Shown: piece after piece, positions 1-64,000 of the stretch
Layout of the letters: the number at the start of each line of letters is the position of its first letter
How positions within the stretch are numbered: the stretch's first letter is position 1
NCBI GenBank assembly: GCA_017984435.1
Contig: JAGNZK010000009.1
Span: forward strand, 1 to 64,000
Origin: Nitrosomonas sp.
GTDB taxonomy: Bacteria > Pseudomonadota > Gammaproteobacteria > Burkholderiales > Nitrosomonadaceae
DNA: 64,000 bases
Direction: 5' to 3'
Program-made: the position numbers and the translations under genes
The notes under the pieces: model-generated
What the model was told of the DNA's origin: nothing
Databases searched by the model: none
The model's input: only the letters and a program-made list of their open reading frames with translations

Positions 1-282
1 GAAGCTGCGACTTCTTCTTGTCTTGATTTTCCTGCGCTTGGATTGGCTACCAACCAATGATGACAGAACCAATCATCGTCTTGCTGGCGCTTATGCCTGA
101 AAATAGAATTGTTCAGGGTGGACTAATCAAGATCGGCGTATATGCAACCACAGGGAAGCTCTGTAGTGGTCAACTAATTCCGGAAAAAAGATAAGCCAGA
201 TTTTCAGTCTTTTCTGGCGGGATGGCATTGTTGTACTAATCACCGTTAGATATTGCACTTCGAAATTGAATCCACCCTCCAA
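1..282. other. Left-edge intergenic stretch, possible IS-end debris
   Basis: No convincing gene is visible here. Around 156-185 the text resembles the outer end of an insertion sequence (tagtggtcaactaattccgg), and around 252-276 there is another IS-end-like string (ttgcacttcgaaattgaatc, recalling ends of IS30-type elements). No transposase reading frame accompanies either. I regard this as possible mobile-element debris; the recognition is from memory of similar ends and is weak. Confidence 0.2.
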
Positions 283-747
283 CTATTCTGATTCGGTGTA
301 CTCAATCGAATAATCCCAGATTAGCTTATCTCTGATATTTTGGTCTGAGTATAGATAGATATCCTTTTTGAAATCTCTGGCTTGTTTTGCTGGAACATTA
401 ATATAGATGTATTCGTTTCCGTCTAGAATAACAATACAATCAGCACCATACGCACAATCTCTAGCGATAATTCTTAGCTGCACGCCCTTCAAAGTATATT
501 TCTCTGAGTTATTGATTAAACGGCCGGTCATTTCATAATTACCGTTTGAAGGCCTGAATGATATATTTTTAAAAACCAGCTCTGAGAACGCAATCCTATT
601 TCTGGATTTATTCTTTTCATATTCTTGATATTGCCAAAATAACAAACCACCAACCACACATACCAAAACAAAAATCCCTGCAAATTTTCTAAATCCTGCT
701 GATACCAATAGCAGGATCAAAATAATGATTCCTGCGAGCCATTTCAT
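283..747 (-). CDS. Small membrane-anchored hypothetical protein
   Basis: A 154-residue protein of unknown function. I start it at the ATG at 747 because a GGAA-type ribosome site lies just upstream in the reverse direction and the next residues (MKWLAGIIILILLL) open directly into a membrane segment; a longer frame to 801 lacks such a site. Two hydrophobic stretches fill about residues 4-40, and a soluble C-terminal part of about 100 residues follows. That part looks like a small beta-rich domain (a phrase such as GRLINNSEKYTLKGVQLRI is typical of FxLYD-like folds), but this is only a resemblance. It stands alone between IS-like debris and the glycerate kinase gene, so the context says little. 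Confidence 0.6.
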   Translation of the reverse strand: MKWLAGIIILILLLVSAGFRKFAGIFVLVCVVGGLLFWQYQEYEKNKSRNRIAFSELVFKNISFRPSNGNYEMTGRLINNSEKYTLKGVQLRIIARDCAYGADCIVILDGNEYIYINVPAKQARDFKKDIYLYSDQNIRDKLIWDYSIEYTESE

Positions 748-920
748 AAATTGTTCCTTGTAAAAATTAGCAAGCACGCATGATAGGCCAATAGCAACCA
801 TTTAACGGCGATCTTGCGGGTTGAGTCCTGAACAGCAATTTGAAGTGATTCCCTGGGACTTGTGAAACCTGAAAACAGAACGGAATCGAGAAACTAATTT
901 TGTTGATTGTCCATGCTCCA

Positions 921-2192
921 TCAAAGCACAAGGATGGCGCGGTAATCATTCACATTGGTATAAGTTGGTCCGGTCATCACTAAATCGTTTAACTGCTCAA
1001 AAAATGTGTAGGCATCATTATTGGCCAGAAATGGTGTGGCACTCATTCCAAGTTTCTCTGCACGAATTAACGAATCGGGTGTAATAAGTGCGCCGGCATT
1101 ATTTTCTGTGCCATCTATCCCATCGGTATCGCAAGCAAGTGCGTAAACATTTTTCATGCCACCCAATTCGATCAGCAGCGATAATAAAAACTCTGAGTTA
1201 CGACCACCACGCCCCTTCCCTGTGATAGTAACTGTCGTTTCACCGCCCGATAGAAGCGCTATCGGTGCTTTTAACAGGTGCGGATGTGAGTGAATTTCTT
1301 TGGTCAGTGCTGCATAGCTTTTGGCAATTTCTCGGGACTCCCCAGTTACTGTGTCACCCAATATCAAGGGAGCGATGTTCAAGTTCTGAAAATAATTTGC
1401 CGCCGCAATCAACGATTGATGGGCGTTTGCAATGATTCTGTTTTCGACATGCGTGAAAATCGGAGAACCGGGCTTAGGCGTTTCATCGAGCTGACGATCT
1501 TCTCCGGCAATGAGTAACTGCTTGATAGTTCTAGGCACATCCAAATTGTAATGATCCAGTACTGCCAGTGCGTCAGAAAAGGTGGTTGGATCAGGTGAGC
1601 AAGGACCCGATGCAACATGGGTGGCTTCATCACCGGTCACATCGGAAATAATCAATGCCAATATGGGTGCTTTACAAACGGCGGCAAGTTTGCCGCCTTG
1701 AATGGCGGACAGGTGTTTGCGAACTGTATTGATCTCTTGAATGCTGGCGCCACATCGCAACAATTGACGGGTAATCTCTCGCAGCTCCTGCAACGAGATA
1801 CCCTCAATCGGCAGAGAAAGCAGACTGGATCCTCCGCCACTCAACAAGCAGAGTAACAAATCATCAGATTTCAGCGCCTTGACCGTAGCCAAAATTTGCC
1901 GCGATGCCCGTTCTCCATTTTCATCAGGCAACGGATGTCCGGCTTCAACCACTTCAATTTGTTGGGTAGGTATTTTATGTCCGTATCGGGTGACCACTAA
2001 GCCATCCAATTGAGCGGCAGCAGGCCAGACGTTTTCCACCGCCAACGCCATGGCGGCAGCCGCTTTCCCAGCACCGACCACGAGTGTTCGGCCTCTCGGA
2101 GGATCAGGCAAATGTTGCGGTACGATATGCGCCGGATCGGCTGCTTTAACAGCGACTGAGAAACTCTCCAGCAAATAGCCGCGCGGATTCAT
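921..2192 (-). CDS. ttuD: Glycerate 2-kinase (GckA/TtuD, MOFRL family)
   Basis: Cytoplasmic enzyme of 423 residues that phosphorylates D-glycerate to 2-phosphoglycerate; older annotations call the family hydroxypyruvate reductase. The N-terminal DUF4147 half shows [12 protein letters not shown] and [13 protein letters not shown], and the C-terminal MOFRL half shows [20 protein letters not shown] and [16 protein letters not shown]. The length is normal for the family. Its ATG overlaps the uvrA stop codon by four bases, so it is translationally coupled and cotranscribed with uvrA. A role in recycling glycerate from glyoxylate or photorespiration-like carbon is a family inference; no pathway partner lies nearby. 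Confidence 0.92.
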
Positions 2193-5008
2193 TTTGCGAG
2201 CATGGATTGCAGGTAATAACCGGTAAAACTGTTTTTATTGCTCGCTATCGCTTCCGGGGTGCCTTCTGCAATGATACGTCCTCCACCGTCACCACCTTCC
2301 GGGCCCAGATCAATAATCCAATCGGCGGTTTTGATGACATCCAGATTATGCTCGATCACCACCACGGTATTACCATCATCACGCAGTTTGTGTAACACTT
2401 TCAGTAATAGATCGATATCCTGAAAATGTAAGCCGGTGGTGGGTTCATCCAGAATATACAGCGTGCGACCTGTGTCGCGTTTGGAGAGCTCCAGCGATAG
2501 TTTTACCCGCTGCGCTTCGCCACCGGAGAGTGTCGTCGCGGATTGTCCTAGGGTAATATAGCCAAGCCCCACCTCCAAAAGTGTTTTTAATTTGCGCGCA
2601 ACGACCGGCACCGCATTGAAAAATTCAAACGCATTTTCCACAGTCATTTGCAAAATTTCGTTGATATTTTTACCTTTATATTGCACTTCCAGAGTTTCAC
2701 GATTGTATCGCCGGCCGTGGCACACGTCACAGGTGACATAAATATCCGGCAGAAAATGCATTTCCACTTTAATCACGCCATCGCCCTGACAAGCTTCACA
2801 CCGCCCGCCTTTCACGTTGAAAGAAAATCGACCAGGTGCATAACCACGTTCACGCGCCTGTGGCACACCGGCAAATAATTCCCGAATGGGGGTAAATAGC
2901 CCAGTGTAAGTCGCAGGATTGGAGCGAGGAGTGCGCCCGATTGGACTTTGATCCATATTGATCACTTTATCGAAGAAAGCCAAACCTTCAATGCTCAGAT
3001 AGGACGCAGGCTCGGCATTACTCGCGTAAAGATGCCGAGCTACCGCGCGATGGAGCGTTTCGTTGATGAGTGTGGATTTGCCGGATCCCGACACCCCTGT
3101 CACGCAGACAAACAATCCTACCGGCAAGTTTAGCGTGACATTCTTGAGATTATTCCCTGCTGCACCATTCACTTGCAGTATTCGATCATTATTAGGTTCG
3201 TGACGTTTTTCCGGCATTTCTATCGACAATTTCCCGGACAAGTATTTACCCGTCAGAGAATCACTATTATCCCGGATAGCTTGCGGAGTACCTTGGGCTA
3301 CCACCAGGCCGCCATGCTCACCGGCACCCGGACCCATGTCAACGACATAATCCGCAATCTGTATGGCATCTTGATCATGTTCAACCACAATGACGCTATT
3401 GCCGAGGTCACGCAGATTCTTAAGCGTATCCAATAGGCGTCCATTATCACGTTGATGCAAACCAATGGAAGGTTCGTCCAGAACGTACATGACGCCAGTC
3501 AAGCCGGAGCCGATTTGACTGGCGAGGCGGATGCGTTGCGATTCTCCGCCCGATAATGTGTCTGCAGAACGATCAAGTGACAGGTAATCCAATCCGACAT
3601 TGTTAAGAAACTGCAGGCGACTGGAAATTTCCTTGACGATTCGTTCAACGATCGATTGTTTATGACCCGACAATTCGATTTGATCAAAAAATAATTTGGC
3701 CTGTTTCAGCGGAAAAGCATTGATCTCATAAATCGCTTGTCCGGCAACATGCACATGACGCGCAGCCTGACATAAACGTGTACCCTGACATTCCGGACAT
3801 GTTTGCGCATTGAGATATTTTGCTAACTCCTCACGTACGGTTTGTGATTCCGTTTCCTTATAACGCCGTGTCAGATTGGGAACAATGCCTTCAAAAGGGT
3901 GTGTTTCCTGGTGCTTGCGACCACCCTCCGTCAAGTAGGAGAAATGAATTTTTTCTTTGCCGGAGCCATGCAAAACAATATTCTGAATCGTATCATCCAA
4001 GCTCTCGAATGGCGTCTCCAGGTCAAATCCATAATGTTTTGACAAGCTCGTCAGTAATTGAAAGTAAAATTGATTGCGTCGATCCCAATTTTTTACCGCA
4101 CCCGCAGCCAGTGACAAATGTGGAAAAGCCACAACACGTGCCGGATCAAAAAAAGTGATCTGCCCCAAACCGTCGCATTTATTACAGGCGCCTAATGGAT
4201 TATTAAATGAAAATAGTCTGGGTTCTAATTCGGACAAGGAGTAACTGCACACGGGACAACTGAATTTGGCGGAAAAGAGGTGTTCCTGGCCAGTATCCAT
4301 TTCAACCGCTAGCGCACGTCCATCGGAATGGCGCAATGCCACTTCAAATGATTCTGCAAGCCGTTGCTTGGCATCCGTGGAAATTTTCAAGCGATCAATC
4401 ACCACTTCAATCGTATGTTTCTTGGTTTTCTGCAACTTGGGCAAAGCATCAATTTCATAGACTTCACCGTCAATCCGCAGACGGATAAAACCTTGCGCGC
4501 GAAGTTCATCGAACAACTCGGCCTGCTCACCTTTGCGTTCCACGATCAACGGTGACAGGATCATCAAGCGGGTATCCGGCGGGAGTTGCAGCACATGATC
4601 GACCATTTGCGACACGCTTTGTGCGGTCAACACAATATTGTGCTCGGGACAATGCGGATCACCGACTCGTGCAAACAGTAGGCGCAAGTAATCATGGATT
4701 TCAGTGACCGTACCCACCGTCGAACGCGGATTATGCGAAGTTGCTTTTTGTTCGATGGCAATCGCGGGAGAAAGTCCTTCGATCAAATCAACATCCGGTT
4801 TCTCCATGAGTTGTAAAAATTGCCTCGCATAGGCTGACAGTGACTCCACATAGCGACGCTGACCTTCCGCATAGAGCGTATCGAACGCCAGCGAGGATTT
4901 ACCCGATCCTGATAACCCGGTGATGACGACAAGCTTGTTGCGTGGCAAATCGAGATGAATGTTTTTCAGATTATGGGTGCGCGCACCACGTATTTTTATG
5001 GATTCCAT
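2189..5008 (-). CDS. uvrA: Excinuclease ABC subunit A
   Basis: DNA damage recognition ATPase of nucleotide excision repair, which loads UvrB on lesions. At 939 residues it is full length. It has two ABC modules: the first Walker A is GLSGSGKSS near residue 31 and the second GVSGSGKST near residue 640, each followed later by an LSGGE signature ([13 protein letters not shown] and [13 protein letters not shown]). Zinc-binding CxxC pairs occur around CPVCSYS and CNKCDGLG and again at CEACQGDG and [10 protein letters not shown]. It is divergent from the MFS gene across a 66-base gap in which I see no clear LexA box. The glycerate kinase gene follows with a four-base overlap. Confidence 0.98.
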
Positions 5009-5074
5009 GAACTATCTATGTATGAGTCAACCTGCTAATATACCCAACTTTTTGGGAATATCACAACCTGATTC

Positions 5075-6460
5075 ATGTCTGCTTCAACTTCATCTGAAAA
5101 AATGTCTCCGGCAGAACTGCGCGCGACCATTGGTCTGGCCGGCGTTTATGGTTTGAGAATGTTTGGCTTGTTTATTATCTTACCGGTATTCGCTTTTTAC
5201 GCTGAAGACTTGCCGGGCGGTAACAACTATACCCTAGTAGGCATTGCACTCGGGGCATACGGCTTAACGCAAGCCATTTTACAAATTCCTTTCGGTTGGC
5301 TGTCTGATCGTATCGGGCGAAAACCTGTCATCTATCTGGGTTTGATTCTCTTTGCCATTGGTAGCTTGGTAGCCGCTGTTGCAGTGGATATTTATTGGGT
5401 GATATTGGGTCGTATCATTCAAGGTGCCGGTGCCATCTCGGCTGCTGTGATGGCACTGGCAGCGGATCTCACGCGCGAAGAACATCGTACCAAAGCGATG
5501 GCGACTATCGGCATGACCATCGGCACAGTTTTTGCTATTTCCTTGATTGCCGCTCCAGTATTGAATCAATGGATCGGCGTGCCAGGAATTTTTGCCATGA
5601 CAGGCATATTGGCGCTGCTGGCAATGGTTGTGGTTAAAAAAATTATCCCTGACCCGCAAATCAGTCGTTTTCATTCGGATACGGAAGCATCGGCTACAAG
5701 TTTCGGCAGTGTATTACGTGATACACAATTGCTGCGTTTGAATTATGGTATTTTTGCCTTGCATGCCACGTTGATGGCGTTATGGCTGGTTGTGCCACTG
5801 ACCTTGCGTCAGGCGGGTATGGCGGCAGACGATCATTGGCAGATTTATTTACCCGTTCTGATTTTGTCGATCATATTCATTATTCCGGCGATCATCTATG
5901 CTGAAAAGAAAGCGAAGTTAAAATCTGTCTTTATTGCAGCTATCGCTTTGTTATTGATAGGTCAGATATTGCTGGCAATTACTTTCGACTCCATATGGGG
6001 TACAACCATTGCATTGTTGATTTTCTTTACGGCATTCAATTTGCTGGAAGCCAGCTTGCCATCCCTGATTTCAAAGATCGCACCGGTGGGTGCAAAAGGA
6101 ACGGCAATTGGTATCTACAGTAGCACGCAGTTTCTGGGTGCTTTTATTGGTGCTGCTACCGGAGGCTATCTATTCGGTAGCTATGGAAGCGACGCGTTAT
6201 ATGCATTTTGTGGATCGCTACTAACAGTATGGCTGGTACTTGCTATCACGATGAAAGCTCCCGCTGCAGTGCGCTCCAGGATGTATCATGTGCAAGAAAT
6301 GGATTTGGATAAATCCAAAGAACTATCGCGTCAACTCGCAGCATTACCCGGTGTATATGAAGCTTTGGTACTGGTTAACGAAAGAGTTGCCTATTTGAAA
6401 GTTGACATGCAAGGCTTTGATGAAGAAACAGTGATTAAATTGCTTGGGGAGGAAACATAA
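5075..6460 (+). CDS. MFS transporter, YajR-like with C-terminal ferredoxin-fold domain
   Basis: Inner-membrane carrier of the major facilitator superfamily, 461 residues. Twelve hydrophobic segments are visible over residues 16-400. The motif A loop between helices 2 and 3 reads GWLSDRIGRKP. After the last helix a soluble tail of about 65 residues (containing ELSRQLAALPGVYEALVLV) matches the small YAM domain known from E. coli YajR, a proton-driven efflux carrier of uncertain substrate. It is divergent from uvrA, and its TAA is followed immediately by the ATG of ssb, so the two are probably cotranscribed; uvrA-MFS-ssb is a common arrangement in betaproteobacteria. Confidence 0.9.
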   Translation: MSASTSSEKMSPAELRATIGLAGVYGLRMFGLFIILPVFAFYAEDLPGGNNYTLVGIALGAYGLTQAILQIPFGWLSDRIGRKPVIYLGLILFAIGSLVAAVAVDIYWVILGRIIQGAGAISAAVMALAADLTREEHRTKAMATIGMTIGTVFAISLIAAPVLNQWIGVPGIFAMTGILALLAMVVVKKIIPDPQISRFHSDTEASATSFGSVLRDTQLLRLNYGIFALHATLMALWLVVPLTLRQAGMAADDHWQIYLPVLILSIIFIIPAIIYAEKKAKLKSVFIAAIALLLIGQILLAITFDSIWGTTIALLIFFTAFNLLEASLPSLISKIAPVGAKGTAIGIYSSTQFLGAFIGAATGGYLFGSYGSDALYAFCGSLLTVWLVLAITMKAPAAVRSRMYHVQEMDLDKSKELSRQLAALPGVYEALVLVNERVAYLKVDMQGFDEETVIKLLGEET

Positions 6461-6913
6461 ATGGCATCAGTCAATAAAGTTATACTCATCGGTAACTTGG
6501 GGAAAGACCCGGAAACTCGTTACATGTCAAATGGTGAGGCAGTCACAAATATCACATTAGCAACGACGGATACCTGGAAAGACAAAAATGGCGAAAAACA
6601 GGAAAAGACTGAGTGGCATCGTGTCACTTTTTATCGTAAGCTTGCTGAAATTGCAGGGGAATACTTAAAGAAAGGTCGCTCTGTTTATATTGAAGGCAGA
6701 TTAGAAACTAGAAAATGGACAGACAAAAGCGGTGTAGAGCGCTATACGACGGATATTATTGCAAGTGATATGAAAATGTTGGGGACTCGCTCAGGAAGTG
6801 GAAGCTTTGAATCACCTGACCATGAAGAAGACAACTCTGCTTCCAATCGATCTTCTTCAGCCAAGAGCACAACAAGTGGATTTGATGATATGGATGATGA
6901 CATCCCGTTTTAA
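6461..6913 (+). CDS. ssb: Single-stranded DNA-binding protein
   Basis: SSB of 150 residues, which coats single-stranded DNA in replication, repair and recombination. The OB fold covers residues 1-110, beginning [20 protein letters not shown], with the WHRVTFY strand typical of bacterial SSB. A low-complexity linker rich in Ser and Asn follows. The protein ends in the acidic tip DDDIPF, which is the docking peptide for SSB-interacting proteins. It starts directly after the stop codon of the MFS gene. Confidence 0.98.
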
Positions 6914-7528
6914 CTAAATGGGATTACCATCCATCAAGAGTATTAACATCTATCAGGTAATCGAAGCACCCCTTCCCGAAGCTCCGATCTAGCATCTGAT
7001 TGACGACGGGGAGGTAATGAAAATTCAATACTCTCTATACTGCCACCAATCTCTTTTGCCATATTTCTGAACTCGACTGCCAGCATACATTTTGGAACAA
7101 TAAATATTTGCTTAAATCCGGATTTGAAATTAACAAGAATTTTCATAATTTTATTCCAGGAACGTTTGATTTATTAAAAGAATTCAACAGATTATTTTAT
7201 AGCAGCGCTATTATTTTGATCTTAACGACTCTAATAAATTAAACTTTAGTCCATTCATAGAGAAAACGAAGAGACGTCATAGGTAAGATTTTGGATAGGC
7301 GACTATTTTGTATCCATAGCTAAAACTAGATCAGAGTACATATTCATTGTTCAATAAGCTTCCTGTCTTATCGAAGATAATTTAACTTTGATTCCACGCT
7401 ACGATAAGAAAAATTTTATGGCATTAGCCCTAATCTGCTATCCATCTTGCTTTTTTTGCATGCCTCTCTCTGATAAACTCAACACTTCTATAACGTAATA
7501 AAATAGCTAGCTAATTGAGGAGTTCCGA
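6914..7528. other. Intergenic region, 615 bases, AT-rich
   Basis: Between ssb and the next membrane protein gene. Only one weak minus-strand reading frame is present (see 6943-7146). From about 7150 to 7500 the sequence is AT-rich with no visible gene, RNA fold or repeat. TTGCTT at 7447-7452 and GATAAA at 7471-7476 could be a sigma-70 promoter for the gene at 7529, with an 18-base spacer, but this is a weak match. Confidence 0.4.
6943..7146 (-). CDS. Possible small hypothetical protein, 67 residues
   Basis: A reading frame starting MKILVNFKSGFKQIFIV, not recognised. It has a plausible alternating hydrophobic pattern over its first 45 residues, then an Arg-rich tail. The ATG at 7146 has only a weak TGGAA-like ribosome site. 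It converges on ssb. It could be a real small gene, or chance in a gene-poor interval. Confidence 0.3.
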   Translation of the reverse strand: MKILVNFKSGFKQIFIVPKCMLAVEFRNMAKEIGGSIESIEFSLPPRRQSDARSELREGVLRLPDRC

Positions 7529-8251
7529 ATGTTTGATAAACCCAATCAACTTATTTTTTATATTAATGTGATACTCATTGTCTTTGGTGTTCTAGTAGCG
7601 CTAGTGACTGGTTATGTTGTGATTGGGTTAATATTTGCTATCAGCGCATTGATACTGGTTTATAACCAAATCAGACAAAACAAATTCGCATTTACCGTCG
7701 CGGATTTAAGAAAAATTCTGACTGTTCATGATACTGCCGGCAGCAAAGCAACATTAACACAGACACAGATGACAACAGCCTGCCATGTCGATAACTCAGA
7801 ATACTGGTTCAGAAATATTCGTGCTATCGGAAGCATCACTAACTTCAGAGTTAATCATGGTGATCCAGCCGAACAAATAAAAGAAAACGACAATTACCAC
7901 ATCTGTATGAAACTTCCACCCGAGTTAGAAGTAATTAATGGCTCTGATCTGACCTTATCGTATGAATACGAAGATGCGTTTACACAAACGGAAGGAATTC
8001 TTTCTCATGTTGTCGATAATGACACACGACGGCTGCATTTGACTGTTGAATTGCCCGAGGGCCGTTCTATTTCATCCGCCAGATTTTTCTGCAAGCATGA
8101 TGGCAAAGAAGAAGCATTATTACCACCTGTTGTCACAGGGCAAACAAAAATTGAAGCTGATATTAAGAATCCGAAATTGGGTGCAGAATATTGCCTGCAA
8201 TGGAATTGGTCAGAAGAAGGTTTCATAAAAAAACTGAGCCGCCTTTTTTAA
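7529..8251 (+). CDS. Hypothetical protein with two N-terminal membrane helices
   Basis: A 240-residue protein of unknown function with a strong ribosome site (GAGGAG, seven bases before the ATG). Residues 8-28 and 31-50 form two adjacent membrane helices. The remaining 190 residues are soluble and likely beta-rich, with no catalytic motif I recognise. The short N-terminus before the helix pair suggests a hairpin anchor, with the large domain in the cytoplasm. It stands between a gene-poor region and murJ and shows no operon link. No paralogue occurs in the window. Confidence 0.7.
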   Translation: MFDKPNQLIFYINVILIVFGVLVALVTGYVVIGLIFAISALILVYNQIRQNKFAFTVADLRKILTVHDTAGSKATLTQTQMTTACHVDNSEYWFRNIRAIGSITNFRVNHGDPAEQIKENDNYHICMKLPPELEVINGSDLTLSYEYEDAFTQTEGILSHVVDNDTRRLHLTVELPEGRSISSARFFCKHDGKEEALLPPVVTGQTKIEADIKNPKLGAEYCLQWNWSEEGFIKKLSRLF

Positions 8252-8341
8252 ACTTAAGTAACTGTTTAACCCGAGTTGCCTGAGCGAATACAATAAATTT
8301 TTCTTATCTCTCCTGTCGATAGCATAAATACCTGAACACCG

Positions 8342-9880
8342 TTGAATTTACTCAAAACCCTCGCTGCTGTTAGTAGCATGACTTTCATATCGCGTATTCT
8401 CGGGTTTTTGCGCGACATCCTGATCGCACGGATTTTTGGTGCGGGTATGGCGACTGATGCTTTTTTTGTCGCCTTCCGCATTCCCAATCTGCTACGGCGA
8501 TTATTTGCTGAAGGCGCATTCTCACAGGCATTTGTTCCAATACTCGCTGAGTACAAGAATACTCGCACCCCCGAAGAAACTCGTGATTTGATTGATCACA
8601 TCACTATGCTCATGACCATCACGCTGTTTATTGTCACGATCATTGGCGTCATTGCAGCGCCACTCATCATCTATACCAGTGCACCGGGATTTTCTGCCGA
8701 TCAGGAGAAATTTGATCTGACTGTTGCGCTTTTGCAGATTACGTTTCCCTATATTTTATTCATTTCTCTGGTTGCCTTAGCAGGTAGCATACTCAATACT
8801 TATGGTAGATTTAATGTTCCTGCGATCTCTCCAGCATTCTTAAATCTCTCATTTATCGGCTGCGCGCTGTGGCTCACACCTTTGCTGGATCCACCAATTC
8901 TGGCACTGGCCTGGGCGGTTTTTATCGGTGGTATATTACAACTCGCTTTCCAGATACCATTTCTGCTGCGCCTTAAATTATTACCACGCATCCGTTTCGG
9001 AAATCCGGATGCTGGTGCGTGGCGGGTTATCAAACTCATGGGTCCGGCAATTTTTGGTGTATCAGTCAGTCAAATCAGTTTGCTGATCAACACTATTTTT
9101 GCCTCACTGCTGGTTACCGGTAGTGTCTCCTGGCTTTATTATGCCGATCGATTGATGGAATTCCCCGCTGGTTTGCTGGGCGCTGCATTGGGTACAATCC
9201 TGCTGCCATCACTGGCCCGGCATTACAGCAGCAACAGTAGCGAAGAATATTCCCGTTTGCTGGATTGGGGCTTGCGGATAACGATATTACTGACATTACC
9301 GGCAGCGTTGGCACTGGCATTATTGGCAACACCTTTAATCGCCACACTTTTTTATCATGGCGCATTCACCGATCATGATGTATGGATGACACGCGAAGCA
9401 TTAATTGCTTACAGTGTTGGATTGCTTGGATTAATTCTGGTTAAAGTACTCGCACCGGGATTCTATGCACGCCAAAACATCAGAACACCGGTAAAAATTG
9501 CCGTCATCACGCTGATTGCCACACAACTAATGAACCTCGTCTTTATCATCCCTTTCAAACACGCCGGATTGGCATTGGCCATCGGTCTGGGCGCTTGTCT
9601 CAATGCGGGATTACTGTATTACAAGTTACGCAGTCACAACATCTATCAGCCACAACCCGGGTGGCTTATTTTTTTCCTGAAAATACTGGCCGCATTGACG
9701 ATTATGGGCGTTATTTTATGGTTTGCGACCGGCAGCGATGCTTCCTGGCTGGTTGATTCGACAATGACGCGCGTCGGCCGGTTAAGCTGGATAATCATCG
9801 TAGGCGCATCCAGCTATTTTGCCGCTTTATGGCTATTGGGATTTCGTATCAAAGACTTTACCAAACAGCAAGCAATATAG
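8342..9880 (+). CDS. murJ: Lipid II flippase MurJ
   Basis: Inner-membrane flippase that exports lipid II for peptidoglycan synthesis, 512 residues, of the MOP/MviN superfamily. The start codon is TTG, giving [20 protein letters not shown], the characteristic MurJ opening. The conserved segment [20 protein letters not shown] and the Arg-rich turn [18 protein letters not shown] follow, with about 14 hydrophobic segments. No upstream in-frame ATG is better placed. The IS scar begins about 320 bases downstream, so murJ itself is untouched. Confidence 0.96.
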
Positions 9881-10068
9881 CACGCGGCTCATGTCCGTAC
9901 ACTTCAAACGAATAAGCAGTATTCATTGTCAGTTGCCTTTTCATCTCCCAGGCTGAATATTTCTACGGATATAGTGCATGAAATTGACCCTTATTCGTTT
10001 AACGTCTAGGCTAATTGCCAGTCAATCAACTGAATTGGGCATCCACCAGTCAGAAAGGATCAAGTAAT

Positions 10069-10230
10069 ATGTTCAATTTAGGTTCGATGCTCAATTTAGG
10101 CTCCACCGAGCCGGTCATAGGTAAGGCACATACTATCGTGGAATGCTCGGCCAATGCACTTTTTCAGTATCTTGGAGAAGGCCTGTTCGATAATTATCCG
10201 GGCTCTAGACTAGCAGATACAATCTGTTAG
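10069..10230 (+). pseudogene. 5' remnant of an SRPBCC-like gene cut by an IS
   Basis: The first 44 codons of a gene survive, with an AAGGA ribosome site and an ATG at 10069. The segment VIGKAHTIVECSANALFQYL followed by GEGLFDNYP resembles the N-terminus of SRPBCC/polyketide-cyclase proteins. At 10200/10201 the frame runs into the IS1595-like palindrome and stops nine codons later. The rest of the gene is absent from the window, so material was lost as well as interrupted. The family call rests on a short stretch. Confidence 0.6.
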
Positions 10231-10239
10231 TCTAGAGCC
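10201..10239. repeat. Near-perfect palindrome of fused IS terminal repeats
   Basis: Two 18-base arms, GGCTCTAGACTAGCAGAT and its inverse with one change, flank a three-base centre (aca). In form it is a miniature element containing only ends. It could be the product of an internal deletion or of two abutting copies. Confidence 0.75.
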
Positions 10240-10274
10240 ATAACAAGGCTCACGCACATTACTCGACATTTGCG

Positions 10275-10736
10275 ATGCACTCAAAGTTGGACGAGAGCTA
10301 TTTCGGTGGCGTTCGTAAAGGTAAACGTGGTCGTGGAGCTGCTGGTAAGGTTGCTGTGTTCGGCATATTGAAGCGTGGTGGTAAGGTATACACAAGGGTT
10401 GTAGGTGACACTAAATCAGAAACACTCATGCCGCTGATAACAAGAAAAATAACGCCTGACAGCGTAGTTTATACAGATTGTTATCGCAGTTACAATGCAC
10501 TTGATGTGAGTCACTTTTACCATGAACGGATTAATCATTCCACGCTATTTGCACAAGGCAAGAATCACATTAACGGGATTGAGAATTTTTGGAATCAGGC
10601 CAAATGTGTTTTAAGAAAATACAATGGAATTCCCAAAGAATCATTTCCACTATTTCTTAAAGAATGTGAATTCAGGTTTAATTATGGAACACCTAAACAT
10701 CAACTAAAAATATTGAAAAATTGGACTCAAATTTAA
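10275..10736 (+). pseudogene. IS1595-family transposase, N-terminally truncated
   Basis: 153 residues of a DDE transposase of the ISXO2/IS1595 type. The phrases LDESYFGGVRKGKRGRGAAG, VYTDCYRSYNAL and HINGIENFWNQAK cover the first Asp, the second Asp and the Asn/Glu region of the catalytic fold. The zinc-ribbon and DNA-binding part that normally precedes LDESYFGG (roughly 100 residues) is missing. The initiating ATG at 10275 is probably accidental, and the product should be inactive. Confidence 0.8.
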
Positions 10737-10753
10737 TCTGATCTACTACAGCC

Positions 10754-11139
10754 CCTATATTAATCAATATGGCTTGCAGGAACGAATTAAGACACGCGAA
10801 ACTAATATCTGGAATAATCATTGGCCTTCCGCTGATCTACATTTTTACTCAAACATTTATCACGACTGGTTACCGGAAAAGTGCCACTTCCTGACTGCAA
10901 AAAGCTTCGATAGCCTTGAATCGGGCGGACGCATCATCATCCATGAAATGCTTTATGATGATCAGAAAACAGGCCCTTTTGCCCCCGCAGCATTCAGTAT
11001 GATGATGATGGGCTGGACCGAAGGCAAGCAATACTCCGGTTTGGAATTATCAACGATGCTCAAGGAAATTGGATTTGAGGAAATTCAAATCCATAAAGCT
11101 TTTAGTTACTACAGCATCGTAACCGGCCGTAAATCTTAG
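10754..11139 (+). pseudogene. 3' remnant of an O-methyltransferase-like gene
   Basis: The C-terminal 120-odd residues of an S-adenosylmethionine-dependent methyltransferase. DLHFYSNIYHDW, SLESGGRIIIHEML and the closing ITGRK-like end (SIVTGRKS) are typical of the methyltransferase family 2 C-terminus. The N-terminal dimerisation and cofactor-binding parts are gone; the frame runs back into the IS right end without a proper start (only a TTG at 10774). Together with the SRPBCC remnant this marks two genes broken by one insertion/deletion event. Confidence 0.75.
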
Positions 11140-11198
11140 CTTTGTTAGTCACCCTATTTGCGATTAAGTATCGGATTAAAGTTTACTTTTTGCTGATA

Positions 11199-12296
11199 TT
11201 AATTGACAGCACCAACGGAACTACCCACCTGCGCAGCAAGATCCATAGCAAGACTTTTGAGTGTGTCGACATCATCAAGTCCATCAAGGAATCGTTGCGG
11301 AATACCGGATAAACCTACCTGGGCGCCAACAAGTGCTCCGGTGAGAATGGCGCGGGCCTGATTCTGCCCTCCACCATTAACAGCATGCAACACAGCGGAC
11401 TCAAAATCATCCCGGAAGCGAGCAGCAAGATAATAAGCGGCGGGTAGCTGATGATAAATAGCACAGGGCATACCATAAACAATCGATACCTTCCACGCCG
11501 GCTCTATGCGTATATCTGGATCCGCCGCGGCCTCAGCCATGTAGGACGGTGTGAGCAGCGCATCCGGTGAAGCAAATCGACCGGCGCGTGACGGATCGGG
11601 ATCACCTGGACGCGGTGGTTGCAAATCGGCAAAAGTGACGGCATGAAAGGGCAGCTTTCCGGTTTTCACCAGTTTCATGAGTTTCCCCGACAATGCCTTA
11701 TCAAACGCATGCCCCTGCACCAGCAGACCAAGTACTGCCGCATAAGCAACAGTCATCGAGATTACGGTATCATCGACCTGAGTAAGGCGCGTATTATTTG
11801 CCACTGCGGTAGCCAGTTCAGCGGGTTGAAACGCATAGCGGACAGCGAGGGCTAGTATGCGCTCAATCGCTTCAGTATCATCCGCATGACCACCGGTTTG
11901 ACCCCATGGCAATTTTTGCTCCACACGCCGCCGCCATGCTTCCCGAATTGACTGACTGGTGTAACCGCCCGGCCCACCCATCGGGGTACCATCAACAAAT
12001 GGAAAGAGTTCCTCATCCATGCGACGGCAAAAATCCACCTCATTATATTCACCATGTTCAATCAGGGAACGGAGCATGAGTGTGAGAATAATACCTGCTT
12101 GAGAGAGTTGGCCTGCCTTACGTCCGCTATGATAGCGGTCGGGTTTGGGATCGGTATAGGTAGTAATCCACTCATCGTAATCACGCCGCAATTCAGCGAG
12201 ATCGTAATACCAATGAGGGCCGAGAGCCAGCGCATCGCCGATAAAAGCGCCCATAATAGCTCCGGCGGCGCGCTGTTGAGTCATCGTATCCGGCAT
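11199..12296 (-). CDS. ADP-ribosylglycohydrolase family protein
   Basis: A 365-residue protein of the DraG/ARH family, whose members remove ADP-ribose from arginine or related groups. Family metal-site motifs are visible: GAFIGDALALGPHWYYD near residue 15, GGHADDTEAIERIL in the middle, and QVDDTVISMTVAYA. A GGAGG ribosome site precedes the ATG at 12296. No ADP-ribosyltransferase partner such as DraT and no nif gene is nearby, so the substrate is unknown; it need not be a nitrogenase regulator. It stands between the methyltransferase remnant and folE2 on the same strand as folE2 but 55 bases downstream of it. Confidence 0.88.
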   Translation of the reverse strand: MPDTMTQQRAAGAIMGAFIGDALALGPHWYYDLAELRRDYDEWITTYTDPKPDRYHSGRKAGQLSQAGIILTLMLRSLIEHGEYNEVDFCRRMDEELFPFVDGTPMGGPGGYTSQSIREAWRRRVEQKLPWGQTGGHADDTEAIERILALAVRYAFQPAELATAVANNTRLTQVDDTVISMTVAYAAVLGLLVQGHAFDKALSGKLMKLVKTGKLPFHAVTFADLQPPRPGDPDPSRAGRFASPDALLTPSYMAEAAADPDIRIEPAWKVSIVYGMPCAIYHQLPAAYYLAARFRDDFESAVLHAVNGGGQNQARAILTGALVGAQVGLSGIPQRFLDGLDDVDTLKSLAMDLAAQVGSSVGAVN

Positions 12297-12351
12297 GCAC
12301 CACCTCCTCTAACAGGTCGTTGACTAAGACGGCTACTCAGGAATTACGTAA

Positions 12352-13158
12352 TTATTGGCGGCGTTTCTTATCGCTCTCAATCAGTGCGTACGCTGAATGA
12401 TTATGAATAGACTCAAAATTCTCAGACTCGACCACATAGGCGTCAATACGCATATCGTGATTCAGCACTTCCGCAATATCTCTTACGATATCTTCCACAA
12501 ATTTGGGATTATCATACGCCTTCTCAGTCACATATTTTTCATCCGGCCGTTTCAGCAGACCGTAAAGCTCACACGACGCATTACTCTCGGCAATTCGGAT
12601 AATATCTTCGATCCATACAAAACTGTTGGTACGTACCGAAATAGTGACATGCGAACGTTGGTTATGTGCACCGTAATTGGATATTTTCTTGGAACACGGA
12701 CATAAGCTGGTGACCGGCACAACAACTTTCATGGTAAAGAGATATTCACCATTTTTAATCTCACCGATGAATGTCACTTCATAGTCCAATAAACTTCTGA
12801 CTTGAGAAACAGGGGCGGATTTATTGATGAAATAAGGGAATGTCATCTCAATATGGCCCGAATCCGTTTCCAATTTCTCGATCATTTCCCGCAAAATTAC
12901 CTGGAATGACTCAACAGAAATTTCGCGTTCATGACTATTGAGTATTTCGACAAAGCGAGACATGTGCGTGCCTTTGAAATTATGCGGCAAATTCACATAC
13001 ATATTAAAAACTGCAATGGTATGCTGCATCCCGCCATCCTTGTCAGCGACAATCACAGGATGACGTATGGCCTTAATCCCTACCCTGTCGATTGCAATAC
13101 GCCGGGTATCGGGTGAACTTTGCACATCCTCAATAGGCAAGTCTATTTGTTTATTCAT
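12352..13158 (-). CDS. folE2: GTP cyclohydrolase I, FolE2 type
   Basis: Enzyme of 268 residues converting GTP to 7,8-dihydroneopterin triphosphate, the first step of folate and queuosine-type pathways. FolE2 is the alternative family that does not depend strictly on zinc. The conserved segment [20 protein letters not shown] holds the catalytic Cys-His pair, and IGIKAIRHP-like text near residue 28 ([12 protein letters not shown]) is characteristic. GGAGAGAG precedes the ATG. In other bacteria folE2 is often under zinc (Zur) control; I do not see a clear Zur box in the 190 bases upstream, which instead hold a palindromic repeat. Confidence 0.95.
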
Positions 13159-13260
13159 ATTTCTCTCTCCTGTGCAACGAAGAATTCTTGGTAAACAATC
13201 AAATCAAACACCAACTTCAGATCAAAATTAATGTTGTTGCAGAAAGAATAGACATGAGCG

Positions 13261-13337
13261 ATCTCTAAAAATTCAAAGTCCAACAAGTCAAGGCGCAAGC
13301 AACAAAGCATCGTAGCGAAGTTTGGATTTTTAGAGAT
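13261..13337. repeat. Imperfect palindromic repeat between dxs and folE2
   Basis: Arms at 13261-13277 (atctctaaaaattcaaa) and 13321-13337 (tttggatttttagagat) pair at 16 of 17 positions around a 43-base centre containing caaggcgcaagcaac. The overall plan, with long arms around a caaggc-type core, recurs at 23920-24059 and 58642-58787, so the three may form one interspersed family. A transcript in either direction would fold into a long hairpin that could also act as a terminator. Confidence 0.65.
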
Positions 13338-13348
13338 ATCCATAAAGG

Positions 13349-15193
13349 TTACTCAGGCAGCATTGATCGCACTGATTTAATCAGTCCATTTTTATCTAAT
13401 CCACAATCTGCAAGCATTTGCGCATGATCACCTTGATCTATAAAAACATCCGGCAATCCTAAATGTAGTACTTTGACATTAATTCTCTGACTGTTCAGTG
13501 ATTCTGCGACAGCGCTGCCCGCTCCGCCCATCACGGTATTTTCTTCCACAGTCACTAACAAATCATGGCTATCCGCCAAGGATGCTACCAGATAGTCATC
13601 TAGCGGCTTGATGAAACGCATATTAGCCACCGTTGCGTTAAGCACTTCTGCAGCTTCCAGGCACGGTGTCAGCATACTGCCAAAAGCCAGGAAAGCAACT
13701 TTCTCCCCTTGGCGCCGAATTTCACCCCGGCCGACAGGCAATGCCTGCATTTCTTTTTGTATCGGCACACCCGGTCCGCCGCCTCTTGGATAACGTACCG
13801 CGGATGGCGTATCCAGTTTAAAAGCAGTATATAACATTTGCCTACATTCATTTTCATCTGCAGGCGCCATGACGGTCATATTTGGAATACAACGCAAATA
13901 GGATAAATCAAAACTACCCGCATGTGTCGGACCATCCGCCCCCACCAAACCGGCCCGGTCGATGGCAAATACAACCGGTAGATTTTGGATGGCGACATCA
14001 TGAATCAATTGATCATACGCGCGCTGTAAAAAGGTCGAGTAAATCGCCACAACCGGCTTTAAACCATCGCATGCCGCACCTGCGGCAAATGTCACGGCAT
14101 GTTGCTCAGCAATACCTACGTCAAAGTAGCGGTCAGGATACTCCTGTGAAAAACGCACCAAACCTGATCCTTCACGCATTGCCGGGGTGACACCGATCAA
14201 ACGCGAGTCCTGCGCAGCCATATCACACAACCAGTCGCCAAATATTTTTGTATAAGCAGGCTTTCCGGCCGATTTAGTGACAATTCCTTTTTTCGGATCA
14301 AACTTACCAACACCGTGGTACAGAATCGGATCCTCTTCAGCCACTTTGTAACCGGCGCCTTTACGGGTAACCACATGTAGAAACTGCGGACCATCCAAGA
14401 GTTTGATATTGTTCAGCGTAGTAATCAACACATCCAAATCATGACCATCAATCGGACCAATGTAATTAAATCCGAATTCCTCAAATAAAGTACCCGGCGT
14501 TACCATGCCTTTGACATGTTCTTCAGCGCGTTTAGCCAATTCCAGCATCGGTGGCACGACTCCCAGCACTTTTTCGCCGGCACGCCGCGCCGTCGCATAA
14601 AACCGCCCGGACATCAGCTTAGCCAGATAGTTGTTGAGCGCCCCGACCGGCCGTGATATCGACATGTCGTTATCATTCAGGATAACCAGCAAATTGGCAT
14701 CCATCACACCAGCGTTATTGAGTGCTTCAAACGCCATGCCCGCACTCATGGCGCCATCACCGATAATAGCCACCGCACGCCTGTCCGTTTTGTTCAATCG
14801 CGCAGCAACCGCCATACCTAATGCGGCACTAATGGAAGTACTGGAGTGCGCAGTGCCGAACGCATCATATTCACTCTCATCGCGGCGTGGAAATCCAGCG
14901 ACACCGCCGTGCATGCGCAGCTTGCACATACCGTCCCGCCGGCCTGTCAGAATTTTGTGCGCATAAGTCTGATGACCCACATCCCAAACAAGTTGGTCAT
15001 ACGGGGTATTAAAAACATAATGCAAAGCGATGGTCAACTCGACTGTGCCCAGATTGGAAGACAGATGTCCGCCGGTTTTCGCGACCGATTCGATCAGAAA
15101 GTTACGTAACTCCTTGGCAAACTGGGGTAGTTTCTTTTGCTCCAGCTCACGTAACTGAGAGGGGGCATTAATGGTATCTAACAATGGGTACAT
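13349..15193 (-). CDS. dxs: 1-deoxy-D-xylulose-5-phosphate synthase
   Basis: Thiamine-diphosphate enzyme of 614 residues that condenses pyruvate and glyceraldehyde-3-phosphate, the entry step of the MEP isoprenoid pathway. The N-terminal domain shows [19 protein letters not shown], the cofactor motif [18 protein letters not shown] and HSSTS. The middle domain shows [16 protein letters not shown] with the catalytic Glu, and the transketolase C-terminal domain closes the chain. It lies 281 bases downstream of ispA on the same strand, the usual xseB-ispA-dxs order, so it supplies the isoprenoid units that IspA elongates. Confidence 0.97.
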
Positions 15194-15301
15194 TCAAAAC
15201 CTGAAAATAAAAAAGTGATAAATAATCTTAGAAAATGTAGCTGAACAAGATAAAGTGTATAGTCTCTTAGATACAGAAAAAGGCGTAAAGACATTAACTG
15301 G

Positions 15302-15403
15302 TTATTCCATTTCAGAAAGTTGCAACGCTGCCTCTGTATTCAAAAAACTACGCAATTCGCCTTGTCGCGGATTTACCCAAATGATGAAACAACCCAACAA
15401 CAT
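15302..15403 (-). CDS. Possible 33-residue membrane-type microprotein
   Basis: In the 281-base gap between ispA and dxs a short frame runs from the ATG at 15403 to the TAA at 15302. It begins MLLGCFIIWVNPRQGELRSF, with a short hydrophobic start and a polar tail. There is no clear ribosome site. It may be a real small gene of the dxs operon or chance; the rest of the gap (15194-15301 and 15404-15474) shows nothing I can name. Confidence 0.22.
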   Translation of the reverse strand: MLLGCFIIWVNPRQGELRSFLNTEAALQLSEME

Positions 15404-15474
15404 AAGAAAATAATTAGAATCATACCATTAATTATCTATTCGAGCGGTCAACTACGATAGTCTAAGACGATGAC

Positions 15475-16368
15475 CTAGAATTTACGCTTAATTATAAAAT
15501 CCGTTACCTGCCGTAATCTTAATGCAGCTTCACCGAAACTATCCAAAACCTGATCAGCATCATGCTGCAATTTCTCCGCCAATTCACGCGCTTGGCTCAC
15601 GCCCAGAATACTGACATAAGTGGGTTTATTATTCTCAGCATCTTTACCGGCGGTTTTACCCAATGTGGCCGTAGTTGCTTCGGCATCTAACAAATCATCA
15701 ACCACTTGAAACGCCAGCCCCACACATTTAGCAAAATGATCCAGCTTACTCAACTGATCATCATCCAAACGGCTATTGCAACGGGCACCTAACATCACAG
15801 CAGCACGAATCAACGCGCCGGTTTTATGGATATGCATAAACTCCAGTTCCGGCAGACTTAAAGTTTTGCCAACGCTGTCCAGATCAAAAGCCTGTCCTCC
15901 CGCCATGCCTCGCGAACCGGCCGCTAATGCCAACTGTGCAATCATCTGCAGTTGTATCTCCGGCGCATCGGTCAAGCGTTTCTCTGCCAATAATTCGAAA
16001 GCAAGCGTTTGCAAACTATCGCCCGTCAATAAAGCAGTGGCCTCATCAAATTCTATATGGCAGGTAGGCTTGCCGCGCCGCAACGTATCATCATCCATAC
16101 AAGGCAGATCATCATGCACCAAAGAATAGGCATGAATAAGTTCCACTGCTGCGGCTGCAACTGTTACGCGCCCAACATCCGCAAGCGCAAGCTCTCCGGC
16201 CGCAAAAGACAGGAGTGGACGTACCCGTTTCCCCCCACCCAGCACCGAATAACGCATGGCTTTATGTAATCGCTCAGGAATGCAATCTGCAGCAGGTAAT
16301 CTGGCTTCCAGGAATGTTTCGATACGTGCCTGACAACTATTGGTCCAATTCTGAAAATCAGCGGTCAT
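15475..16368 (-). CDS. ispA: Farnesyl diphosphate synthase
   Basis: Short-chain prenyltransferase of 297 residues making geranyl and farnesyl diphosphate from IPP and DMAPP. The first Asp-rich motif lies in DDLPCMDDDTLRRGKPT, the second is DDLLD (inside VVDDLLDAEATTATLGK), and GGGKRVRPLL marks the IPP-binding start. Its ATG overlaps the end of xseB by 11 bases, so the two are coupled. dxs follows downstream. Confidence 0.96.
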   Translation of the reverse strand: MTADFQNWTNSCQARIETFLEARLPAADCIPERLHKAMRYSVLGGGKRVRPLLSFAAGELALADVGRVTVAAAAVELIHAYSLVHDDLPCMDDDTLRRGKPTCHIEFDEATALLTGDSLQTLAFELLAEKRLTDAPEIQLQMIAQLALAAGSRGMAGGQAFDLDSVGKTLSLPELEFMHIHKTGALIRAAVMLGARCNSRLDDDQLSKLDHFAKCVGLAFQVVDDLLDAEATTATLGKTAGKDAENNKPTYVSILGVSQARELAEKLQHDADQVLDSFGEAALRLRQVTDFIIKRKF

Positions 16369-16621
16369 CTATGTCAGATCTTACAAAATTTTTTAACATA
16401 TCCGCCTCAAGTATCCTCACTTGTTGTTGTGCAACTTGCAGCTTGCCCTGACAATATTGCAATAATTCAGCACCGCGTTGATACGCCGAAAGAGAAGCTT
16501 CCAGCGACATTTGTCCTGTTTCCATAGCCGCCACTATTTTTTCCAATTCAGTCGATGCCGCTTCAAAACTCTCCGGTTGGACCGGCTGAGATAAAGCAGC
16601 ATTTTTAGAAGATTTAGTCAT
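16358..16621 (-). CDS. xseB: Exodeoxyribonuclease VII small subunit
   Basis: Small subunit of exonuclease VII, which degrades single-stranded DNA with XseA. I choose the ATG at 16621 (MTKSSKN...), giving 87 residues; a longer start at 16666 would add a hydrophobic stretch foreign to the family. The conserved helical hairpin reads SFEAASTELEKIVAAMETGQ followed by MSLEASLSAYQRG. No good ribosome site is seen before either start. It is the first gene of the xseB-ispA pair. Confidence 0.9.
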   Translation of the reverse strand: MTKSSKNAALSQPVQPESFEAASTELEKIVAAMETGQMSLEASLSAYQRGAELLQYCQGKLQVAQQQVRILEADMLKNFVRSDIDDR

Positions 16622-16978
16622 AAACAAAAACAAAACCAAATAGAAATTAAATGTTTCTATTAACAAAACAGATAAAAATAACGCAATTAACAGTATCAGG
16701 TCAATTCAAATTTAGTAATAACAGTTATTATCGCCCTCAAAGCGGAATGACGTTTATCTAAAAAACAGCATGCATCACTGCCTGCGTGTGGTTACAGATT
16801 CTTTTTATCAAAATAATTGATTGCAGTTTCCTCTATAACCGACTTTCAATTTTAGCCGTACGTAGCAACAATATTGATACATGAGCCTCACTATGGCAAG
16901 ATACAATTGCCGAGTGGCGGTATAAACATAGAAATCCCGCTTTGTATTTTCTTCTACAGTATTTAAATTGAGACGACC
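16622..16978. other. Divergent intergenic region upstream of xseB
   Basis: 357 AT-rich bases between xseB (minus) and a small membrane protein gene (plus). They presumably hold promoters for both directions, but I cannot single one out. Short minus-strand frames here show no codon or composition support. Confidence 0.35.
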
Positions 16979-17464
16979 TTGAACGAAAACATTGATCAAA
17001 TCGCTGGATATTTTGAAACCGTGCCTCTATGGCCATTCGTTTTGTTTGGCCTATTAGGACTAGTGGCTGTATTTGTTGAAATTCTCAATCGCAAACGCCG
17101 TGCCAATGCGATCGATAACTTCCGCTATACCATTGAGACAGAACTGATTGCTTTATATCCGAAGCATAAAGGTTGGCCCAGAGATATCAACACCTACCTT
17201 TGTTCCCGGTTACCCGAAATGCAGCAAAATTTCGAGGTTCTGCGCGTATTTATCCCGCAAGACCGACTACTTAGCTACAACACGGACTGGAATAACTTTC
17301 GTGATTTCTGCCGTACCATCACGGATGAAAAATGTGCCGTTGCAGAACAATCCTCACCATCCGATGGTACAGCCGGTACACAAAAAACCACCCACACGGA
17401 ACCGGATCCCAAAGAAGTTTTCCATAAACTTGTGGAAAATTTATTAAAACATACCAATCTATAA
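16979..17464 (+). CDS. Hypothetical single-helix membrane protein
   Basis: A 161-residue protein with a TTG start (MNENIDQIAGYFETV). Residues 17-36 form one membrane helix, followed by a basic stretch (NRKRRANAI) that should stay in the cytoplasm, then a folded-looking domain of about 90 residues and a disordered Ser/Thr/Asp-rich section before a short C-terminal helix. No family is recognised. The TTG has no strong ribosome site, so the start is uncertain by a few codons. It is separated from the next gene by 139 bases. Confidence 0.55.
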   Translation: MNENIDQIAGYFETVPLWPFVLFGLLGLVAVFVEILNRKRRANAIDNFRYTIETELIALYPKHKGWPRDINTYLCSRLPEMQQNFEVLRVFIPQDRLLSYNTDWNNFRDFCRTITDEKCAVAEQSSPSDGTAGTQKTTHTEPDPKEVFHKLVENLLKHTNL

Positions 17465-17603
17465 AAACTTCTTGGACCGATAGTAAATACACAACCACGC
17501 AATGGCTAAGAATCGGCACAACCAAATCTAATTAATTGAAATATTATCTGATATTGGATCACCAACCCACCGCATTATTGATCAAATTACCCGCTTATTT
17601 ATC

Positions 17604-18758
17604 ATGAACAAACAAGATAAGCCAGCCGGTTTTAACGCCGTCGTAGTACGCCCGGTCATATCTTATCGCGACATGGGAAAATTTATTGATGTGCCTTGGC
17701 ATGTCTATGCCAATGATCCGATGTGGGTACCGCCGTTACGCCTGGAGCGGCGCTTCCATTTCTCCCGTTTCAATCCTTTTTTTAAGCATGGCGAATGGCA
17801 GGCCTGGGTAGCATACCAAAATGGTCAACCGGTTGGACGAATCAGTGCGCAGATCGATTCCCTGCACCAGGAACGCTACGGTGCGGATAGAGGGCACTTT
17901 GGTCTGCTGGAATGTATCGACGACTCGGCAGTATGTGCTGCGCTGATGCTGCATGCGGAAGCATGGCTGGCATCCCGACAAATCCACCATGTCAGCGGCC
18001 CATTTAACCTTTCCATCAATCAGGAATGCGGTGTTCTGGTAGATGGTTTCAATACGCCTCCCGTTGTGATGATGCCCCATTCACCACGCTGGTATGGCTG
18101 CTTACTGGAACAACAAGGCTACCTTCCCGTAAAGGATTTACTGGCTTACTGGGTCAAAGTCGATTTTGAAATGCCTCGCGTCATGCAGGTTTTGATCAAT
18201 CGATTCTCTCCAAAAATAAAATTACGCACACTGAACCGTAATCAATTCGATGCAGAAATGGAAATGCTGCGGGATATCTTTAACGATGCTTGGTCTGAAA
18301 ACTGGGGGTTCATTCCCTTTACACAGGAAGAATTTGCTGAACTGGGCAGCAGCTTACGCCTGCTGTTGCCCGATGAATTCATTCAAGTGGCTGAAGTCGA
18401 TGGCAAGCCGGCGGCATTTATGGTGGGGTTACCCAATCTCAACGAAGTACTCAAAGAATTAGACGGTAGTTTATTTCCATTTGGCTGGCTCAAGATGATC
18501 AACAAAATCAGAAATCATCAGATCCGCACGGGCCGCATACCGCTAATGGGCGTACGCAAACAGTTTCACAACACGCCATTGGGCTTGGCATTGGCTTGTC
18601 TGGTTATTGATACGCCACGCCAAGCGGGGATCGCACGTGGCATACAAGAAGTTGAAATGTCATGGATACTGGAAGATAACGCCGCGATGCGTAGTATTCT
18701 CGACAGCATCGGCAGTAAACAATACAAACGCTACCGTATTTATGGAAAAACATTGTGA
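17604..18758 (+). CDS. GNAT-like acyltransferase-family protein
   Basis: A 384-residue protein belonging to a conserved bacterial group often labelled N-acetyltransferase. The N-terminal part contains WVPPLRLERRFHFSRFNPFF and VGRISAQID, the C-terminal part a GNAT-like end (GIQEVEMSWILEDNAAM) in which RGIQ.E.SWI.E.N resembles the acceptor side of the fold. The true substrate is unknown. Its stop overlaps the GTG start of the following nucleotidyltransferase, so the two work as a coupled pair, and the lptF/lptG pair follows. A role in envelope or lipid modification is only an inference from these neighbours. Confidence 0.7.
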   Translation: MNKQDKPAGFNAVVVRPVISYRDMGKFIDVPWHVYANDPMWVPPLRLERRFHFSRFNPFFKHGEWQAWVAYQNGQPVGRISAQIDSLHQERYGADRGHFGLLECIDDSAVCAALMLHAEAWLASRQIHHVSGPFNLSINQECGVLVDGFNTPPVVMMPHSPRWYGCLLEQQGYLPVKDLLAYWVKVDFEMPRVMQVLINRFSPKIKLRTLNRNQFDAEMEMLRDIFNDAWSENWGFIPFTQEEFAELGSSLRLLLPDEFIQVAEVDGKPAAFMVGLPNLNEVLKELDGSLFPFGWLKMINKIRNHQIRTGRIPLMGVRKQFHNTPLGLALACLVIDTPRQAGIARGIQEVEMSWILEDNAAMRSILDSIGSKQYKRYRIYGKTL

Positions 18759-19600
18759 ACGATGGATTAGATAAGAAGTCGGCGCGATTTGCTGCATTAG
18801 TTCTAGCCGCTGACCGCACCGCCCAGGATCCTATCACGCAACATACTGGCGCAGCTTGTAAGGCCTTCGCACCTGTTGGCGGGATTCCGATGGTTATCCG
18901 CGTTCTGGATACCCTGGCGGCCTGCGATCTGATCTCCACCATCATTCTTTGCGGACCACCCGAAGCCCTGCACATTCATTGCCCGGAATTAAAGCAGCGC
19001 ATTGCTTCAGGACAGGTAATCTGGCTGCCGAATCTGGATTCTCCCAGCCGTAGCGCTGAAAGCGGCCTCAGTCATGTGCCAAGCGATACACCGGTATTAT
19101 TAACCACCGCTGATCACGCTTTGCTCACACCCAATATCGTGCAAAGTTTTTTACGCGACTCTCTGACAACCCCATGTGACGCTACTGTCGGCATGATCAG
19201 TCAGCAAACGATCGCCACCGCATTTCCCGGCTCCAAGCGCACTGTCATACGGCTGCGCGACGGGGGGTTTTGTGGCTGCAATCTGTTCACTTTTAATCCA
19301 CAAGGACGGGCACTGGTCGGATTCTGGCGACAGGCTGAAGATTTGCGCAAACGCCCCTGGCGATTAATCGGTCAAGTACTTGGATTCAGAATGATACTTT
19401 CTTACCTGTTTGGGCGGCTAACACTACAGCGAGCGTTAGCCGCCGTATCGGAAAAATCAGGGGTAAAAATACAGGCCATCAAGCTCAACGATCCACGAGC
19501 CGGCGTAGATGTCGATAAAGTCGAAGATTTGGTGCTTGCTGAGTCAATAATCAATGGGAAACCACAGGCTTTTCACCATGACAATCCGTCTGTTGAGTGA
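18755..19600 (+). CDS. MobA-like nucleotidyltransferase (NTP transferase) protein
   Basis: A 281-residue protein with a Rossmann-like NTP-transferase fold. It starts with GTG overlapping the previous gene's TGA. The nucleotide loop is degenerate (LVLAADR in place of LAGGxGxRMG), but the Lys of ACKAFAPVGGIPMV, the TTADHALLTP metal-site segment and the second Asp region AGVDVDKVEDL are kept. A hydrophobic patch around residue 210-225 is unusual for MobA itself. It is not likely to be the molybdenum cofactor enzyme; a cytidylyl- or guanylyltransferase for a small phosphorylated alcohol or sugar is possible. Coupled with the GNAT-like gene. Confidence 0.7.
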   Translation: MNDGLDKKSARFAALVLAADRTAQDPITQHTGAACKAFAPVGGIPMVIRVLDTLAACDLISTIILCGPPEALHIHCPELKQRIASGQVIWLPNLDSPSRSAESGLSHVPSDTPVLLTTADHALLTPNIVQSFLRDSLTTPCDATVGMISQQTIATAFPGSKRTVIRLRDGGFCGCNLFTFNPQGRALVGFWRQAEDLRKRPWRLIGQVLGFRMILSYLFGRLTLQRALAAVSEKSGVKIQAIKLNDPRAGVDVDKVEDLVLAESIINGKPQAFHHDNPSVE

Positions 19601-19651
19601 TTTTCGCCCTTTGGTCAACAATTCTCGTCACAATATTGACCGGATAGTGAG

Positions 19652-20731
19652 ATGAAATTAGTCGAACGGTATATCGCCCGCGAAATACTCCTGCCTTTTA
19701 CGGTGGTCATCCTCATCCTGGTAGGTCTATTCGCCAGTTTCAGCAGTGCCCGCCTGCTGGCAGGTGCTGTTACCGAAACATTGGGAATCGCTGCCCTGCT
19801 CAAATTGGTACTCCTTAAAACTTTGATCGCACTGGAAGTACTCATTCCCATCGCACTCTATATTTCGGTCATTATCGGCCTCGGCAGACTCAACAAAGAT
19901 CAGGAACTGAGTGTCATTCGTTCTATCGGCGTCAGCGGCACACGCATTGTGCTCGCTGTACTAACGGTAGCGATACCGGTCGGTATCATCAGCGGCATGC
20001 TGTCATCCTATGTTCGTCCCTGGGCTTATGCGGAAAGTTATATTCTGGATGCACAGGCGGAGGCCGAGTTAAATACCAACCGCTTTCAGGCAGGACGTTT
20101 CTACGGCAGCGAAAAGAGCGGCAGGATTGTCTACGTACGCAGCAAGAATGAAGCCGATAAACAAATGGAAACTATTTTTCACTATATCAAAAAGCCAGAC
20201 AGCAGCGAAATTGTCATCGCCAAGCAAGCACACCAAATTCAACCAACAGCGACGGAACCCAGACCGCATATCCTGTTAACCGATGGCATGGTTTATCAAC
20301 TCAGCAACAAAGCCAGCATTGATGATGTCATTCAGTTCGAGAATATGACTTACTTTATTGATAATGATTATGTGTTGAATTACCGTCGCAAAGCGGCAGC
20401 CACCAGAACGCTTTGGGAATCCGATCAGCCGCGTGACATTGCGGAATTTCAATGGCGGATTTCCCGCCCGCTCGCCACCATCCTACTGGCCTTAATCGCT
20501 GTGACATTTATTCGCACCACGCCACGTCAGGATAAAACGGATCGAACTTATCTCATCGCAGCTCTGGTTTTCGCTGCCTATTATAATCTGACCGGACTGG
20601 CTAAAACCTGGGTCGAACAAGGTGTCATCGGCAGCATACCGGGCGTCTGGTGGCTATATCTATTCATGTTGGGAACACTTGGTACGTATGCATTATTATC
20701 CCAGCAAAAACAACTTTCACGACAACGATGA
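19652..20731 (+). CDS. lptF: LPS export permease LptF (YjgP/YjgQ family)
   Basis: Inner-membrane permease of 359 residues that with LptG and the ATPase LptB extracts lipopolysaccharide for transport to the outer membrane. The opening MKLVERYIAREILLPF is the family signature; three membrane helices lie N-terminally, a periplasmic beta-jellyroll domain occupies about residues 130-265, and three helices end the chain. Its TGA overlaps the ATG of lptG. The usual pepA neighbour is absent, so whether this is the only LptFG pair in the genome cannot be told from the window. Confidence 0.9.
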   Translation: MKLVERYIAREILLPFTVVILILVGLFASFSSARLLAGAVTETLGIAALLKLVLLKTLIALEVLIPIALYISVIIGLGRLNKDQELSVIRSIGVSGTRIVLAVLTVAIPVGIISGMLSSYVRPWAYAESYILDAQAEAELNTNRFQAGRFYGSEKSGRIVYVRSKNEADKQMETIFHYIKKPDSSEIVIAKQAHQIQPTATEPRPHILLTDGMVYQLSNKASIDDVIQFENMTYFIDNDYVLNYRRKAAATRTLWESDQPRDIAEFQWRISRPLATILLALIAVTFIRTTPRQDKTDRTYLIAALVFAAYYNLTGLAKTWVEQGVIGSIPGVWWLYLFMLGTLGTYALLSQQKQLSRQR

Positions 20732-21789
20732 TCCTCTATCGCTATATCGCTTATCAAGTATTGACTGGCTTTATGATTGCCACTGCGATACTGCTGCCTT
20801 TATTCAGCTTTTTTGATTTGTTGGACCAATTGGATGATGTTGGCAGAGGCACCTATCGCGTCATGGATGCCTTTCTATACACTGCAATGTTATTGCCACG
20901 CAGATTGATTCAAATCACCCCTTTTGTCGCCTTACTAGGCACTGTCGTAGCACTGGGAAAACTGGCCGTACATTCAGAACTCATCGCTATGCGGGTTGCT
21001 GGCATTTCTCCGCTACGCATCAGTCTTGCACCGTTAAGTGCCGGTATATTACTGTTAGTGAGTATCGCCATTTTAGAGCAATTTATAGCACCCCAAATGC
21101 AACAGAATGCCATTACGCAACGAGCCATCGCGTTGGAACAAAGTGCTGAATTAGGTAAGAATCTAGGGATCTGGACACGCAACGAGCAGAATATCTTGCG
21201 CATTGGTCACATGCTACATGCCAAAAAAGCCGCTGATATTGAAATCCTGCAGCTAGACAAGGACGGTTTTTTACTCACGCACACCTTGGCGCAAACTGCG
21301 GATATTATCGATAACGATATTTGGGAATTAAGCAATGTTGTCGTCAGAACATTTACAGATGATCAGATTTCAGCAGCCCATATCAGCTCATTAAATTGGT
21401 CCTCTTTTCTGAATCCGGAAGATATTTTAACCCTCACCAAACCGCCGGAAAGCCTTTCACCGCTTGAATTGGTCAGACATGTAGAATTTCTACGCAGTAC
21501 CGGACAGGATGCGGACTCGTATGCATTGGCACTGTGGCGCAAAGTCGGCAGCGCATTAATGACGATTGCTATGCTGTTGTTGTCGATTCCTTTCGTGTTC
21601 GGTTCAATACGCGCCGGCTTAAGCAACAAGCTGATATTCGCGGCGCTCATCGGTATCGCGGTTTACTTACTGGATCAAATCATTGCCAATGCCGGCTTGA
21701 TATTACGCTTGAACCCCGCATTGATCGCACTGGTGCCAAGCTTAATCATGATCATTGTGGGAAATTTATGGTTGCGCAGAACTTTTTAA
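20728..21789 (+). CDS. lptG: LPS export permease LptG (YjgP/YjgQ family)
   Basis: Partner permease of LptF, 353 residues. I start it at the ATG at 20728 (MILYRYIAYQVLTGF), which overlaps the lptF stop codon as ATGA; a longer frame from 20650 would lie inside lptF. It has the same plan of three helices, a periplasmic domain with less conserved sequence, and three helices. ALGKLAVHSELIAMRVAGIS carries the cytoplasmic coupling region conserved in LptG. Coupled translation suits an equimolar LptFG complex. Confidence 0.9.
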   Translation: MILYRYIAYQVLTGFMIATAILLPLFSFFDLLDQLDDVGRGTYRVMDAFLYTAMLLPRRLIQITPFVALLGTVVALGKLAVHSELIAMRVAGISPLRISLAPLSAGILLLVSIAILEQFIAPQMQQNAITQRAIALEQSAELGKNLGIWTRNEQNILRIGHMLHAKKAADIEILQLDKDGFLLTHTLAQTADIIDNDIWELSNVVVRTFTDDQISAAHISSLNWSSFLNPEDILTLTKPPESLSPLELVRHVEFLRSTGQDADSYALALWRKVGSALMTIAMLLLSIPFVFGSIRAGLSNKLIFAALIGIAVYLLDQIIANAGLILRLNPALIALVPSLIMIIVGNLWLRRTF

Positions 21790-21857
21790 TCCGAACTCTC
21801 TAATAGAAAGCAGTGCACGAAAATACGATCTTCAAGTTGAACAAATATGAGGAACAA

Positions 21858-22511
21858 ATGGGACAATTTGCAGTAATAGGGCTGGGTCGGTTTGGTTCGG
21901 CAGCATCATTGGAGTTAATGCGCCTTGGTCATTCAGTAATCGGTGTAGACGCTAATGCAAAAATTGTAAACCAAATGGCGGATCAACTTACCCTTGCCGC
22001 AATCGCCGATGCAACCGATGAACATGCACTTAAGGATTTGAATATCACCACCTGTGATGCCGCTTTGGTAGCGATTGGTGACAATCTGGAAGCCAGCATA
22101 TTGTGTGTGCTGCTGCTCAAAAACATGGACATTAAGGAAATTTGGGTCAAGGCTACTTCAAAACCGCATCACACCATCCTTTCCAGGATTGGAGTCTCGC
22201 GAATCATTCATCCTGAAGAAGAAATGGGGATAAAGGTGGCACAATCGCTTAACTATCCGATGGTCAATCAGTACATGACGATTGGTCATAATCTATATGT
22301 AGTTGAAATTAAAATAACCGAGAAATACCAGGGTATCGCGATTGAGACACTATTGACAGAAGTTCAGGATGCCATAGATCCTTTATTGGTACGACGAAAG
22401 AAAGCCATTCTCAAACCGATTGAACTAAGCTTTGTTTTGGAAACGGGTGATTCTTTAGTACTAGCGGGCTCATTAAACGCGCTTAAAACAATCGCGCCCA
22501 GGTTACTGTAA
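21858..22511 (+). CDS. ktrA: Potassium uptake regulatory subunit KtrA/TrkA type
   Basis: Cytoplasmic gating subunit, 217 residues, with one RCK_N (NAD- or ATP-binding) and one RCK_C domain. I start it at the ATG at 21858 preceded by GAGG. The Rossmann glycine motif is VIGLGRFGSAAS, with the acidic strand end at VIGVDAN. Its single RCK pair (about 220 residues) fits KtrA rather than the double-length TrkA. It is followed two bases later by the membrane subunit, giving a two-gene potassium system. Confidence 0.9.
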   Translation: MGQFAVIGLGRFGSAASLELMRLGHSVIGVDANAKIVNQMADQLTLAAIADATDEHALKDLNITTCDAALVAIGDNLEASILCVLLLKNMDIKEIWVKATSKPHHTILSRIGVSRIIHPEEEMGIKVAQSLNYPMVNQYMTIGHNLYVVEIKITEKYQGIAIETLLTEVQDAIDPLLVRRKKAILKPIELSFVLETGDSLVLAGSLNALKTIAPRLL

Positions 22512-22513
22512 TT

Positions 22514-23878
22514 ATGAAATTATGGGATCCGCATGTTTTACCCTACAAAATGGTAGCGGCCAAAAAGGATGCACTGAATATCAGCCCGCCAGCGGTATTA
22601 TTCTTGGGGTTTATTTTACTCATTACACTGGGTTCTTTGCTATTAAAGCTGCCATTTGCTACGCATGCGGAAACCAGTTGGCTGCAAGCAATATTTACCG
22701 CAACGTCAGCGGTAACGGTTACGGGGCTGGCTGTTCTCGATACCGGCACTCATTTTACCCTGTTTGGTCAGATCGTCATCGCATTACTGATCCAGACAGG
22801 GGGGCTGAGCTTTATGACGTTTGCGATTGTCGCGACATTAAGTTTGGGTACAAGATTAGGAATAGGTCAGCGGATGATTGCGCAAGAAGCATTTAATCAA
22901 ACCAGTTTGGAAAAAGTCACACATACTGCAAAGTACGTACTGATCTATTCTTTGTTCATTGAATTGGTTGGAATGATATTACTGACGATCACGTGGTTAA
23001 ATGAGCTAGGTTTCGGTAAAGCTGCCTACCATGCATTTTTTTATACGATCTCTGCATTCAATAATGCCGGCTTTGCTTTAAATAGTAGTAGTCTTGTACC
23101 CTACTTTAACAATTTGCCAGTCAATTTAGTCATCACGGCACTTTTTATGATTGGCGGTATCGGCTTTTTAGTATTGATTGATATCAGTACACACAAAAAA
23201 TGGCATAAGCTAAGCGTTAATACCAAAATTGTATTACTGAGTACGCTTATTATTAATTTTTGCGCCTTTGTGCTGATATGGATGCTTGAGGCCCGAAACC
23301 CGGCAACATTAGGTCAGTTATCTGTTGCTGATCAAGCGATAACTGCTTGGTTTCAAGCAGTAACACCGCGGACAGCGGGCTTTAATACCTTAGCCATCGA
23401 AGAACTTACGGATGCCACAACCGTTTTGATGATTTTGTTGATGTATATCGGCGGAGGCTCGTTAAGTACGGCCAGCGGCATCAAAATCGGTACTTTTGTA
23501 ATTTTAATCATGGCAACCTATGCCTTTCTACGCCGCAGGGATGATGTGGTAATTCTGAAACGTACCATACCGCAACCCCAGGTAATGAAAGCATTGGCAC
23601 TGACTATCGTGTCTATTATCATGATATTCATAGGGATATTTGTTTTATCCATTACTGAAAAAGCCCCACTGACTGATATCGTTTTCGAAGTGGTATCCGC
23701 GCTCAGCACGGTTGGCTTATCCAGAGGATTAACGGGGCAATTGAGCATGGGAGGGGAAATTGTCATTATATTTTTGATGGTAGCCGGTCGTGTCGGACCA
23801 CTCACCTTCGCTTATTTCCTAGCTACTCCCAAGAAAAAATATATCAAATACGCCAATGCTGAAATACAAGTCGGTTAA
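22514..23878 (+). CDS. ktrB: Potassium transporter membrane subunit KtrB/TrkH type
   Basis: Ion-conducting subunit of 454 residues in the superfamily of K+ transporters. Four pore-loop repeats are visible through their filter segments SAVTVTGLAVLD, NNAGFALN, TPRTAGFNT and STVGLSRGLT, each with the essential Gly. The size suits KtrB. It pairs with the KtrA-type gene immediately upstream. A palindromic repeat follows the stop codon. Confidence 0.93.
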   Translation: MKLWDPHVLPYKMVAAKKDALNISPPAVLFLGFILLITLGSLLLKLPFATHAETSWLQAIFTATSAVTVTGLAVLDTGTHFTLFGQIVIALLIQTGGLSFMTFAIVATLSLGTRLGIGQRMIAQEAFNQTSLEKVTHTAKYVLIYSLFIELVGMILLTITWLNELGFGKAAYHAFFYTISAFNNAGFALNSSSLVPYFNNLPVNLVITALFMIGGIGFLVLIDISTHKKWHKLSVNTKIVLLSTLIINFCAFVLIWMLEARNPATLGQLSVADQAITAWFQAVTPRTAGFNTLAIEELTDATTVLMILLMYIGGGSLSTASGIKIGTFVILIMATYAFLRRRDDVVILKRTIPQPQVMKALALTIVSIIMIFIGIFVLSITEKAPLTDIVFEVVSALSTVGLSRGLTGQLSMGGEIVIIFLMVAGRVGPLTFAYFLATPKKKYIKYANAEIQVG

Positions 23879-23919
23879 TTCTCTTGACTCAGCGTGATTT
23901 ATAATCTACTTATGACGAA

Positions 23920-24059
23920 CAGGCCGTTGAAAAACGTTTTCGAGGCAGCCGATACAAGGCAAAAACAGGCGAAAAAGCGCAGTTTATACGAGATAAATGA
24001 GCATTTTGAGCCTGTTTCTAACACAGTAGCGGCAACACAGATAGTCTTTCAACGACCTG
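23920..24059. repeat. 140-base imperfect palindromic repeat
   Basis: The ends pair as caggccgttgaaa (23920-23932) with tttcaacgacctg (24047-24059), and an inner pair is aaacaggc with gcctgttt. The core holds caaggcaaaaacaggcgaaa and gataaatgagcattttgagc. Very similar core phrases (caaggcgaaatcaggtgaaa, taaatgagcatttt) occur at 58642-58787, showing that this is an interspersed family and not a single hairpin. Confidence 0.75.
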
Positions 24060-24123
24060 CTAAGCAGCATACAGCTGAAAGATGCCGATAGGCATAAACC
24101 TAATAACTATTACACTACAACAC

Positions 24124-25362
24124 ATGTCGACTTCAACCTATATTTATATCTTCGGTGAAAGTGAAACCAAAATTTGGGGATTAACGGGTCGCGAGCGTTT
24201 GCAGCGTATGCTCAAAGCGAAAGAGCACATCACGCTCATTGATAATGTTGAGAAAATTCCTGTCAGTGCTACCGCATTATTCCTCAATGCCAATTTTCTG
24301 TTTGATGCGCGGGTATTGACTGCATTGCTCGACATCGACAAAAAAATAGCCTTATACAGCGATGACAATTGTCCAGCCGCCATACGCACCGATGGCAGTC
24401 AGGCACCGCAATTACTCAGAAATCTTAACGATAATAAAAGCCAGAATTACAAATTCGTGCTGTTGATCGTTCCACGCATTAGTTTGAAAGACCTGGAAAT
24501 AGACTTTCAGCAAAACCTGAAAAAGAAAGATCCGCCTTACATCCTGCCGATCAGCGAAACGAATCGCCTGTTACTGGAAAAAGAACTATTTTCCGGATCT
24601 TATAAAGGTGTAACCGACCTGGTCACCAAATGGCTCTGGCCGCTGCCGGCATACTGGTCCACCCATTATTGTGTACGCCATGGCTGGCAACCCAATCACG
24701 TTACTTACCTCAGCGTCGTTTTTGCCCTACTGGCAGGGGTTGCATTCTGGTTTGGATTTTTTGGTATGGGTCTGCTCATGGGATGGTTCATGACCTTTCT
24801 CGATACCGTTGACGGAAAACTGGCACGCGTTACCGTGACATCAAGCCGTCTGGGTGATGTGCTTGATCATGGTTTGGATATTATTCATCCGCCGCTATGG
24901 TATCTCGCCTGGGGAGTCGGTTTGGCAAGCACACTCACACCGATCACCGGCATGGAAATACTCATGTGGCTCATGTTCATCGGTTATGTCGGCGGGCGTT
25001 TGTGCGAAGGCGCATTCCAGTTCTGGCTGGCACACTTTGACATGTTCATCTGGCACAAACTGGATTCCTTCAACCGACTCATTACTGCGCGACGCAATCC
25101 GAATCTTTTGCTACTCACGTATGGATGGTTAACTGATCAGCTTGCTCTCGGACTGATATTAGTCGTCGTCTGGCACATCGCCTCCACGGCATTCCTAACT
25201 TGGCGCTTGCTGACAGCTTGGCGTATCAAACAGAAGGAAGGTGCGCTGAAATCCTGGCTACAGGATATCGATCCGGCACGTGATCGGGAAATATGGGCAG
25301 TCAGAATATTTACGCGCGCCCCGATCAATCTCAACAAGCCCTATCCCGTATCAATCAACTAA
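24124..25362 (+). CDS. CDP-alcohol phosphatidyltransferase with N-terminal nucleotidyltransferase-like domain
   Basis: A membrane enzyme of 412 residues. I start it at the ATG at 24124. Residues 1-150 resemble a worn NTP-transferase domain (LTGRERLQRMLKA, then VSATALFLNANFLFDARVL), as in bifunctional inositol-phosphate cytidylyltransferase/DIPP synthases, but without an intact nucleotide loop. Residues 200-390 form the CDP-alcohol phosphatidyltransferase domain with six helices; the catalytic motif D-x2-DG-x2-AR-x8-G-x3-D-x3-D is perfect at residues 227-252 (DTVDGKLARV, then GDVLDHGLD). It should transfer a phosphatidyl or similar group from a CDP-linked donor to an alcohol. The next gene, 20 bases on, can in principle make CDP-DAG. 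Confidence 0.85.
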   Translation: MSTSTYIYIFGESETKIWGLTGRERLQRMLKAKEHITLIDNVEKIPVSATALFLNANFLFDARVLTALLDIDKKIALYSDDNCPAAIRTDGSQAPQLLRNLNDNKSQNYKFVLLIVPRISLKDLEIDFQQNLKKKDPPYILPISETNRLLLEKELFSGSYKGVTDLVTKWLWPLPAYWSTHYCVRHGWQPNHVTYLSVVFALLAGVAFWFGFFGMGLLMGWFMTFLDTVDGKLARVTVTSSRLGDVLDHGLDIIHPPLWYLAWGVGLASTLTPITGMEILMWLMFIGYVGGRLCEGAFQFWLAHFDMFIWHKLDSFNRLITARRNPNLLLLTYGWLTDQLALGLILVVVWHIASTAFLTWRLLTAWRIKQKEGALKSWLQDIDPARDREIWAVRIFTRAPINLNKPYPVSIN

Positions 25363-25382
25363 CCCGCTCACCACAGAATCCA

Positions 25383-27368
25383 ATGACATCACAAACACGG
25401 ATTGACCGTCTGAAAACCGGATCAGCCAAAGTCGGCTGCCTGCTCAATCCCATGAGCGGTCAAACCCGTAAACGTCAACCGGTTATCCGTCAGGCACTGA
25501 GTGAAATACCCGGCATTCTGGTTTGCGAAGCGACTGATGCCGCCACTTTTAAAACTGCAACGAATCAGTTGATACGAGCAAACATTGATTTGCTGGTGAT
25601 TGTCGCCGGGGACGGCACAACGCACGCGATCCTCGGTCATTTATTTGCTGCATTGGCACCGGCGAAATGGCCGGTGCTAATGATCATACCAGGTGGCACT
25701 ACCAATATGACGTCGTTGGATCTGGGCATCCATGACAAGCCCGAACAAGCATTACGACGCTTACGGGATTATTTGTCAAAACCAGGGGTGCCCAAACTTG
25801 TGCAACGCCCGGTGTTGTGTATCCAGCAAACCGGCGTGAGTCCAATCTATGGCATGTTCTTTGCCGTCGGATTAGTTGCGCGCGGGGTAAAATTCTCGCG
25901 CAGTTCGGTCAAGCAACTGGGCATCACCGGCGGCATTTTCACTTCTCTGATTATGCTGCGATCATTGGTCGGCATGCTGGTTGGCATGGCATTAGGCCGC
26001 CACCAGAATGAATGGGCACCGGTAAAAATGACGATGACTGAGGCCAACGGACGCACTCATCAGGGCACTTATCTATTTGCATTAGTCAGCGCATTGGATT
26101 GTCTGCTACTCAACATGCGCCCTTATTGGGGGCAGGAATCCGCACCGCTACATGTCACTTGGGTTAATCAACAGCGTAAGCACTTGTGGCGCTCAATATG
26201 GCCATTACTCTCCGGCAACGGTCGGGTACTCAAGGAAGAAGACGGTTATTATAGCCATAATACCGAAGCCTTAGCTTTGCAGATGGCGGATGAATATATT
26301 GTCGACGGTGAATTGTATCGATCTGTCAATGCTCATGAACCGCTACGAATTACCGCAACTGATCCCGTGACGTTTTTAGTACTCGAGGACACCATGACTC
26401 ACCCTATCGCCGCAGCCGCCGAGCAACTGCCCATCCGATTGATTAACGAAGTCGCTTGGGAAAGCAACAAGGCGACATCTCCCGATCTCGTGCCTTTAGT
26501 GGATATGCTCATCATGCGTTTCGGCGAATCGCTGGATGCCGTGATTCTTTATGGTTCCTGCCTGCATTCCGCCATTAGCCTGGATGAAGGCATTGTTGAT
26601 CTGTATGTCATCGTGGATAACTACCACAAGGCTTATCCCCAGCGTTATTTGGCCAATTTAAATGCCTGGCTGGCACCTAACGTTTTTTATCTGGAAGTGC
26701 CGCATCAGGAAAGAATATTGCGCGCCAAATACGCTGTCATTTCTACTCACGATTTTGAGCGTGGCGCACGATTCTGGTTTCATTCGTATATCTGGGCGCG
26801 CTTTGCGCAACCATCGCGACTGTTGTACTGCCGTGACGATACCGTGCGGGAACACATTTATGCGGCACTTGCGCATTCCGTTGTCACCTTTCTAAAATCC
26901 GGCGTATCTGCACTCGAGGCAGGCATACTCGACGTTGAAGAAATCTGGACTCGTTGCCTGATGCTCACCTACGCCGCCGAATTACGCGCCGAACGAGAAA
27001 CACGCGCGCGCCATCTGGCGCAGACCAACCTGGGTGCATTTACGCGTCTGACAGAAGTGGCGGCCCCCATGCTACCAGGCATATTGGAAAAGCAGGACAA
27101 TGGAAAATATCGCTGCCTGACCAATCCGCAGACACAACGACAAGCACTGTGGCGCTGGCGTTTGCGCCGTTGGCAAGGACGCATTCTGTCGATTCTACGC
27201 TTATCCAAAGCCACGCTGACTTTCAACAATAGTGTCGAATATGCGGCCTGGAAAATCGAACGGCATACGGGTGTACGCGTTGAGATTACGCCGATGTTGC
27301 GCCGTCACCCCATCTTATGGGGCTTAAAAGTAGCCTGGCAGCTATTACGACGCGGTGTGTTACGCTAA
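25383..27368 (+). CDS. Diacylglycerol kinase fused to Tam41-like CDP-DAG synthase domain
   Basis: A 661-residue two-domain protein; I start at the ATG at 25383, 20 bases after the previous gene. Residues 15-330 are a lipid kinase catalytic domain with GDGTTH at 76-81 and PGGTTN at 103-108. Residues 365-655 resemble the mitochondrial CDP-DAG synthase Tam41/Mmp37: YGS at 390-392, the paired acids D406 and D412 in VDLYVIVDN, then KYAVIST from K449, a W..YI..R...P stretch and a SVVTFL stretch, all in the order seen in Tam41. Together the domains could turn diacylglycerol into phosphatidate and then CDP-diacylglycerol, feeding the adjacent phosphatidyltransferase. The kinase call is solid; the Tam41 call is from remembered family sequence. 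Confidence 0.8.
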   Translation: MTSQTRIDRLKTGSAKVGCLLNPMSGQTRKRQPVIRQALSEIPGILVCEATDAATFKTATNQLIRANIDLLVIVAGDGTTHAILGHLFAALAPAKWPVLMIIPGGTTNMTSLDLGIHDKPEQALRRLRDYLSKPGVPKLVQRPVLCIQQTGVSPIYGMFFAVGLVARGVKFSRSSVKQLGITGGIFTSLIMLRSLVGMLVGMALGRHQNEWAPVKMTMTEANGRTHQGTYLFALVSALDCLLLNMRPYWGQESAPLHVTWVNQQRKHLWRSIWPLLSGNGRVLKEEDGYYSHNTEALALQMADEYIVDGELYRSVNAHEPLRITATDPVTFLVLEDTMTHPIAAAAEQLPIRLINEVAWESNKATSPDLVPLVDMLIMRFGESLDAVILYGSCLHSAISLDEGIVDLYVIVDNYHKAYPQRYLANLNAWLAPNVFYLEVPHQERILRAKYAVISTHDFERGARFWFHSYIWARFAQPSRLLYCRDDTVREHIYAALAHSVVTFLKSGVSALEAGILDVEEIWTRCLMLTYAAELRAERETRARHLAQTNLGAFTRLTEVAAPMLPGILEKQDNGKYRCLTNPQTQRQALWRWRLRRWQGRILSILRLSKATLTFNNSVEYAAWKIERHTGVRVEITPMLRRHPILWGLKVAWQLLRRGVLR

Positions 27369-27431
27369 ATCCGATGATTCGTAACAGATAATCAAGATCA
27401 AGAACCTGTGGACTTTTTAATGGAGAAAAAC

Positions 27432-28079
27432 ATGAACACTTTGCCGCGTTTACTTATTCTTTCAATAGCCCTGATGTTGACGGCCTGCACCACCATGTAT
27501 CTCGAAGGCCTTGAGAAAATTGGCATTCCGAAGCGCGACGTGATGGTATCGCGAGTTGAAAAAGCGCGCGACACGCAGGAAGAAACCAAGGAACAATTCA
27601 AATCCGCGCTGGAACAATTCACTGCCGCCACCAATTTCAGCGGCGGCGATCTGGAAGCCACTTATAATCGACTGAACGACGCCTACGAAGCCAGCGTCGG
27701 CAAAGCCGACGAAGTCAAAACGCGGATTGCCGACATTGAAAGTGTCTCCGAAGCATTATTCACTGAATGGAAAACAGAAATCACGCAATACAGCAACGCT
27801 TCAATGAAACAAAGTAGCCAGAAAAAACTGGATAGTACGCAAGCGCATTACCGTCAATTAATCGCTTCGATGAAACAGGCGGAAGCCAAAATTGAGCCGA
27901 TCCTCACCGTGTTTCACGATCAAGTCATGTTCCTGAAACATAACCTCAACGCCCGTGCTATCGCCTCTTTGAAAGGTGAACTGGGCACGATCAAATCCGA
28001 CGTATCGGCGCTGGTTGCTTCGATGGAGAAATCAATCAACGAAGCGAATGCATTTATTAGTACGATGGAACAGAAATGA
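27432..28079 (+). CDS. DUF2959 lipoprotein
   Basis: A 215-residue lipoprotein. I start it at the ATG at 27432 because GGAG lies six bases before it; upstream starts at 27408 and 27420 are possible. The signal peptide ends in a lipobox (LMLTACTT), putting the protein in the outer or inner membrane facing the periplasm. The rest is long amphipathic helix, with coiled-coil character over about residues 30-210. This matches the DUF2959 family of unknown function. It follows the lipid enzyme by 63 bases and could share its transcript. Confidence 0.85.
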   Translation: MNTLPRLLILSIALMLTACTTMYLEGLEKIGIPKRDVMVSRVEKARDTQEETKEQFKSALEQFTAATNFSGGDLEATYNRLNDAYEASVGKADEVKTRIADIESVSEALFTEWKTEITQYSNASMKQSSQKKLDSTQAHYRQLIASMKQAEAKIEPILTVFHDQVMFLKHNLNARAIASLKGELGTIKSDVSALVASMEKSINEANAFISTMEQK

Positions 28080-28171
28080 TTAATATGAAAATTGCAAGCT
28101 GAAAATGCGGGCAAAATCATGCTCAATTATCAAAAACCAGTCGCACGAATACTTGTAAACTGCCACCACCG

Positions 28172-28202
28172 CAATCCGCATCGATTATATCGCTGCGGAT
28201 TG
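28172..28202. terminator. Hairpin downstream of the DUF2959 gene
   Basis: Perfect nine-base arms caatccgca (28172-28180) and tgcggattg (28194-28202) around a 13-base loop. The downstream side has only a short T stretch (ttataaaa), so it may be a weak terminator or an mRNA end hairpin. Confidence 0.5.
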
Positions 28203-28273
28203 TTATAAAAATCATCAAATTAATCGGTTTTCAGTATTACTGGTATGCTGATATTTTGCAGAGAAAATTTTTT

Positions 28274-28636
28274 ATGAAGAAATACGTTACTGCATTATTA
28301 TTTCATGGCACTGTTGCTTTTATCACATTAAATTCCTGCGTTGTCTTATCGGGAACAGGAAATGCCGTTCACTATCACGACAAGTATCAAGGCAGAAAAA
28401 CAGCAAATGGTGAAGTTTTTGATCAAAATAAACTAACCGCTGCACATAATAAACTTCCCTACGGGTCTCAAGTTAAGATCACTAATTTAGCAAATAACCA
28501 AAGTGTCATCGTCAAAATTAATGACCGTATGGCACAACATAATAAAAATATCATCGATGTCACAAAACACGCAGCTAAAAAACTGGGATTTCTTGGAAAA
28601 GGGCGCGCGCAGGTCAGCCTTGAACAAATAAGATAA
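28274..28636 (+). CDS. RlpA-like double-psi beta-barrel lipoprotein
   Basis: A 120-residue exported protein. I choose the ATG at 28274, since it opens directly into the signal peptide; a TTG at 28256 would add six residues. A Cys at residue 21 (ITLNSC) fits a lipoprotein. The mature part is a short RlpA/DPBB domain: YHDKYQGRKTANGEVFD, LPYGSQVKITNLANNQSVIV, INDRMAQHNKNIIDVTKHAA. RlpA proteins bind or cleave glycan strands lacking stem peptides; the usual Asp and His of the active RlpA site are partly replaced (DRMAQ where DRGPY is usual), so activity is uncertain. No SPOR domain is present. Confidence 0.82.
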   Translation: MKKYVTALLFHGTVAFITLNSCVVLSGTGNAVHYHDKYQGRKTANGEVFDQNKLTAAHNKLPYGSQVKITNLANNQSVIVKINDRMAQHNKNIIDVTKHAAKKLGFLGKGRAQVSLEQIR

Positions 28637-28644
28637 ATATGTCC

Positions 28645-29490
28645 TTACACAAACCGCATCGATAAATCCACAGCCTTAATATCCTTAGTCAAACCACCGA
28701 CAGAAATCCGATCAACCCCCGTTTCAGCCACCTGACGCACGTTATCCAGTGTGACATTGCCGGATGCTTCCAAGATGATCCATTCACTGCTCCGCTCGCG
28801 GGTCAGAGCAACCGCATCGCGCAGTTGATCCAACGTAAAATTATCCAGCAGCACCATCGTGGCATCAGCCGCCAGCGCTTCCTGTAATTCTTGCAGCGAC
28901 TCCACTTCAATCTGGATAAAAACACCTACTGGTGCTATTTCCTGCGCTTTGGATAAAGCCAGTTTGACTCCACCTGCTGCCTTAATATGATTTTCCTTGA
29001 TCAGGATGCCGTCATACAAGCCCATCCGATGATTAACACCGCCACCGCAGGTCACCGCATATTTTTGCGCCATGCGTAATCCGGGCAACGTCTTTCGGGT
29101 ATCGACGATGACGGCTTTCGTGTCGGCGATAGCGTCGACATAATGCTTGGTTTGCGTGGCTACGGCGGATAACAGTTGCAGAAAATTCAGTGCGGAACGC
29201 TCAGCAGTTAACAATGCACGGGCATTACCTCTGATTTCGCAGAGCTTTTTCCCCGCTTGGACAAAATCCCCGTCCCCGGCGAACCAGTCGATGGTCGTGT
29301 CTGGCGCTAAGATTAAAAAACAGGCTTCAAACCATTGCACACCACACAGTACCGCCTCTTCCCGACTGATCACGGAAGCACTCAACACTTTGTCATTCGG
29401 AATCAGTAATGCGGTCAGATCGCCTGCACCGACATCTTCAGTCAGCGCCTGCTGCACATTCCTGACAATCTTATCGCGTAAGTCTTTCAA
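28645..29490 (-). CDS. nadC: Nicotinate-nucleotide pyrophosphorylase (carboxylating)
   Basis: Quinolinate phosphoribosyltransferase, 281 residues, which makes nicotinate mononucleotide in de novo NAD synthesis. Conserved text includes EDVGAGDLTALLIP, LNFLQLLSAVAT, DTRKTLPGLRMAQKYAVTCG with the quinolinate-binding Arg and Lys, and GVDRISVGGLTKD at the C-terminus. It converges with the RlpA-like gene with eight bases between their stop codons. Confidence 0.97.
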   Translation of the reverse strand: MKDLRDKIVRNVQQALTEDVGAGDLTALLIPNDKVLSASVISREEAVLCGVQWFEACFLILAPDTTIDWFAGDGDFVQAGKKLCEIRGNARALLTAERSALNFLQLLSAVATQTKHYVDAIADTKAVIVDTRKTLPGLRMAQKYAVTCGGGVNHRMGLYDGILIKENHIKAAGGVKLALSKAQEIAPVGVFIQIEVESLQELQEALAADATMVLLDNFTLDQLRDAVALTRERSSEWIILEASGNVTLDNVRQVAETGVDRISVGGLTKDIKAVDLSMRFV

Positions 29491-29624
29491 TTCTTTTTTA
29501 CCTCGGTTCTCAATAATGAGCGGAATTATAGTACAACCCTCATGAACTCCCGATGCTGTACGGAATATTCACTTACGTCGTTTGAACGGATAGTATATGC
29601 TGCCATACCTAATAGGGAGGTTGT

Positions 29625-31112
29625 ATGTCTGGTGCGATTGATCTGATTATTCATAGTATCGCCACGATGCTGGGTGTGACCATTGTTGGAATGGTCATAT
29701 TCTGGTTCATTCAGGATGTCACACAGAAAAAACACACGGTATTACGCAATTATCCTGTCATTGGGCGTTTACGCTATTTTTTCGAAATACAGGGGAAATA
29801 TTTCCGGCAATATTTCTTTGCCAATGACCGCGACGAAATGCCGTTCAACCGTGCCACGCGCGGATGGATATACAAGAATGCCAAGAACAAGGGTAGTTTA
29901 GTCGGTTTCGGTTCCACCAACGATTTGCGCCAGCCGGGGTCAATCATTTTCGTCAATGCTGCTTTCCCGATTCAAGAAGAAGATCAGCTGCCGACGCCAT
30001 CATTGCACATCGGCCAAGGCTACTGCGAACATCCATTTGAAGCGAAATCCATCATCAATATCAGCGGCATGAGTTACGGAGCAATCTCCAAGCCAGCGGT
30101 GCGCGCGTTGTCTCTCGGTGCGGCGCAGGCCGGATGCTGGTTGAATACCGGCGAAGGCGGGCTGGCGCCGTATCATCTGGAAGGCGGTTGTGATGTGATT
30201 ATGCAAATCGGTACCGCCAAATATGGCATCCGCGATGAAAACGGTAATTTTTCCCCGCGGCGCGCCAAAGAATTGAGCAAGGTTATCAAAGCATTTGAAA
30301 TTAAACTGTCGCAAGGCGCAAAACCCGGCAAAGGTGGATTACTACCCGGCACTAAAGTAGGCAGTGAAATTGCCGCGATTCGCGGTATCCCTGAGCATCA
30401 GGATTCCATCAGCCCAAACCGTCATAAGGACATTAATAACATTGATGAGCTGCTCGATAAAATCAATTACATCCGTGAGCTAACCGGACGCCCGGTCGGT
30501 ATCAAAACGGCGATCGGCGGATGGAACTTTATCAATGAATTATGCGAAAGTATCAACCGCCGCGGATTGGAATATGCGCCGGATTTTCTAACCATTGATG
30601 GCGGTGAAGGCGGCAGCGGCGCAGCACCGCAAACACTGCTGGATCATGTGAGTTTGCCAATCGCGGAAGCGTTACCACGGGTAGTCGATGCATTATTGCA
30701 ATCCGGCCTGAGAGAACGCATCTATGTCGTTGCAGCGGGAAAACTGGTTACTTCAGCAGAAGGTGCATGGGCACTCTGTGCCGGTGCTGACTTTGTGAAT
30801 ACTGCGCGCGGTTTTATGTTCTCACTGGGCTGCATTCAGGCGATGCGTTGTCATCTCAATACCTGCCCTACCGGCATAACAACCCACGATGTGCGCTTGC
30901 AAAACGGCTTAGTGGTCGAGGAGAAATATCTGCGCGTTGCCAATTATGCCAAAAATGTCAACAAGGAAATTAACATGATCGCCCACTCGTGCGGTTTGCA
31001 TCATGCGCGGCAGTTTAAACGTGAACATGTCCGCATTGTTGAAACTGCGGGGAAAAGCGTGGCGCTGAATATCCTCTATCCCTACCCAGAACCGCCCAAG
31101 AAAAAAATATAG
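29625..31112 (+). CDS. FMN-binding glutamate synthase family protein
   Basis: A 495-residue protein resembling the central FMN domain of glutamate synthase but without glutaminase or NADPH subunits. GGGAGG lies just before the ATG. Residues 8-28 form a membrane helix, so the protein is anchored. Family text includes NISGMSYGAISKPAVRALSL, KPGKGGLLPGTKV, FLTIDGGEGGSGAAPQTLLD and the Cys-containing end MRCHLNTCPTGITTHD. The group is widespread and often mislabelled gltB; its reaction is not settled. Upstream it is divergent from nadC. Confidence 0.88.
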   Translation: MSGAIDLIIHSIATMLGVTIVGMVIFWFIQDVTQKKHTVLRNYPVIGRLRYFFEIQGKYFRQYFFANDRDEMPFNRATRGWIYKNAKNKGSLVGFGSTNDLRQPGSIIFVNAAFPIQEEDQLPTPSLHIGQGYCEHPFEAKSIINISGMSYGAISKPAVRALSLGAAQAGCWLNTGEGGLAPYHLEGGCDVIMQIGTAKYGIRDENGNFSPRRAKELSKVIKAFEIKLSQGAKPGKGGLLPGTKVGSEIAAIRGIPEHQDSISPNRHKDINNIDELLDKINYIRELTGRPVGIKTAIGGWNFINELCESINRRGLEYAPDFLTIDGGEGGSGAAPQTLLDHVSLPIAEALPRVVDALLQSGLRERIYVVAAGKLVTSAEGAWALCAGADFVNTARGFMFSLGCIQAMRCHLNTCPTGITTHDVRLQNGLVVEEKYLRVANYAKNVNKEINMIAHSCGLHHARQFKREHVRIVETAGKSVALNILYPYPEPPKKKI

Positions 31113-31363
31113 ACCAGCCATTCGTTTTTTGCCTTACCGATCATCTTCTTCATATTAATAATTCCTACATCACTGAGCTTACTTATTCATACGATCATAA
31201 AACGCTACTTGCAGCATATCCCAGAATAAAGGGCAGAAAGACCCCTAATTGCAGCTTAAGTATAGAAGCTCCATACCGATAATAGCTTGTCGTTCTTTGA
31301 ATAGTCCCCACTGAATCACGAGTCGTCATAAAAATCTCAGTTTCTTGGAAATGCAATAAGACA

Positions 31364-34300
31364 ATGCTTCGTTTTTTTATCAATCAAGATGATCGCAGAA
31401 TAATCATAATCAGTGGATTAACACTGGTTACGCTCATCTTATTGGCAGGTTTTTCCGTCTATAAAATCATGCAACCACAAACTGAAGCCATGATTACTTC
31501 AGGTCTTAAGGTATCATCAGAAAATATGGCTAAACTGATCGAGAATCAGATTACACATGCCATATCAAACACAAAAGCAGCATCTACACGTACTTTCCTG
31601 GTTCAAAACTTAGAAAAAGCCAATTCGGATGAACTCAAAAATGAAGGCATCATCGGTTTAATCAAATTCTCAGAAACAATATTGAAAAACCACTTCTCAG
31701 GTATCAGCATTTATGATGCTGAAAGCAACTTGATATTCAGCTCAGGTCTTAGTTCCAATCGCTCCGATCTCGTTGTTGAATTGAATACGGGTACAGATAT
31801 CCGCAGCGATTTATTGTGGAATAGTGGGCAGTTTTTTTTACGTAATTCCATGCCCATTCTGAACAATGAAAATAAATCCATTGGTCGTATCATAACGGAA
31901 GAACCCATACCCGCGCTCACCAGAATATTTACAGAAATCACTCTGATTGGTACAACGGGTGACTTTCTGCTTTGCGCCGCTGCCAAAGAAAATAATTTTG
32001 AAATGAATTGCTTCTTGCGCGGCTCTAGCGGTAACCAATTTAAACGCATGCCACGCATCATGAACAACGAACCATTACCGATGCATTTTGCGCTGGAAGG
32101 ACACAGTGGTATTAAATCCATCAAGGATTATCGGCAAGTTGATGTTGTCGCAGTTCATTCGCCTATCGCTTATGGATTAGGGGCTGTACTTAAGATTGAT
32201 GAAAACGAGTTATACGGTCATTTGACCGATCAGACTAAAACAATCCTGTTATATCTGAGTCTGCTTGTATTATTCGGCATGACGATTCTACATTGGCTAA
32301 CTTTGCCACTCATTCAAAAATCGATTAAGTCAAGAAATGCATTGATAAAAACGCATAAAAAATTAATACAAGCTAGAAGTCATGCCGAGAAAATCTCTTC
32401 AGAGCTAACCGCCTATATCAATGCCATTGGCAAAATTGCTTTAATCTCCTTTACTGATCGCAAAGGAAAAATCATACAAGTCAATGATAAGTTATGTGAA
32501 ATCAGCGGTTACTCGCAAGAAGAATTAATGGGACAAGATCATCGCTTATTGAACGCACATGTCCACCCCAAATCATTTTTTATGAATATGTGGACAACCG
32601 TTGCCAAAGGTGAAATCTGGCACCAGGAAATCTGTAACCGCAATAAATCAGGAACACTCTATTGGGTGGATTCAGCAATCATACCGCTTGTGGATACCGA
32701 TGGAAAAATTGACTATTACCTCTCTGTCAGCGTCGATATCACTGCACATAAGCAAAAAGACTGCGGCTTAAATGAGCGGCTTAAGGAAAATAATTGCTTA
32801 CAAATGATTCGGAATGATATGAGGCAGGATTTGAGTTCTGAGAAAATATGTCAGAACATATTAAAATCTCTCGTACTGGCCTTACAATTTCCAGAAATGG
32901 CCGTGGTCATGATTAAGCTTGGAAACAAAGAAATTACTACAGCGAAATATGAAGAAAACCTTTCCAACAAAATAAGCGCAAAAATTATGTCGAATGGCGA
33001 AATATGTGGACAGTTGCAAGTAGGCTATCTGCAAGATCTTCCATTCACATTACCTTATGAACAAAATCTGATTGATACCATTGCACACGATTTGGGTCGG
33101 TGGTATGAGCATAAAGAAGCTGAGCAACGTATTATCCAGATGGCCACACACGATACATTAACGGGCTTACCCAATCGGCATTTACTACAAGATCGTATCG
33201 AGCAAGCACTGGTACATGACACTCGTCATCATAGACAGATGGCCGTATTATTTATCGATTTGGATCACTTCAAAACGATCAATGACTCATTAGGCCATGA
33301 TATCGGCGATCTTCTGCTAAAAGCAGTAGCGGAACGATTGCTGACCTGTGTTCGCAATGAAGACACGGTTGCGCGTCAGGGAGGCGATGAATTCATTGTT
33401 GTTTTAAATTCCATTGCGGAATCTCTGGATGCCTCAAAAGTAGCACAAAAAATCTTGGATGCGCTAACACAACCCTACCATATCCATAAAAATGAGTTGC
33501 ATATCGGCGGCAGCATCGGAATCGCAGTATTTCCAAATGACGGAACTAGTGCCGAAACGTTATTAAAAAACAGCGATGTGGCCATGTACTATGCCAAAGA
33601 GAATGGTCGTAGTAATTATCAATTCTTTACCGATGAACTCAACAAATCAGCACACGAGCGACATACCCTCGGTCTTGATTTACGTCATGCATTAGAGCGT
33701 AATGAATTGGTTTTATACTATCAGCCTGTCATGGATATGCCCGATAATCGCCTTCATAGCGTAGAAGCGCTTTTGCGCTGGCGGCATCCCGAACATAAAT
33801 TGATCGCTCCAGATAAATTCATCAGCTTGGCGGAAGAAACCGGACTCATTATTCCAATCGGTGAGTGGGTTCTAAAAACAGTTTGTACACAACTTAGCAA
33901 TTGGCGAGATCAGGGTTATCAGGTGCCAAGAGTGGCCATTAATCTATCCGGAAGACAATTCCGGGATAAGGAATTAATAAAAAATATTGCTCATATACTG
34001 CATGAGACAGGAGTGGAAGCAAAATATATTACCCTGGAAATCACTGAAAGCATGCTGATTGATAACATTGAGAAAGTCGTGGAAACACTTCACTGCTTGA
34101 ATGAAATGGGCATACATATTTCAATTGATGACTTTGGCACGGGTTACTCGAGTCTCAGCTATTTGAAGCGTTTCCCAATTCATACACTGAAGATAGATCG
34201 CTCATTTGTACGTGATATTGTCACCGACAAAAATGATCGCACCATCGTTGCAGCGATTATAGCGATGGCACACAGTCTGGAAATAGATGTCATCGCAGAA

Positions 34301-34465
34301 GGTATTGAAACAGAAGAACAACTCAGTTTTCTAATAGCGCAAAAATGCAATCACTATCAAGGCTATTATTTCAGCAAACCAGTACCCGTTTCCGACATTG
34401 AAAATACTTTAAAAAAACCTATACCCTCAGTCAGAAAAATACACGCAATTCGTGTAGCCAAATAA
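31364..34465 (+). CDS. Membrane PAS-GGDEF-EAL cyclic-di-GMP enzyme
   Basis: A 1033-residue sensor that can make and break cyclic di-GMP. Residues 16-36 and about 290-312 are membrane helices around a periplasmic sensor domain of Cache-like character. A PAS domain follows (about 350-465), then a GAF-like stretch. The GGDEF domain has an intact active site at 673-677 and an inhibitory RxxD site at 664-667. The EAL domain begins at E801 (VEALLRW) and keeps NLSGRQF, EITESML, DDFGTGYSSL from 922 and EGIETEEQ. Both halves therefore look catalytically competent; the net direction cannot be read from sequence. It lies alone, 65 bases before clpB. Confidence 0.92.
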   Translation: MLRFFINQDDRRIIIISGLTLVTLILLAGFSVYKIMQPQTEAMITSGLKVSSENMAKLIENQITHAISNTKAASTRTFLVQNLEKANSDELKNEGIIGLIKFSETILKNHFSGISIYDAESNLIFSSGLSSNRSDLVVELNTGTDIRSDLLWNSGQFFLRNSMPILNNENKSIGRIITEEPIPALTRIFTEITLIGTTGDFLLCAAAKENNFEMNCFLRGSSGNQFKRMPRIMNNEPLPMHFALEGHSGIKSIKDYRQVDVVAVHSPIAYGLGAVLKIDENELYGHLTDQTKTILLYLSLLVLFGMTILHWLTLPLIQKSIKSRNALIKTHKKLIQARSHAEKISSELTAYINAIGKIALISFTDRKGKIIQVNDKLCEISGYSQEELMGQDHRLLNAHVHPKSFFMNMWTTVAKGEIWHQEICNRNKSGTLYWVDSAIIPLVDTDGKIDYYLSVSVDITAHKQKDCGLNERLKENNCLQMIRNDMRQDLSSEKICQNILKSLVLALQFPEMAVVMIKLGNKEITTAKYEENLSNKISAKIMSNGEICGQLQVGYLQDLPFTLPYEQNLIDTIAHDLGRWYEHKEAEQRIIQMATHDTLTGLPNRHLLQDRIEQALVHDTRHHRQMAVLFIDLDHFKTINDSLGHDIGDLLLKAVAERLLTCVRNEDTVARQGGDEFIVVLNSIAESLDASKVAQKILDALTQPYHIHKNELHIGGSIGIAVFPNDGTSAETLLKNSDVAMYYAKENGRSNYQFFTDELNKSAHERHTLGLDLRHALERNELVLYYQPVMDMPDNRLHSVEALLRWRHPEHKLIAPDKFISLAEETGLIIPIGEWVLKTVCTQLSNWRDQGYQVPRVAINLSGRQFRDKELIKNIAHILHETGVEAKYITLEITESMLIDNIEKVVETLHCLNEMGIHISIDDFGTGYSSLSYLKRFPIHTLKIDRSFVRDIVTDKNDRTIVAAIIAMAHSLEIDVIAEGIETEEQLSFLIAQKCNHYQGYYFSKPVPVSDIENTLKKPIPSVRKIHAIRVAK

Positions 34466-34530
34466 TTCACTCTTGAAATTTCATAGCCATCCCCCACGTA
34501 GGAGTCAACCACCTACTCAGGGAGAATTTC

Positions 34531-37143
34531 ATGCGTTTTGACAAACTAACCACCAAATTTCAACAAGCCTTTGCAGATGCTCAAAGCATCGCTGTCGGTC
34601 AGGATAATCCGGCAATTGAGCCACAGCATCTACTATTGGCACTTCTGCAACAAGAAGATGGCAGTACACTTTCTTTACTGCAACGTTCCGGCGTCAATAC
34701 CGCCCCATTGTTGGAAAGCATCAAGCAAAGCGTGCAGCGATTACCCAAAGTCGAAAACTCGGGGGGGGAAGTAAATATCTCCCGCATGCTGAATAACTTG
34801 CTTAATCTGGCGGATAAAGAAGCGCAAAAACGCAATGATCAATTTATTGCCTCAGAGATGTTTCTTTTGGCAATCCTGCAGGATAAAAGCGAGATTGGTA
34901 TATTACTTAAACAGCATGGTGCCAATTACACAGCTTTGGAAAAGGCTATCAATGCAATACGAGGTGGCGAGCAAGTCAGTAACGCTGAGGCTGAAAACAG
35001 TCGTGAAGCCTTGAAGAAATATACCCTCGATCTGACCGAACGTGCACGTCAAGGCAAGCTGGATCCAGTCATCGGACGTGACGATGAAATTCGCCGTGCG
35101 ATACAAGTTCTACAGCGGCGCACCAAAAACAATCCCGTGTTGATTGGTGAACCGGGGGTGGGAAAAACCGCCATTGTTGAAGGTTTGGCGCAACGCATTA
35201 TCAATGGCGAAGTACCTGAAAGTTTGAAAGACAAACGTGTACTCTCTTTGGATATGGCCGCGCTCCTGGCGGGTGCCAAGTATCGAGGAGAATTTGAAGA
35301 ACGTCTAAAGTCGGTGCTGAAAGAACTTGCACAAGACGAAGGAAAAACCATTGTGTTTATTGATGAGCTGCATACCATGGTGGGCGCAGGCAAAGCGGAA
35401 GGTGCAATGGACGCGGGAAATATGTTAAAACCTGCATTAGCGCGCGGCGAATTGCACTGTGTTGGCGCGACCACGTTAGACGAATACCGTAAATATATTG
35501 AAAAAGATGCCGCCTTGGAACGACGTTTTCAGAAAGTACTGGTGGAAGAACCAACTGTGGAAGCCACCATCGCGATATTGCGCGGCTTACAAGAAAAATA
35601 CGAAGTACATCATGGTGTTGATATCACGGATCCGGCAATTGTCGCTGCCGCGGAGTTGTCCAATCGTTACATCACCGATCGTTTCCTGCCCGACAAAGCG
35701 ATCGACCTGATTGATGAAGCCGCAGCACGCATCCGGATGGAAATTGATTCCAAGCCTGAAGCACTGGATAAACTGGATCGACGCCTGATACAACTCAAAA
35801 TTGAACGTGAGGCTATTAAAAGAGAAAAGGATGAGGCATCGCAAAAACGCTTGCAATTACTCGAAGATGAAATCAAACAAAAAGAGCGTGAATATGCCGA
35901 TCTAGATGAAATCTGGAAAACCGAGAAATTCCATGTGCAAGGCTCCCAACAAATCAAGGAGGAAATGGAAAAAATCAAACTGGAAATAGAAACCGCCACC
36001 CGCAAAGGCGATTGGCAGAAAGTCTCAGAATTGCAATATGGCCGCCTTCCGCAACTGGAAGCGCAATTGCAGTCTCAGCTCAGCGATCAGAAGCAACAAA
36101 TGGAAGATGCCGAACCAAGTTCTGCGACTGCACCCAAACTGTTACGCACGCAGGTCGGTGCGGAAGAAATCGCAGAAGTGGTATCGCGTGCAACCGGTAT
36201 TCCCGTATCTAAAATGATGCAGGGTGAACGTGAAAAACTGCTGCTGATGGAACAAAAGTTACATGACCGGGTAATTGGTCAGGATGAAGCCGTACGGCTG
36301 GTATCCGATGCGATTCGGCGTTCCCGTGCCGGGCTGGCCGATCCCAACCGGCCTTACGGATCTTTCCTATTCCTGGGACCGACCGGTGTAGGAAAAACCG
36401 AGCTATGCAAGGCGCTGGCTGGTTTCCTATTTGATTCAGAAGACCATTTAATACGTATTGATATGTCTGAATTTATGGAAAAACATTCAGTCGCACGTTT
36501 AATTGGCGCACCACCGGGATATGTGGGTTATGAAGAAGGCGGTTACTTGACTGAGCTCGTGCGCAGAAAACCCTACGCCGTCATCTTGCTGGATGAAGTG
36601 GAAAAAGCGCACCCGGATGTATTTAATGTATTACTACAAGTTCTGGATGATGGTCGTATGACCGATGGCCAGGGACGCACTGTCGATTTTAAAAATACGG
36701 TGATTGTCATGACATCGAATCTGGGTTCGCAAATAATCCAGGAAATGTCCGGCAGTCCATATGAATCGATCAAGCATGCCGTGATGGGCGAGGTAAAAAC
36801 CCATTTCCGTCCTGAATTTATCAATCGTATTGATGAAGTGGTCGTGTTCCATGCTTTAGACCAGAAACATATCCAATCCATTGCTAAGATACAGCTGCAC
36901 TATCTTGAAGCCAGATTGGCAAAACTGGAAATGAAACTCCAAGTCAGCGAGGCAGCACTCTCTGCACTTTCTCAAGCCGGTTTTGACCCGGTATTTGGTG
37001 CACGACCGCTAAAACGCGCGATTCAGGCTCAGATTGAGAATCCATTGGCCAAAGAGATTCTGGAGGGTAATTTTGTTGCAAAAGATACGATTAAAGTTGA
37101 TTACAGTGACGACAAAATCAGTTTCTCTAAAATGAATGGATAG
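34531..37143 (+). CDS. clpB: ATP-dependent disaggregase ClpB
   Basis: Hsp100 chaperone of 870 residues that rescues aggregated proteins with DnaK. An N-terminal Clp-N repeat domain is followed by AAA module 1 (Walker A GEPGVGKT, Walker [11 protein letters not shown]), the long coiled-coil middle domain (about 400-520, rich in Glu and Lys), and AAA module 2 ([19 protein letters not shown], later [19 protein letters not shown]). GGGAG precedes the ATG. Heat-shock control is expected for the family; I could not pick out a sigma-32 promoter in the 65 bases upstream. Confidence 0.98.
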
Positions 37144-37222
37144 AACGCTGATATCGATTGATTAAAACATAGCGTCTCAACGAGATTCGGGTAAAATATA
37201 TTTTTTTACTGGATGAGTTGTT

Positions 37223-38110
37223 ATGTTTAAAGGTAGCCTGGTTGCCATCGTTACTCCGATGGATGAAGATGGTGGATTAGATCTGGAACATTTCCGTTCT
37301 CTTCTTGATTTTCATATAAACCAGGGTACCGATGGCGTTGTGGTGGTCGGTACGACCGGTGAATCTCCAACTGTGGATTTTGAAGAACACCATCTACTCA
37401 TGCGTACGGCAGTTGATCATGTCGCCGGACGCATACCCGTGATCGCAGGCACTGGCGCTAACTCGACACGCGAAGCTATCGATTTATCGATTTATGCAAA
37501 AAATGCCGGGGTAGATGCCTGCCTCTCGGTTGCACCTTATTACAACAAACCTACCCAGGAAGGACTCTATCAGCACTTCAAGGCAATTGCAGAAGCAGTT
37601 GATATTTCGCATATCTTATATAACGTGCCGGGCAGAACCGTTGCAGACATTCATAACGATACGGCATTACGCCTCGCACAAATTCCCAATATTATTGGTA
37701 TTAAAGATGCGACTGGTGATATTGGGCGCGGCTCTGACTTATTACTACGCGCACCATCCGGGTTCTCCATCTATAGCGGAGATGATGTCAGCGCATTGGC
37801 ATTTCTGCTATTAGGTGGACATGGCGTGATTTCAGTTACCGCAAATGTAGCCCCCAGAATAATGCATGACATGTGCATCGCCGCATTCTCTGGTGATCTA
37901 AACACTGCGCGCATGCTGAATAATAAGTTGCTGCGTTTACATGTCGATCTGTTTGTGGAAGCTAACCCAATTCCGGTGAAATGGGCCGTTGCACAAATGG
38001 GTTTAATAGGCTCTGGAATTCGCCTGCCACTCACCCCATTATCCGATCAATATCATCAGCTTATTCGAGAAGCAATGCAGTCTGCCAATATCCATGACTT
38101 GAAGGAGTAA
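37223..38110 (+). CDS. dapA: 4-hydroxy-tetrahydrodipicolinate synthase
   Basis: Class I aldolase-type enzyme of 295 residues that condenses pyruvate with aspartate semialdehyde in lysine and diaminopimelate synthesis. It has the early GTTGESPTV motif, [14 protein letters not shown] with the catalytic Tyr region, and GIKDATGD with the Schiff-base Lys. Its stop is followed after one base by the bamC start, the classic dapA-bamC pair. Confidence 0.97.
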
Positions 38111-38111
38111 G

Positions 38112-39260
38112 ATGTCAAAAATGAAATGGCGAAAAATAACCGTACCGTGCCTGGTATTGGCGCTTTCATTGACAAATACAGGTTGTAACCTGTTCCCGGA
38201 AACCAAAACCATTGACTATAAATCAGCAGGAAAACTGCCGCCTTTAGACATACCGCCCGACCTCATCAAACCTGCTATTGACGAGCGTTATGCAATACCT
38301 GAGCTCAATTCATCCGGCAGCACGACATTTTCCAGCTATAGCAACGAGCGAGGAGGACAATTACAGGCTGGCACCTCTTCCTTTTTACCAGCATCTATTC
38401 AAAATGTGTATGTCGAGCGTGCCGGAACACAGCGTTGGTTGGTTGTACCCCAGCCACCCGAAATCGTATGGCCCATAATAAAAGAATTCTGGCAGGAACT
38501 GGGTTTCCTGATCAAAATAGAAGTTCCTGAAACAGGGATTATGGAAACAGATTGGGCTGAAAATCGTGCCAAGATTCCACAAGACATTGTACGTACTTTC
38601 CTTTCCACATTTCTGGATAGTATCTATTCTGCCGCTGAACGGGATAAATTTCGTACTCGTCTGGAACGTAATGAAGCAGGTTCCACTGAAATATACATCA
38701 GCCATCGCGGTATGAGTGAAGTGATAGAAGGAGGGAATCTTCAACGTAGCATCTGGCAACCACGGCCGGCTGATCCTGATCTGGAAGCTGAAATGCTATC
38801 CCGCTTGATGCTGCGTTTTGGCGTAGAAGAAGAAAAAGCCAAACTGGAGTTAACGACGGGCAGGAGTACTACCCAGGAACGCGCTTATATTGACCAGACG
38901 GGAAGCACACTCGTCCTTAATGAAGCATTTGACAGATCATGGCGGCGTGTCGGCTTGGCACTTGATCGCATCGGCTTTACCGTTGAAGATCGCAATCGCG
39001 TAGAGGGTGTTTATTTTGTGCGCTATCTTAACCCTGACAAAGATAGTAAGAAAACAGGGGATGACGAAGGTATTTTGTCAGGAATCATGTTCTGGCGCAG
39101 CAATGACAAAACAGACTCGAAAGCCGCAAAATACCGCATACAAGTCAATAATACAGAAGCCAATATCAGCAAAATTACCTTACTCAATGATGATGGAACA
39201 GCTTTGAATTCCACCACTACGAATCGCATTCTTAAGTTGTTACATGAACAGCTCAAATAA
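38112..39260 (+). CDS. bamC: Outer membrane assembly lipoprotein BamC
   Basis: Accessory lipoprotein of the BAM complex, 382 residues (formerly NlpB/DapX). The signal peptide ends in LTNTGC. The unstructured Pro-rich lasso follows (KLPPLDIPPDLI), then two helix-grip domains, the first around RWLVVPQPPEIVWPIIKEFW, the second around LNEAFDRSWRRVGLALDRI. It is slightly longer than the E. coli protein. A strong terminator follows at 39341. Confidence 0.92.
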   Translation: MSKMKWRKITVPCLVLALSLTNTGCNLFPETKTIDYKSAGKLPPLDIPPDLIKPAIDERYAIPELNSSGSTTFSSYSNERGGQLQAGTSSFLPASIQNVYVERAGTQRWLVVPQPPEIVWPIIKEFWQELGFLIKIEVPETGIMETDWAENRAKIPQDIVRTFLSTFLDSIYSAAERDKFRTRLERNEAGSTEIYISHRGMSEVIEGGNLQRSIWQPRPADPDLEAEMLSRLMLRFGVEEEKAKLELTTGRSTTQERAYIDQTGSTLVLNEAFDRSWRRVGLALDRIGFTVEDRNRVEGVYFVRYLNPDKDSKKTGDDEGILSGIMFWRSNDKTDSKAAKYRIQVNNTEANISKITLLNDDGTALNSTTTNRILKLLHEQLK

Positions 39261-39340
39261 GCTAAAGCAAGCTCGCACTCGTCCTTGATAGTTTCTGTAT
39301 TCATCTACTGCTTTCAACAAAGCGGAGATTTTCTAAGAAT

Positions 39341-39370
39341 AAAAAAACCGCCTCTTCGGGCGGTTTTTTT
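39341..39370. terminator. Bidirectional rho-independent terminator
   Basis: An A-tract, the stem ACCGCC/GGCGGT around a tcttcg-type loop, and a T-tract make a symmetric terminator. It serves bamC on the plus strand and the small lipoprotein gene on the minus strand. Confidence 0.92.
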
Positions 39371-39389
39371 ATTCTGTAAGCAAAGGGGA

Positions 39390-39533
39390 TTACTTTTTAT
39401 CTGCTTCCCCGCCACTCATGATTTTTTCATAGTTTGCTTTTTCTGTTTCAGGCAATGCTTGGCTAGGTTTTCCGCCACATGCGGCTAATGTCAAAACCAG
39501 TAAGGATACAGCCAGAATAAGAGTAGATTTCAT
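39390..39533 (-). CDS. Very small lipoprotein, 47 residues
   Basis: I start it at the ATG at 39533 (MKSTLILAVSLLVLTLAACG), which has AAGGAAAA upstream; the longer frame to 39638 has no such site. The lipobox LAAC gives a mature peptide of about 28 residues (GGKPSQALPETEKANYEKIM..). It resembles the entericidin-like or LptM-like class of tiny lipoproteins in form, not clearly in sequence. It shares a terminator with bamC. Confidence 0.72.
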   Translation of the reverse strand: MKSTLILAVSLLVLTLAACGGKPSQALPETEKANYEKIMSGGEADKK

Positions 39534-39834
39534 TATGTGATTTTCCTTATAGAAGTTCTTAATCATTAAATTAAGTGTGGAAGTATATAACGAATTTAAC
39601 CAATTATTCAAGCAAGTTTTGCTGGCTAAGTCTAGCAAAGCTAGCTTTTCTTTTTAGATACCGATCCTCCGTAAAATAGAAAACCATAGACCATTTCCAT
39701 AGCCTTTCCAGATACTCTTCATTTGCTTACCGAATTCCAATAGCCATAAAATGAGATTCCAGATGCCAGTTATTAGGCTTGATTAACTAAAAATATAAAA
39801 AACCGGGAAGATTCATTTTTGTAAGGCTAAACTT
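39534..39834. other. Intergenic region between small lipoprotein and rfbD
   Basis: 301 AT-rich bases. The part next to the lipoprotein gene must hold its promoter. A weak hairpin (ctagc-aa-gctag type near 39632-39646) followed by T residues sits in the middle. No gene is seen. Confidence 0.4.
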
Positions 39835-40737
39835 TCAATTCTCTTTGCTTAATAGCTCGGCAAGAACACGGGACACACCCGCTTGCCAAGCAGGTAAATT
39901 AAGCGCAAAAGTTTTTTCTAACTTGTAAGTACTCAAGCGTGAATTAAGTGGACGCTCCGCAGGCAAAGGAAAATCAACACTCGCTATCGGCCACAAAGCG
40001 TCGGATTGGATTTTCAATGGAAAATTTGCACGCCTGACATGCTCCAAGATAAATCCGGCGAATGCATACCAAGATGTATATCCTTTCGCCGTCAGATGAT
40101 ATACACCAGAAACCTCAGACTGATGTCTTAACAAGAGTAATGCATCTGCAGTGATATCTGCTATTAATTCCGCACCGGTAGGCGAACCGATCTGATCATT
40201 GACAATCGTTAATTTGTCACGTTGCTGCGCTAAACGAAGTATCGTTTTAATAAAATTATTTCCATGCGCTGCATAGACCCAACTGGTACGAAATATCAAA
40301 TGCGAGCATTCGGATGCGATAATGTTATTTTCGCCTTCCCGTTTGGTTTTCCCATAGACATTAAGCGGATCAGTAACATCCGTTTCAAGGTGTGGCTGAT
40401 CACCATTACCGTTAAAAACATAATCCGTCGAATAATGAACCAGCCAGGCATTTAATTGCTTGGCTTCTTGTGCAAGTACAGCGGGAGCCTCCGCATTCAG
40501 GATATGCGCTAATTCCGTTTCGCTCTCAGCTTTATCAACAGCAGTATAGGCTGCTGCATTAACAATGATATCCGGTGCAATTTTCCGTATTGTTCGTTTA
40601 ATGCCTGCAAGATCAGCAAGGTCACCACAAAATTCCTCACTGGTCGAGCTTAACGCAATCAATTCACCCAAAGGTGCCAAACTCCGCTGCAACTCCCATC
40701 CCACCTGCCCATTTTTACCGAATAGCAAAATTTTCAT
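39835..40737 (-). CDS. rfbD: dTDP-4-dehydrorhamnose reductase
   Basis: Final enzyme of dTDP-L-rhamnose synthesis, 300 residues, a short-chain dehydrogenase. I start it at 40737 (MKILLFGKNGQVGWEL), five bases after the rfbB stop, because this directly opens the Rossmann fold. STDYVFNG and YGKTKREGE carry the catalytic Thr/Tyr/Lys. rfbB is immediately upstream; rfbA and rfbC are not in the window, so the pathway is completed elsewhere. Confidence 0.95.
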   Translation of the reverse strand: MKILLFGKNGQVGWELQRSLAPLGELIALSSTSEEFCGDLADLAGIKRTIRKIAPDIIVNAAAYTAVDKAESETELAHILNAEAPAVLAQEAKQLNAWLVHYSTDYVFNGNGDQPHLETDVTDPLNVYGKTKREGENNIIASECSHLIFRTSWVYAAHGNNFIKTILRLAQQRDKLTIVNDQIGSPTGAELIADITADALLLLRHQSEVSGVYHLTAKGYTSWYAFAGFILEHVRRANFPLKIQSDALWPIASVDFPLPAERPLNSRLSTYKLEKTFALNLPAWQAGVSRVLAELLSKEN

Positions 40738-40742
40738 GGTTG

Positions 40743-41792
40743 TCATCCGGTATAGTTTTTTGCTATCCATTCCCGGTATGTACCGGTTTGCACATCAGCT
40801 ATCCATTGCTGGTTATCCAGATACCAATGAATCGTTTTACGGATACCCGTTTCAAACGTTTCTGCCGGTTTCCAGTTTAACTCACGTTCAATTTTCATGG
40901 CATCAATTGCATAGCGGCGATCGTGCCCTGGCCGATCTCTGACATAGGTAATCAGATTGTGAAAAGTCGAACTTGGATATAATTCTTCCAATAAACTACA
41001 AATCGTTTGCACAATCTCAATATTCGGTTTTTCATTCCAACCACCCACATTATAGGTTTCTCCCGGAGTGCCCGCCTCCAAAACACGGCGAATCGCGCTG
41101 CAATGATCAATGACATATAGCCAATCGCGAATTTGCTGGCCATCGCCATATACCGGCAAAGACGTTCCAGCTAGCGCATTGACAATCATTAACGGAATCA
41201 ATTTTTCCGGAAACTGAAAAGGACCATAATTATTAGAACAATTTGTGGTCAGTACCGGCAGGCCGTAAGTATGATGATAAGCGCGAACCAAGTGATCGCT
41301 GGAAGCTTTACTGGCTGAGTAGGGGCTATTGGGCTCATAACGATGCGCTTCGGAAAATGCGGGTTCATCCTGTTTCAGCGAGCCATATACCTCATCGGTT
41401 GAAACATGGAGAAAGCGAAAGTCCTGCTTTGCAGTAGCTTCTAGTTCATTCCAATAAGTCCGTACCGTTTCCAACAAACGGAATGTCCCTAGAATATTAG
41501 TTTGAATAAAATCTTCCGGGCCGTGGATCGAGCGATCCACATGGCTCTCAGCAGCCAGATTGATAATTGCCCGCGGCTGATGCTGAGTCAACAACTGCTC
41601 AACCAACTGTATATCGCCGATATCCCCTTGCACAAAAATATGTCTTGGGTCTCCCGTTAATGAGGACAGATTTTGCAAATTACCGGCGTAAGTTAATTTA
41701 TCAAGATTAACAATCGTTTCATCAGATTGCGCCAACCAATCCAAAACAAAATTACTGCCAATAAACCCCGCGCCACCCGTGACCAGAATCAT
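40743..41792 (-). CDS. rfbB: dTDP-glucose 4,6-dehydratase
   Basis: NAD-dependent enzyme of 349 residues making dTDP-4-keto-6-deoxyglucose for O-antigen or exopolysaccharide sugars. It has GGAGFIGSN near the start, HVSTDEVYG with the catalytic Thr/Asp/Glu, and [11 protein letters not shown] with the Tyr-xxx-Lys pair. The two-gene rfbB-rfbD operon feeds cell-surface glycan synthesis. Confidence 0.97.
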
Positions 41793-41863
41793 TAAGTTTC
41801 CTTAAAGAATAAATTGATTGTATTGAAGAATGCCTGCTGCTTCGAAAAATGCATAGACTATTC

Positions 41864-43216
41864 TCACCCAGGATTCCAAACGGGTAAAATTCCCAATTCA
41901 TCGGATTCTACTTGAAACTCGCAGTCGATGCCGATTCCCGGCACCCATACGAGTTTTTCACCGCAAAATAACAGTGGCATCGTATTACGTTCCCAAGGAG
42001 GAATAGATGCTTCCTGTAGCAAGTTTTTCAAACTACGCCGCGGACGGTTACAAACAGGCATAAAACGCTCACCACCTGAACGTAAGCGTATCACCATCGC
42101 TCCCTTCACGATCTTCTGTTGGCTGATGCCTTGATTCTTTATCTGACTAAAACAAAGAGTACCGTTTAAATGCGGCAGTTCCAAACGAGTTTCTCCTCGC
42201 CATATGTATTCTTTTGGTTCCGGAAACAGTTTTTTTCCGGGCAATATGTAAATGGCACCTTTATAACAACGAATCTCATGATCGCCAAAGCTGATATGGA
42301 ATTGATTATCCGCAGACACCGACAAGAGTTGATGCAGAATTTCTTCTAGTCTCACCGTACTAGGAAGATTCATACCTCGCCGAAACAAAGTGTAGCGCAA
42401 AAGATTTTTAGCGCGAGAGAAACTAAGTTTGCGTAGACCATCCACTTGGAGTCTTCCGAAAATCAGACAATTCTCACTATCTATTGCAGCCAATTCATCC
42501 AGTAATAACGATGCCTCGGATAAATGACGACTGGTACGTAATAGTGTTTTAGGATAATTGGGATAGCGCTTACTTAATAAAGGCAGAATGTCATGGCGCA
42601 GAAAATTTCTATTAAAAACGGTGCTGTCATTACTCTCATCGTTAACCCAATCTAATTTATTTTGCCGTGCATAGCCTTCAATTCTGCTTCGGGAAATCTC
42701 CAACAGTGGCCGAAGTATTTTTGGCGCATTATCAGAAATTTGCTTTCTGATAATGGGCATTGCACTGAGTCCTTTAATTCCTGCACCACGAAATAATTGC
42801 AATAGTAGGGTTTCCGCCTGATCATCCAGATGCTGCGCCAATACTACATAATCCGCTTGCATCCGATTGAATACGCGATAACGCTCTTCACGGGCGATCG
42901 CTTCAAGACTGATACCAGGCTCTTTTCTAATCTGTAGATAGGCGACGTAGATAGCAATGTCATACGTGCGACAGAGATGACAGCAAAACCTGCTCCAGAG
43001 CGTCGCGTTGCGGCTGATACCATGATTAACATGGACTGCGGAAAGCGTAAACTGCATTTGTTCGGATAGCGCAGCGAGAACATGCAGCAGTACCACTGAA
43101 TCTATGCCACCGCTCAGCGCGATGGTTAGGTGATCACCTGGTTTAACATGGGTAAGCAATACTTCTTGAGTATCACATAGCAGGCTATTCGACTTTGACT
43201 TCCTTAAATGAGCCAT
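41864..43216 (-). CDS. tilS: tRNA(Ile)-lysidine synthase
   Basis: Modifies the CAU anticodon of tRNA-Ile2 to lysidine so that it reads AUA. The protein has 450 residues. The PP-loop ATP site is [12 protein letters not shown] near residue 33, followed by VHVNHGI and [20 protein letters not shown]. The C-terminal substrate-binding domains end the chain. Its start lies 32 bases inside the end of accA, a strong overlap suggesting coupling; accA-tilS is a common betaproteobacterial pair. Confidence 0.95.
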
Positions 43217-44153
43217 ATGCCATCAGCCGATCCAGGCGCTTTTCCAAAAGTGTGTCGACAGAATGATCTTGAAGCTTACGCAACGATTCTTGTAAAATAT
43301 TTTTCACTGCCTGCATGGTAGCCGCATAATCACGGTGAGCGCCGCCAGCGGGTTCAGCAACAATACTGTCAATCAAATTGACCGCTTTCAGCCGATCGGC
43401 AGTAATCCCCATAATTTCCGCCGCTTCCGGTGCTTTATCCGCACTTTTCCATAAAATGGAGGCACAGCCTTCCGGTGATATGACGGAATAAGTAGCATAT
43501 TGCAGCATATGGATCACATCACCGACGGCCACTGCCAAAGCACCGCCGGAACCGCCTTCCCCAATAATGATGCAGACGATCGGGATTCTTAATTCCGCCA
43601 GCACATATAGATTCTTGCCGATGGCTTCCGATTGCCCACGTTCTTCCGCATCAATACCGGGATATGCACCCGGGGTATCAATAAAAGTGATCAGTGGAAT
43701 AGAGAATTTCTCCGCCAAGCGCATTAAACGCAGTGCCTTACGATAACCTTCCGGTTTAGGCATGCCAAAATTACGGTGAATCTTTTCCCGCGTGTCGCGC
43801 CCTTTCTGATGGCCAATTACCATGATAGTTTGACCGTTAAAACGCGCCAAACCACCGACGATTGCATGGTCGTCCGCAAAATTTCGATCACCGTGCAATT
43901 CTTCAAAACCTGTAAATAAATGTTCGATGTAATCGAGTGTATAAGGACGTTGCGGATGCCGGGCAACTTGTGAGATTTGCCATGGCGTCAGCTTCGCATA
44001 GACACTTTTGGTAAGAGACTGGCTTTTTGCCTGCAAACGTGCAATCTCAGCTGAAATATCCAGTGCAGAATCATCTTGCGCAAAGCGTAATTCTTCTATT
44101 TTTGATTCGAATTCTGCAATACTTTGCTCAAATTCCAGAAAAGTGATTTTCAT
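43185..44153 (-). CDS. accA: Acetyl-CoA carboxylase carboxyltransferase subunit alpha
   Basis: Alpha part of the carboxyltransferase that makes malonyl-CoA for fatty-acid synthesis, 322 residues. Typical text is [62 protein letters not shown] and [15 protein letters not shown]. Its last 32 bases overlap tilS. Divergent from msrB across 146 bases. Confidence 0.98.
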
Positions 44154-44299
44154 GTGGACTAAGATATAATCTTAAAATCGTGATGATACAGGATTTATAG
44201 ATAAATCTGCATGACAGCGTCAATCAAAATCGTGTCATCTTTAGCAGACATCTTAAATACGGGATAACTCACTTACTCTGCGCAAATGAAGGGCTTCTT

Positions 44300-44824
44300 A
44301 TGAAACGACGTACCTTTCTCCAAGGAATCAGTGTAGTTACTGTATTGCCCGTTTTTTCATCTTCACTACCGGCACAGGTAATTGCGAGCAATAGTAATCG
44401 GACCGCAATCGAGCCTCTCAAGAAAACCCATACAGCATGGCGCAAATTGGTATCACCGGAAGCTTATCGGGTTTTATTTGAGGAACATACTGAAGAACCG
44501 GGAAGCAGCGAATTAAACCATGAACATCGGGAAGGAATTTTTATCTGTGCCGCTTGTTACTTGCCATTATTTGAGAGCCAACATAAGTATGAGAGCGGAA
44601 CGGGATGGCCGAGTTTCACACAGCCGATTGCAGGACACATGGCTACTAAGCGTGACTTTACGCTGATTTTCCTGCGCACTGAATATCACTGCGCACGATG
44701 CGAGGGACATCAAGGACATGTTTTTAAAGATGGCCCGCCCCCCAGAGGCGAACGCTGGTGTAATAATGGATTAGCGCTGAAATTTATACCGAAAACAGAT
44801 CAACTGCCGGATCTGAGGCGCTAG
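44300..44824 (+). CDS. msrB: Exported methionine-R-sulfoxide reductase MsrB
   Basis: Repairs oxidised methionine (R form), 174 residues. The N-terminus MKRRTFLQGISVVTVL resembles a Tat-type signal, so the enzyme is probably periplasmic. Zinc is held by CAAC and CARC pairs; SGTGWPSF and GHQGHVFKDGPPPRGERW are family signatures, and the catalytic Cys lies in RWCNNGLAL. The usual RYCIN is slightly changed. It may protect envelope proteins during aerobic metabolism. Confidence 0.92.
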   Translation: MKRRTFLQGISVVTVLPVFSSSLPAQVIASNSNRTAIEPLKKTHTAWRKLVSPEAYRVLFEEHTEEPGSSELNHEHREGIFICAACYLPLFESQHKYESGTGWPSFTQPIAGHMATKRDFTLIFLRTEYHCARCEGHQGHVFKDGPPPRGERWCNNGLALKFIPKTDQLPDLRR

Positions 44825-44911
44825 CGATATTGGACGCCTGCCAGCAAATGGACACACCTGTGGTGGAATCAACGACTACACAAATATCAAACAAAAATCC
44901 GGAAACAGCTA

Positions 44912-46063
44912 TTGAAGAATTGTGGAGAATCAAACATTAATAAACTAAAAACTATTTCTTTGGGAGGAATGACCTCCAAAGAATTTCTGCGTGATTACTG
45001 GCAAAAGCAACCACTGTTGGTGAGAAATGCATTGCCTGACTTTAAAGGTCTGTTAACACGCGATAAATTGATGGAATTGGCATGTAATGAAGATGCGCAA
45101 TCCCGCCTTGTTGTGCAAAAAAAAGGTAAATGGCATCTCACGCATGGCCCGCTTAGCAACGATGATTTAGCAAAGTTACCTAAAAAGCAATGGACTCTGT
45201 TGGTGCAGGATGTGAATCATTTCCTCCCATCCGCCCGCGATCTACTATCAAAATTCCGCTTTATACCCCATGCACGCCTGGATGATCTAATGGTGAGTTA
45301 TGCACCGAAAGGTGGCGGAATTGGCCCACACTTTGATTCTTATGACGTGTTCTTATTACAGGGAATGGGATCCAGACGATGGCAAATATCCGCACAACAG
45401 GATGATGAGTTTATCGCTGATGCTCCGCTTAAAATCCTGAAAAATTTTCAACCAGAGCAAGAATGGGTGCTGGAATCCGGTGATATGCTTTATCTGCCAC
45501 CCAAATATGCGCATAACGGTATCGCTGAAGATGACTGTATGACGTATTCCATTGGCTTTCGCGCACCCAGTCATCATGAATTAATTACACAATTTCTTGT
45601 TTATCTGCAAGATAATATTGCAATCGAAGGTCGTTATTCTGACCCTGATTTACAATTGCAATCTCATTCATCAAGAATCAGTACGGCAATGCAATCCCAA
45701 GTGAATTCAACATTGCAGAAAATTAAATGGACCCGTAGTGATATCGAAAATTTTCTGGGCACCTACCTGTCGGAACCCAAATCACATGTTTTCTTTGACC
45801 AGCCTGAAAAACCTTTAGCTCCACATTTATTCTTGCAGCAGATTAAGAAAAACGGCGTACAGCTTAACTTAAAAAGCAGAATGTTAAGCGGCGACAACAA
45901 ACTCTTTATCAATGGTGAAGCCTATCAAGTAAGTGCTAATGCCTATAAGACACTCATTCAGCTTGCTGACAACCAGGAATTATTACCGTCTCACATTGAT
46001 GAAGAAATTGGGGACATTCTTTACGAGTGGTATGTTAGTGGTTATATCATAAGCAAAAATTAG
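44912..46063 (+). CDS. roxA: Ribosomal oxygenase RoxA/YcfD-like (JmjC cupin)
   Basis: Fe(II)/2-oxoglutarate dioxygenase of 383 residues; the E. coli relative YcfD hydroxylates an arginine of ribosomal protein L16. The metal triad is visible as H and D in GPHFDSYDVFLLQGMGSRRW and H in YLPPKYAHNGIA. N-terminal text LRDYWQKQPLLVRNALP is typical. The C-terminal helical dimerisation and winged-helix parts are present. The start is uncertain: a TTG at 44912 is the best full-length choice, and a later ATG at 44969 has a GGAGGA that abuts it too closely. Confidence 0.88.
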   Translation: MKNCGESNINKLKTISLGGMTSKEFLRDYWQKQPLLVRNALPDFKGLLTRDKLMELACNEDAQSRLVVQKKGKWHLTHGPLSNDDLAKLPKKQWTLLVQDVNHFLPSARDLLSKFRFIPHARLDDLMVSYAPKGGGIGPHFDSYDVFLLQGMGSRRWQISAQQDDEFIADAPLKILKNFQPEQEWVLESGDMLYLPPKYAHNGIAEDDCMTYSIGFRAPSHHELITQFLVYLQDNIAIEGRYSDPDLQLQSHSSRISTAMQSQVNSTLQKIKWTRSDIENFLGTYLSEPKSHVFFDQPEKPLAPHLFLQQIKKNGVQLNLKSRMLSGDNKLFINGEAYQVSANAYKTLIQLADNQELLPSHIDEEIGDILYEWYVSGYIISKN

Positions 46064-46230
46064 ATTACACAAAGCTTCCGGCAGCGCCATATTGTATAAA
46101 TCCTCTCGAATTTCGCTAGACAGCATTATTGTATTCTGGTATTAAGGTTATGGTCTTTCTTATTTGAATGACCGATGAGCTGTTTTACATAATTTATTTT
46201 TCGTCAAAATGAATATAGGAGATTTAGAAC

Positions 46231-46350
46231 ATGAAATACTCTCTATTGATTGCCGCTCTTTTCACATTATTTTTAGTCGGATGTGGTGATCCCAAACCAG
46301 GTCAATATCCTCCAAGTTTTATGGATGATCGTGAAGGCACACCTAAGTAA
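46231..46350 (+). CDS. Very small lipoprotein, 39 residues
   Basis: Starts MKYSLLIAALFTLFLVGC with TAGGAGA upstream, and the lipobox LVGC releases a mature peptide of about 22 residues (CGDPKPGQYPPSFMDD...). A clean terminator at 46393 follows, which supports a real monocistronic gene. The function is unknown. Confidence 0.72.
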   Translation: MKYSLLIAALFTLFLVGCGDPKPGQYPPSFMDDREGTPK

Positions 46351-46392
46351 TGTGAAGTACCCGTTTATTCTCGAAGTTTGAGATATGACTAG

Positions 46393-46424
46393 AACAACCG
46401 CCCATAACAAGGCGGTTGTTTTTT
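46393..46424 (+). terminator. Rho-independent terminator of the small lipoprotein gene
   Basis: Perfect ten-base arms aacaaccgcc and ggcggttgtt around an eight-base loop, followed by four more T residues. Confidence 0.93.
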
Positions 46425-46562
46425 GAAGCGATATAGTGAGTATTGACAGAAGATTCTAAATAGTAACCTTACAGCTATTTAATTATTTATCCCAGATTTG
46501 TATAATCGGACTACTTCGATTATGCTATCGCATACAAGTAAACAGAAAAATAGGGAGATTAA

Positions 46563-46754
46563 ATGATTAAATTTTCGCTTTTCGTTACTGCACTTGCAGT
46601 ATTATTCCTGACTTCTTGTGAAGGTAAGAAGAGTCTGGATGGCTATCCAATGGATAAACCACCTCCCTCAGCTTACGCACCTAGAGATTCCGAACCAGTT
46701 TTCAATGACACAAAAGAAGAAGCAGCCGAAAAAAATAGCGACAGTCAGAAATAG
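46563..46754 (+). CDS. Small lipoprotein, 63 residues
   Basis: AGGGAG lies six bases before the ATG. The signal peptide ends in FLTSC, and the mature part is polar and Pro-rich, then acidic (DKPPPSAYAPRDSEP). It shares the plan of the 39-residue lipoprotein just upstream, including a Gly-Tyr-Pro turn, so the two may be diverged paralogues. A GC-rich hairpin (cgcccc/ggggcg, 46778-46796) follows, with few T residues. The CRISPR array begins 90 bases downstream. Confidence 0.75.
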   Translation: MIKFSLFVTALAVLFLTSCEGKKSLDGYPMDKPPPSAYAPRDSEPVFNDTKEEAAEKNSDSQK

Positions 46755-46843
46755 AACGTTATTTTTATCTAATCCACCGCCCCGTTCAAAGGGGCGAGTT
46801 AGAGAAAAATAAACACTTCCGTAATATGTAGTAATTCAGACCC

Positions 46844-48838
46844 GATCTGACAGTCACCCGGTTGCGAAGCCGGGCGCTACGAATGTTTGTAATGCGTTAT
46901 AACTAGCCATTTCAGTTTCAATCCTCGCCCGGCTTTGAGGCCGGGCGCTACCAGACGCCTGGGATAATTTTTACCAGCTATACGAGTTTCAATCCTCGCC
47001 CGGCTTTGAGGCCGGGCGCTACAGCAAGTACAGGTACGGTTACCAAGCGGAATTACGTGTTTCAATCCTCGCCCGGCTTTGAGGCCGGGCGCTACTGTTT
47101 ATTACCAACCAATAACCCACCTTTGGCGCGGTTTCAATCCTCGCCCGGCTTTGAGGCCGGGCGCTACAATGACTGTTTGCAGTTACCACACTCACCTGCG
47201 CGTTTCAATCCTCGCCCGGCTTTGAGGCCGGGCGCTACCCAATAAAAGCAGTCCCTGCACCGCCAGCAGCACTGTTTCAATCCTCGCCCGGCTTTGAGGC
47301 CGGGCGCTACGCCAAGAGGAGCACGATCAGTGTGATGGTTGCCCCATGTTTCAATCCTCGCCCGGCTTTGAGGCCGGGCGCTACCGCGTTTATGGCCGAT
47401 ACAAAACTACCCTGGAAAGTTTCAATCCTCGCCCGGCTTTGAGGCCGGGCGCTACCTAATACGCCAAAAAATACAAACGAAAATATGAAAAGTTTCAATC
47501 CTCGCCCGGCTTTGAGGCCGGGCGCTACCTTATTTATCATGAGTATATTACTACAGCCTGGGGTTTCAATCCTCGCCCGGCTTTGAGGCCGGGCGCTACC
47601 TTTTTTAATTGGACTATTTTTAGTTCTCGGACTCTGGTTTCAATCCTCGCCCGGCTTTGAGGCCGGGCGCTACGTAAAGTCTGTCTCAGTTTGTCCGGCT
47701 GCGTCGAGGTTTCAATCCTCGCCCGGCTTTGAGGCCGGGCGCTACTTACTTTATCGACGTCGGCCACAGCTAACTACCTGTTTCAATCCTCGCCCGGCTT
47801 TGAGGCCGGGCGCTACGGTATTTGGGTATACAACAATATTGGTGATTTGAGGTTTCAATCCTCGCCCGGCTTTGAGGCCGGGCGCTACGCCAAGAGGAGC
47901 ACGATCAGTGTGATGGTTGCCCCATGTTTCAATCCTCGCCCGGCTTTGAGGCCGGGCGCTACATCTGGAAAATCAAGGAGGAATGATGAGCCACATAAGA
48001 ACCAGTTTCAATCCTCGCCCGGCTTTGAGGCCGGGCGCTACATCTGTACTGGTGCATCATTGCCAGAGTTTTGGACGTTTCAATCCTCGCCCGGCTTTGA
48101 GGCCGGGCGCTACCTAATACGCCAAAAAATACAAACGAAAATATGAAAAGTTTCAATCCTCGCCCGGCTTTGAGGCCGGGCGCTACCTTATTTATCATGA
48201 GTATATTACTACAGCCTGGGGTTTCAATCCTCGCCCGGCTTTGAGGCCGGGCGCTACCTTTTTTAATTGGACTATTTTTAGTTCTCGGACTCTGGTTTCA
48301 ATCCTCGCCCGGCTTTGAGGCCGGGCGCTACGTAAAGTCTGTCTCAGTTTGTCCGGCTGCGTCGAGGTTTCAATCCTCGCCCGGCTTTGAGGCCGGGCGC
48401 TACCTAAAACATGATAAAGCGAAACCGTGCCAAAATGTGTTTCAATCCTCGCCCGGCTTTGAGGCCGGGCGCTACTTTACTTTATCAACGTCGGCCACAG
48501 CTAACTACCTGTTTCAATCCTCGCCCGGCTTTGAGGCCGGGCGCTACTTTCATGTATTGATAAGGTAACAGGTTTATACATCTGTTTCAATCCTCGCCCG
48601 GCTTTGAGGCCGGGCGCTACAATCATCCTTTTCTCATATTCTTGCCGAGAGTTACGTTTCAATCCTCGCCCGGCTTTGAGGCCGGGCGCTACCAGGCTAA
48701 AACTCCAAAAATAATAAATGTAGATGTGTTTCAATCCTCGCCCGGCTTTGAGGCCGGGCGCTACATTTGAACGCACGACAATCGCAGATACAAAAATCTT
48801 TGTTTCAATCCTCGCCCGGCTTTGAGGCCGGGCGCTAC
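46844..48838 (-). CRISPR. Type I-C CRISPR array, 27 canonical repeats plus a degenerate terminal one
   Basis: The 37-base repeat in transcript sense runs from gtagcgcccggcctcaaag to ggattgaaac, with a GC-rich stem (gcccggc/gccgggc) and the ATTGAAAC tail expected of type I-C. Canonical copies lie from 46915-46951 to 48802-48838 with no mismatch noticed. The distal copy at 46844-46880 keeps only one half, as is usual for the oldest repeat. There are 27 spacers of 34-37 bases, except one of 42 (47963-48004). Five spacers occur twice exactly and one twice with changes. Transcription and spacer addition should start from the leader at the high-coordinate end, next to cas2. Confidence 0.98.
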
Positions 48839-49018
48839 AGTACAACTGCAACCCGATCATACAACAAAGAAATTTTTTGTTCACGCGCGAACCGGTGGTT
48901 TGAGAGGTGATTTTTTGACGTGATTGTAAACATGTTTAATAAAATGCTATAAACATTCAAAATGTTATTCGTTCCGCGAACTAACCGGGATTTTACCTTT
49001 GCTTGTGGTTCGCGGGCA
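48839..49018 (-). promoter_or_regulatory. CRISPR leader
   Basis: 180 bases between the cas2 stop and the first repeat. They are AT-rich towards the array and contain ccgcgaac-type inverted motifs (gttcgcgg near 48973 and gaaccac near 49006, and a cgcgcgaaccggt near 48884) typical of type I-C leaders. The array promoter and the Cas1-Cas2 docking site should lie here. Confidence 0.8.
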
Positions 49019-49309
49019 TTAAACGATGAGCGATCCATCGAAATCGACGGCTTTGAATTTCCCATATTCTTTGATATGCAAATCGACGGGTTCTGTCAAA
49101 CGATACAATCGAAGATTGTCTTCTTTCTCGTCAATCTCAGCTAACAATCTGCGCTCAAGATCTTCGTACTGCATCAGATTGACTTTGCATTCAAAAACCG
49201 ATTTCTGCACGCGCTGCCCTGTACTTTCGCAAATTTTGGCGACACGCCGCAATCTTCTGCGGCCTTCCTTGGTTTCGGTTGATACATCATACGTTACGAT
49301 AATCAGCAT
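49019..49309 (-). CDS. cas2: CRISPR endonuclease Cas2 (type I-C)
   Basis: A 96-residue ferredoxin-fold protein that bridges two Cas1 dimers during spacer capture. It opens [20 protein letters not shown] with the conserved Asp at residue 8, followed by [13 protein letters not shown]. It begins two bases after cas1 ends and is the last cas gene before the leader. Confidence 0.97.
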
Positions 49310-49311
49310 GA

Positions 49312-50346
49312 TTATTTCACCAGAAAGGGAATATAGGCTTCCATGTCGCCACGGATGGTGCGCGCCATAAACCGCGCTTGCAGTTGCGGCAATAGCCCGA
49401 ACGGCACTTTAGTATCCAGCAACGGATGGTTTATTTCTTCCTGCTTGCGCTCCTGGTAAGCGGCTACGACAATTTTCCGCGCGTCACTCTCCAGATACAC
49501 CGCGCCGCCTTCGCGCATCTGCAAATTACGTTCGGTGATCTGCCCTCGATTAACGAGCGTGAGTGCCAGTCGATCCGCCAAAATAGACCGGAATTCTTCC
49601 ATCAAATCCAACGCCAGGGCTGCTCTGCCAGGTCGTACCGCATGCAGAAAACCCAATTGCGGATCAAGTCCGACGCTTTCAATGGCCGACCGGCAATCAT
49701 TCATCACCATAGAATAAAGAAATGATAATAACGCATTAAAGCGGTCGCGCGGCGGTCTACGGGTTCGACCGTCCATGGTGAAATGTTCGCGGATGTTGCG
49801 CCGAACCAGGTTGGGTAAAGCGGAGAAATACACTTTGGCCGCGTCGCCTTCAATGCCGCGCACGACATCCAAGTCTCCGGCTACCGCCAAATTGCGTATG
49901 GAACCGGCCAATGCGTCAGCCGCTTGACTGAGCATTTTCTGATCTTGCTCGTCCGTCGTTTCCCGCGCGCCGCGCAACAAAACTTGGCGGGAATTACGCA
50001 GCTTCCCGGCTATCGCCGCTTTTGCAATCGCAACGGCAAACGGCGCATCCGCAGCCAAGCGATGTTGCGCCTGGCGCAGCAAAATATTACCGCTGACCGC
50101 GCCTTCCAGCCTGGCTTTGAATCGCCCATTGCCATCGAGCAACACCAAGCCGATACCATCATCGGCGCAGCGATGCATCAGCGCCGGAGAGATCATGATG
50201 TTACCGAAGCAAACGAGCGTGCCCAAATGATGCAGCGGCACTTGGAGTTTTTTCTGCCGCTCCACATCGATGCGCACGGTATCGTTTTCCAAATGCGCGT
50301 AGGCATTCGGTGTCATGATGTAAAGTGTGTTGAGGATCTGATACAT
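49312..50346 (-). CDS. cas1: CRISPR integrase Cas1 (type I-C)
   Basis: Spacer integrase of 344 residues. The metal-site residues are visible as Glu in [12 protein letters not shown], His in [11 protein letters not shown] and acidic residues in [10 protein letters not shown]. The N-terminal beta domain holds the family phrase [16 protein letters not shown]. In a normal I-C operon cas1 abuts cas4; here 711 bases with a plus-strand toxin-antitoxin pair separate them, so cas1-cas2 may need their own promoter in the 48-base gap shared with the antitoxin gene. Confidence 0.97.
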
Positions 50347-50394
50347 TATGTATTACAATTTGTGAAATTTATCCAAGTTATCGGGAGTTACAAT

Positions 50395-50712
50395 ATGACG
50401 ACGCTCAACATCCGGCTGACCGAGCAGATTGAACAACGCCTTTCGGAAGAAGCCGAACGCGAAAATAAAACCCGTTCCGAAATCGCACGCGATGCATTGA
50501 ACTGGTATCTGTTGGAGATCGAGAAAAAACGCTTCATGGATCAACTCCTGGAAGAAGCCCGCGCAGCATACTCAAACGAAAGTATCCGGCAAGAAGCGCA
50601 GACCATTTCCGAAGCGTTTCTACCCATCGAAAACGAAATGCTGGAGAATGCCGAAGACCGTATATCCGGCGATTTGCCGCCAACCGGATCTTCCGGAAAA
50701 TGGTGGAAGTAA
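50395..50712 (+). CDS. Ribbon-helix-helix antitoxin of a MazEF-like pair
   Basis: A 105-residue protein with CGGGAG seven bases before the ATG at 50395. Residues 1-45 form an RHH DNA-binding domain (MTTLNIRLTEQIEQRLSEEA, then TRSEIARDALNWYL). The acidic C-terminal tail should wrap and neutralise the toxin. Its stop overlaps the toxin start by 13 bases, the usual antitoxin-first order. It runs against the cas genes and is divergent from cas1, so autorepression at the 48-base gap could also affect cas1-cas2 transcription. Confidence 0.88.
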   Translation: MTTLNIRLTEQIEQRLSEEAERENKTRSEIARDALNWYLLEIEKKRFMDQLLEEARAAYSNESIRQEAQTISEAFLPIENEMLENAEDRISGDLPPTGSSGKWWK

Positions 50713-51074
50713 TCCGCCGTGGCGAAATCTGGGTCGCCAATCTGAATCCACCGCGCGGGCAGGAAATCGGCAAAATCCGTCCGGTTTTGGTTTTTCAGGA
50801 CAATGCGCTGACCGCGATCGGAACGCCGATGATCATCATCCTGCCACTGACAACGCAAGTTTATCCCGCTTTCAAACAATGGCGCATCACCGTCACCGCC
50901 CGCCACCGCTTGTTGAAGGATTGCCAGATCATCGTGGATCAACCGCGAACCCTTGATCGTTCCCGGTTTGGAGAAGGACCGTTGGCCACCCTCAGCGATA
51001 GGGAGATGGAAGCTGTCGAGCGCGCATTCCTGGGCGTGTGCGGTATGCTTCATTACGTTATTCGTCCACGTTAA
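50700..51074 (+). CDS. MazF/PemK-family toxin
   Basis: A probable mRNA interferase of 124 residues. The fold signatures are RRGEIWVANLNPPRGQEIGK, IRPVLVFQDNAL with the Arg of the active site, and IIILPLTTQ with the Thr. Overlapped at its start by the antitoxin gene. Its 3' end overlaps the 3' end of cas4 on the opposite strand by 17 bases, so the module is wedged tightly between cas4 and cas1. Confidence 0.92.
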   Translation: MVEVIRRGEIWVANLNPPRGQEIGKIRPVLVFQDNALTAIGTPMIIILPLTTQVYPAFKQWRITVTARHRLLKDCQIIVDQPRTLDRSRFGEGPLATLSDREMEAVERAFLGVCGMLHYVIRPR

Positions 51075-51702
51075 ACAATTCATCCAGCAATTCATGCTGG
51101 TGTGTTTTATCCGCCAACGCGTGCGGCTGGCAAATTTCCTTCAGCGAACATTCCTTGCAACGTGCATCGTTAACCGGCGGCGGCAATTTCCCGGATACCA
51201 GCAAAGCGCGTATCGCCGCCACGATCTCCTCGACTTGCCGGCGCAACGCATCGGTAATGGCGACCTCCCGACGACGGCGGGAAGTGTGATGATAAATCGC
51301 ACCGTGCGTCACCGGCTTGCCGGTCATTTCTTCCAGACAGATCGCTTGCGCTGCCAGTTGGATATCGTCATGCGCTTTTGCACGTTTCTTACCGTGCTTG
51401 TACTCCACCGGATAAATCCGTCCATCCGGATAAAACTCGACGACATCGCATTTACCGATCAGCCCCAAGCGTTCCGACCAAACCGGCAATGCCTTTTCGC
51501 TGCGCACGCCTTCAAACGATTCAAAACCGGGTTCATCAACCCGTTGATGCGCGGCGTTGCCCCGCATGGTATGGACGTTTTCATCAAATGCCTGCTCGAC
51601 ATGAATCAACGCGCACTGACGCGGACAATAGCTGTAGTGCTGCAAAGCGGAGAGCATGATGGGGTCGTCGTTATCCAAGAGCTTCATGTGCAACGATAGC
51701 AT
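51058..51702 (-). CDS. cas4: CRISPR-associated exonuclease Cas4 (type I-C)
   Basis: RecB-like nuclease of 214 residues that trims prespacers to the correct PAM end. Iron-sulfur Cys residues are CPRQC near the start and CKECSLKEIC near the end. The nuclease core is GKCDVVEFYPDGRIYPVEYKHG, with the Asp and Glu-x-Lys acids. ATG codons at 51702 and 51687 are both possible; the first has AGG upstream. The start lies 32 bases inside the end of the HEPN-like gene, and its end overlaps the MazF-like gene. Confidence 0.95.
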   Translation of the reverse strand: MLSLHMKLLDNDDPIMLSALQHYSYCPRQCALIHVEQAFDENVHTMRGNAAHQRVDEPGFESFEGVRSEKALPVWSERLGLIGKCDVVEFYPDGRIYPVEYKHGKKRAKAHDDIQLAAQAICLEEMTGKPVTHGAIYHHTSRRRREVAITDALRRQVEEIVAAIRALLVSGKLPPPVNDARCKECSLKEICQPHALADKTHQHELLDELFNVDE

Positions 51703-51877
51703 GTTCGACCTGATGATGAATGCATAGCCATGCTTTCAATGCTTTTTCCACTGCTTGCTGGATATGAAATCTGAAAATCTCATCTGCAAAGAGTGGGTTA
51801 TCTTGCATACCGATCAGTGCATTGAGGTCCTTATGCGCCATGCGCAACATCGCGCGCGCCCGATCAAGGTCGGCCAT
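51671..51877 (-). CDS. HEPN-domain protein, short
   Basis: I start it at the ATG at 51877, preceded by GGGAAAG and overlapping the MNT gene by 14 bases; this gives 68 residues. DLDRARAMLRMAHKDLNALI and HIQQAVEKALKAWL are the first two helices of a HEPN domain. Family members run to about 110-140 residues and usually carry an Arg-x4-His RNase motif in the missing half, which I do not see. The frame ends where cas4 begins, so the gene looks truncated, perhaps by the rearrangement that placed it here. Confidence 0.72.
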   Translation of the reverse strand: MADLDRARAMLRMAHKDLNALIGMQDNPLFADEIFRFHIQQAVEKALKAWLCIHHQVEHAIVAHEALG

Positions 51878-52214
51878 GCAGCACTTTCCCTTCGCGAATC
51901 GCCCGGCCAATCACATGATTCGCTGAATTCTTCCATTGCTCGAATTCATCCCGGCTATAGAGCAAAATATCCTTGGATATATTCAACCCTTTTAACGCGA
52001 TATACAAACGCGCCGCTTCCTTCCTCCGGCTACGCTGCGGAGAAAATGGCGCTGTCTCGATAATCAGCAAATCGACATCGGAATCCGTCCGCGCATCACT
52101 CCGTGCCCGCGAACCAAACAGAATGATGGCCTCCGGAGAAACCTCGCGAACGATGGTATCAACCATCTGCTGCAATAAAATTTTTTCGTCAGTAGTTTCG
52201 ATTGAATAGGCCAT
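51864..52214 (-). CDS. MNT-type nucleotidyltransferase (MNT/HEPN module)
   Basis: A 116-residue minimal nucleotidyltransferase. The motif G-S-x10-D-x-D is present in ILFGSRARSDARTDSDVDLL. In studied MNT/HEPN pairs the MNT protein is the antitoxin and AMPylates the HEPN toxin. It is on the cas strand, between cas7c and cas4, and could be transcribed with them. A HicB-like fragment lies 75 bases upstream. Confidence 0.9.
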   Translation of the reverse strand: MAYSIETTDEKILLQQMVDTIVREVSPEAIILFGSRARSDARTDSDVDLLIIETAPFSPQRSRRKEAARLYIALKGLNISKDILLYSRDEFEQWKNSANHVIGRAIREGKVLHGRP

Positions 52215-52289
52215 TCAGATGTCCTTATGCTATTCAATAATTACTTTCTTACTGCATGAAGTAGCCGTGCTTTTCCCAGTGGCAACCTC

Positions 52290-52373
52290 TCATCGAAATG
52301 ACAATGCACGAACGGCGTAGCCACCTTCCGGCGCTTCTTCGACTAAAAAAATAATTTCATTGGTGTTTTTCAT
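52290..52373 (-). pseudogene. HicB-like fragment, 27 codons
   Basis: Begins MKNTNEIIFLVEEAPEGGYA and stops at VRALSFR. The pattern EI.FLVEE.PEGGY.ARAL is that of small HicB-type antitoxin proteins, which continue for another 40 or so residues; here a TGA ends the frame and no continuation is recognisable. It lies two bases after the cas7c stop. Probably the relic of a third toxin-antitoxin gene. Confidence 0.5.
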
Positions 52374-52375
52374 TG

Positions 52376-53533
52376 TTATGCCTTTCTCTCCAGAGTTACC
52401 CCTGACGGTAAACCGGCGTCATTGACATTAACCTGATAATCATCGAATGACCGTGGCACAGCTATGCCATCCTTGAGCCTCGGTTGAATACGTTCGAATA
52501 GACTGTAGGCAGGCGCATTGCCCAATTGACCATCATGCTTAAAAACATACAAACCGCGCGTGGCCATCTCTCCGCGAGCAGCGGAGCGATCATGCTCGAA
52601 CATATTTACCAACGATTGCCAAAGCAATTCCAGATCATCTTCGTTGAATCCGGTCTGATTGGCAAGATGCGCCGAAACGAAACCGTGTGCGACATAAAGG
52701 CCGTACGGCACAGTGAATTTGCGGCCCATCGTTCGATTGTCACCGCTTTGTTTTTCCGCCTCCGCTTCGGTTGCAACTGCCATGCGGGTGATGGAGTGTT
52801 CTTGCGCCACAATGGGATCGACAGAACGTGCAAAAGTGAGTTGAACCGGGCCGCGCACTTGACCGCAGTTAGGCGCGGATTTAAGCGACATCACGGCACC
52901 GAATGTACGGATGTCGAAATACTTCTGACACATCCAATCTCTGCCCTTGCTGACTTCTTCTGCTTTGGGTTTGCGTGGCTTGACTTCCTTTAGGCATGAA
53001 TTAAGGAAAGAAGTTATTTCTTTGGATAGCTTTGCTTCTTTTATCGCAGTCTTGATAGTTTTTACATCGGCATCGGCGGCCACAATAATGACGGACAAAG
53101 TCTCTTGATCGCCGTCTTGCGCTCGATATTCTTTCAGCTTGCCTGCTTCTAAGGCATGAGTAGTTTTGTCTTCATCAAACTCACCCATTTCCATCCCTTC
53201 CGGTAAAGGCAGATCATCAAACTCAGCTTGCAATTCTTTGGGTATCAATACGCGAGATTCTTTTCCCAACGAAATCCCAAGCTCTTCAAAAGCGATTGTG
53301 TGCGCTCTGCCAAGAACCGCTTTCTCCTTGACGTAAATGTCGAATGGACGTGCGCAATTTTTTGTGAGGCCAACGAAATTGCGCACCTTGCGCTTGATAC
53401 AGACATCAGTGACCAACCCCTTTCCGGTTTCTGCGTCCACACGCGGTAGATTGCCTGCGTCGGGATCGCCGTTTGGGTTGCCGTCTTTCACGTCGAAAAG
53501 CAGAACGAAGTCGTAACGATTATTCAGTGCCAT
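52376..53533 (-). CDS. cas7c: Cascade backbone protein Cas7 (Csd2), extended
   Basis: Type I-C backbone subunit that lines the crRNA, 385 residues against the 280-300 I expect for Csd2. The ends match the family well: [20 protein letters not shown] at the start, [11 protein letters not shown] from about residue 205, [35 protein letters not shown] and [17 protein letters not shown]. The extra material is between about residues 88 and 195, charged and partly helical ([16 protein letters not shown]), with no repeat or frameshift visible. It lies downstream of cas8c with a 32-base gap. Confidence 0.95.
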
Positions 53534-53565
53534 GATATTTATGCTCCCTTGTTGGTGGAATCGGA

Positions 53566-55248
53566 TTATTTTGTGAAAAAGGATTGCCGCTGGTGGTAAT
53601 AGCCGATGGCGAAGCGCCCTTGGTCGGGAAGGCTAAGCGTGGGTGGGAATCCGAGCGTGCCATCAAATCCGTCATTCATGATTGCACCGATGAGTTTTTC
53701 CTGATTCACCGCTTCGCCCTTATTGAGCTTGGCAATGTGGTGATTCTTCAGCTTGAGCAGTGTCGAAAAGACAGTGACAGGGGTAGCGGATGCAGCCCCA
53801 TAATAGCGATCGCGGATGGTTGCGTTGATGTTGGGGCTGGCTCGTTCTTGTATATGTTCCAGCACCGCAAACAATCTCCCTAGCCGATAGGCAGGGTTGG
53901 TGTTGTTTTCGTCGAGTGACACTTTGAGTTCCTCCTTTTCAGAGCTTCGATTGATGTATGCCTTGATGAGTGCGGCACGCGGATAGTTGATTTCCTGCTC
54001 TGCTCGGATACGGCGCACAGCAGCCTGTAGCAGTGTCGCAGGGTAGGGCGAACCGGAGAGGATCGCCCGCATGGTATCGCCCGCCAAGTTGGGCGGAATG
54101 TTCTCGGACTTACCTAACGATGCGGTATTCACCAATAGCCTGAACAACGAGAGATAGCGTTTTTCGTATCCGGGGCGGACGATTTCAAGCGCATCGAAAT
54201 GCTGGCGGATGCGGCCTGACAACTCCGCCACTGTGCCTACTTGCCAGAAACGGATACTGATGCGTGCCGCATTGGGTGCCAATCCCAGCACAAAAAAGCG
54301 CGTGGTGTCGTTATCTGTTGCAAAACCGCCTGTTTGCAAACTGCGATAAAGGCTTTCAACCGCTCGCGTGTTTCGATCGGGGTCATCTTTAGGCGACTCG
54401 GTGAAGATGTCTGAAAAGTTGTTTTCGAGATCATCCGGGGCTTCTGACCAAAAGACAGTTGAGGCATCGCCGACTTGCAAACGCTGCTTAGAATCTTTTC
54501 GCAACAGATGATTGATGGCTGTTGTGTAAGCAAAAGCGGCTGCATCACTAATGGGGGCATTTTCTCCTTGGCGTTGATCCTTGCCGTAAGATTCAAACGC
54601 TCGCAGATTAAAAGAAACAATGTCAGCACCTGTAGTATTGGCGTCCTTAACTCCCTTGATCGGTGGTTGCAATCGAATAGCCGGTGCTAATTCCCCTGTG
54701 ATGAGGCACACCATAGGTTTTCGGTTATCCACTTTCTCTAATTCTTCCATGAGTGTTTTTACCACCGTAGGACGTTGGCAGATAAGCTCCGTATTTCCGA
54801 TCAACCGAAATGCCAACCAAGGTTTAGTTTCAGAAATTTCTGCCCACTCGTATTTTGTGCCTGCTTTCACTGCTGGATTATCTGACAAGAAACTTTTCAT
54901 AGCGGAAAGGCCAACATCATCGAGTTCGAGATATTGGGCAAGCCTTGCTATGAAAGCCTTCTGTTTCGTCTCGCTTCCATCCAGGCCAAAAACATATTCA
55001 GCGTTATCCCAAAGCCGATAGGCTTTAACGCCACTTGTTCGTTTTTCGCCTTGAGGTACGAGAAATGACTTGGCCCGCTTCTTCTTGCCTGTAATCGTTC
55101 GGGTGTCTTCTATTTGTACAAGATTTCCCTTGTCATCCAGAACAATGATGAAAGGAATTTCTTTCCACTCGAACCCTTGTGGAGCAATCTCGCCATCAGG
55201 GTCTTGCGTCTTGCGGTCGTAGTAGCTTTTGAGTGCCTGTAAAATCAT
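53566..55248 (-). CDS. cas8c: Cascade large subunit Cas8c (Csd1)
   Basis: Large subunit of the type I-C surveillance complex, 560 residues, which recognises the PAM; an internal start usually also yields the small subunit Cas11c. Family text includes [10 protein letters not shown] at the N-terminus, [25 protein letters not shown]-like [16 protein letters not shown] and [20 protein letters not shown] near the C-terminus. The ATG overlaps the cas5c stop by four bases. Confidence 0.95.
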
Positions 55249-55949
55249 CCCCGCACCTCCTCGCTGTTCCAGTCAGGAATTTCGATTATCCCTTTCGTCA
55301 TCTGCGCATTAAAGAATCGGGGCATAGGGTCGGCAGGGTCGTTGTAATCCATGTCATAGAGCATCCAGCCGAGTCCGCGCGTTTCATCAATTGGTAAAGA
55401 TTCGTTAGCATTTTTTTCGACTAGGCGGAAATCGCAGGCAAACTCGCGACAGCCGAGATATGGCTGATTGATACACTGTCCTTTCCTGGCCCGCCGCTCG
55501 AACATATTGAGAAATTTCTCCGGTGTATTGGGTTGGCGATGAAGCGGTTCTTCTTCCACATCCTGCACGACATTGTCCAGATGCGGATAGCTTGGATGAT
55601 GGTCGCGTCCGGTCATTTCGAAATGGGCATATAGCCGGTATTTCACATCGCGCAAAAACAATCCGGCGCGTTGCTGGCGAAATTCTGGCTCATCTGCATA
55701 AATTCCATGATTGCTGACAGATGCCTTGCTGCCAACTTCGTTGCGTCGCACCGACACCCAGCATATCGGCGCCAGCACTTCGATCTTGGTCGGCACCCAG
55801 CGGATGGCCGGTTTCCACAGGATGGCCTCGAATAGGGCGCGCGCGGCGGATGGGGTGATGACATCGTAGCTGACCCGCTCGACTTTCATTTCCGGGCGGG
55901 TAAAACAAGCGAAGTCGCCAGCGACTTCCAGACAGTAGGTTCTTGGCAT
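55245..55949 (-). CDS. cas5c: crRNA-processing protein Cas5c (Cas5d)
   Basis: In type I-C this Cas5 replaces Cas6 and cuts the pre-crRNA. I start it at the ATG at 55949, 234 residues, because AAAGGGAG lies just before it; the longer frame to 55976 has no such site. Conserved parts are CLEVAGDFACFTRPEMKVER, VSYDVITPSAARALFEAIL, and FLRDVKYRLYAHFEM. It lies 23 bases after cas3. Confidence 0.95.
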   Translation of the reverse strand: MPRTYCLEVAGDFACFTRPEMKVERVSYDVITPSAARALFEAILWKPAIRWVPTKIEVLAPICWVSVRRNEVGSKASVSNHGIYADEPEFRQQRAGLFLRDVKYRLYAHFEMTGRDHHPSYPHLDNVVQDVEEEPLHRQPNTPEKFLNMFERRARKGQCINQPYLGCREFACDFRLVEKNANESLPIDETRGLGWMLYDMDYNDPADPMPRFFNAQMTKGIIEIPDWNSEEVRG

Positions 55950-55972
55950 AAATCTCCCTTTCGTTTCAGTCT

Positions 55973-58222
55973 TCAAACCAGCAAGCTTGCCGGGTCGATA
56001 GCTACCGTATCTGCGAGCAGCAATCCGATTTGTGGATGATATAACGTGTCGCCGACTTGCGCATACATACCCGGCTGGAATTCCTCGATATCACCATCAG
56101 CAAGCAAACGATTCAAGTCATGACGATAGAGGGTAACACTGTACCGCTGGAGCTTACGCATCAACCAACGTTCAGGTCCTTTGCTACACAGCATATTGAG
56201 CAAGGCTTTGCCCTCTCTGTTATAGCCCACAAACACGGCTTGAGTTTCGCTATCATCAATCAGCCTAAATTTCTCCGCCGCGCTACGAAACTGCACTTCC
56301 AGACCGGCACCTACTTCGAGTAAATCTCCAATGCCGTGTTCATCCAAATTGGGTTTGCTCAGAAATAGGTCGAAATAACGGGCAAACTGTTTCCTTTCCA
56401 GCGGATTTTTTGGGTGGTTATGCCAGACATCTTTAGTAGCATCCTCGCCAAAGCGCAATAACCCCTTCGGTGCTGGCTTGGGAGGTACAAACACAATCAC
56501 CTTACCTTTTTCCAGTTTTCCTTCACGGTTGCAGCGCCCGGCTGCTTGTGCGATGGAATCAAGTCCCGCCAGCGCACGATAGATCACTGGAAAATCCAAG
56601 TCCACTCCTGCTTCGACCAGTTGAGTGCTCACGACACGTAGGGGCTTGTTTTTCTTCAAGCGCCATTTGATATAACGAATGATCCTTGACCGATGCTGCC
56701 CACACATCAATCCAGACAAATGTATCGTGCCGCGAGGCATTCTTTGCCAGAGCTCGCGGCAATCGTTGCGGGTATTGACAATAGCAAGCACTGCATCATG
56801 CTTGCAAAGTTCTTTCGCTAAATCATCCCAACTGGTGGGTTGATTCAGGTCGGAGGGCAGTTCGACTTTCACTCGATCCAGTACAGTGTAAAGCGCATCT
56901 ACATCCGCGATAATTTCGCGTACATTATCCAGGCCCCGACGTACCGTCCGGCCAAAGCTATCCTTGGTAGTATTTAATGCTGGCTGTGTAGCAGTAGAAA
57001 GTACAAAGGTTACGCGATAATGGGTGGCCAGCAAATTGAGCACATCCAGAATCGGTTGCAGAAATTCGGGTGGCAGCAATTGCGCTTCATCCAACACTAC
57101 GATGCTATCCACAAGATTATGCAGCTTACGGCATCGAGAAGTTTTAGATGAAAACAGTGATTCAAACAACTGAACATTGGTAGTAACAATCAACGGAGCA
57201 TCCCAGTTCTCAGTTGCAAGACGACTCTTTGCCGTCTCCTTCTTAGTTTCCAGATTGCTGTGATGTTCGATAATTGTATCTGGGTATTCCTTAAAAATAT
57301 CGCGAAAAATATCCGCAGTTTGCTCAATAATGCTGGTATAGGGTATGGCGTATATGATGCGCCGTTTTCCATGATATCGAGCATGTTCGAGAGCAAAAGC
57401 CAAGCTGGATAGCGTCTTACCACCACCCGTTGGAACCGTCAGCGAAAAAATACCGGGAGGCAACGCTGCACGTATACGGCACTGCAGCAATACATCAGCT
57501 CGAATAGAATTAACCAGTGTTGGTTTTGCCGATGATGTTTTTCCACTCATGTAACGGTCAAATACAGGCAGCATTTGCATTAACGTTCTCTCGATTCTTC
57601 GCGCATCTGATTTGTCTTTATCCATGAATTCTTCAGTGTCAAGAAAGTCAGCATCCACTAGGCAAGAAAACAACATTCTCAACCACAAGGCAAAACCGTT
57701 TCTGTCGCCCAAGACTGGTGATGATGGTTTTTCTTGCTCCAACAAATCGGACGGTATTTTTTGTGCTAGAACCCGACTCAGCAGAGCCGGTTGTCCAAGC
57801 CTTACTGACAGGGCTTTTCCACCACTTTCGGATGAATACCAGTCAGGCAACCCAGCATGATGCCCTGCAATCAGGTAGGCCAAAATACGGCCATGCTTAT
57901 CGAAACTGTTTATTGCATGAATAGCTCCGGCTGTGGAGTGATCCACTCTTCCTGGAGCCCCTTCAATATGGGCCTCAGCATCGTAACCACTGGCCTTTTT
58001 GATGTATTCCTGAAATTCGGCACTATACTTGCCTAAATCGTGCCAAAGACCGGCTATCTTTGCCCAATCTGCGCTACAAAATTTTTGTGCCATCTCTCCT
58101 GCACGTTTAGATACTTTAATTAAGTGCTCATCCAGCGCATGTTCTCTCCATTCACCATCCGGATCTTGGCGAACATGCGCAAGCACAATTTTCGTTTCCT
58201 TCTGTTGATTTATACTTTCCAT
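55973..58222 (-). CDS. cas3: CRISPR helicase-nuclease Cas3 (type I-C)
   Basis: Target-shredding enzyme of 749 residues. The N-terminal HD nuclease shows GLWHDLGKYSAEFQEYI, with His61-Asp62. The SF2 helicase shows VPTGGGKTLSSLAFALEHAR near residue 265, DEAQLLPPEFLQP, STATQPAL and AAGRCNREGKL. All active sites look intact, so interference should be possible. It is the first gene of the cas operon; GGAAGTGAG precedes its ATG, and the promoter should lie in the 90 bases between it and the HIRAN pseudogene. Confidence 0.97.
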   Translation of the reverse strand: MESINQQKETKIVLAHVRQDPDGEWREHALDEHLIKVSKRAGEMAQKFCSADWAKIAGLWHDLGKYSAEFQEYIKKASGYDAEAHIEGAPGRVDHSTAGAIHAINSFDKHGRILAYLIAGHHAGLPDWYSSESGGKALSVRLGQPALLSRVLAQKIPSDLLEQEKPSSPVLGDRNGFALWLRMLFSCLVDADFLDTEEFMDKDKSDARRIERTLMQMLPVFDRYMSGKTSSAKPTLVNSIRADVLLQCRIRAALPPGIFSLTVPTGGGKTLSSLAFALEHARYHGKRRIIYAIPYTSIIEQTADIFRDIFKEYPDTIIEHHSNLETKKETAKSRLATENWDAPLIVTTNVQLFESLFSSKTSRCRKLHNLVDSIVVLDEAQLLPPEFLQPILDVLNLLATHYRVTFVLSTATQPALNTTKDSFGRTVRRGLDNVREIIADVDALYTVLDRVKVELPSDLNQPTSWDDLAKELCKHDAVLAIVNTRNDCRELWQRMPRGTIHLSGLMCGQHRSRIIRYIKWRLKKNKPLRVVSTQLVEAGVDLDFPVIYRALAGLDSIAQAAGRCNREGKLEKGKVIVFVPPKPAPKGLLRFGEDATKDVWHNHPKNPLERKQFARYFDLFLSKPNLDEHGIGDLLEVGAGLEVQFRSAAEKFRLIDDSETQAVFVGYNREGKALLNMLCSKGPERWLMRKLQRYSVTLYRHDLNRLLADGDIEEFQPGMYAQVGDTLYHPQIGLLLADTVAIDPASLLV

Positions 58223-58311
58223 CTCACTTCCATCTCAATCCGCTCCCACGGATTATTACTTTTTTTCAACCCTACGATCAAAGATGACTATTTCTCTTAT
58301 CGATCTAGTAG

Positions 58312-58512
58312 TTACGAGATGGTGGTATTGTTTCTTGCGGGTATATAGCCGAGTTTTCCACCTTGCCAGTCGATGCGGACGGTGTGTTGGTCGAAGCGGC
58401 TAATGGGTTCTCGTATTAGGGTAATGGATTGGCTGATGGTGAGTCGCGGTCAGAGGGTTTCGCCGCGGTGATATTGGAATCCTATGCGGGGGAGATTTGC
58501 AGGGTTCTCCAT
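58312..58512 (-). pseudogene. HIRAN-domain protein pseudogene
   Basis: From an ATG at 58512, 20 codons (MENPANLPRIGFQYHRGETL) run to a TGA at 58450-58452, after which the frame continues without a further stop to 58312: PRLTISQSITLIREP, then RIDWQGGKLGYIP. These are consecutive parts of a HIRAN domain, so the TGA most simply replaces a TGG (Trp) codon. HIRAN domains bind DNA 3' ends in repair helicases and also occur as small stand-alone proteins. It lies 90 bases upstream of cas3 on the same strand. Confidence 0.7.
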
Positions 58513-58641
58513 TGTTTGGCGCCCGGCTTTGCTTGCGTCAATGCCGATAATACAAGTCTGCCGAGTAGCGTATATATGTCGCACTTTTCGTCAGTTTTTG
58601 CTTTATATCGATTACCTCGAAAACGTTCTTCAACGGATTCT

Positions 58642-58787
58642 TAGGGAAGCTCTGAAAAAAGTAGCGAGCAATGATCAAGCAAGGCGAAATCAGGTGAAAA
58701 AGCGCAAATTACATTGAGTAAATGAGCATTTTAGCTTGATTTCGACGCAGCTTGAACGAACGCAGTAGTTTTTCAGAATTTCCTTAG
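58642..58787. repeat. 146-base imperfect palindromic repeat
   Basis: The left end (ttagggaagctctgaaaaaa) pairs imperfectly with the right end (tttttcagaatttccttagg). The core contains caaggcgaaatcaggtgaaa, aagcgcaaattaca and taaatgagcattttagcttg, closely like the repeat at 23920-24059. Its right end covers the stop codon of the neighbouring GDSL gene. Confidence 0.75.
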
Positions 58788-59750
58788 GCGATGAGACCGT
58801 GCTGCGATTACCAACAGACCGGCAATCAGCAAAGCATAGGTGGCGGGTTCGGGAATTGCTTGGATCATTTGTTGTGCCAGCAGTGCGTGACCGATGGAAG
58901 TGGGATGTATGCCATCCCAAAATAAATAGGTTGAGGGATCACATGTAGGTACGGCGCCGCAGGCATCGGTTACGTTGATTAAACCGTATTTGGCAGGATT
59001 CATCACCGTGTCGGTGATTAAGCCGAAATCATCGAAGATGGTTACGCCATGTTCCGCTGACATGCGCTCCGATAATGCGCTATTCATCATTATTGCCAAA
59101 TGTTCCGCCAGCAGGGAAGCTTGCAGTCCTTCGCCTATAACTGCCGGAGATACACCGATATTTGGCACGTTCCAGACCACGATGCGTTGCGCACCTGCCG
59201 CTTGCAGTTGGTCGACCAGGGTTGAGGTTGCGTCAGCATATTGAGTTACGGTAGTTTCAATTACTGTTTCAGAGTCGCCGCCTGCTGCAATCGCCGCTAA
59301 CGCATCACGCACATCATTACCGCCGCTTTCCAAGATATACAACCCATCTTGCGGTGCGATACCGCCGAAAGCGCTCAAAAACATTCCGCCTTGAGCGGTC
59401 AGGCTCGGCGGTAGGCTCGGACCATCCATGCCGGTGCGCGCACCGCCAAAGGCAAAATTGCCGCCACTCGCGAACGCGGGTTCCGCGAAAGGCGCCAATC
59501 CAATGGCATTGGCAAATGTTTTTGCCCACACGTCGCCATTCGTAAATTGTCCGGATGCGTAAGGCCTGCTGGGAATGTAATCATTGCCGGTGATCACTTG
59601 ACTAGGATCGGTGCCAATGGCTAGCGCTATGTTACCTGCATCGGAAAGGCTATCGCCGAAGAAATACAGGCTTGAAAAATCACGTGCGGATACTCCCGCG
59701 GTTAATCCAGCCAAAACCACTGCAACAACAAGTTTACCAAGGTAATTCAT
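58773..59750 (-). CDS. GDSL/SGNH esterase with PEP-CTERM sorting signal
   Basis: An exported 325-residue lipase/esterase-like enzyme. A signal peptide ends near ARDF (residue 23). Block I is YFFGDSLSDAGN with the nucleophile Ser; ILESGGNDVRDAL carries the Gly/Asn oxyanion region; WDGIHPTSIGH carries the Asp-His pair. The C-terminus IPEPATYALLIAGLLVIAAR with a basic end is a PEP-CTERM signal, which an exosortase recognises in strains with exopolysaccharide. The final codons and stop lie inside the palindromic repeat. No exosortase gene is in the window. Confidence 0.92.
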   Translation of the reverse strand: MNYLGKLVVAVVLAGLTAGVSARDFSSLYFFGDSLSDAGNIALAIGTDPSQVITGNDYIPSRPYASGQFTNGDVWAKTFANAIGLAPFAEPAFASGGNFAFGGARTGMDGPSLPPSLTAQGGMFLSAFGGIAPQDGLYILESGGNDVRDALAAIAAGGDSETVIETTVTQYADATSTLVDQLQAAGAQRIVVWNVPNIGVSPAVIGEGLQASLLAEHLAIMMNSALSERMSAEHGVTIFDDFGLITDTVMNPAKYGLINVTDACGAVPTCDPSTYLFWDGIHPTSIGHALLAQQMIQAIPEPATYALLIAGLLVIAARSHRLRKF

Positions 59751-59906
59751 GAGAGATCTCCTAAGGAAGCTGCTTGTAAATACATTGATACAGAATCGCG
59801 CCTTAGCGTATCATAAAGCCTTCGGAAACATCAGGCGCCGGGCAAAATTCAAACGCCTGATTCATACTGTTTATCCATTGTTTTTATCCGACTGCCGTAC
59901 AATAAC

Positions 59907-60278
59907 ATGATGAAAAAAACACAGGTGACGCTTTGGTTGTTGATCACGGTATTATGTCTTCTGGCGCAGCCAGTTTTTAGTCAGCAGGTCAGGAATTTTC
60001 CGGTTGATAGCAAATTAGGTAATTTGATGGGGGTTTCTTTTCCAATCTTCACGATCAACGGCGTACAGTACCCAATGGGAGCGGGTGGACAGATTCGGGG
60101 TATCGATAATCTGATCATTCTGCCCAGTGTGGCGAACTACATCGGCATTATTCGTTATCAATTGGATGTCTCGGGCAATCTGCATCGCGTCTGGATTTTG
60201 ACCCCCGATGAAGTCAAAGCGGCGGAAAACGAAGGACAGCAGATTCCGTCACCGCCAAAACGTTTTTTCTTTTTTTAA
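59907..60278 (+). CDS. Small exported hypothetical protein
   Basis: A 123-residue protein with a clear signal peptide (VTLWLLITVLCLLAQPVFSQ, cleavage probably after FSQ). The mature part (FPVDSKLGNLMGVSFPIFTI, then QYPMGAGGQIRG) looks beta-rich and is not recognised. The C-terminus is odd: KRFFFF, an aromatic end like some outer-membrane sorting signals. It precedes miaB by 19 bases and may be cotranscribed with it. Confidence 0.75.
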   Translation: MMKKTQVTLWLLITVLCLLAQPVFSQQVRNFPVDSKLGNLMGVSFPIFTINGVQYPMGAGGQIRGIDNLIILPSVANYIGIIRYQLDVSGNLHRVWILTPDEVKAAENEGQQIPSPPKRFFFF

Positions 60279-60297
60279 TAACCTTACTAAATAATTT

Positions 60298-61626
60298 GTG
60301 AGTAACAAGCTCTATATTAAAACCTTTGGCTGCCAGATGAACGAGTATGACTCGGAAAAAATGGCCGATGTCCTGCACGCCGCCTACGGCATGGAACCCA
60401 CTGACGATCCGGCACAAGCCGATGTCATTTTGTTTAACACCTGTTCGGTACGTGAAAAAGCACAGGAAAAAGTATTTCATGACCTGGGGCGCGTGCGACA
60501 CTTGAAAGAAAGCAACCCCAATTTATTGATCGGTGTCGGTGGCTGTGTCGCCAGCCAGGAAGGCAAAGCGATTGTGAGCCGTGCGCCGTATGTGGATGTA
60601 GTGTTCGGGCCGCAAACCTTGCACCGCTTGCCGCAATTGATCGCTACCCGCAAGGCAACCGGCCGTTCACAAGTGGACATTTCGTTTCCTGAAATCGAGA
60701 AATTCGACCACCTACCGCCTGCTCGCACCGAAGGCAGCACTGCCTTCATTTCCATCATGGAAGGTTGCAGCAAATATTGCAGTTTCTGCGTGGTGCCGTA
60801 TACACGCGGCGAAGAAGTTTCCCGCCCGCTGGATGATGTGCTGACAGAAATTGCCATTTTGGCGGATCAGGGCATCAAGGAAATCACCTTGCTGGGGCAA
60901 AATGTCAACGCTTACCTGGGCGTGATGGATGATGGCGAAATCGCCGATTTTGCCTTGCTGCTGGAATATCTTCACGAAATACCCGGGATTGAGCGCATTC
61001 GCTATACCACCTCACATCCCAAAGAATTCACCCCGCGGCTGATTCAGGCTTACAGCCAATTGCCCAAACTGGTCAATCACTTACACCTGCCGGTGCAATC
61101 GGGTTCCGACCGGATACTGGCGGCGATGAAACGCGGTTACAGCGTATTGGAATATAAATCCATCATCCGCAAAGTGCGCGCGATTCGCCCTGATATCTCA
61201 GTGACGTCTGATTTCATCATCGGTTTTCCGGGGGAAACCGAGGCTGATTTTGAGGCGACACTCAAATTGGTTGAAGACATGAATTTTGATGACTCTTACA
61301 GCTTTATTTACAGTGCACGTCCCGGCACGCCTGCGGCCGACTTGCCCGATGACACGCCGCAGGAAGTCAAACTGGAGCGATTGCACAAATTACAAGCGCA
61401 AATTAATCAACAATGCGCAAACATCAGTCAGCAAATGATCGGCTCAACACAACGCGTGCTGCTGGAAGGCGTCTCCAAAAAAAATGCCGATGAATTCTTT
61501 GGACGCACGGATAATAACCGCGTCGTCAATTTATCCAGCACCCCGGATCGGGTCGGTTGTTTTGTCAATGTGCGCATTACGGAAGCGCGATCGCATACCT
61601 TACGGGGTGAAATACTTGGTGAATAA
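60298..61626 (+). CDS. miaB: tRNA-2-methylthio-N6-isopentenyladenosine synthase
   Basis: Radical-SAM methylthiotransferase of 442 residues that modifies A37 of tRNA. The start codon is GTG. The N-terminal cluster is held by Cys in [22 protein letters not shown] and [11 protein letters not shown]. The radical-SAM CxxxCxxC is in [23 protein letters not shown] domain ends the chain. It is the first recognised gene of the miaB-phoH-ybeY-corC operon. Confidence 0.98.
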
Positions 61627-61698
61627 AATACAGTGTTTTACTTGCAAAGTATCCCTACCACTGAGAGAATCCTACTATTGTAACTGTATCACCCAACA

Positions 61699-62697
61699 TT
61701 GAAACCTAAACCCATCGAAATCTCTTTCACACCAGCCGATAATCAGCGATTGGCAAATTTGTGCGGCGCCTTGGATGAAAACCTCAAGCAGGTTGAAACC
61801 GCATTGGATGTAGTTATTTCACGCCGCGGCGAACATTTTAGTTTAACGGGAGAATCCGCTCAGACAAAGCTGGCTGCACAGGTGCTGCGCAATTTTTATA
61901 ACCAATCGCAACATCACTTAAGTCTGGAGCAAGTTCAACTCGGCCTGATCGAAGTGATGAATCCGCAGAATACACCGGATCAAACCAATCAGCGTGATGA
62001 AATCGCAGCTACCAAGCAACCGGCATCGCCAGCGTTGCTGACACGCCGTAGCAATTTATATGGCCGCACCCCGCGCCAAGCACAGTATCTGCAACAAATC
62101 CAGGAACACGATATCACGTTTGCCATTGGCCCGGCCGGTACGGGAAAAACTTATCTTGCAGTAGCCAGTGCGGTGGATGCGCTGGAACGTGATCTGGTAT
62201 CGCGTCTGATACTGGTTCGACCGGCGGTTGAAGCGGGTGAACGCTTGGGGTTTTTACCGGGTGATATGACGCAGAAAGTCGATCCTTATCTACGCCCACT
62301 GTATGACGCATTGTATGATCTAATGGGATTTGATAAAACCGGCAAGCAATTTGAACGCAACACGATTGAGATTGCACCATTGGCTTTTATGCGCGGACGC
62401 ACGCTGAATCAGTCATTTATTATTCTGGACGAAGCGCAGAACACCACACCGGAACAGATGAAAATGTTTCTGACACGTATCGGTATGGGCTCTAAAGCCG
62501 TGATCACCGGTGATGTGACGCAGATTGACTTGCCCAAACACCAGAAAAGTGGATTGATCGAAGCGCAGGAAGTGCTGAAAGATATCCGCGGTATTGCTTT
62601 TACCCGTTTTCAATCGGAAGACGTTGTCAGACACCCGCTAGTGCAGCGTATCGTGAATGCTTATGAGAAACATGACCAACGCAAACAGGAATCCTGA
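61699..62697 (+). CDS. ybeZ: PhoH-like ATPase (YbeZ)
   Basis: A 332-residue P-loop protein that acts with YbeY in RNA metabolism. Walker A is AIGPAGTGKTYLAVA and Walker B FIILDEAQNTTPEQMKMFL. An N-terminal KH-like part precedes the ATPase. The start is a TTG at 61699 with a weak ribosome site, so a few codons either way are possible. ybeY begins 12 bases after its stop. Confidence 0.95.
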   Translation: MKPKPIEISFTPADNQRLANLCGALDENLKQVETALDVVISRRGEHFSLTGESAQTKLAAQVLRNFYNQSQHHLSLEQVQLGLIEVMNPQNTPDQTNQRDEIAATKQPASPALLTRRSNLYGRTPRQAQYLQQIQEHDITFAIGPAGTGKTYLAVASAVDALERDLVSRLILVRPAVEAGERLGFLPGDMTQKVDPYLRPLYDALYDLMGFDKTGKQFERNTIEIAPLAFMRGRTLNQSFIILDEAQNTTPEQMKMFLTRIGMGSKAVITGDVTQIDLPKHQKSGLIEAQEVLKDIRGIAFTRFQSEDVVRHPLVQRIVNAYEKHDQRKQES

Positions 62698-62709
62698 CAG
62701 CATTTTTGC

Positions 62710-63147
62710 ATGAAGAAATCACTCAAGTTAGCAGTGCAGTACGCAACAGTCGACACAGAGATCCCTACACGGCCGCAGTTTCGCCGTTGGGTTAAAGGCG
62801 CACTAATGCAAGACGCCGAAATTGTTTTGCGGCTTGTCGATGAAACGGAAGGACGTGCGCTCAACCAGCAATTTCGTCATAAAAATTACGCAACGAACGT
62901 GTTAACCTTTGTTTATAACGATACACCACCATTAGTCGGCGATATTGTGCTATGCACACCGGTCGTCGGTCAAGAAGCACAGCAACAGCATAAGGACTTA
63001 CTGGCACATTATGCACACTTGACCGTGCATGGCATTCTGCATCTGCAAGGGTATGATCATATCGAAGATGCTGAAGCCGCAGCGATGGAACAAATGGAAA
63101 CACAAATACTAGCCCGGCTAGGCTACGATGATCCCTATCGAACATGA
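62710..63147 (+). CDS. ybeY: Endoribonuclease YbeY
   Basis: Zinc-dependent rRNA maturation factor, 145 residues. The metal motif is HGILHLQGYDH, and the fold signature NVLTFVYND lies earlier. Its position after phoH and before the corC-like gene is the standard one. Confidence 0.97.
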   Translation: MKKSLKLAVQYATVDTEIPTRPQFRRWVKGALMQDAEIVLRLVDETEGRALNQQFRHKNYATNVLTFVYNDTPPLVGDIVLCTPVVGQEAQQQHKDLLAHYAHLTVHGILHLQGYDHIEDAEAAAMEQMETQILARLGYDDPYRT

Positions 63148-63243
63148 CCATGCCATTTCATCTCATTCATCTCTGCCGATCTCATCAGCAAGTGAAACTT
63201 TTAACTCATTTTTCTTTTAAACCATCTCAATTAACGATACATC

Positions 63244-64000
63244 ATGGACGAACCTCCACCTAAAAGCGGTTGGTTGGAACGATTAGGCACTTTGCTGATT
63301 CGTAAACCGGAAGACCGCGAACAACTCATTACCCTGCTGCACTCTGCCTTTAAGCGAAATTTACTGGATTCGGATGCGCTCAGCATGATTGAAGGTGTCA
63401 TGCAAGTCTCTGAAATGCAGGCACGCGATATCATGGTGCCACGTTCGCAAATGGATGTTGTCGACATCAGCGAGACACCCGAAAAATTCATTCCCTTTGT
63501 CATTGAAGCGGCACATTCCCGTTTTCCGGTCACTGAAGGCTGCGAGGACGACATCATCGGCATTTTGTTGGCAAAAGACTTATTGCGTTATTATGCTGCC
63601 CCGGAAGAATTCAATATCCGTGATATGTTACGGCCCGCGGTCTTCATCCCGGAATCCAAACGATTGAATGTCTTACTCAAGGATTTTCGCAGCAATCGCA
63701 ATCACATGGCCATTGTCGTCAATGAATATGGAGATATCGCCGGTCTGGTGACGATTGAAGATGTATTGGAACAGATCGTTGGGGAAATCGAAGACGAATA
63801 TGATTTTGACGAAGAAGAAGCCAATATTGTGATGGAATCTGACGGGCTTTATCGTGTCAAGGCGATTACCGAGATCGGAAACTTCAATGAAGTGCTCGGT
63901 GCAAACTTTGATAATGACGACTACGATACCGTCGGCGGGTTGGTACTCAACAAGTTTGGCCGTTTGCCGGTGCGACACGAATCAGTTGTTATCGATCACT
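63244..64000 (+). CDS. corC: CorC/HlyC-family protein (YbeX), 3' end outside the window
   Basis: Starts at the ATG at 63244 and runs off the end; 252 codons are visible. It begins MDEPPPKSGWLERLGTLLIR. Two CBS domains follow, with RDIMVPRSQMDVVD and NHMAIVVNEYGDIAGLVTIE, and the transporter-associated CorC_HlyC domain (DYDTVGGLVLNKFGRLP) has begun. Linked to ybeY and often to lnt; reported roles are magnesium/cobalt efflux and ribosome maturation. Confidence 0.93.
   Translation, partial: MDEPPPKSGWLERLGTLLIRKPEDREQLITLLHSAFKRNLLDSDALSMIEGVMQVSEMQARDIMVPRSQMDVVDISETPEKFIPFVIEAAHSRFPVTEGCEDDIIGILLAKDLLRYYAAPEEFNIRDMLRPAVFIPESKRLNVLLKDFRSNRNHMAIVVNEYGDIAGLVTIEDVLEQIVGEIEDEYDFDEEEANIVMESDGLYRVKAITEIGNFNEVLGANFDNDDYDTVGGLVLNKFGRLPVRHESVVIDH

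Follow-up and report, generated by a model that had tools for sequence, protein, structure and literature searches.

Antisense toxin-antitoxin genes between cas4 and cas1 of type I-C CRISPR-Cas loci, with a putative antitoxin operator at the cas1 start codon

A pair of genes for an RHH antitoxin and a PemK/MazF toxin lies antisense to the cas operon, between cas4 and cas1, in a type I-C CRISPR-Cas locus of Nitrosomonas, and related loci carry the same pair at the same place. Its position, its antisense orientation, its distance of 47-49 nt from cas1, an operator-like motif next to the cas1 start codon, the selection on its genes and its linkage to cas1 were all observed. Regulatory coupling to cas1 fits these observations better than the role proposed in the original prediction, in which the toxin-antitoxin (TA) genes guard the adaptation genes against loss. 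In such coupling the autoregulatory site of the TA genes would have merged with the start of cas1, linking the state of the TA to cas1-cas2, and we would give this reading a little less than an even chance.

The DNA analysed is a stretch of 64,000 nt, the whole of which is called the window here, and its cas operon is on the minus strand. The gene order cas3-cas5-cas8c-cas7-cas4-cas1-cas2 is that of a complete type I-C locus. All seven cas genes, which had been predicted to be intact, were named by Pfam/NCBIfam matches, with cas1, cas7 and cas8 typed as I-C:

55973-58222, minus strand: cas3 (Pfam/NCBIfam)
55245-55976, minus strand: cas5c (Pfam/NCBIfam)
53566-55248, minus strand: cas8c, type I-C (Pfam/NCBIfam)
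52376-53533, minus strand: cas7c (TIGR02589, E 5e-116)
51058-51702, minus strand: cas4 (TIGR00372, E 5e-40)
49312-50346, minus strand: cas1, type I-C, start codon at 50346-50344 (TIGR03640, E 5e-151)
49019-49309, minus strand: cas2 (TIGR01573, E 7e-19)
46854-48838, minus strand: CRISPR array, 27 repeats of 37 nt and one degenerate terminal repeat

Loci with this repeat had 27-72 copies where the TA is present (seven loci) and 1-79 where it is not (eight loci), with no evident difference between the two in stretches that may cut arrays.

Two TA modules had been predicted to split this operon, and one of them proved to be complete. This is the RHH/MazF-like pair that separates cas4 from cas1, which is intact and on the strand opposite to the cas genes:

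50395-50712, plus strand: RHH antitoxin, antisense to the cas operon (Pfam RHH_1, 21.4 bits against a cut-off of 20.5)
50700-51074, plus strand: PemK/MazF toxin (PF02452, PemK_toxin, E 4e-23; solved MazF relatives)

These are small adjacent genes of known families with the antitoxin first and an overlap of 13 nt, which is the layout of type II TA modules, and judging from these features the pair probably constitutes a working module of that type. The toxin gene and cas4 overlap at their 3' ends, and 48 nt separate the start of the RHH gene from the cas1 start codon.

The other predicted module, an MNT/HEPN pair accompanied by a HicB-like relic between cas7c and cas4, was recovered in part: MNT is intact and the HicB-like piece is a relic, but HEPN is truncated and no complete pair is present:

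51864-52214, minus strand: MNT (minimal nucleotidyltransferase, antitoxin-type), intact (PF01909, NTP_transf_2, and PF18765 above cut-off; MntA model below its cut-off)
51671-51910, minus strand: HEPN remnant, C-terminal half missing (PF05168 positions 2-47 of 117, below cut-off; alignment with intact relatives)
52238-52373, minus strand: HicB-like relic, out of frame (open reading frames of relatives at the same place)

HEPN proteins at the same place in relatives have 142-156 amino acids, and HEPN is longer than that of the window in L030, L031 and L033; the C-terminal half of HEPN is important for catalysis. Because the window has only a truncated HEPN in place of the full-length protein of a type VII TA, its MNT/HEPN pair is incomplete. 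The HicB-like relic runs for about 24 codons before the frame is lost and a stop follows; its family had no match in Pfam or NCBIfam, and we take it to be HicB from its pairing with HicA in relatives. Other loci have complete HicBA or MNT-HEPN pairs at cas7-cas4, and in the window, L036 and L046-L048 the antitoxin is kept and the toxin lost. With toxin-less HicB-like or MNT genes so frequent beside complete pairs, the genes at this border look like turnover. DUF433 and DUF5615 also form a TA pair.

The RHH, MazF and MNT genes are under purifying selection, which for RHH and MazF agrees with a type II TA module. Median pairwise dN/dS was 0.085 for MazF (55 of 55 pairs usable), 0.092 for RHH (37 of 55) and 0.11 for MNT (35 of 36), and 0.045 for cas1 (31 of 55). 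On these values the three genes are not neutral relics, a description that we accept for the HEPN and HicB pieces of the window.

It had been suggested that TA genes are inserted at cas borders more often than by chance, and this held when the borders of all loci were compared. With gene ends estimated and two genomes entering twice (L085 = L145, L083 = L170), gaps longer than 200 nt were present at 34 of 62 cas7-cas4 borders and 24 of 61 cas4-cas1 borders, against 2 of 21 at cas3-cas5, 0 of 21 at cas5-cas8, 0 of 25 at cas8-cas7 and 0 of 61 at cas1-cas2. Within the genus, cas4 is present in 25 of 86 genomes, that of the window included, and 25 stretches from the other 24 cas4-bearing genomes were compared. 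The cas4-cas1 border exceeded 200 nt in 10 of 24 measurable loci, nine of them with RHH-MazF, always antisense; the insertion in L037 consists of MNT and HEPN pieces. Since the remaining 14 loci have 11-60 nt at this border and no insertion above 200 nt, the RHH-MazF module is dispensable. At cas7-cas4, 18 of 23 measurable loci had more than 200 nt, and TA-family genes were found in 17 of these 18, the TA-family content of L036 and L042 being a HicB-like gene only.

Cas8c was found in 41 of 399 genomes of the order (G282, at a contig edge, was dropped), and 36 loci were fetched from outside the genus. Their cas7-cas4 border exceeded 200 nt in 21 of 34 measurable cases, all 21 with an open reading frame of the TA-family clusters (HicB-like only in L170). 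Their cas4-cas1 border did so in 10 of 33, two with RHH-MazF and the others including a reverse transcriptase, Nmad2 and PIN_12. A phylum sample had Cas8c in 30 of 398 genomes, from which 28 loci were fetched and 22 were measurable (G751:C37 and G620:C207 were dropped, and G000 and G255 had already been counted); here gaps above 200 nt numbered 4 of 22 at cas7-cas4 and 1 of 22 at cas4-cas1. All four cas7-cas4 insertions of this sample have sense-strand Unstab_antitox genes, adjoined by a Pfam ParE in two, by a weak one in L199 and by none named in L174. The insertion habit is therefore pronounced within this order and less frequent beyond it. No cas4 match was present in the stretches of L155 and L157 and of the phylum loci L175, L181, L185, L190, L192 and L195, and some genomes are repeated among the loci (L085/L145/L125, L083/L170/L124, L074/L121, L126/L153, L056/L079 and L050/L078).

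Random insertion would have been the better explanation had the cas4-TA-cas1 arrangement occurred once only, and the search of related genomes showed that it recurs. Nine Nitrosomonas and five other genomes have the order cas4-[MazF-RHH antisense]-cas1 flanked by cas genes on either side. Among Nitrosomonas, the cultured N. nitrosa Nm90 (L078) has the arrangement, with cas4 interrupted by the end of a contig. The five others are from Nitrosomonadaceae (L121/L074), Gallionellales (L084), Proteobacteria LL3.bin11 (L085/L145), Ferrovum (L087) and another family of the order (L126/L153), with RHH 41-47% and MazF 54-72% identical to those of the window. The distance between RHH and cas1 was 47-49 nt in 15 of 15 rows from 14 genomes, down to about 41% RHH identity (L126/L153 enters twice, and L036, in which RHH faces a cas1 remnant, was left out). 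Such a fixed spacing may be the inertia of one clade. Placement is non-random among close relatives also: of eleven intact MazF genes of the genus that are at least 86% identical, nine are at cas4-cas1 and two on cas1 remains, and eleven MNT genes at least 72% identical include nine at cas loci and two that are not.

More distant MazF proteins are common: 46 of the 86 genomes of the genus have a match, in most cases no more than 40% identical and at another place in the genome. A scan of the genome contigs with the MazF alignment gave 49 loci: 10 at I-C cas4-cas1 (in one, L083, the contig stops short of cas1), 5 on I-C loci in partial ruin (L079, L081, L082, L086 and L092), 8 at type I-G genes or close to them, and 26 without an I-C or I-G gene in the flank, a call made by tblastn with I-C and I-G queries only. 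The MazF tree groups all 18 I-C rows (partly ruined ones included), two ruins and L092 into one set, at a support of 90/97, just short of the star given by the tool. This single set suggests one old entry, and on the recurrence and the tree together we reject a recent single insertion. An origin as a plasmid or phage TA was likewise rejected, as the window MazF had no relative at E ≤ 1e-15 among 72,556 plasmid records and matched seven phage records, all below 60% identity.

Across the nine Nitrosomonas loci, the distances of RHH and MazF track those of cas1 (r 0.73 and 0.59) and not those of cas4 (r -0.12 and 0.07); for the full set of 14 loci the values are 0.83 and 0.77 for cas1 and 0.58 and 0.55 for cas4. 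L046 illustrates this, its cas4 being 74% identical to that of the window and its RHH, MazF and cas1 90-97%. The TA apparently stays with cas1-cas2 when cas4 and the effector genes are exchanged.

Autoregulating antitoxins bind an operator of their own, and the region between RHH and cas1 contains candidate elements for this:

50349-50357, plus strand: TGTATTACA, operator-like motif lying upstream of cas1 (2 nt from its start codon) and of RHH (37 nt from its start)
50330-50359, plus strand: candidate RHH promoter, -35 TTGAGG at 50330-50335 (inside cas1) and -10 TACAAT at 50354-50359 (promoter scan, by itself not above chance; retained in ruined loci whose TA is intact)

In TA-bearing loci the motif stands 2-3 nt from the cas1 start codon. 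In the direction of RHH, 13 of the 17 upstreams of TA-bearing I-C loci contain it exactly and 16 of 17 when one mismatch is allowed, against a mean of 0.12 exact in shuffles. These shuffle figures overstate the test, the motif having been chosen by eye in those very upstreams, and the counts are not independent because the I-C loci are related. The TA-less loci offer the cleaner contrast: the motif occurs in 0 of their 37 cas1 upstreams (60 nt), even with one mismatch. The best match lies 44-47 nt before RHH in 17 of 17 TA-bearing I-C loci. Among relatives outside CRISPR loci (a set that leaves out L092, L093, L110, L117, L119 and L128) 13 of 20 have an exact copy of the motif, in differing positions and orientations. 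Because it follows RHH outside CRISPR, TGTATTACA is best read as a putative RHH operator. It may be kept only for the need of RHH itself, with cas1 a bystander. In TA-less loci cas4 and cas1 are linked by 2-20 nt (8 nt in L032), and in TA loci this link is replaced by a conserved block close to AATTGTAATACAnA before the cas1 ATG. The promoter scan predicted no more sites than in shuffles and none facing cas1, and cas1 may therefore be read through from cas4.

In the type I-G loci L095, L111, L113 and L114 (L127 was left out as a copy of L113) the same TA family separates csb2 from the cas4/cas1 fusion, again in antisense orientation, and the stretch of the type I-G locus L100 ends before csb2. 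In L098 and L106 the family is near cas3g or a WYL regulator, and in L099 it is with the WYL regulator only. TGTATTACA is exact in 3 of 8 type I-G upstreams. The I-G cas4/1-fusion rows are no more clustered in the MazF tree than shuffled labels, and its starred branches force at least three changes, so that repeated recruitment at type I-G appears likely from the tree.

Seven I-C loci are ruins that have lost cas genes, and the TA is intact in five of them. Measured by eye over these few loci, only the first 35-41 nt or so of cas1 are left in L056, L081 and L082, where the RHH and MazF frames are open and the candidate -35 of RHH would lie within the remaining cas1 stub. L055 has cas1 pieces to residue 122 and open TA frames, and L086 has kept cas1-cas2 and the TA with cas4 only a stump. 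RHH and MazF are frame-broken in L057 (about 21 nt of cas1) and L092 (about 6 nt), and some such breaks may be assembly errors.

In our explanation a single, ancient insertion probably brought the RHH-PemK pair into the cas4-cas1 seam of an ancestral type I-C locus, and from then on the pair moved together with cas1-cas2. Its entry would have swapped the short cas4-cas1 link for the promoter-operator of the TA, which now abuts the cas1 start codon. RHH, alone or with PemK/MazF, would bind TGTATTACA, repressing its own promoter as well as cas1-cas2, and bound RHH would decide whether RNA polymerase starts at cas1 or reads into it. In resting cells cas1-cas2 would be held down together with the TA; infection or stress, as the presumed trigger, would deplete the antitoxin, upon which the toxin would slow RNA metabolism, cas1-cas2 would be released, and spacers would be acquired while cell and phage are stalled. 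An antisense TA inside the cas transcript, in a noncontiguous operon, could add mutual transcription interference between cas and TA genes. The TA genes at cas7-cas4 would likewise be guests of this permissive seam, though less constant ones. More tentatively still, we suggest that the CRISPR adaptation genes belong to a protein TA regulon, in which the toxin operon and cas1-cas2 share a single antitoxin operator and loss of antitoxin both slows the cell and turns on spacer acquisition; this design would have become fixed in type I-C lineages of more than one family and been arrived at anew in type I-G.

The main rival explanation is that the border between effector and adaptation genes simply tolerates insertions and swaps, and that TAs often arrive there by recombination and persist since loss of the antitoxin is toxic, with no service to CRISPR. 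This would account for the clustering of insertions at cas7-cas4 and cas4-cas1, for the presence there of six TA families along with some non-TA genes (the reverse transcriptase, Nmad2 and PIN_12), for the TA outliving the cas genes in five of seven ruins, and for differing effector modules beside near-identical adaptation genes. We consider it a serious possibility, if well short of an even one, because by itself it predicts neither a single RHH-MazF lineage with constant site, orientation and spacing across families nor the same antisense design in type I-G, and because the window MazF, to judge from the plasmid records, is not a common roaming plasmid TA.

Both roles that had been suggested for the TA genes at the outset have less in their favour. 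As a back-up, the toxins would stop growth when the CRISPR defence fails or is blocked, in line with the general immunity-suicide coupling hypothesis (PMC3506569, in the part consulted). RNase-type toxin families are indeed present inside a defence operon, and in L032 HicA shares 4 nt with the listed cas4 frame, so that it may be co-translated with cas4; however, no sensor or Cas-toxin link is visible and toxins are often missing at cas7-cas4, which makes such a role unlikely. That the TA makes loss of the adaptation genes costly, as CreTA would, could be supposed from its embedding in the cas operon and its linkage to cas1. This now seems highly improbable, because L055, L056, L081 and L082 have lost cas1 or most cas genes with RHH and MazF frames still open, showing that the loss was survived, and because the antitoxin is a separate protein without visible need of Cas. 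Nor were CreTA-like ectopic repeats found in 48900-58400, where the best candidate matched 21 of 37 positions against a mean of 20.7 and a maximum of 25 in shuffles, a search that strongly degenerate repeats could escape. CreTA itself was rejected on this ground.

Regulatory coupling, if true, would mean that a cell-alarm switch, the TA, may also govern immune memory through cas1, the recorder of new infections; conservation of a TA operator at the start of cas1 predicts that the state of the TA gates cas1-cas2, which bears on when native type I-C systems acquire spacers. Among the titles and abstract openings listed in a literature search, none showed a cas4-RHH/MazF-cas1 arrangement or an antitoxin operator at cas1.

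Scattered TA genes in the neighbourhood of cas loci have been on record since 2006, when HicB, COG2442 and PIN were listed near cas genes (Makarova 2006, Table 3; PMC1462988); these loosely associated genes are likewise of TA type, and in the part of that source consulted they come without a fixed seam or shared operator. In C. difficile, type I TAs are located beside CRISPR arrays (PMC6079278, in part). CreTA, the RNA TA of type I CRISPR-Cas, resembles the present case in lying between cas genes in the operon, and its region holds a strong promoter that drives downstream cas genes (PMC9458426, in the portion consulted). It differs in that the window TA consists of two proteins, has no ectopic repeats in 48900-58400 and no Cascade visibly acting as antitoxin, and belongs to a family that persists in ruins without cas genes. 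In the noncontiguous operon of the S. aureus phage genes ith-1/tha-1, an antisense gene is nested in an operon that includes a phage defence gene (PMC11087260, likewise in part), and the likeness extends to a promoter of its own, a candidate one in our case; that system serves as a switch for phage lysogeny and its transcripts have been measured, whereas ours is known from sequence. Closest in composition are the mazEF/pemIK-type TAs with an RHH antitoxin, of the EndoAI/EndoA type, in which RHH is upstream of the PemK/MazF toxin gene and overlaps it; MazF structures are the nearest solved relatives of the window toxin, and EndoAI is a weak RHH match (E 0.03). What sets the window family apart from these is that it is fixed antisense in cas operons, with its operator-like site against the cas1 start codon.

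Among the loci from other genomes that we compared with the window (L-numbers; coordinates that follow them are within the respective locus), L030, L031, L033, L035, L037 and L040 were found to have similar cas4-cas1-cas2, with 81-95% identity in cas4. The effector set upstream of these genes was very different, the cas3 identity being about 33-35%, and the Cas8 of L037 retained its match to the I-C family. Divergent I-C effectors therefore seem to have been swapped upstream of one adaptation module in these loci.

In L036 (2682-3304), the RHH antitoxin gene is adjoined by a leftover copy of the cas1 start of about 23 codons, and beyond this remnant lie MNT, fragments of HEPN and a second cas1 that is complete. 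This arrangement is a module exchange caught at a visible step.

L039 carries two pieces of cas2 separated by about 0.9 kb (5807-6980), and in L086 the cas1 beside the toxin-antitoxin pair has an in-frame stop near codon 67, with no more than a C-terminal stump left of cas4.

Two more MNT genes of the type found at the cas7|cas4 border are located in L058 (7463-8052) and L059 (7480-7879), both accompanied by HEPN pieces and the former also by a HicB-like relic. We searched for I-C cas genes around these two MNT genes and none matched.

In other genera, the gap between cas4 and cas1 is filled by other genes:

L166: reverse transcriptase
L164 and L165: Nmad2 domain proteins
L150: PIN_12 protein
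L159: aspartyl-protease-like protein of 126 aa (likeness judged by eye)
L171: 585-aa protein without a family name

The CRISPR array of the window contains internal duplications within 47274-48547; a 300-nt block at 47419-47718 has an exact second copy at 48077-48376, and single repeat-spacer units also recur.

The same RHH-MazF pair as in type I-C loci was found in type I-G loci, near cas3g in L098 and divergent from an adjoining WYL-domain regulator in L106. In both, the operator-like motif TGTATTACA, which lies 2-3 nt from the cas1 start codon in the I-C loci carrying the pair, is present upstream of RHH.
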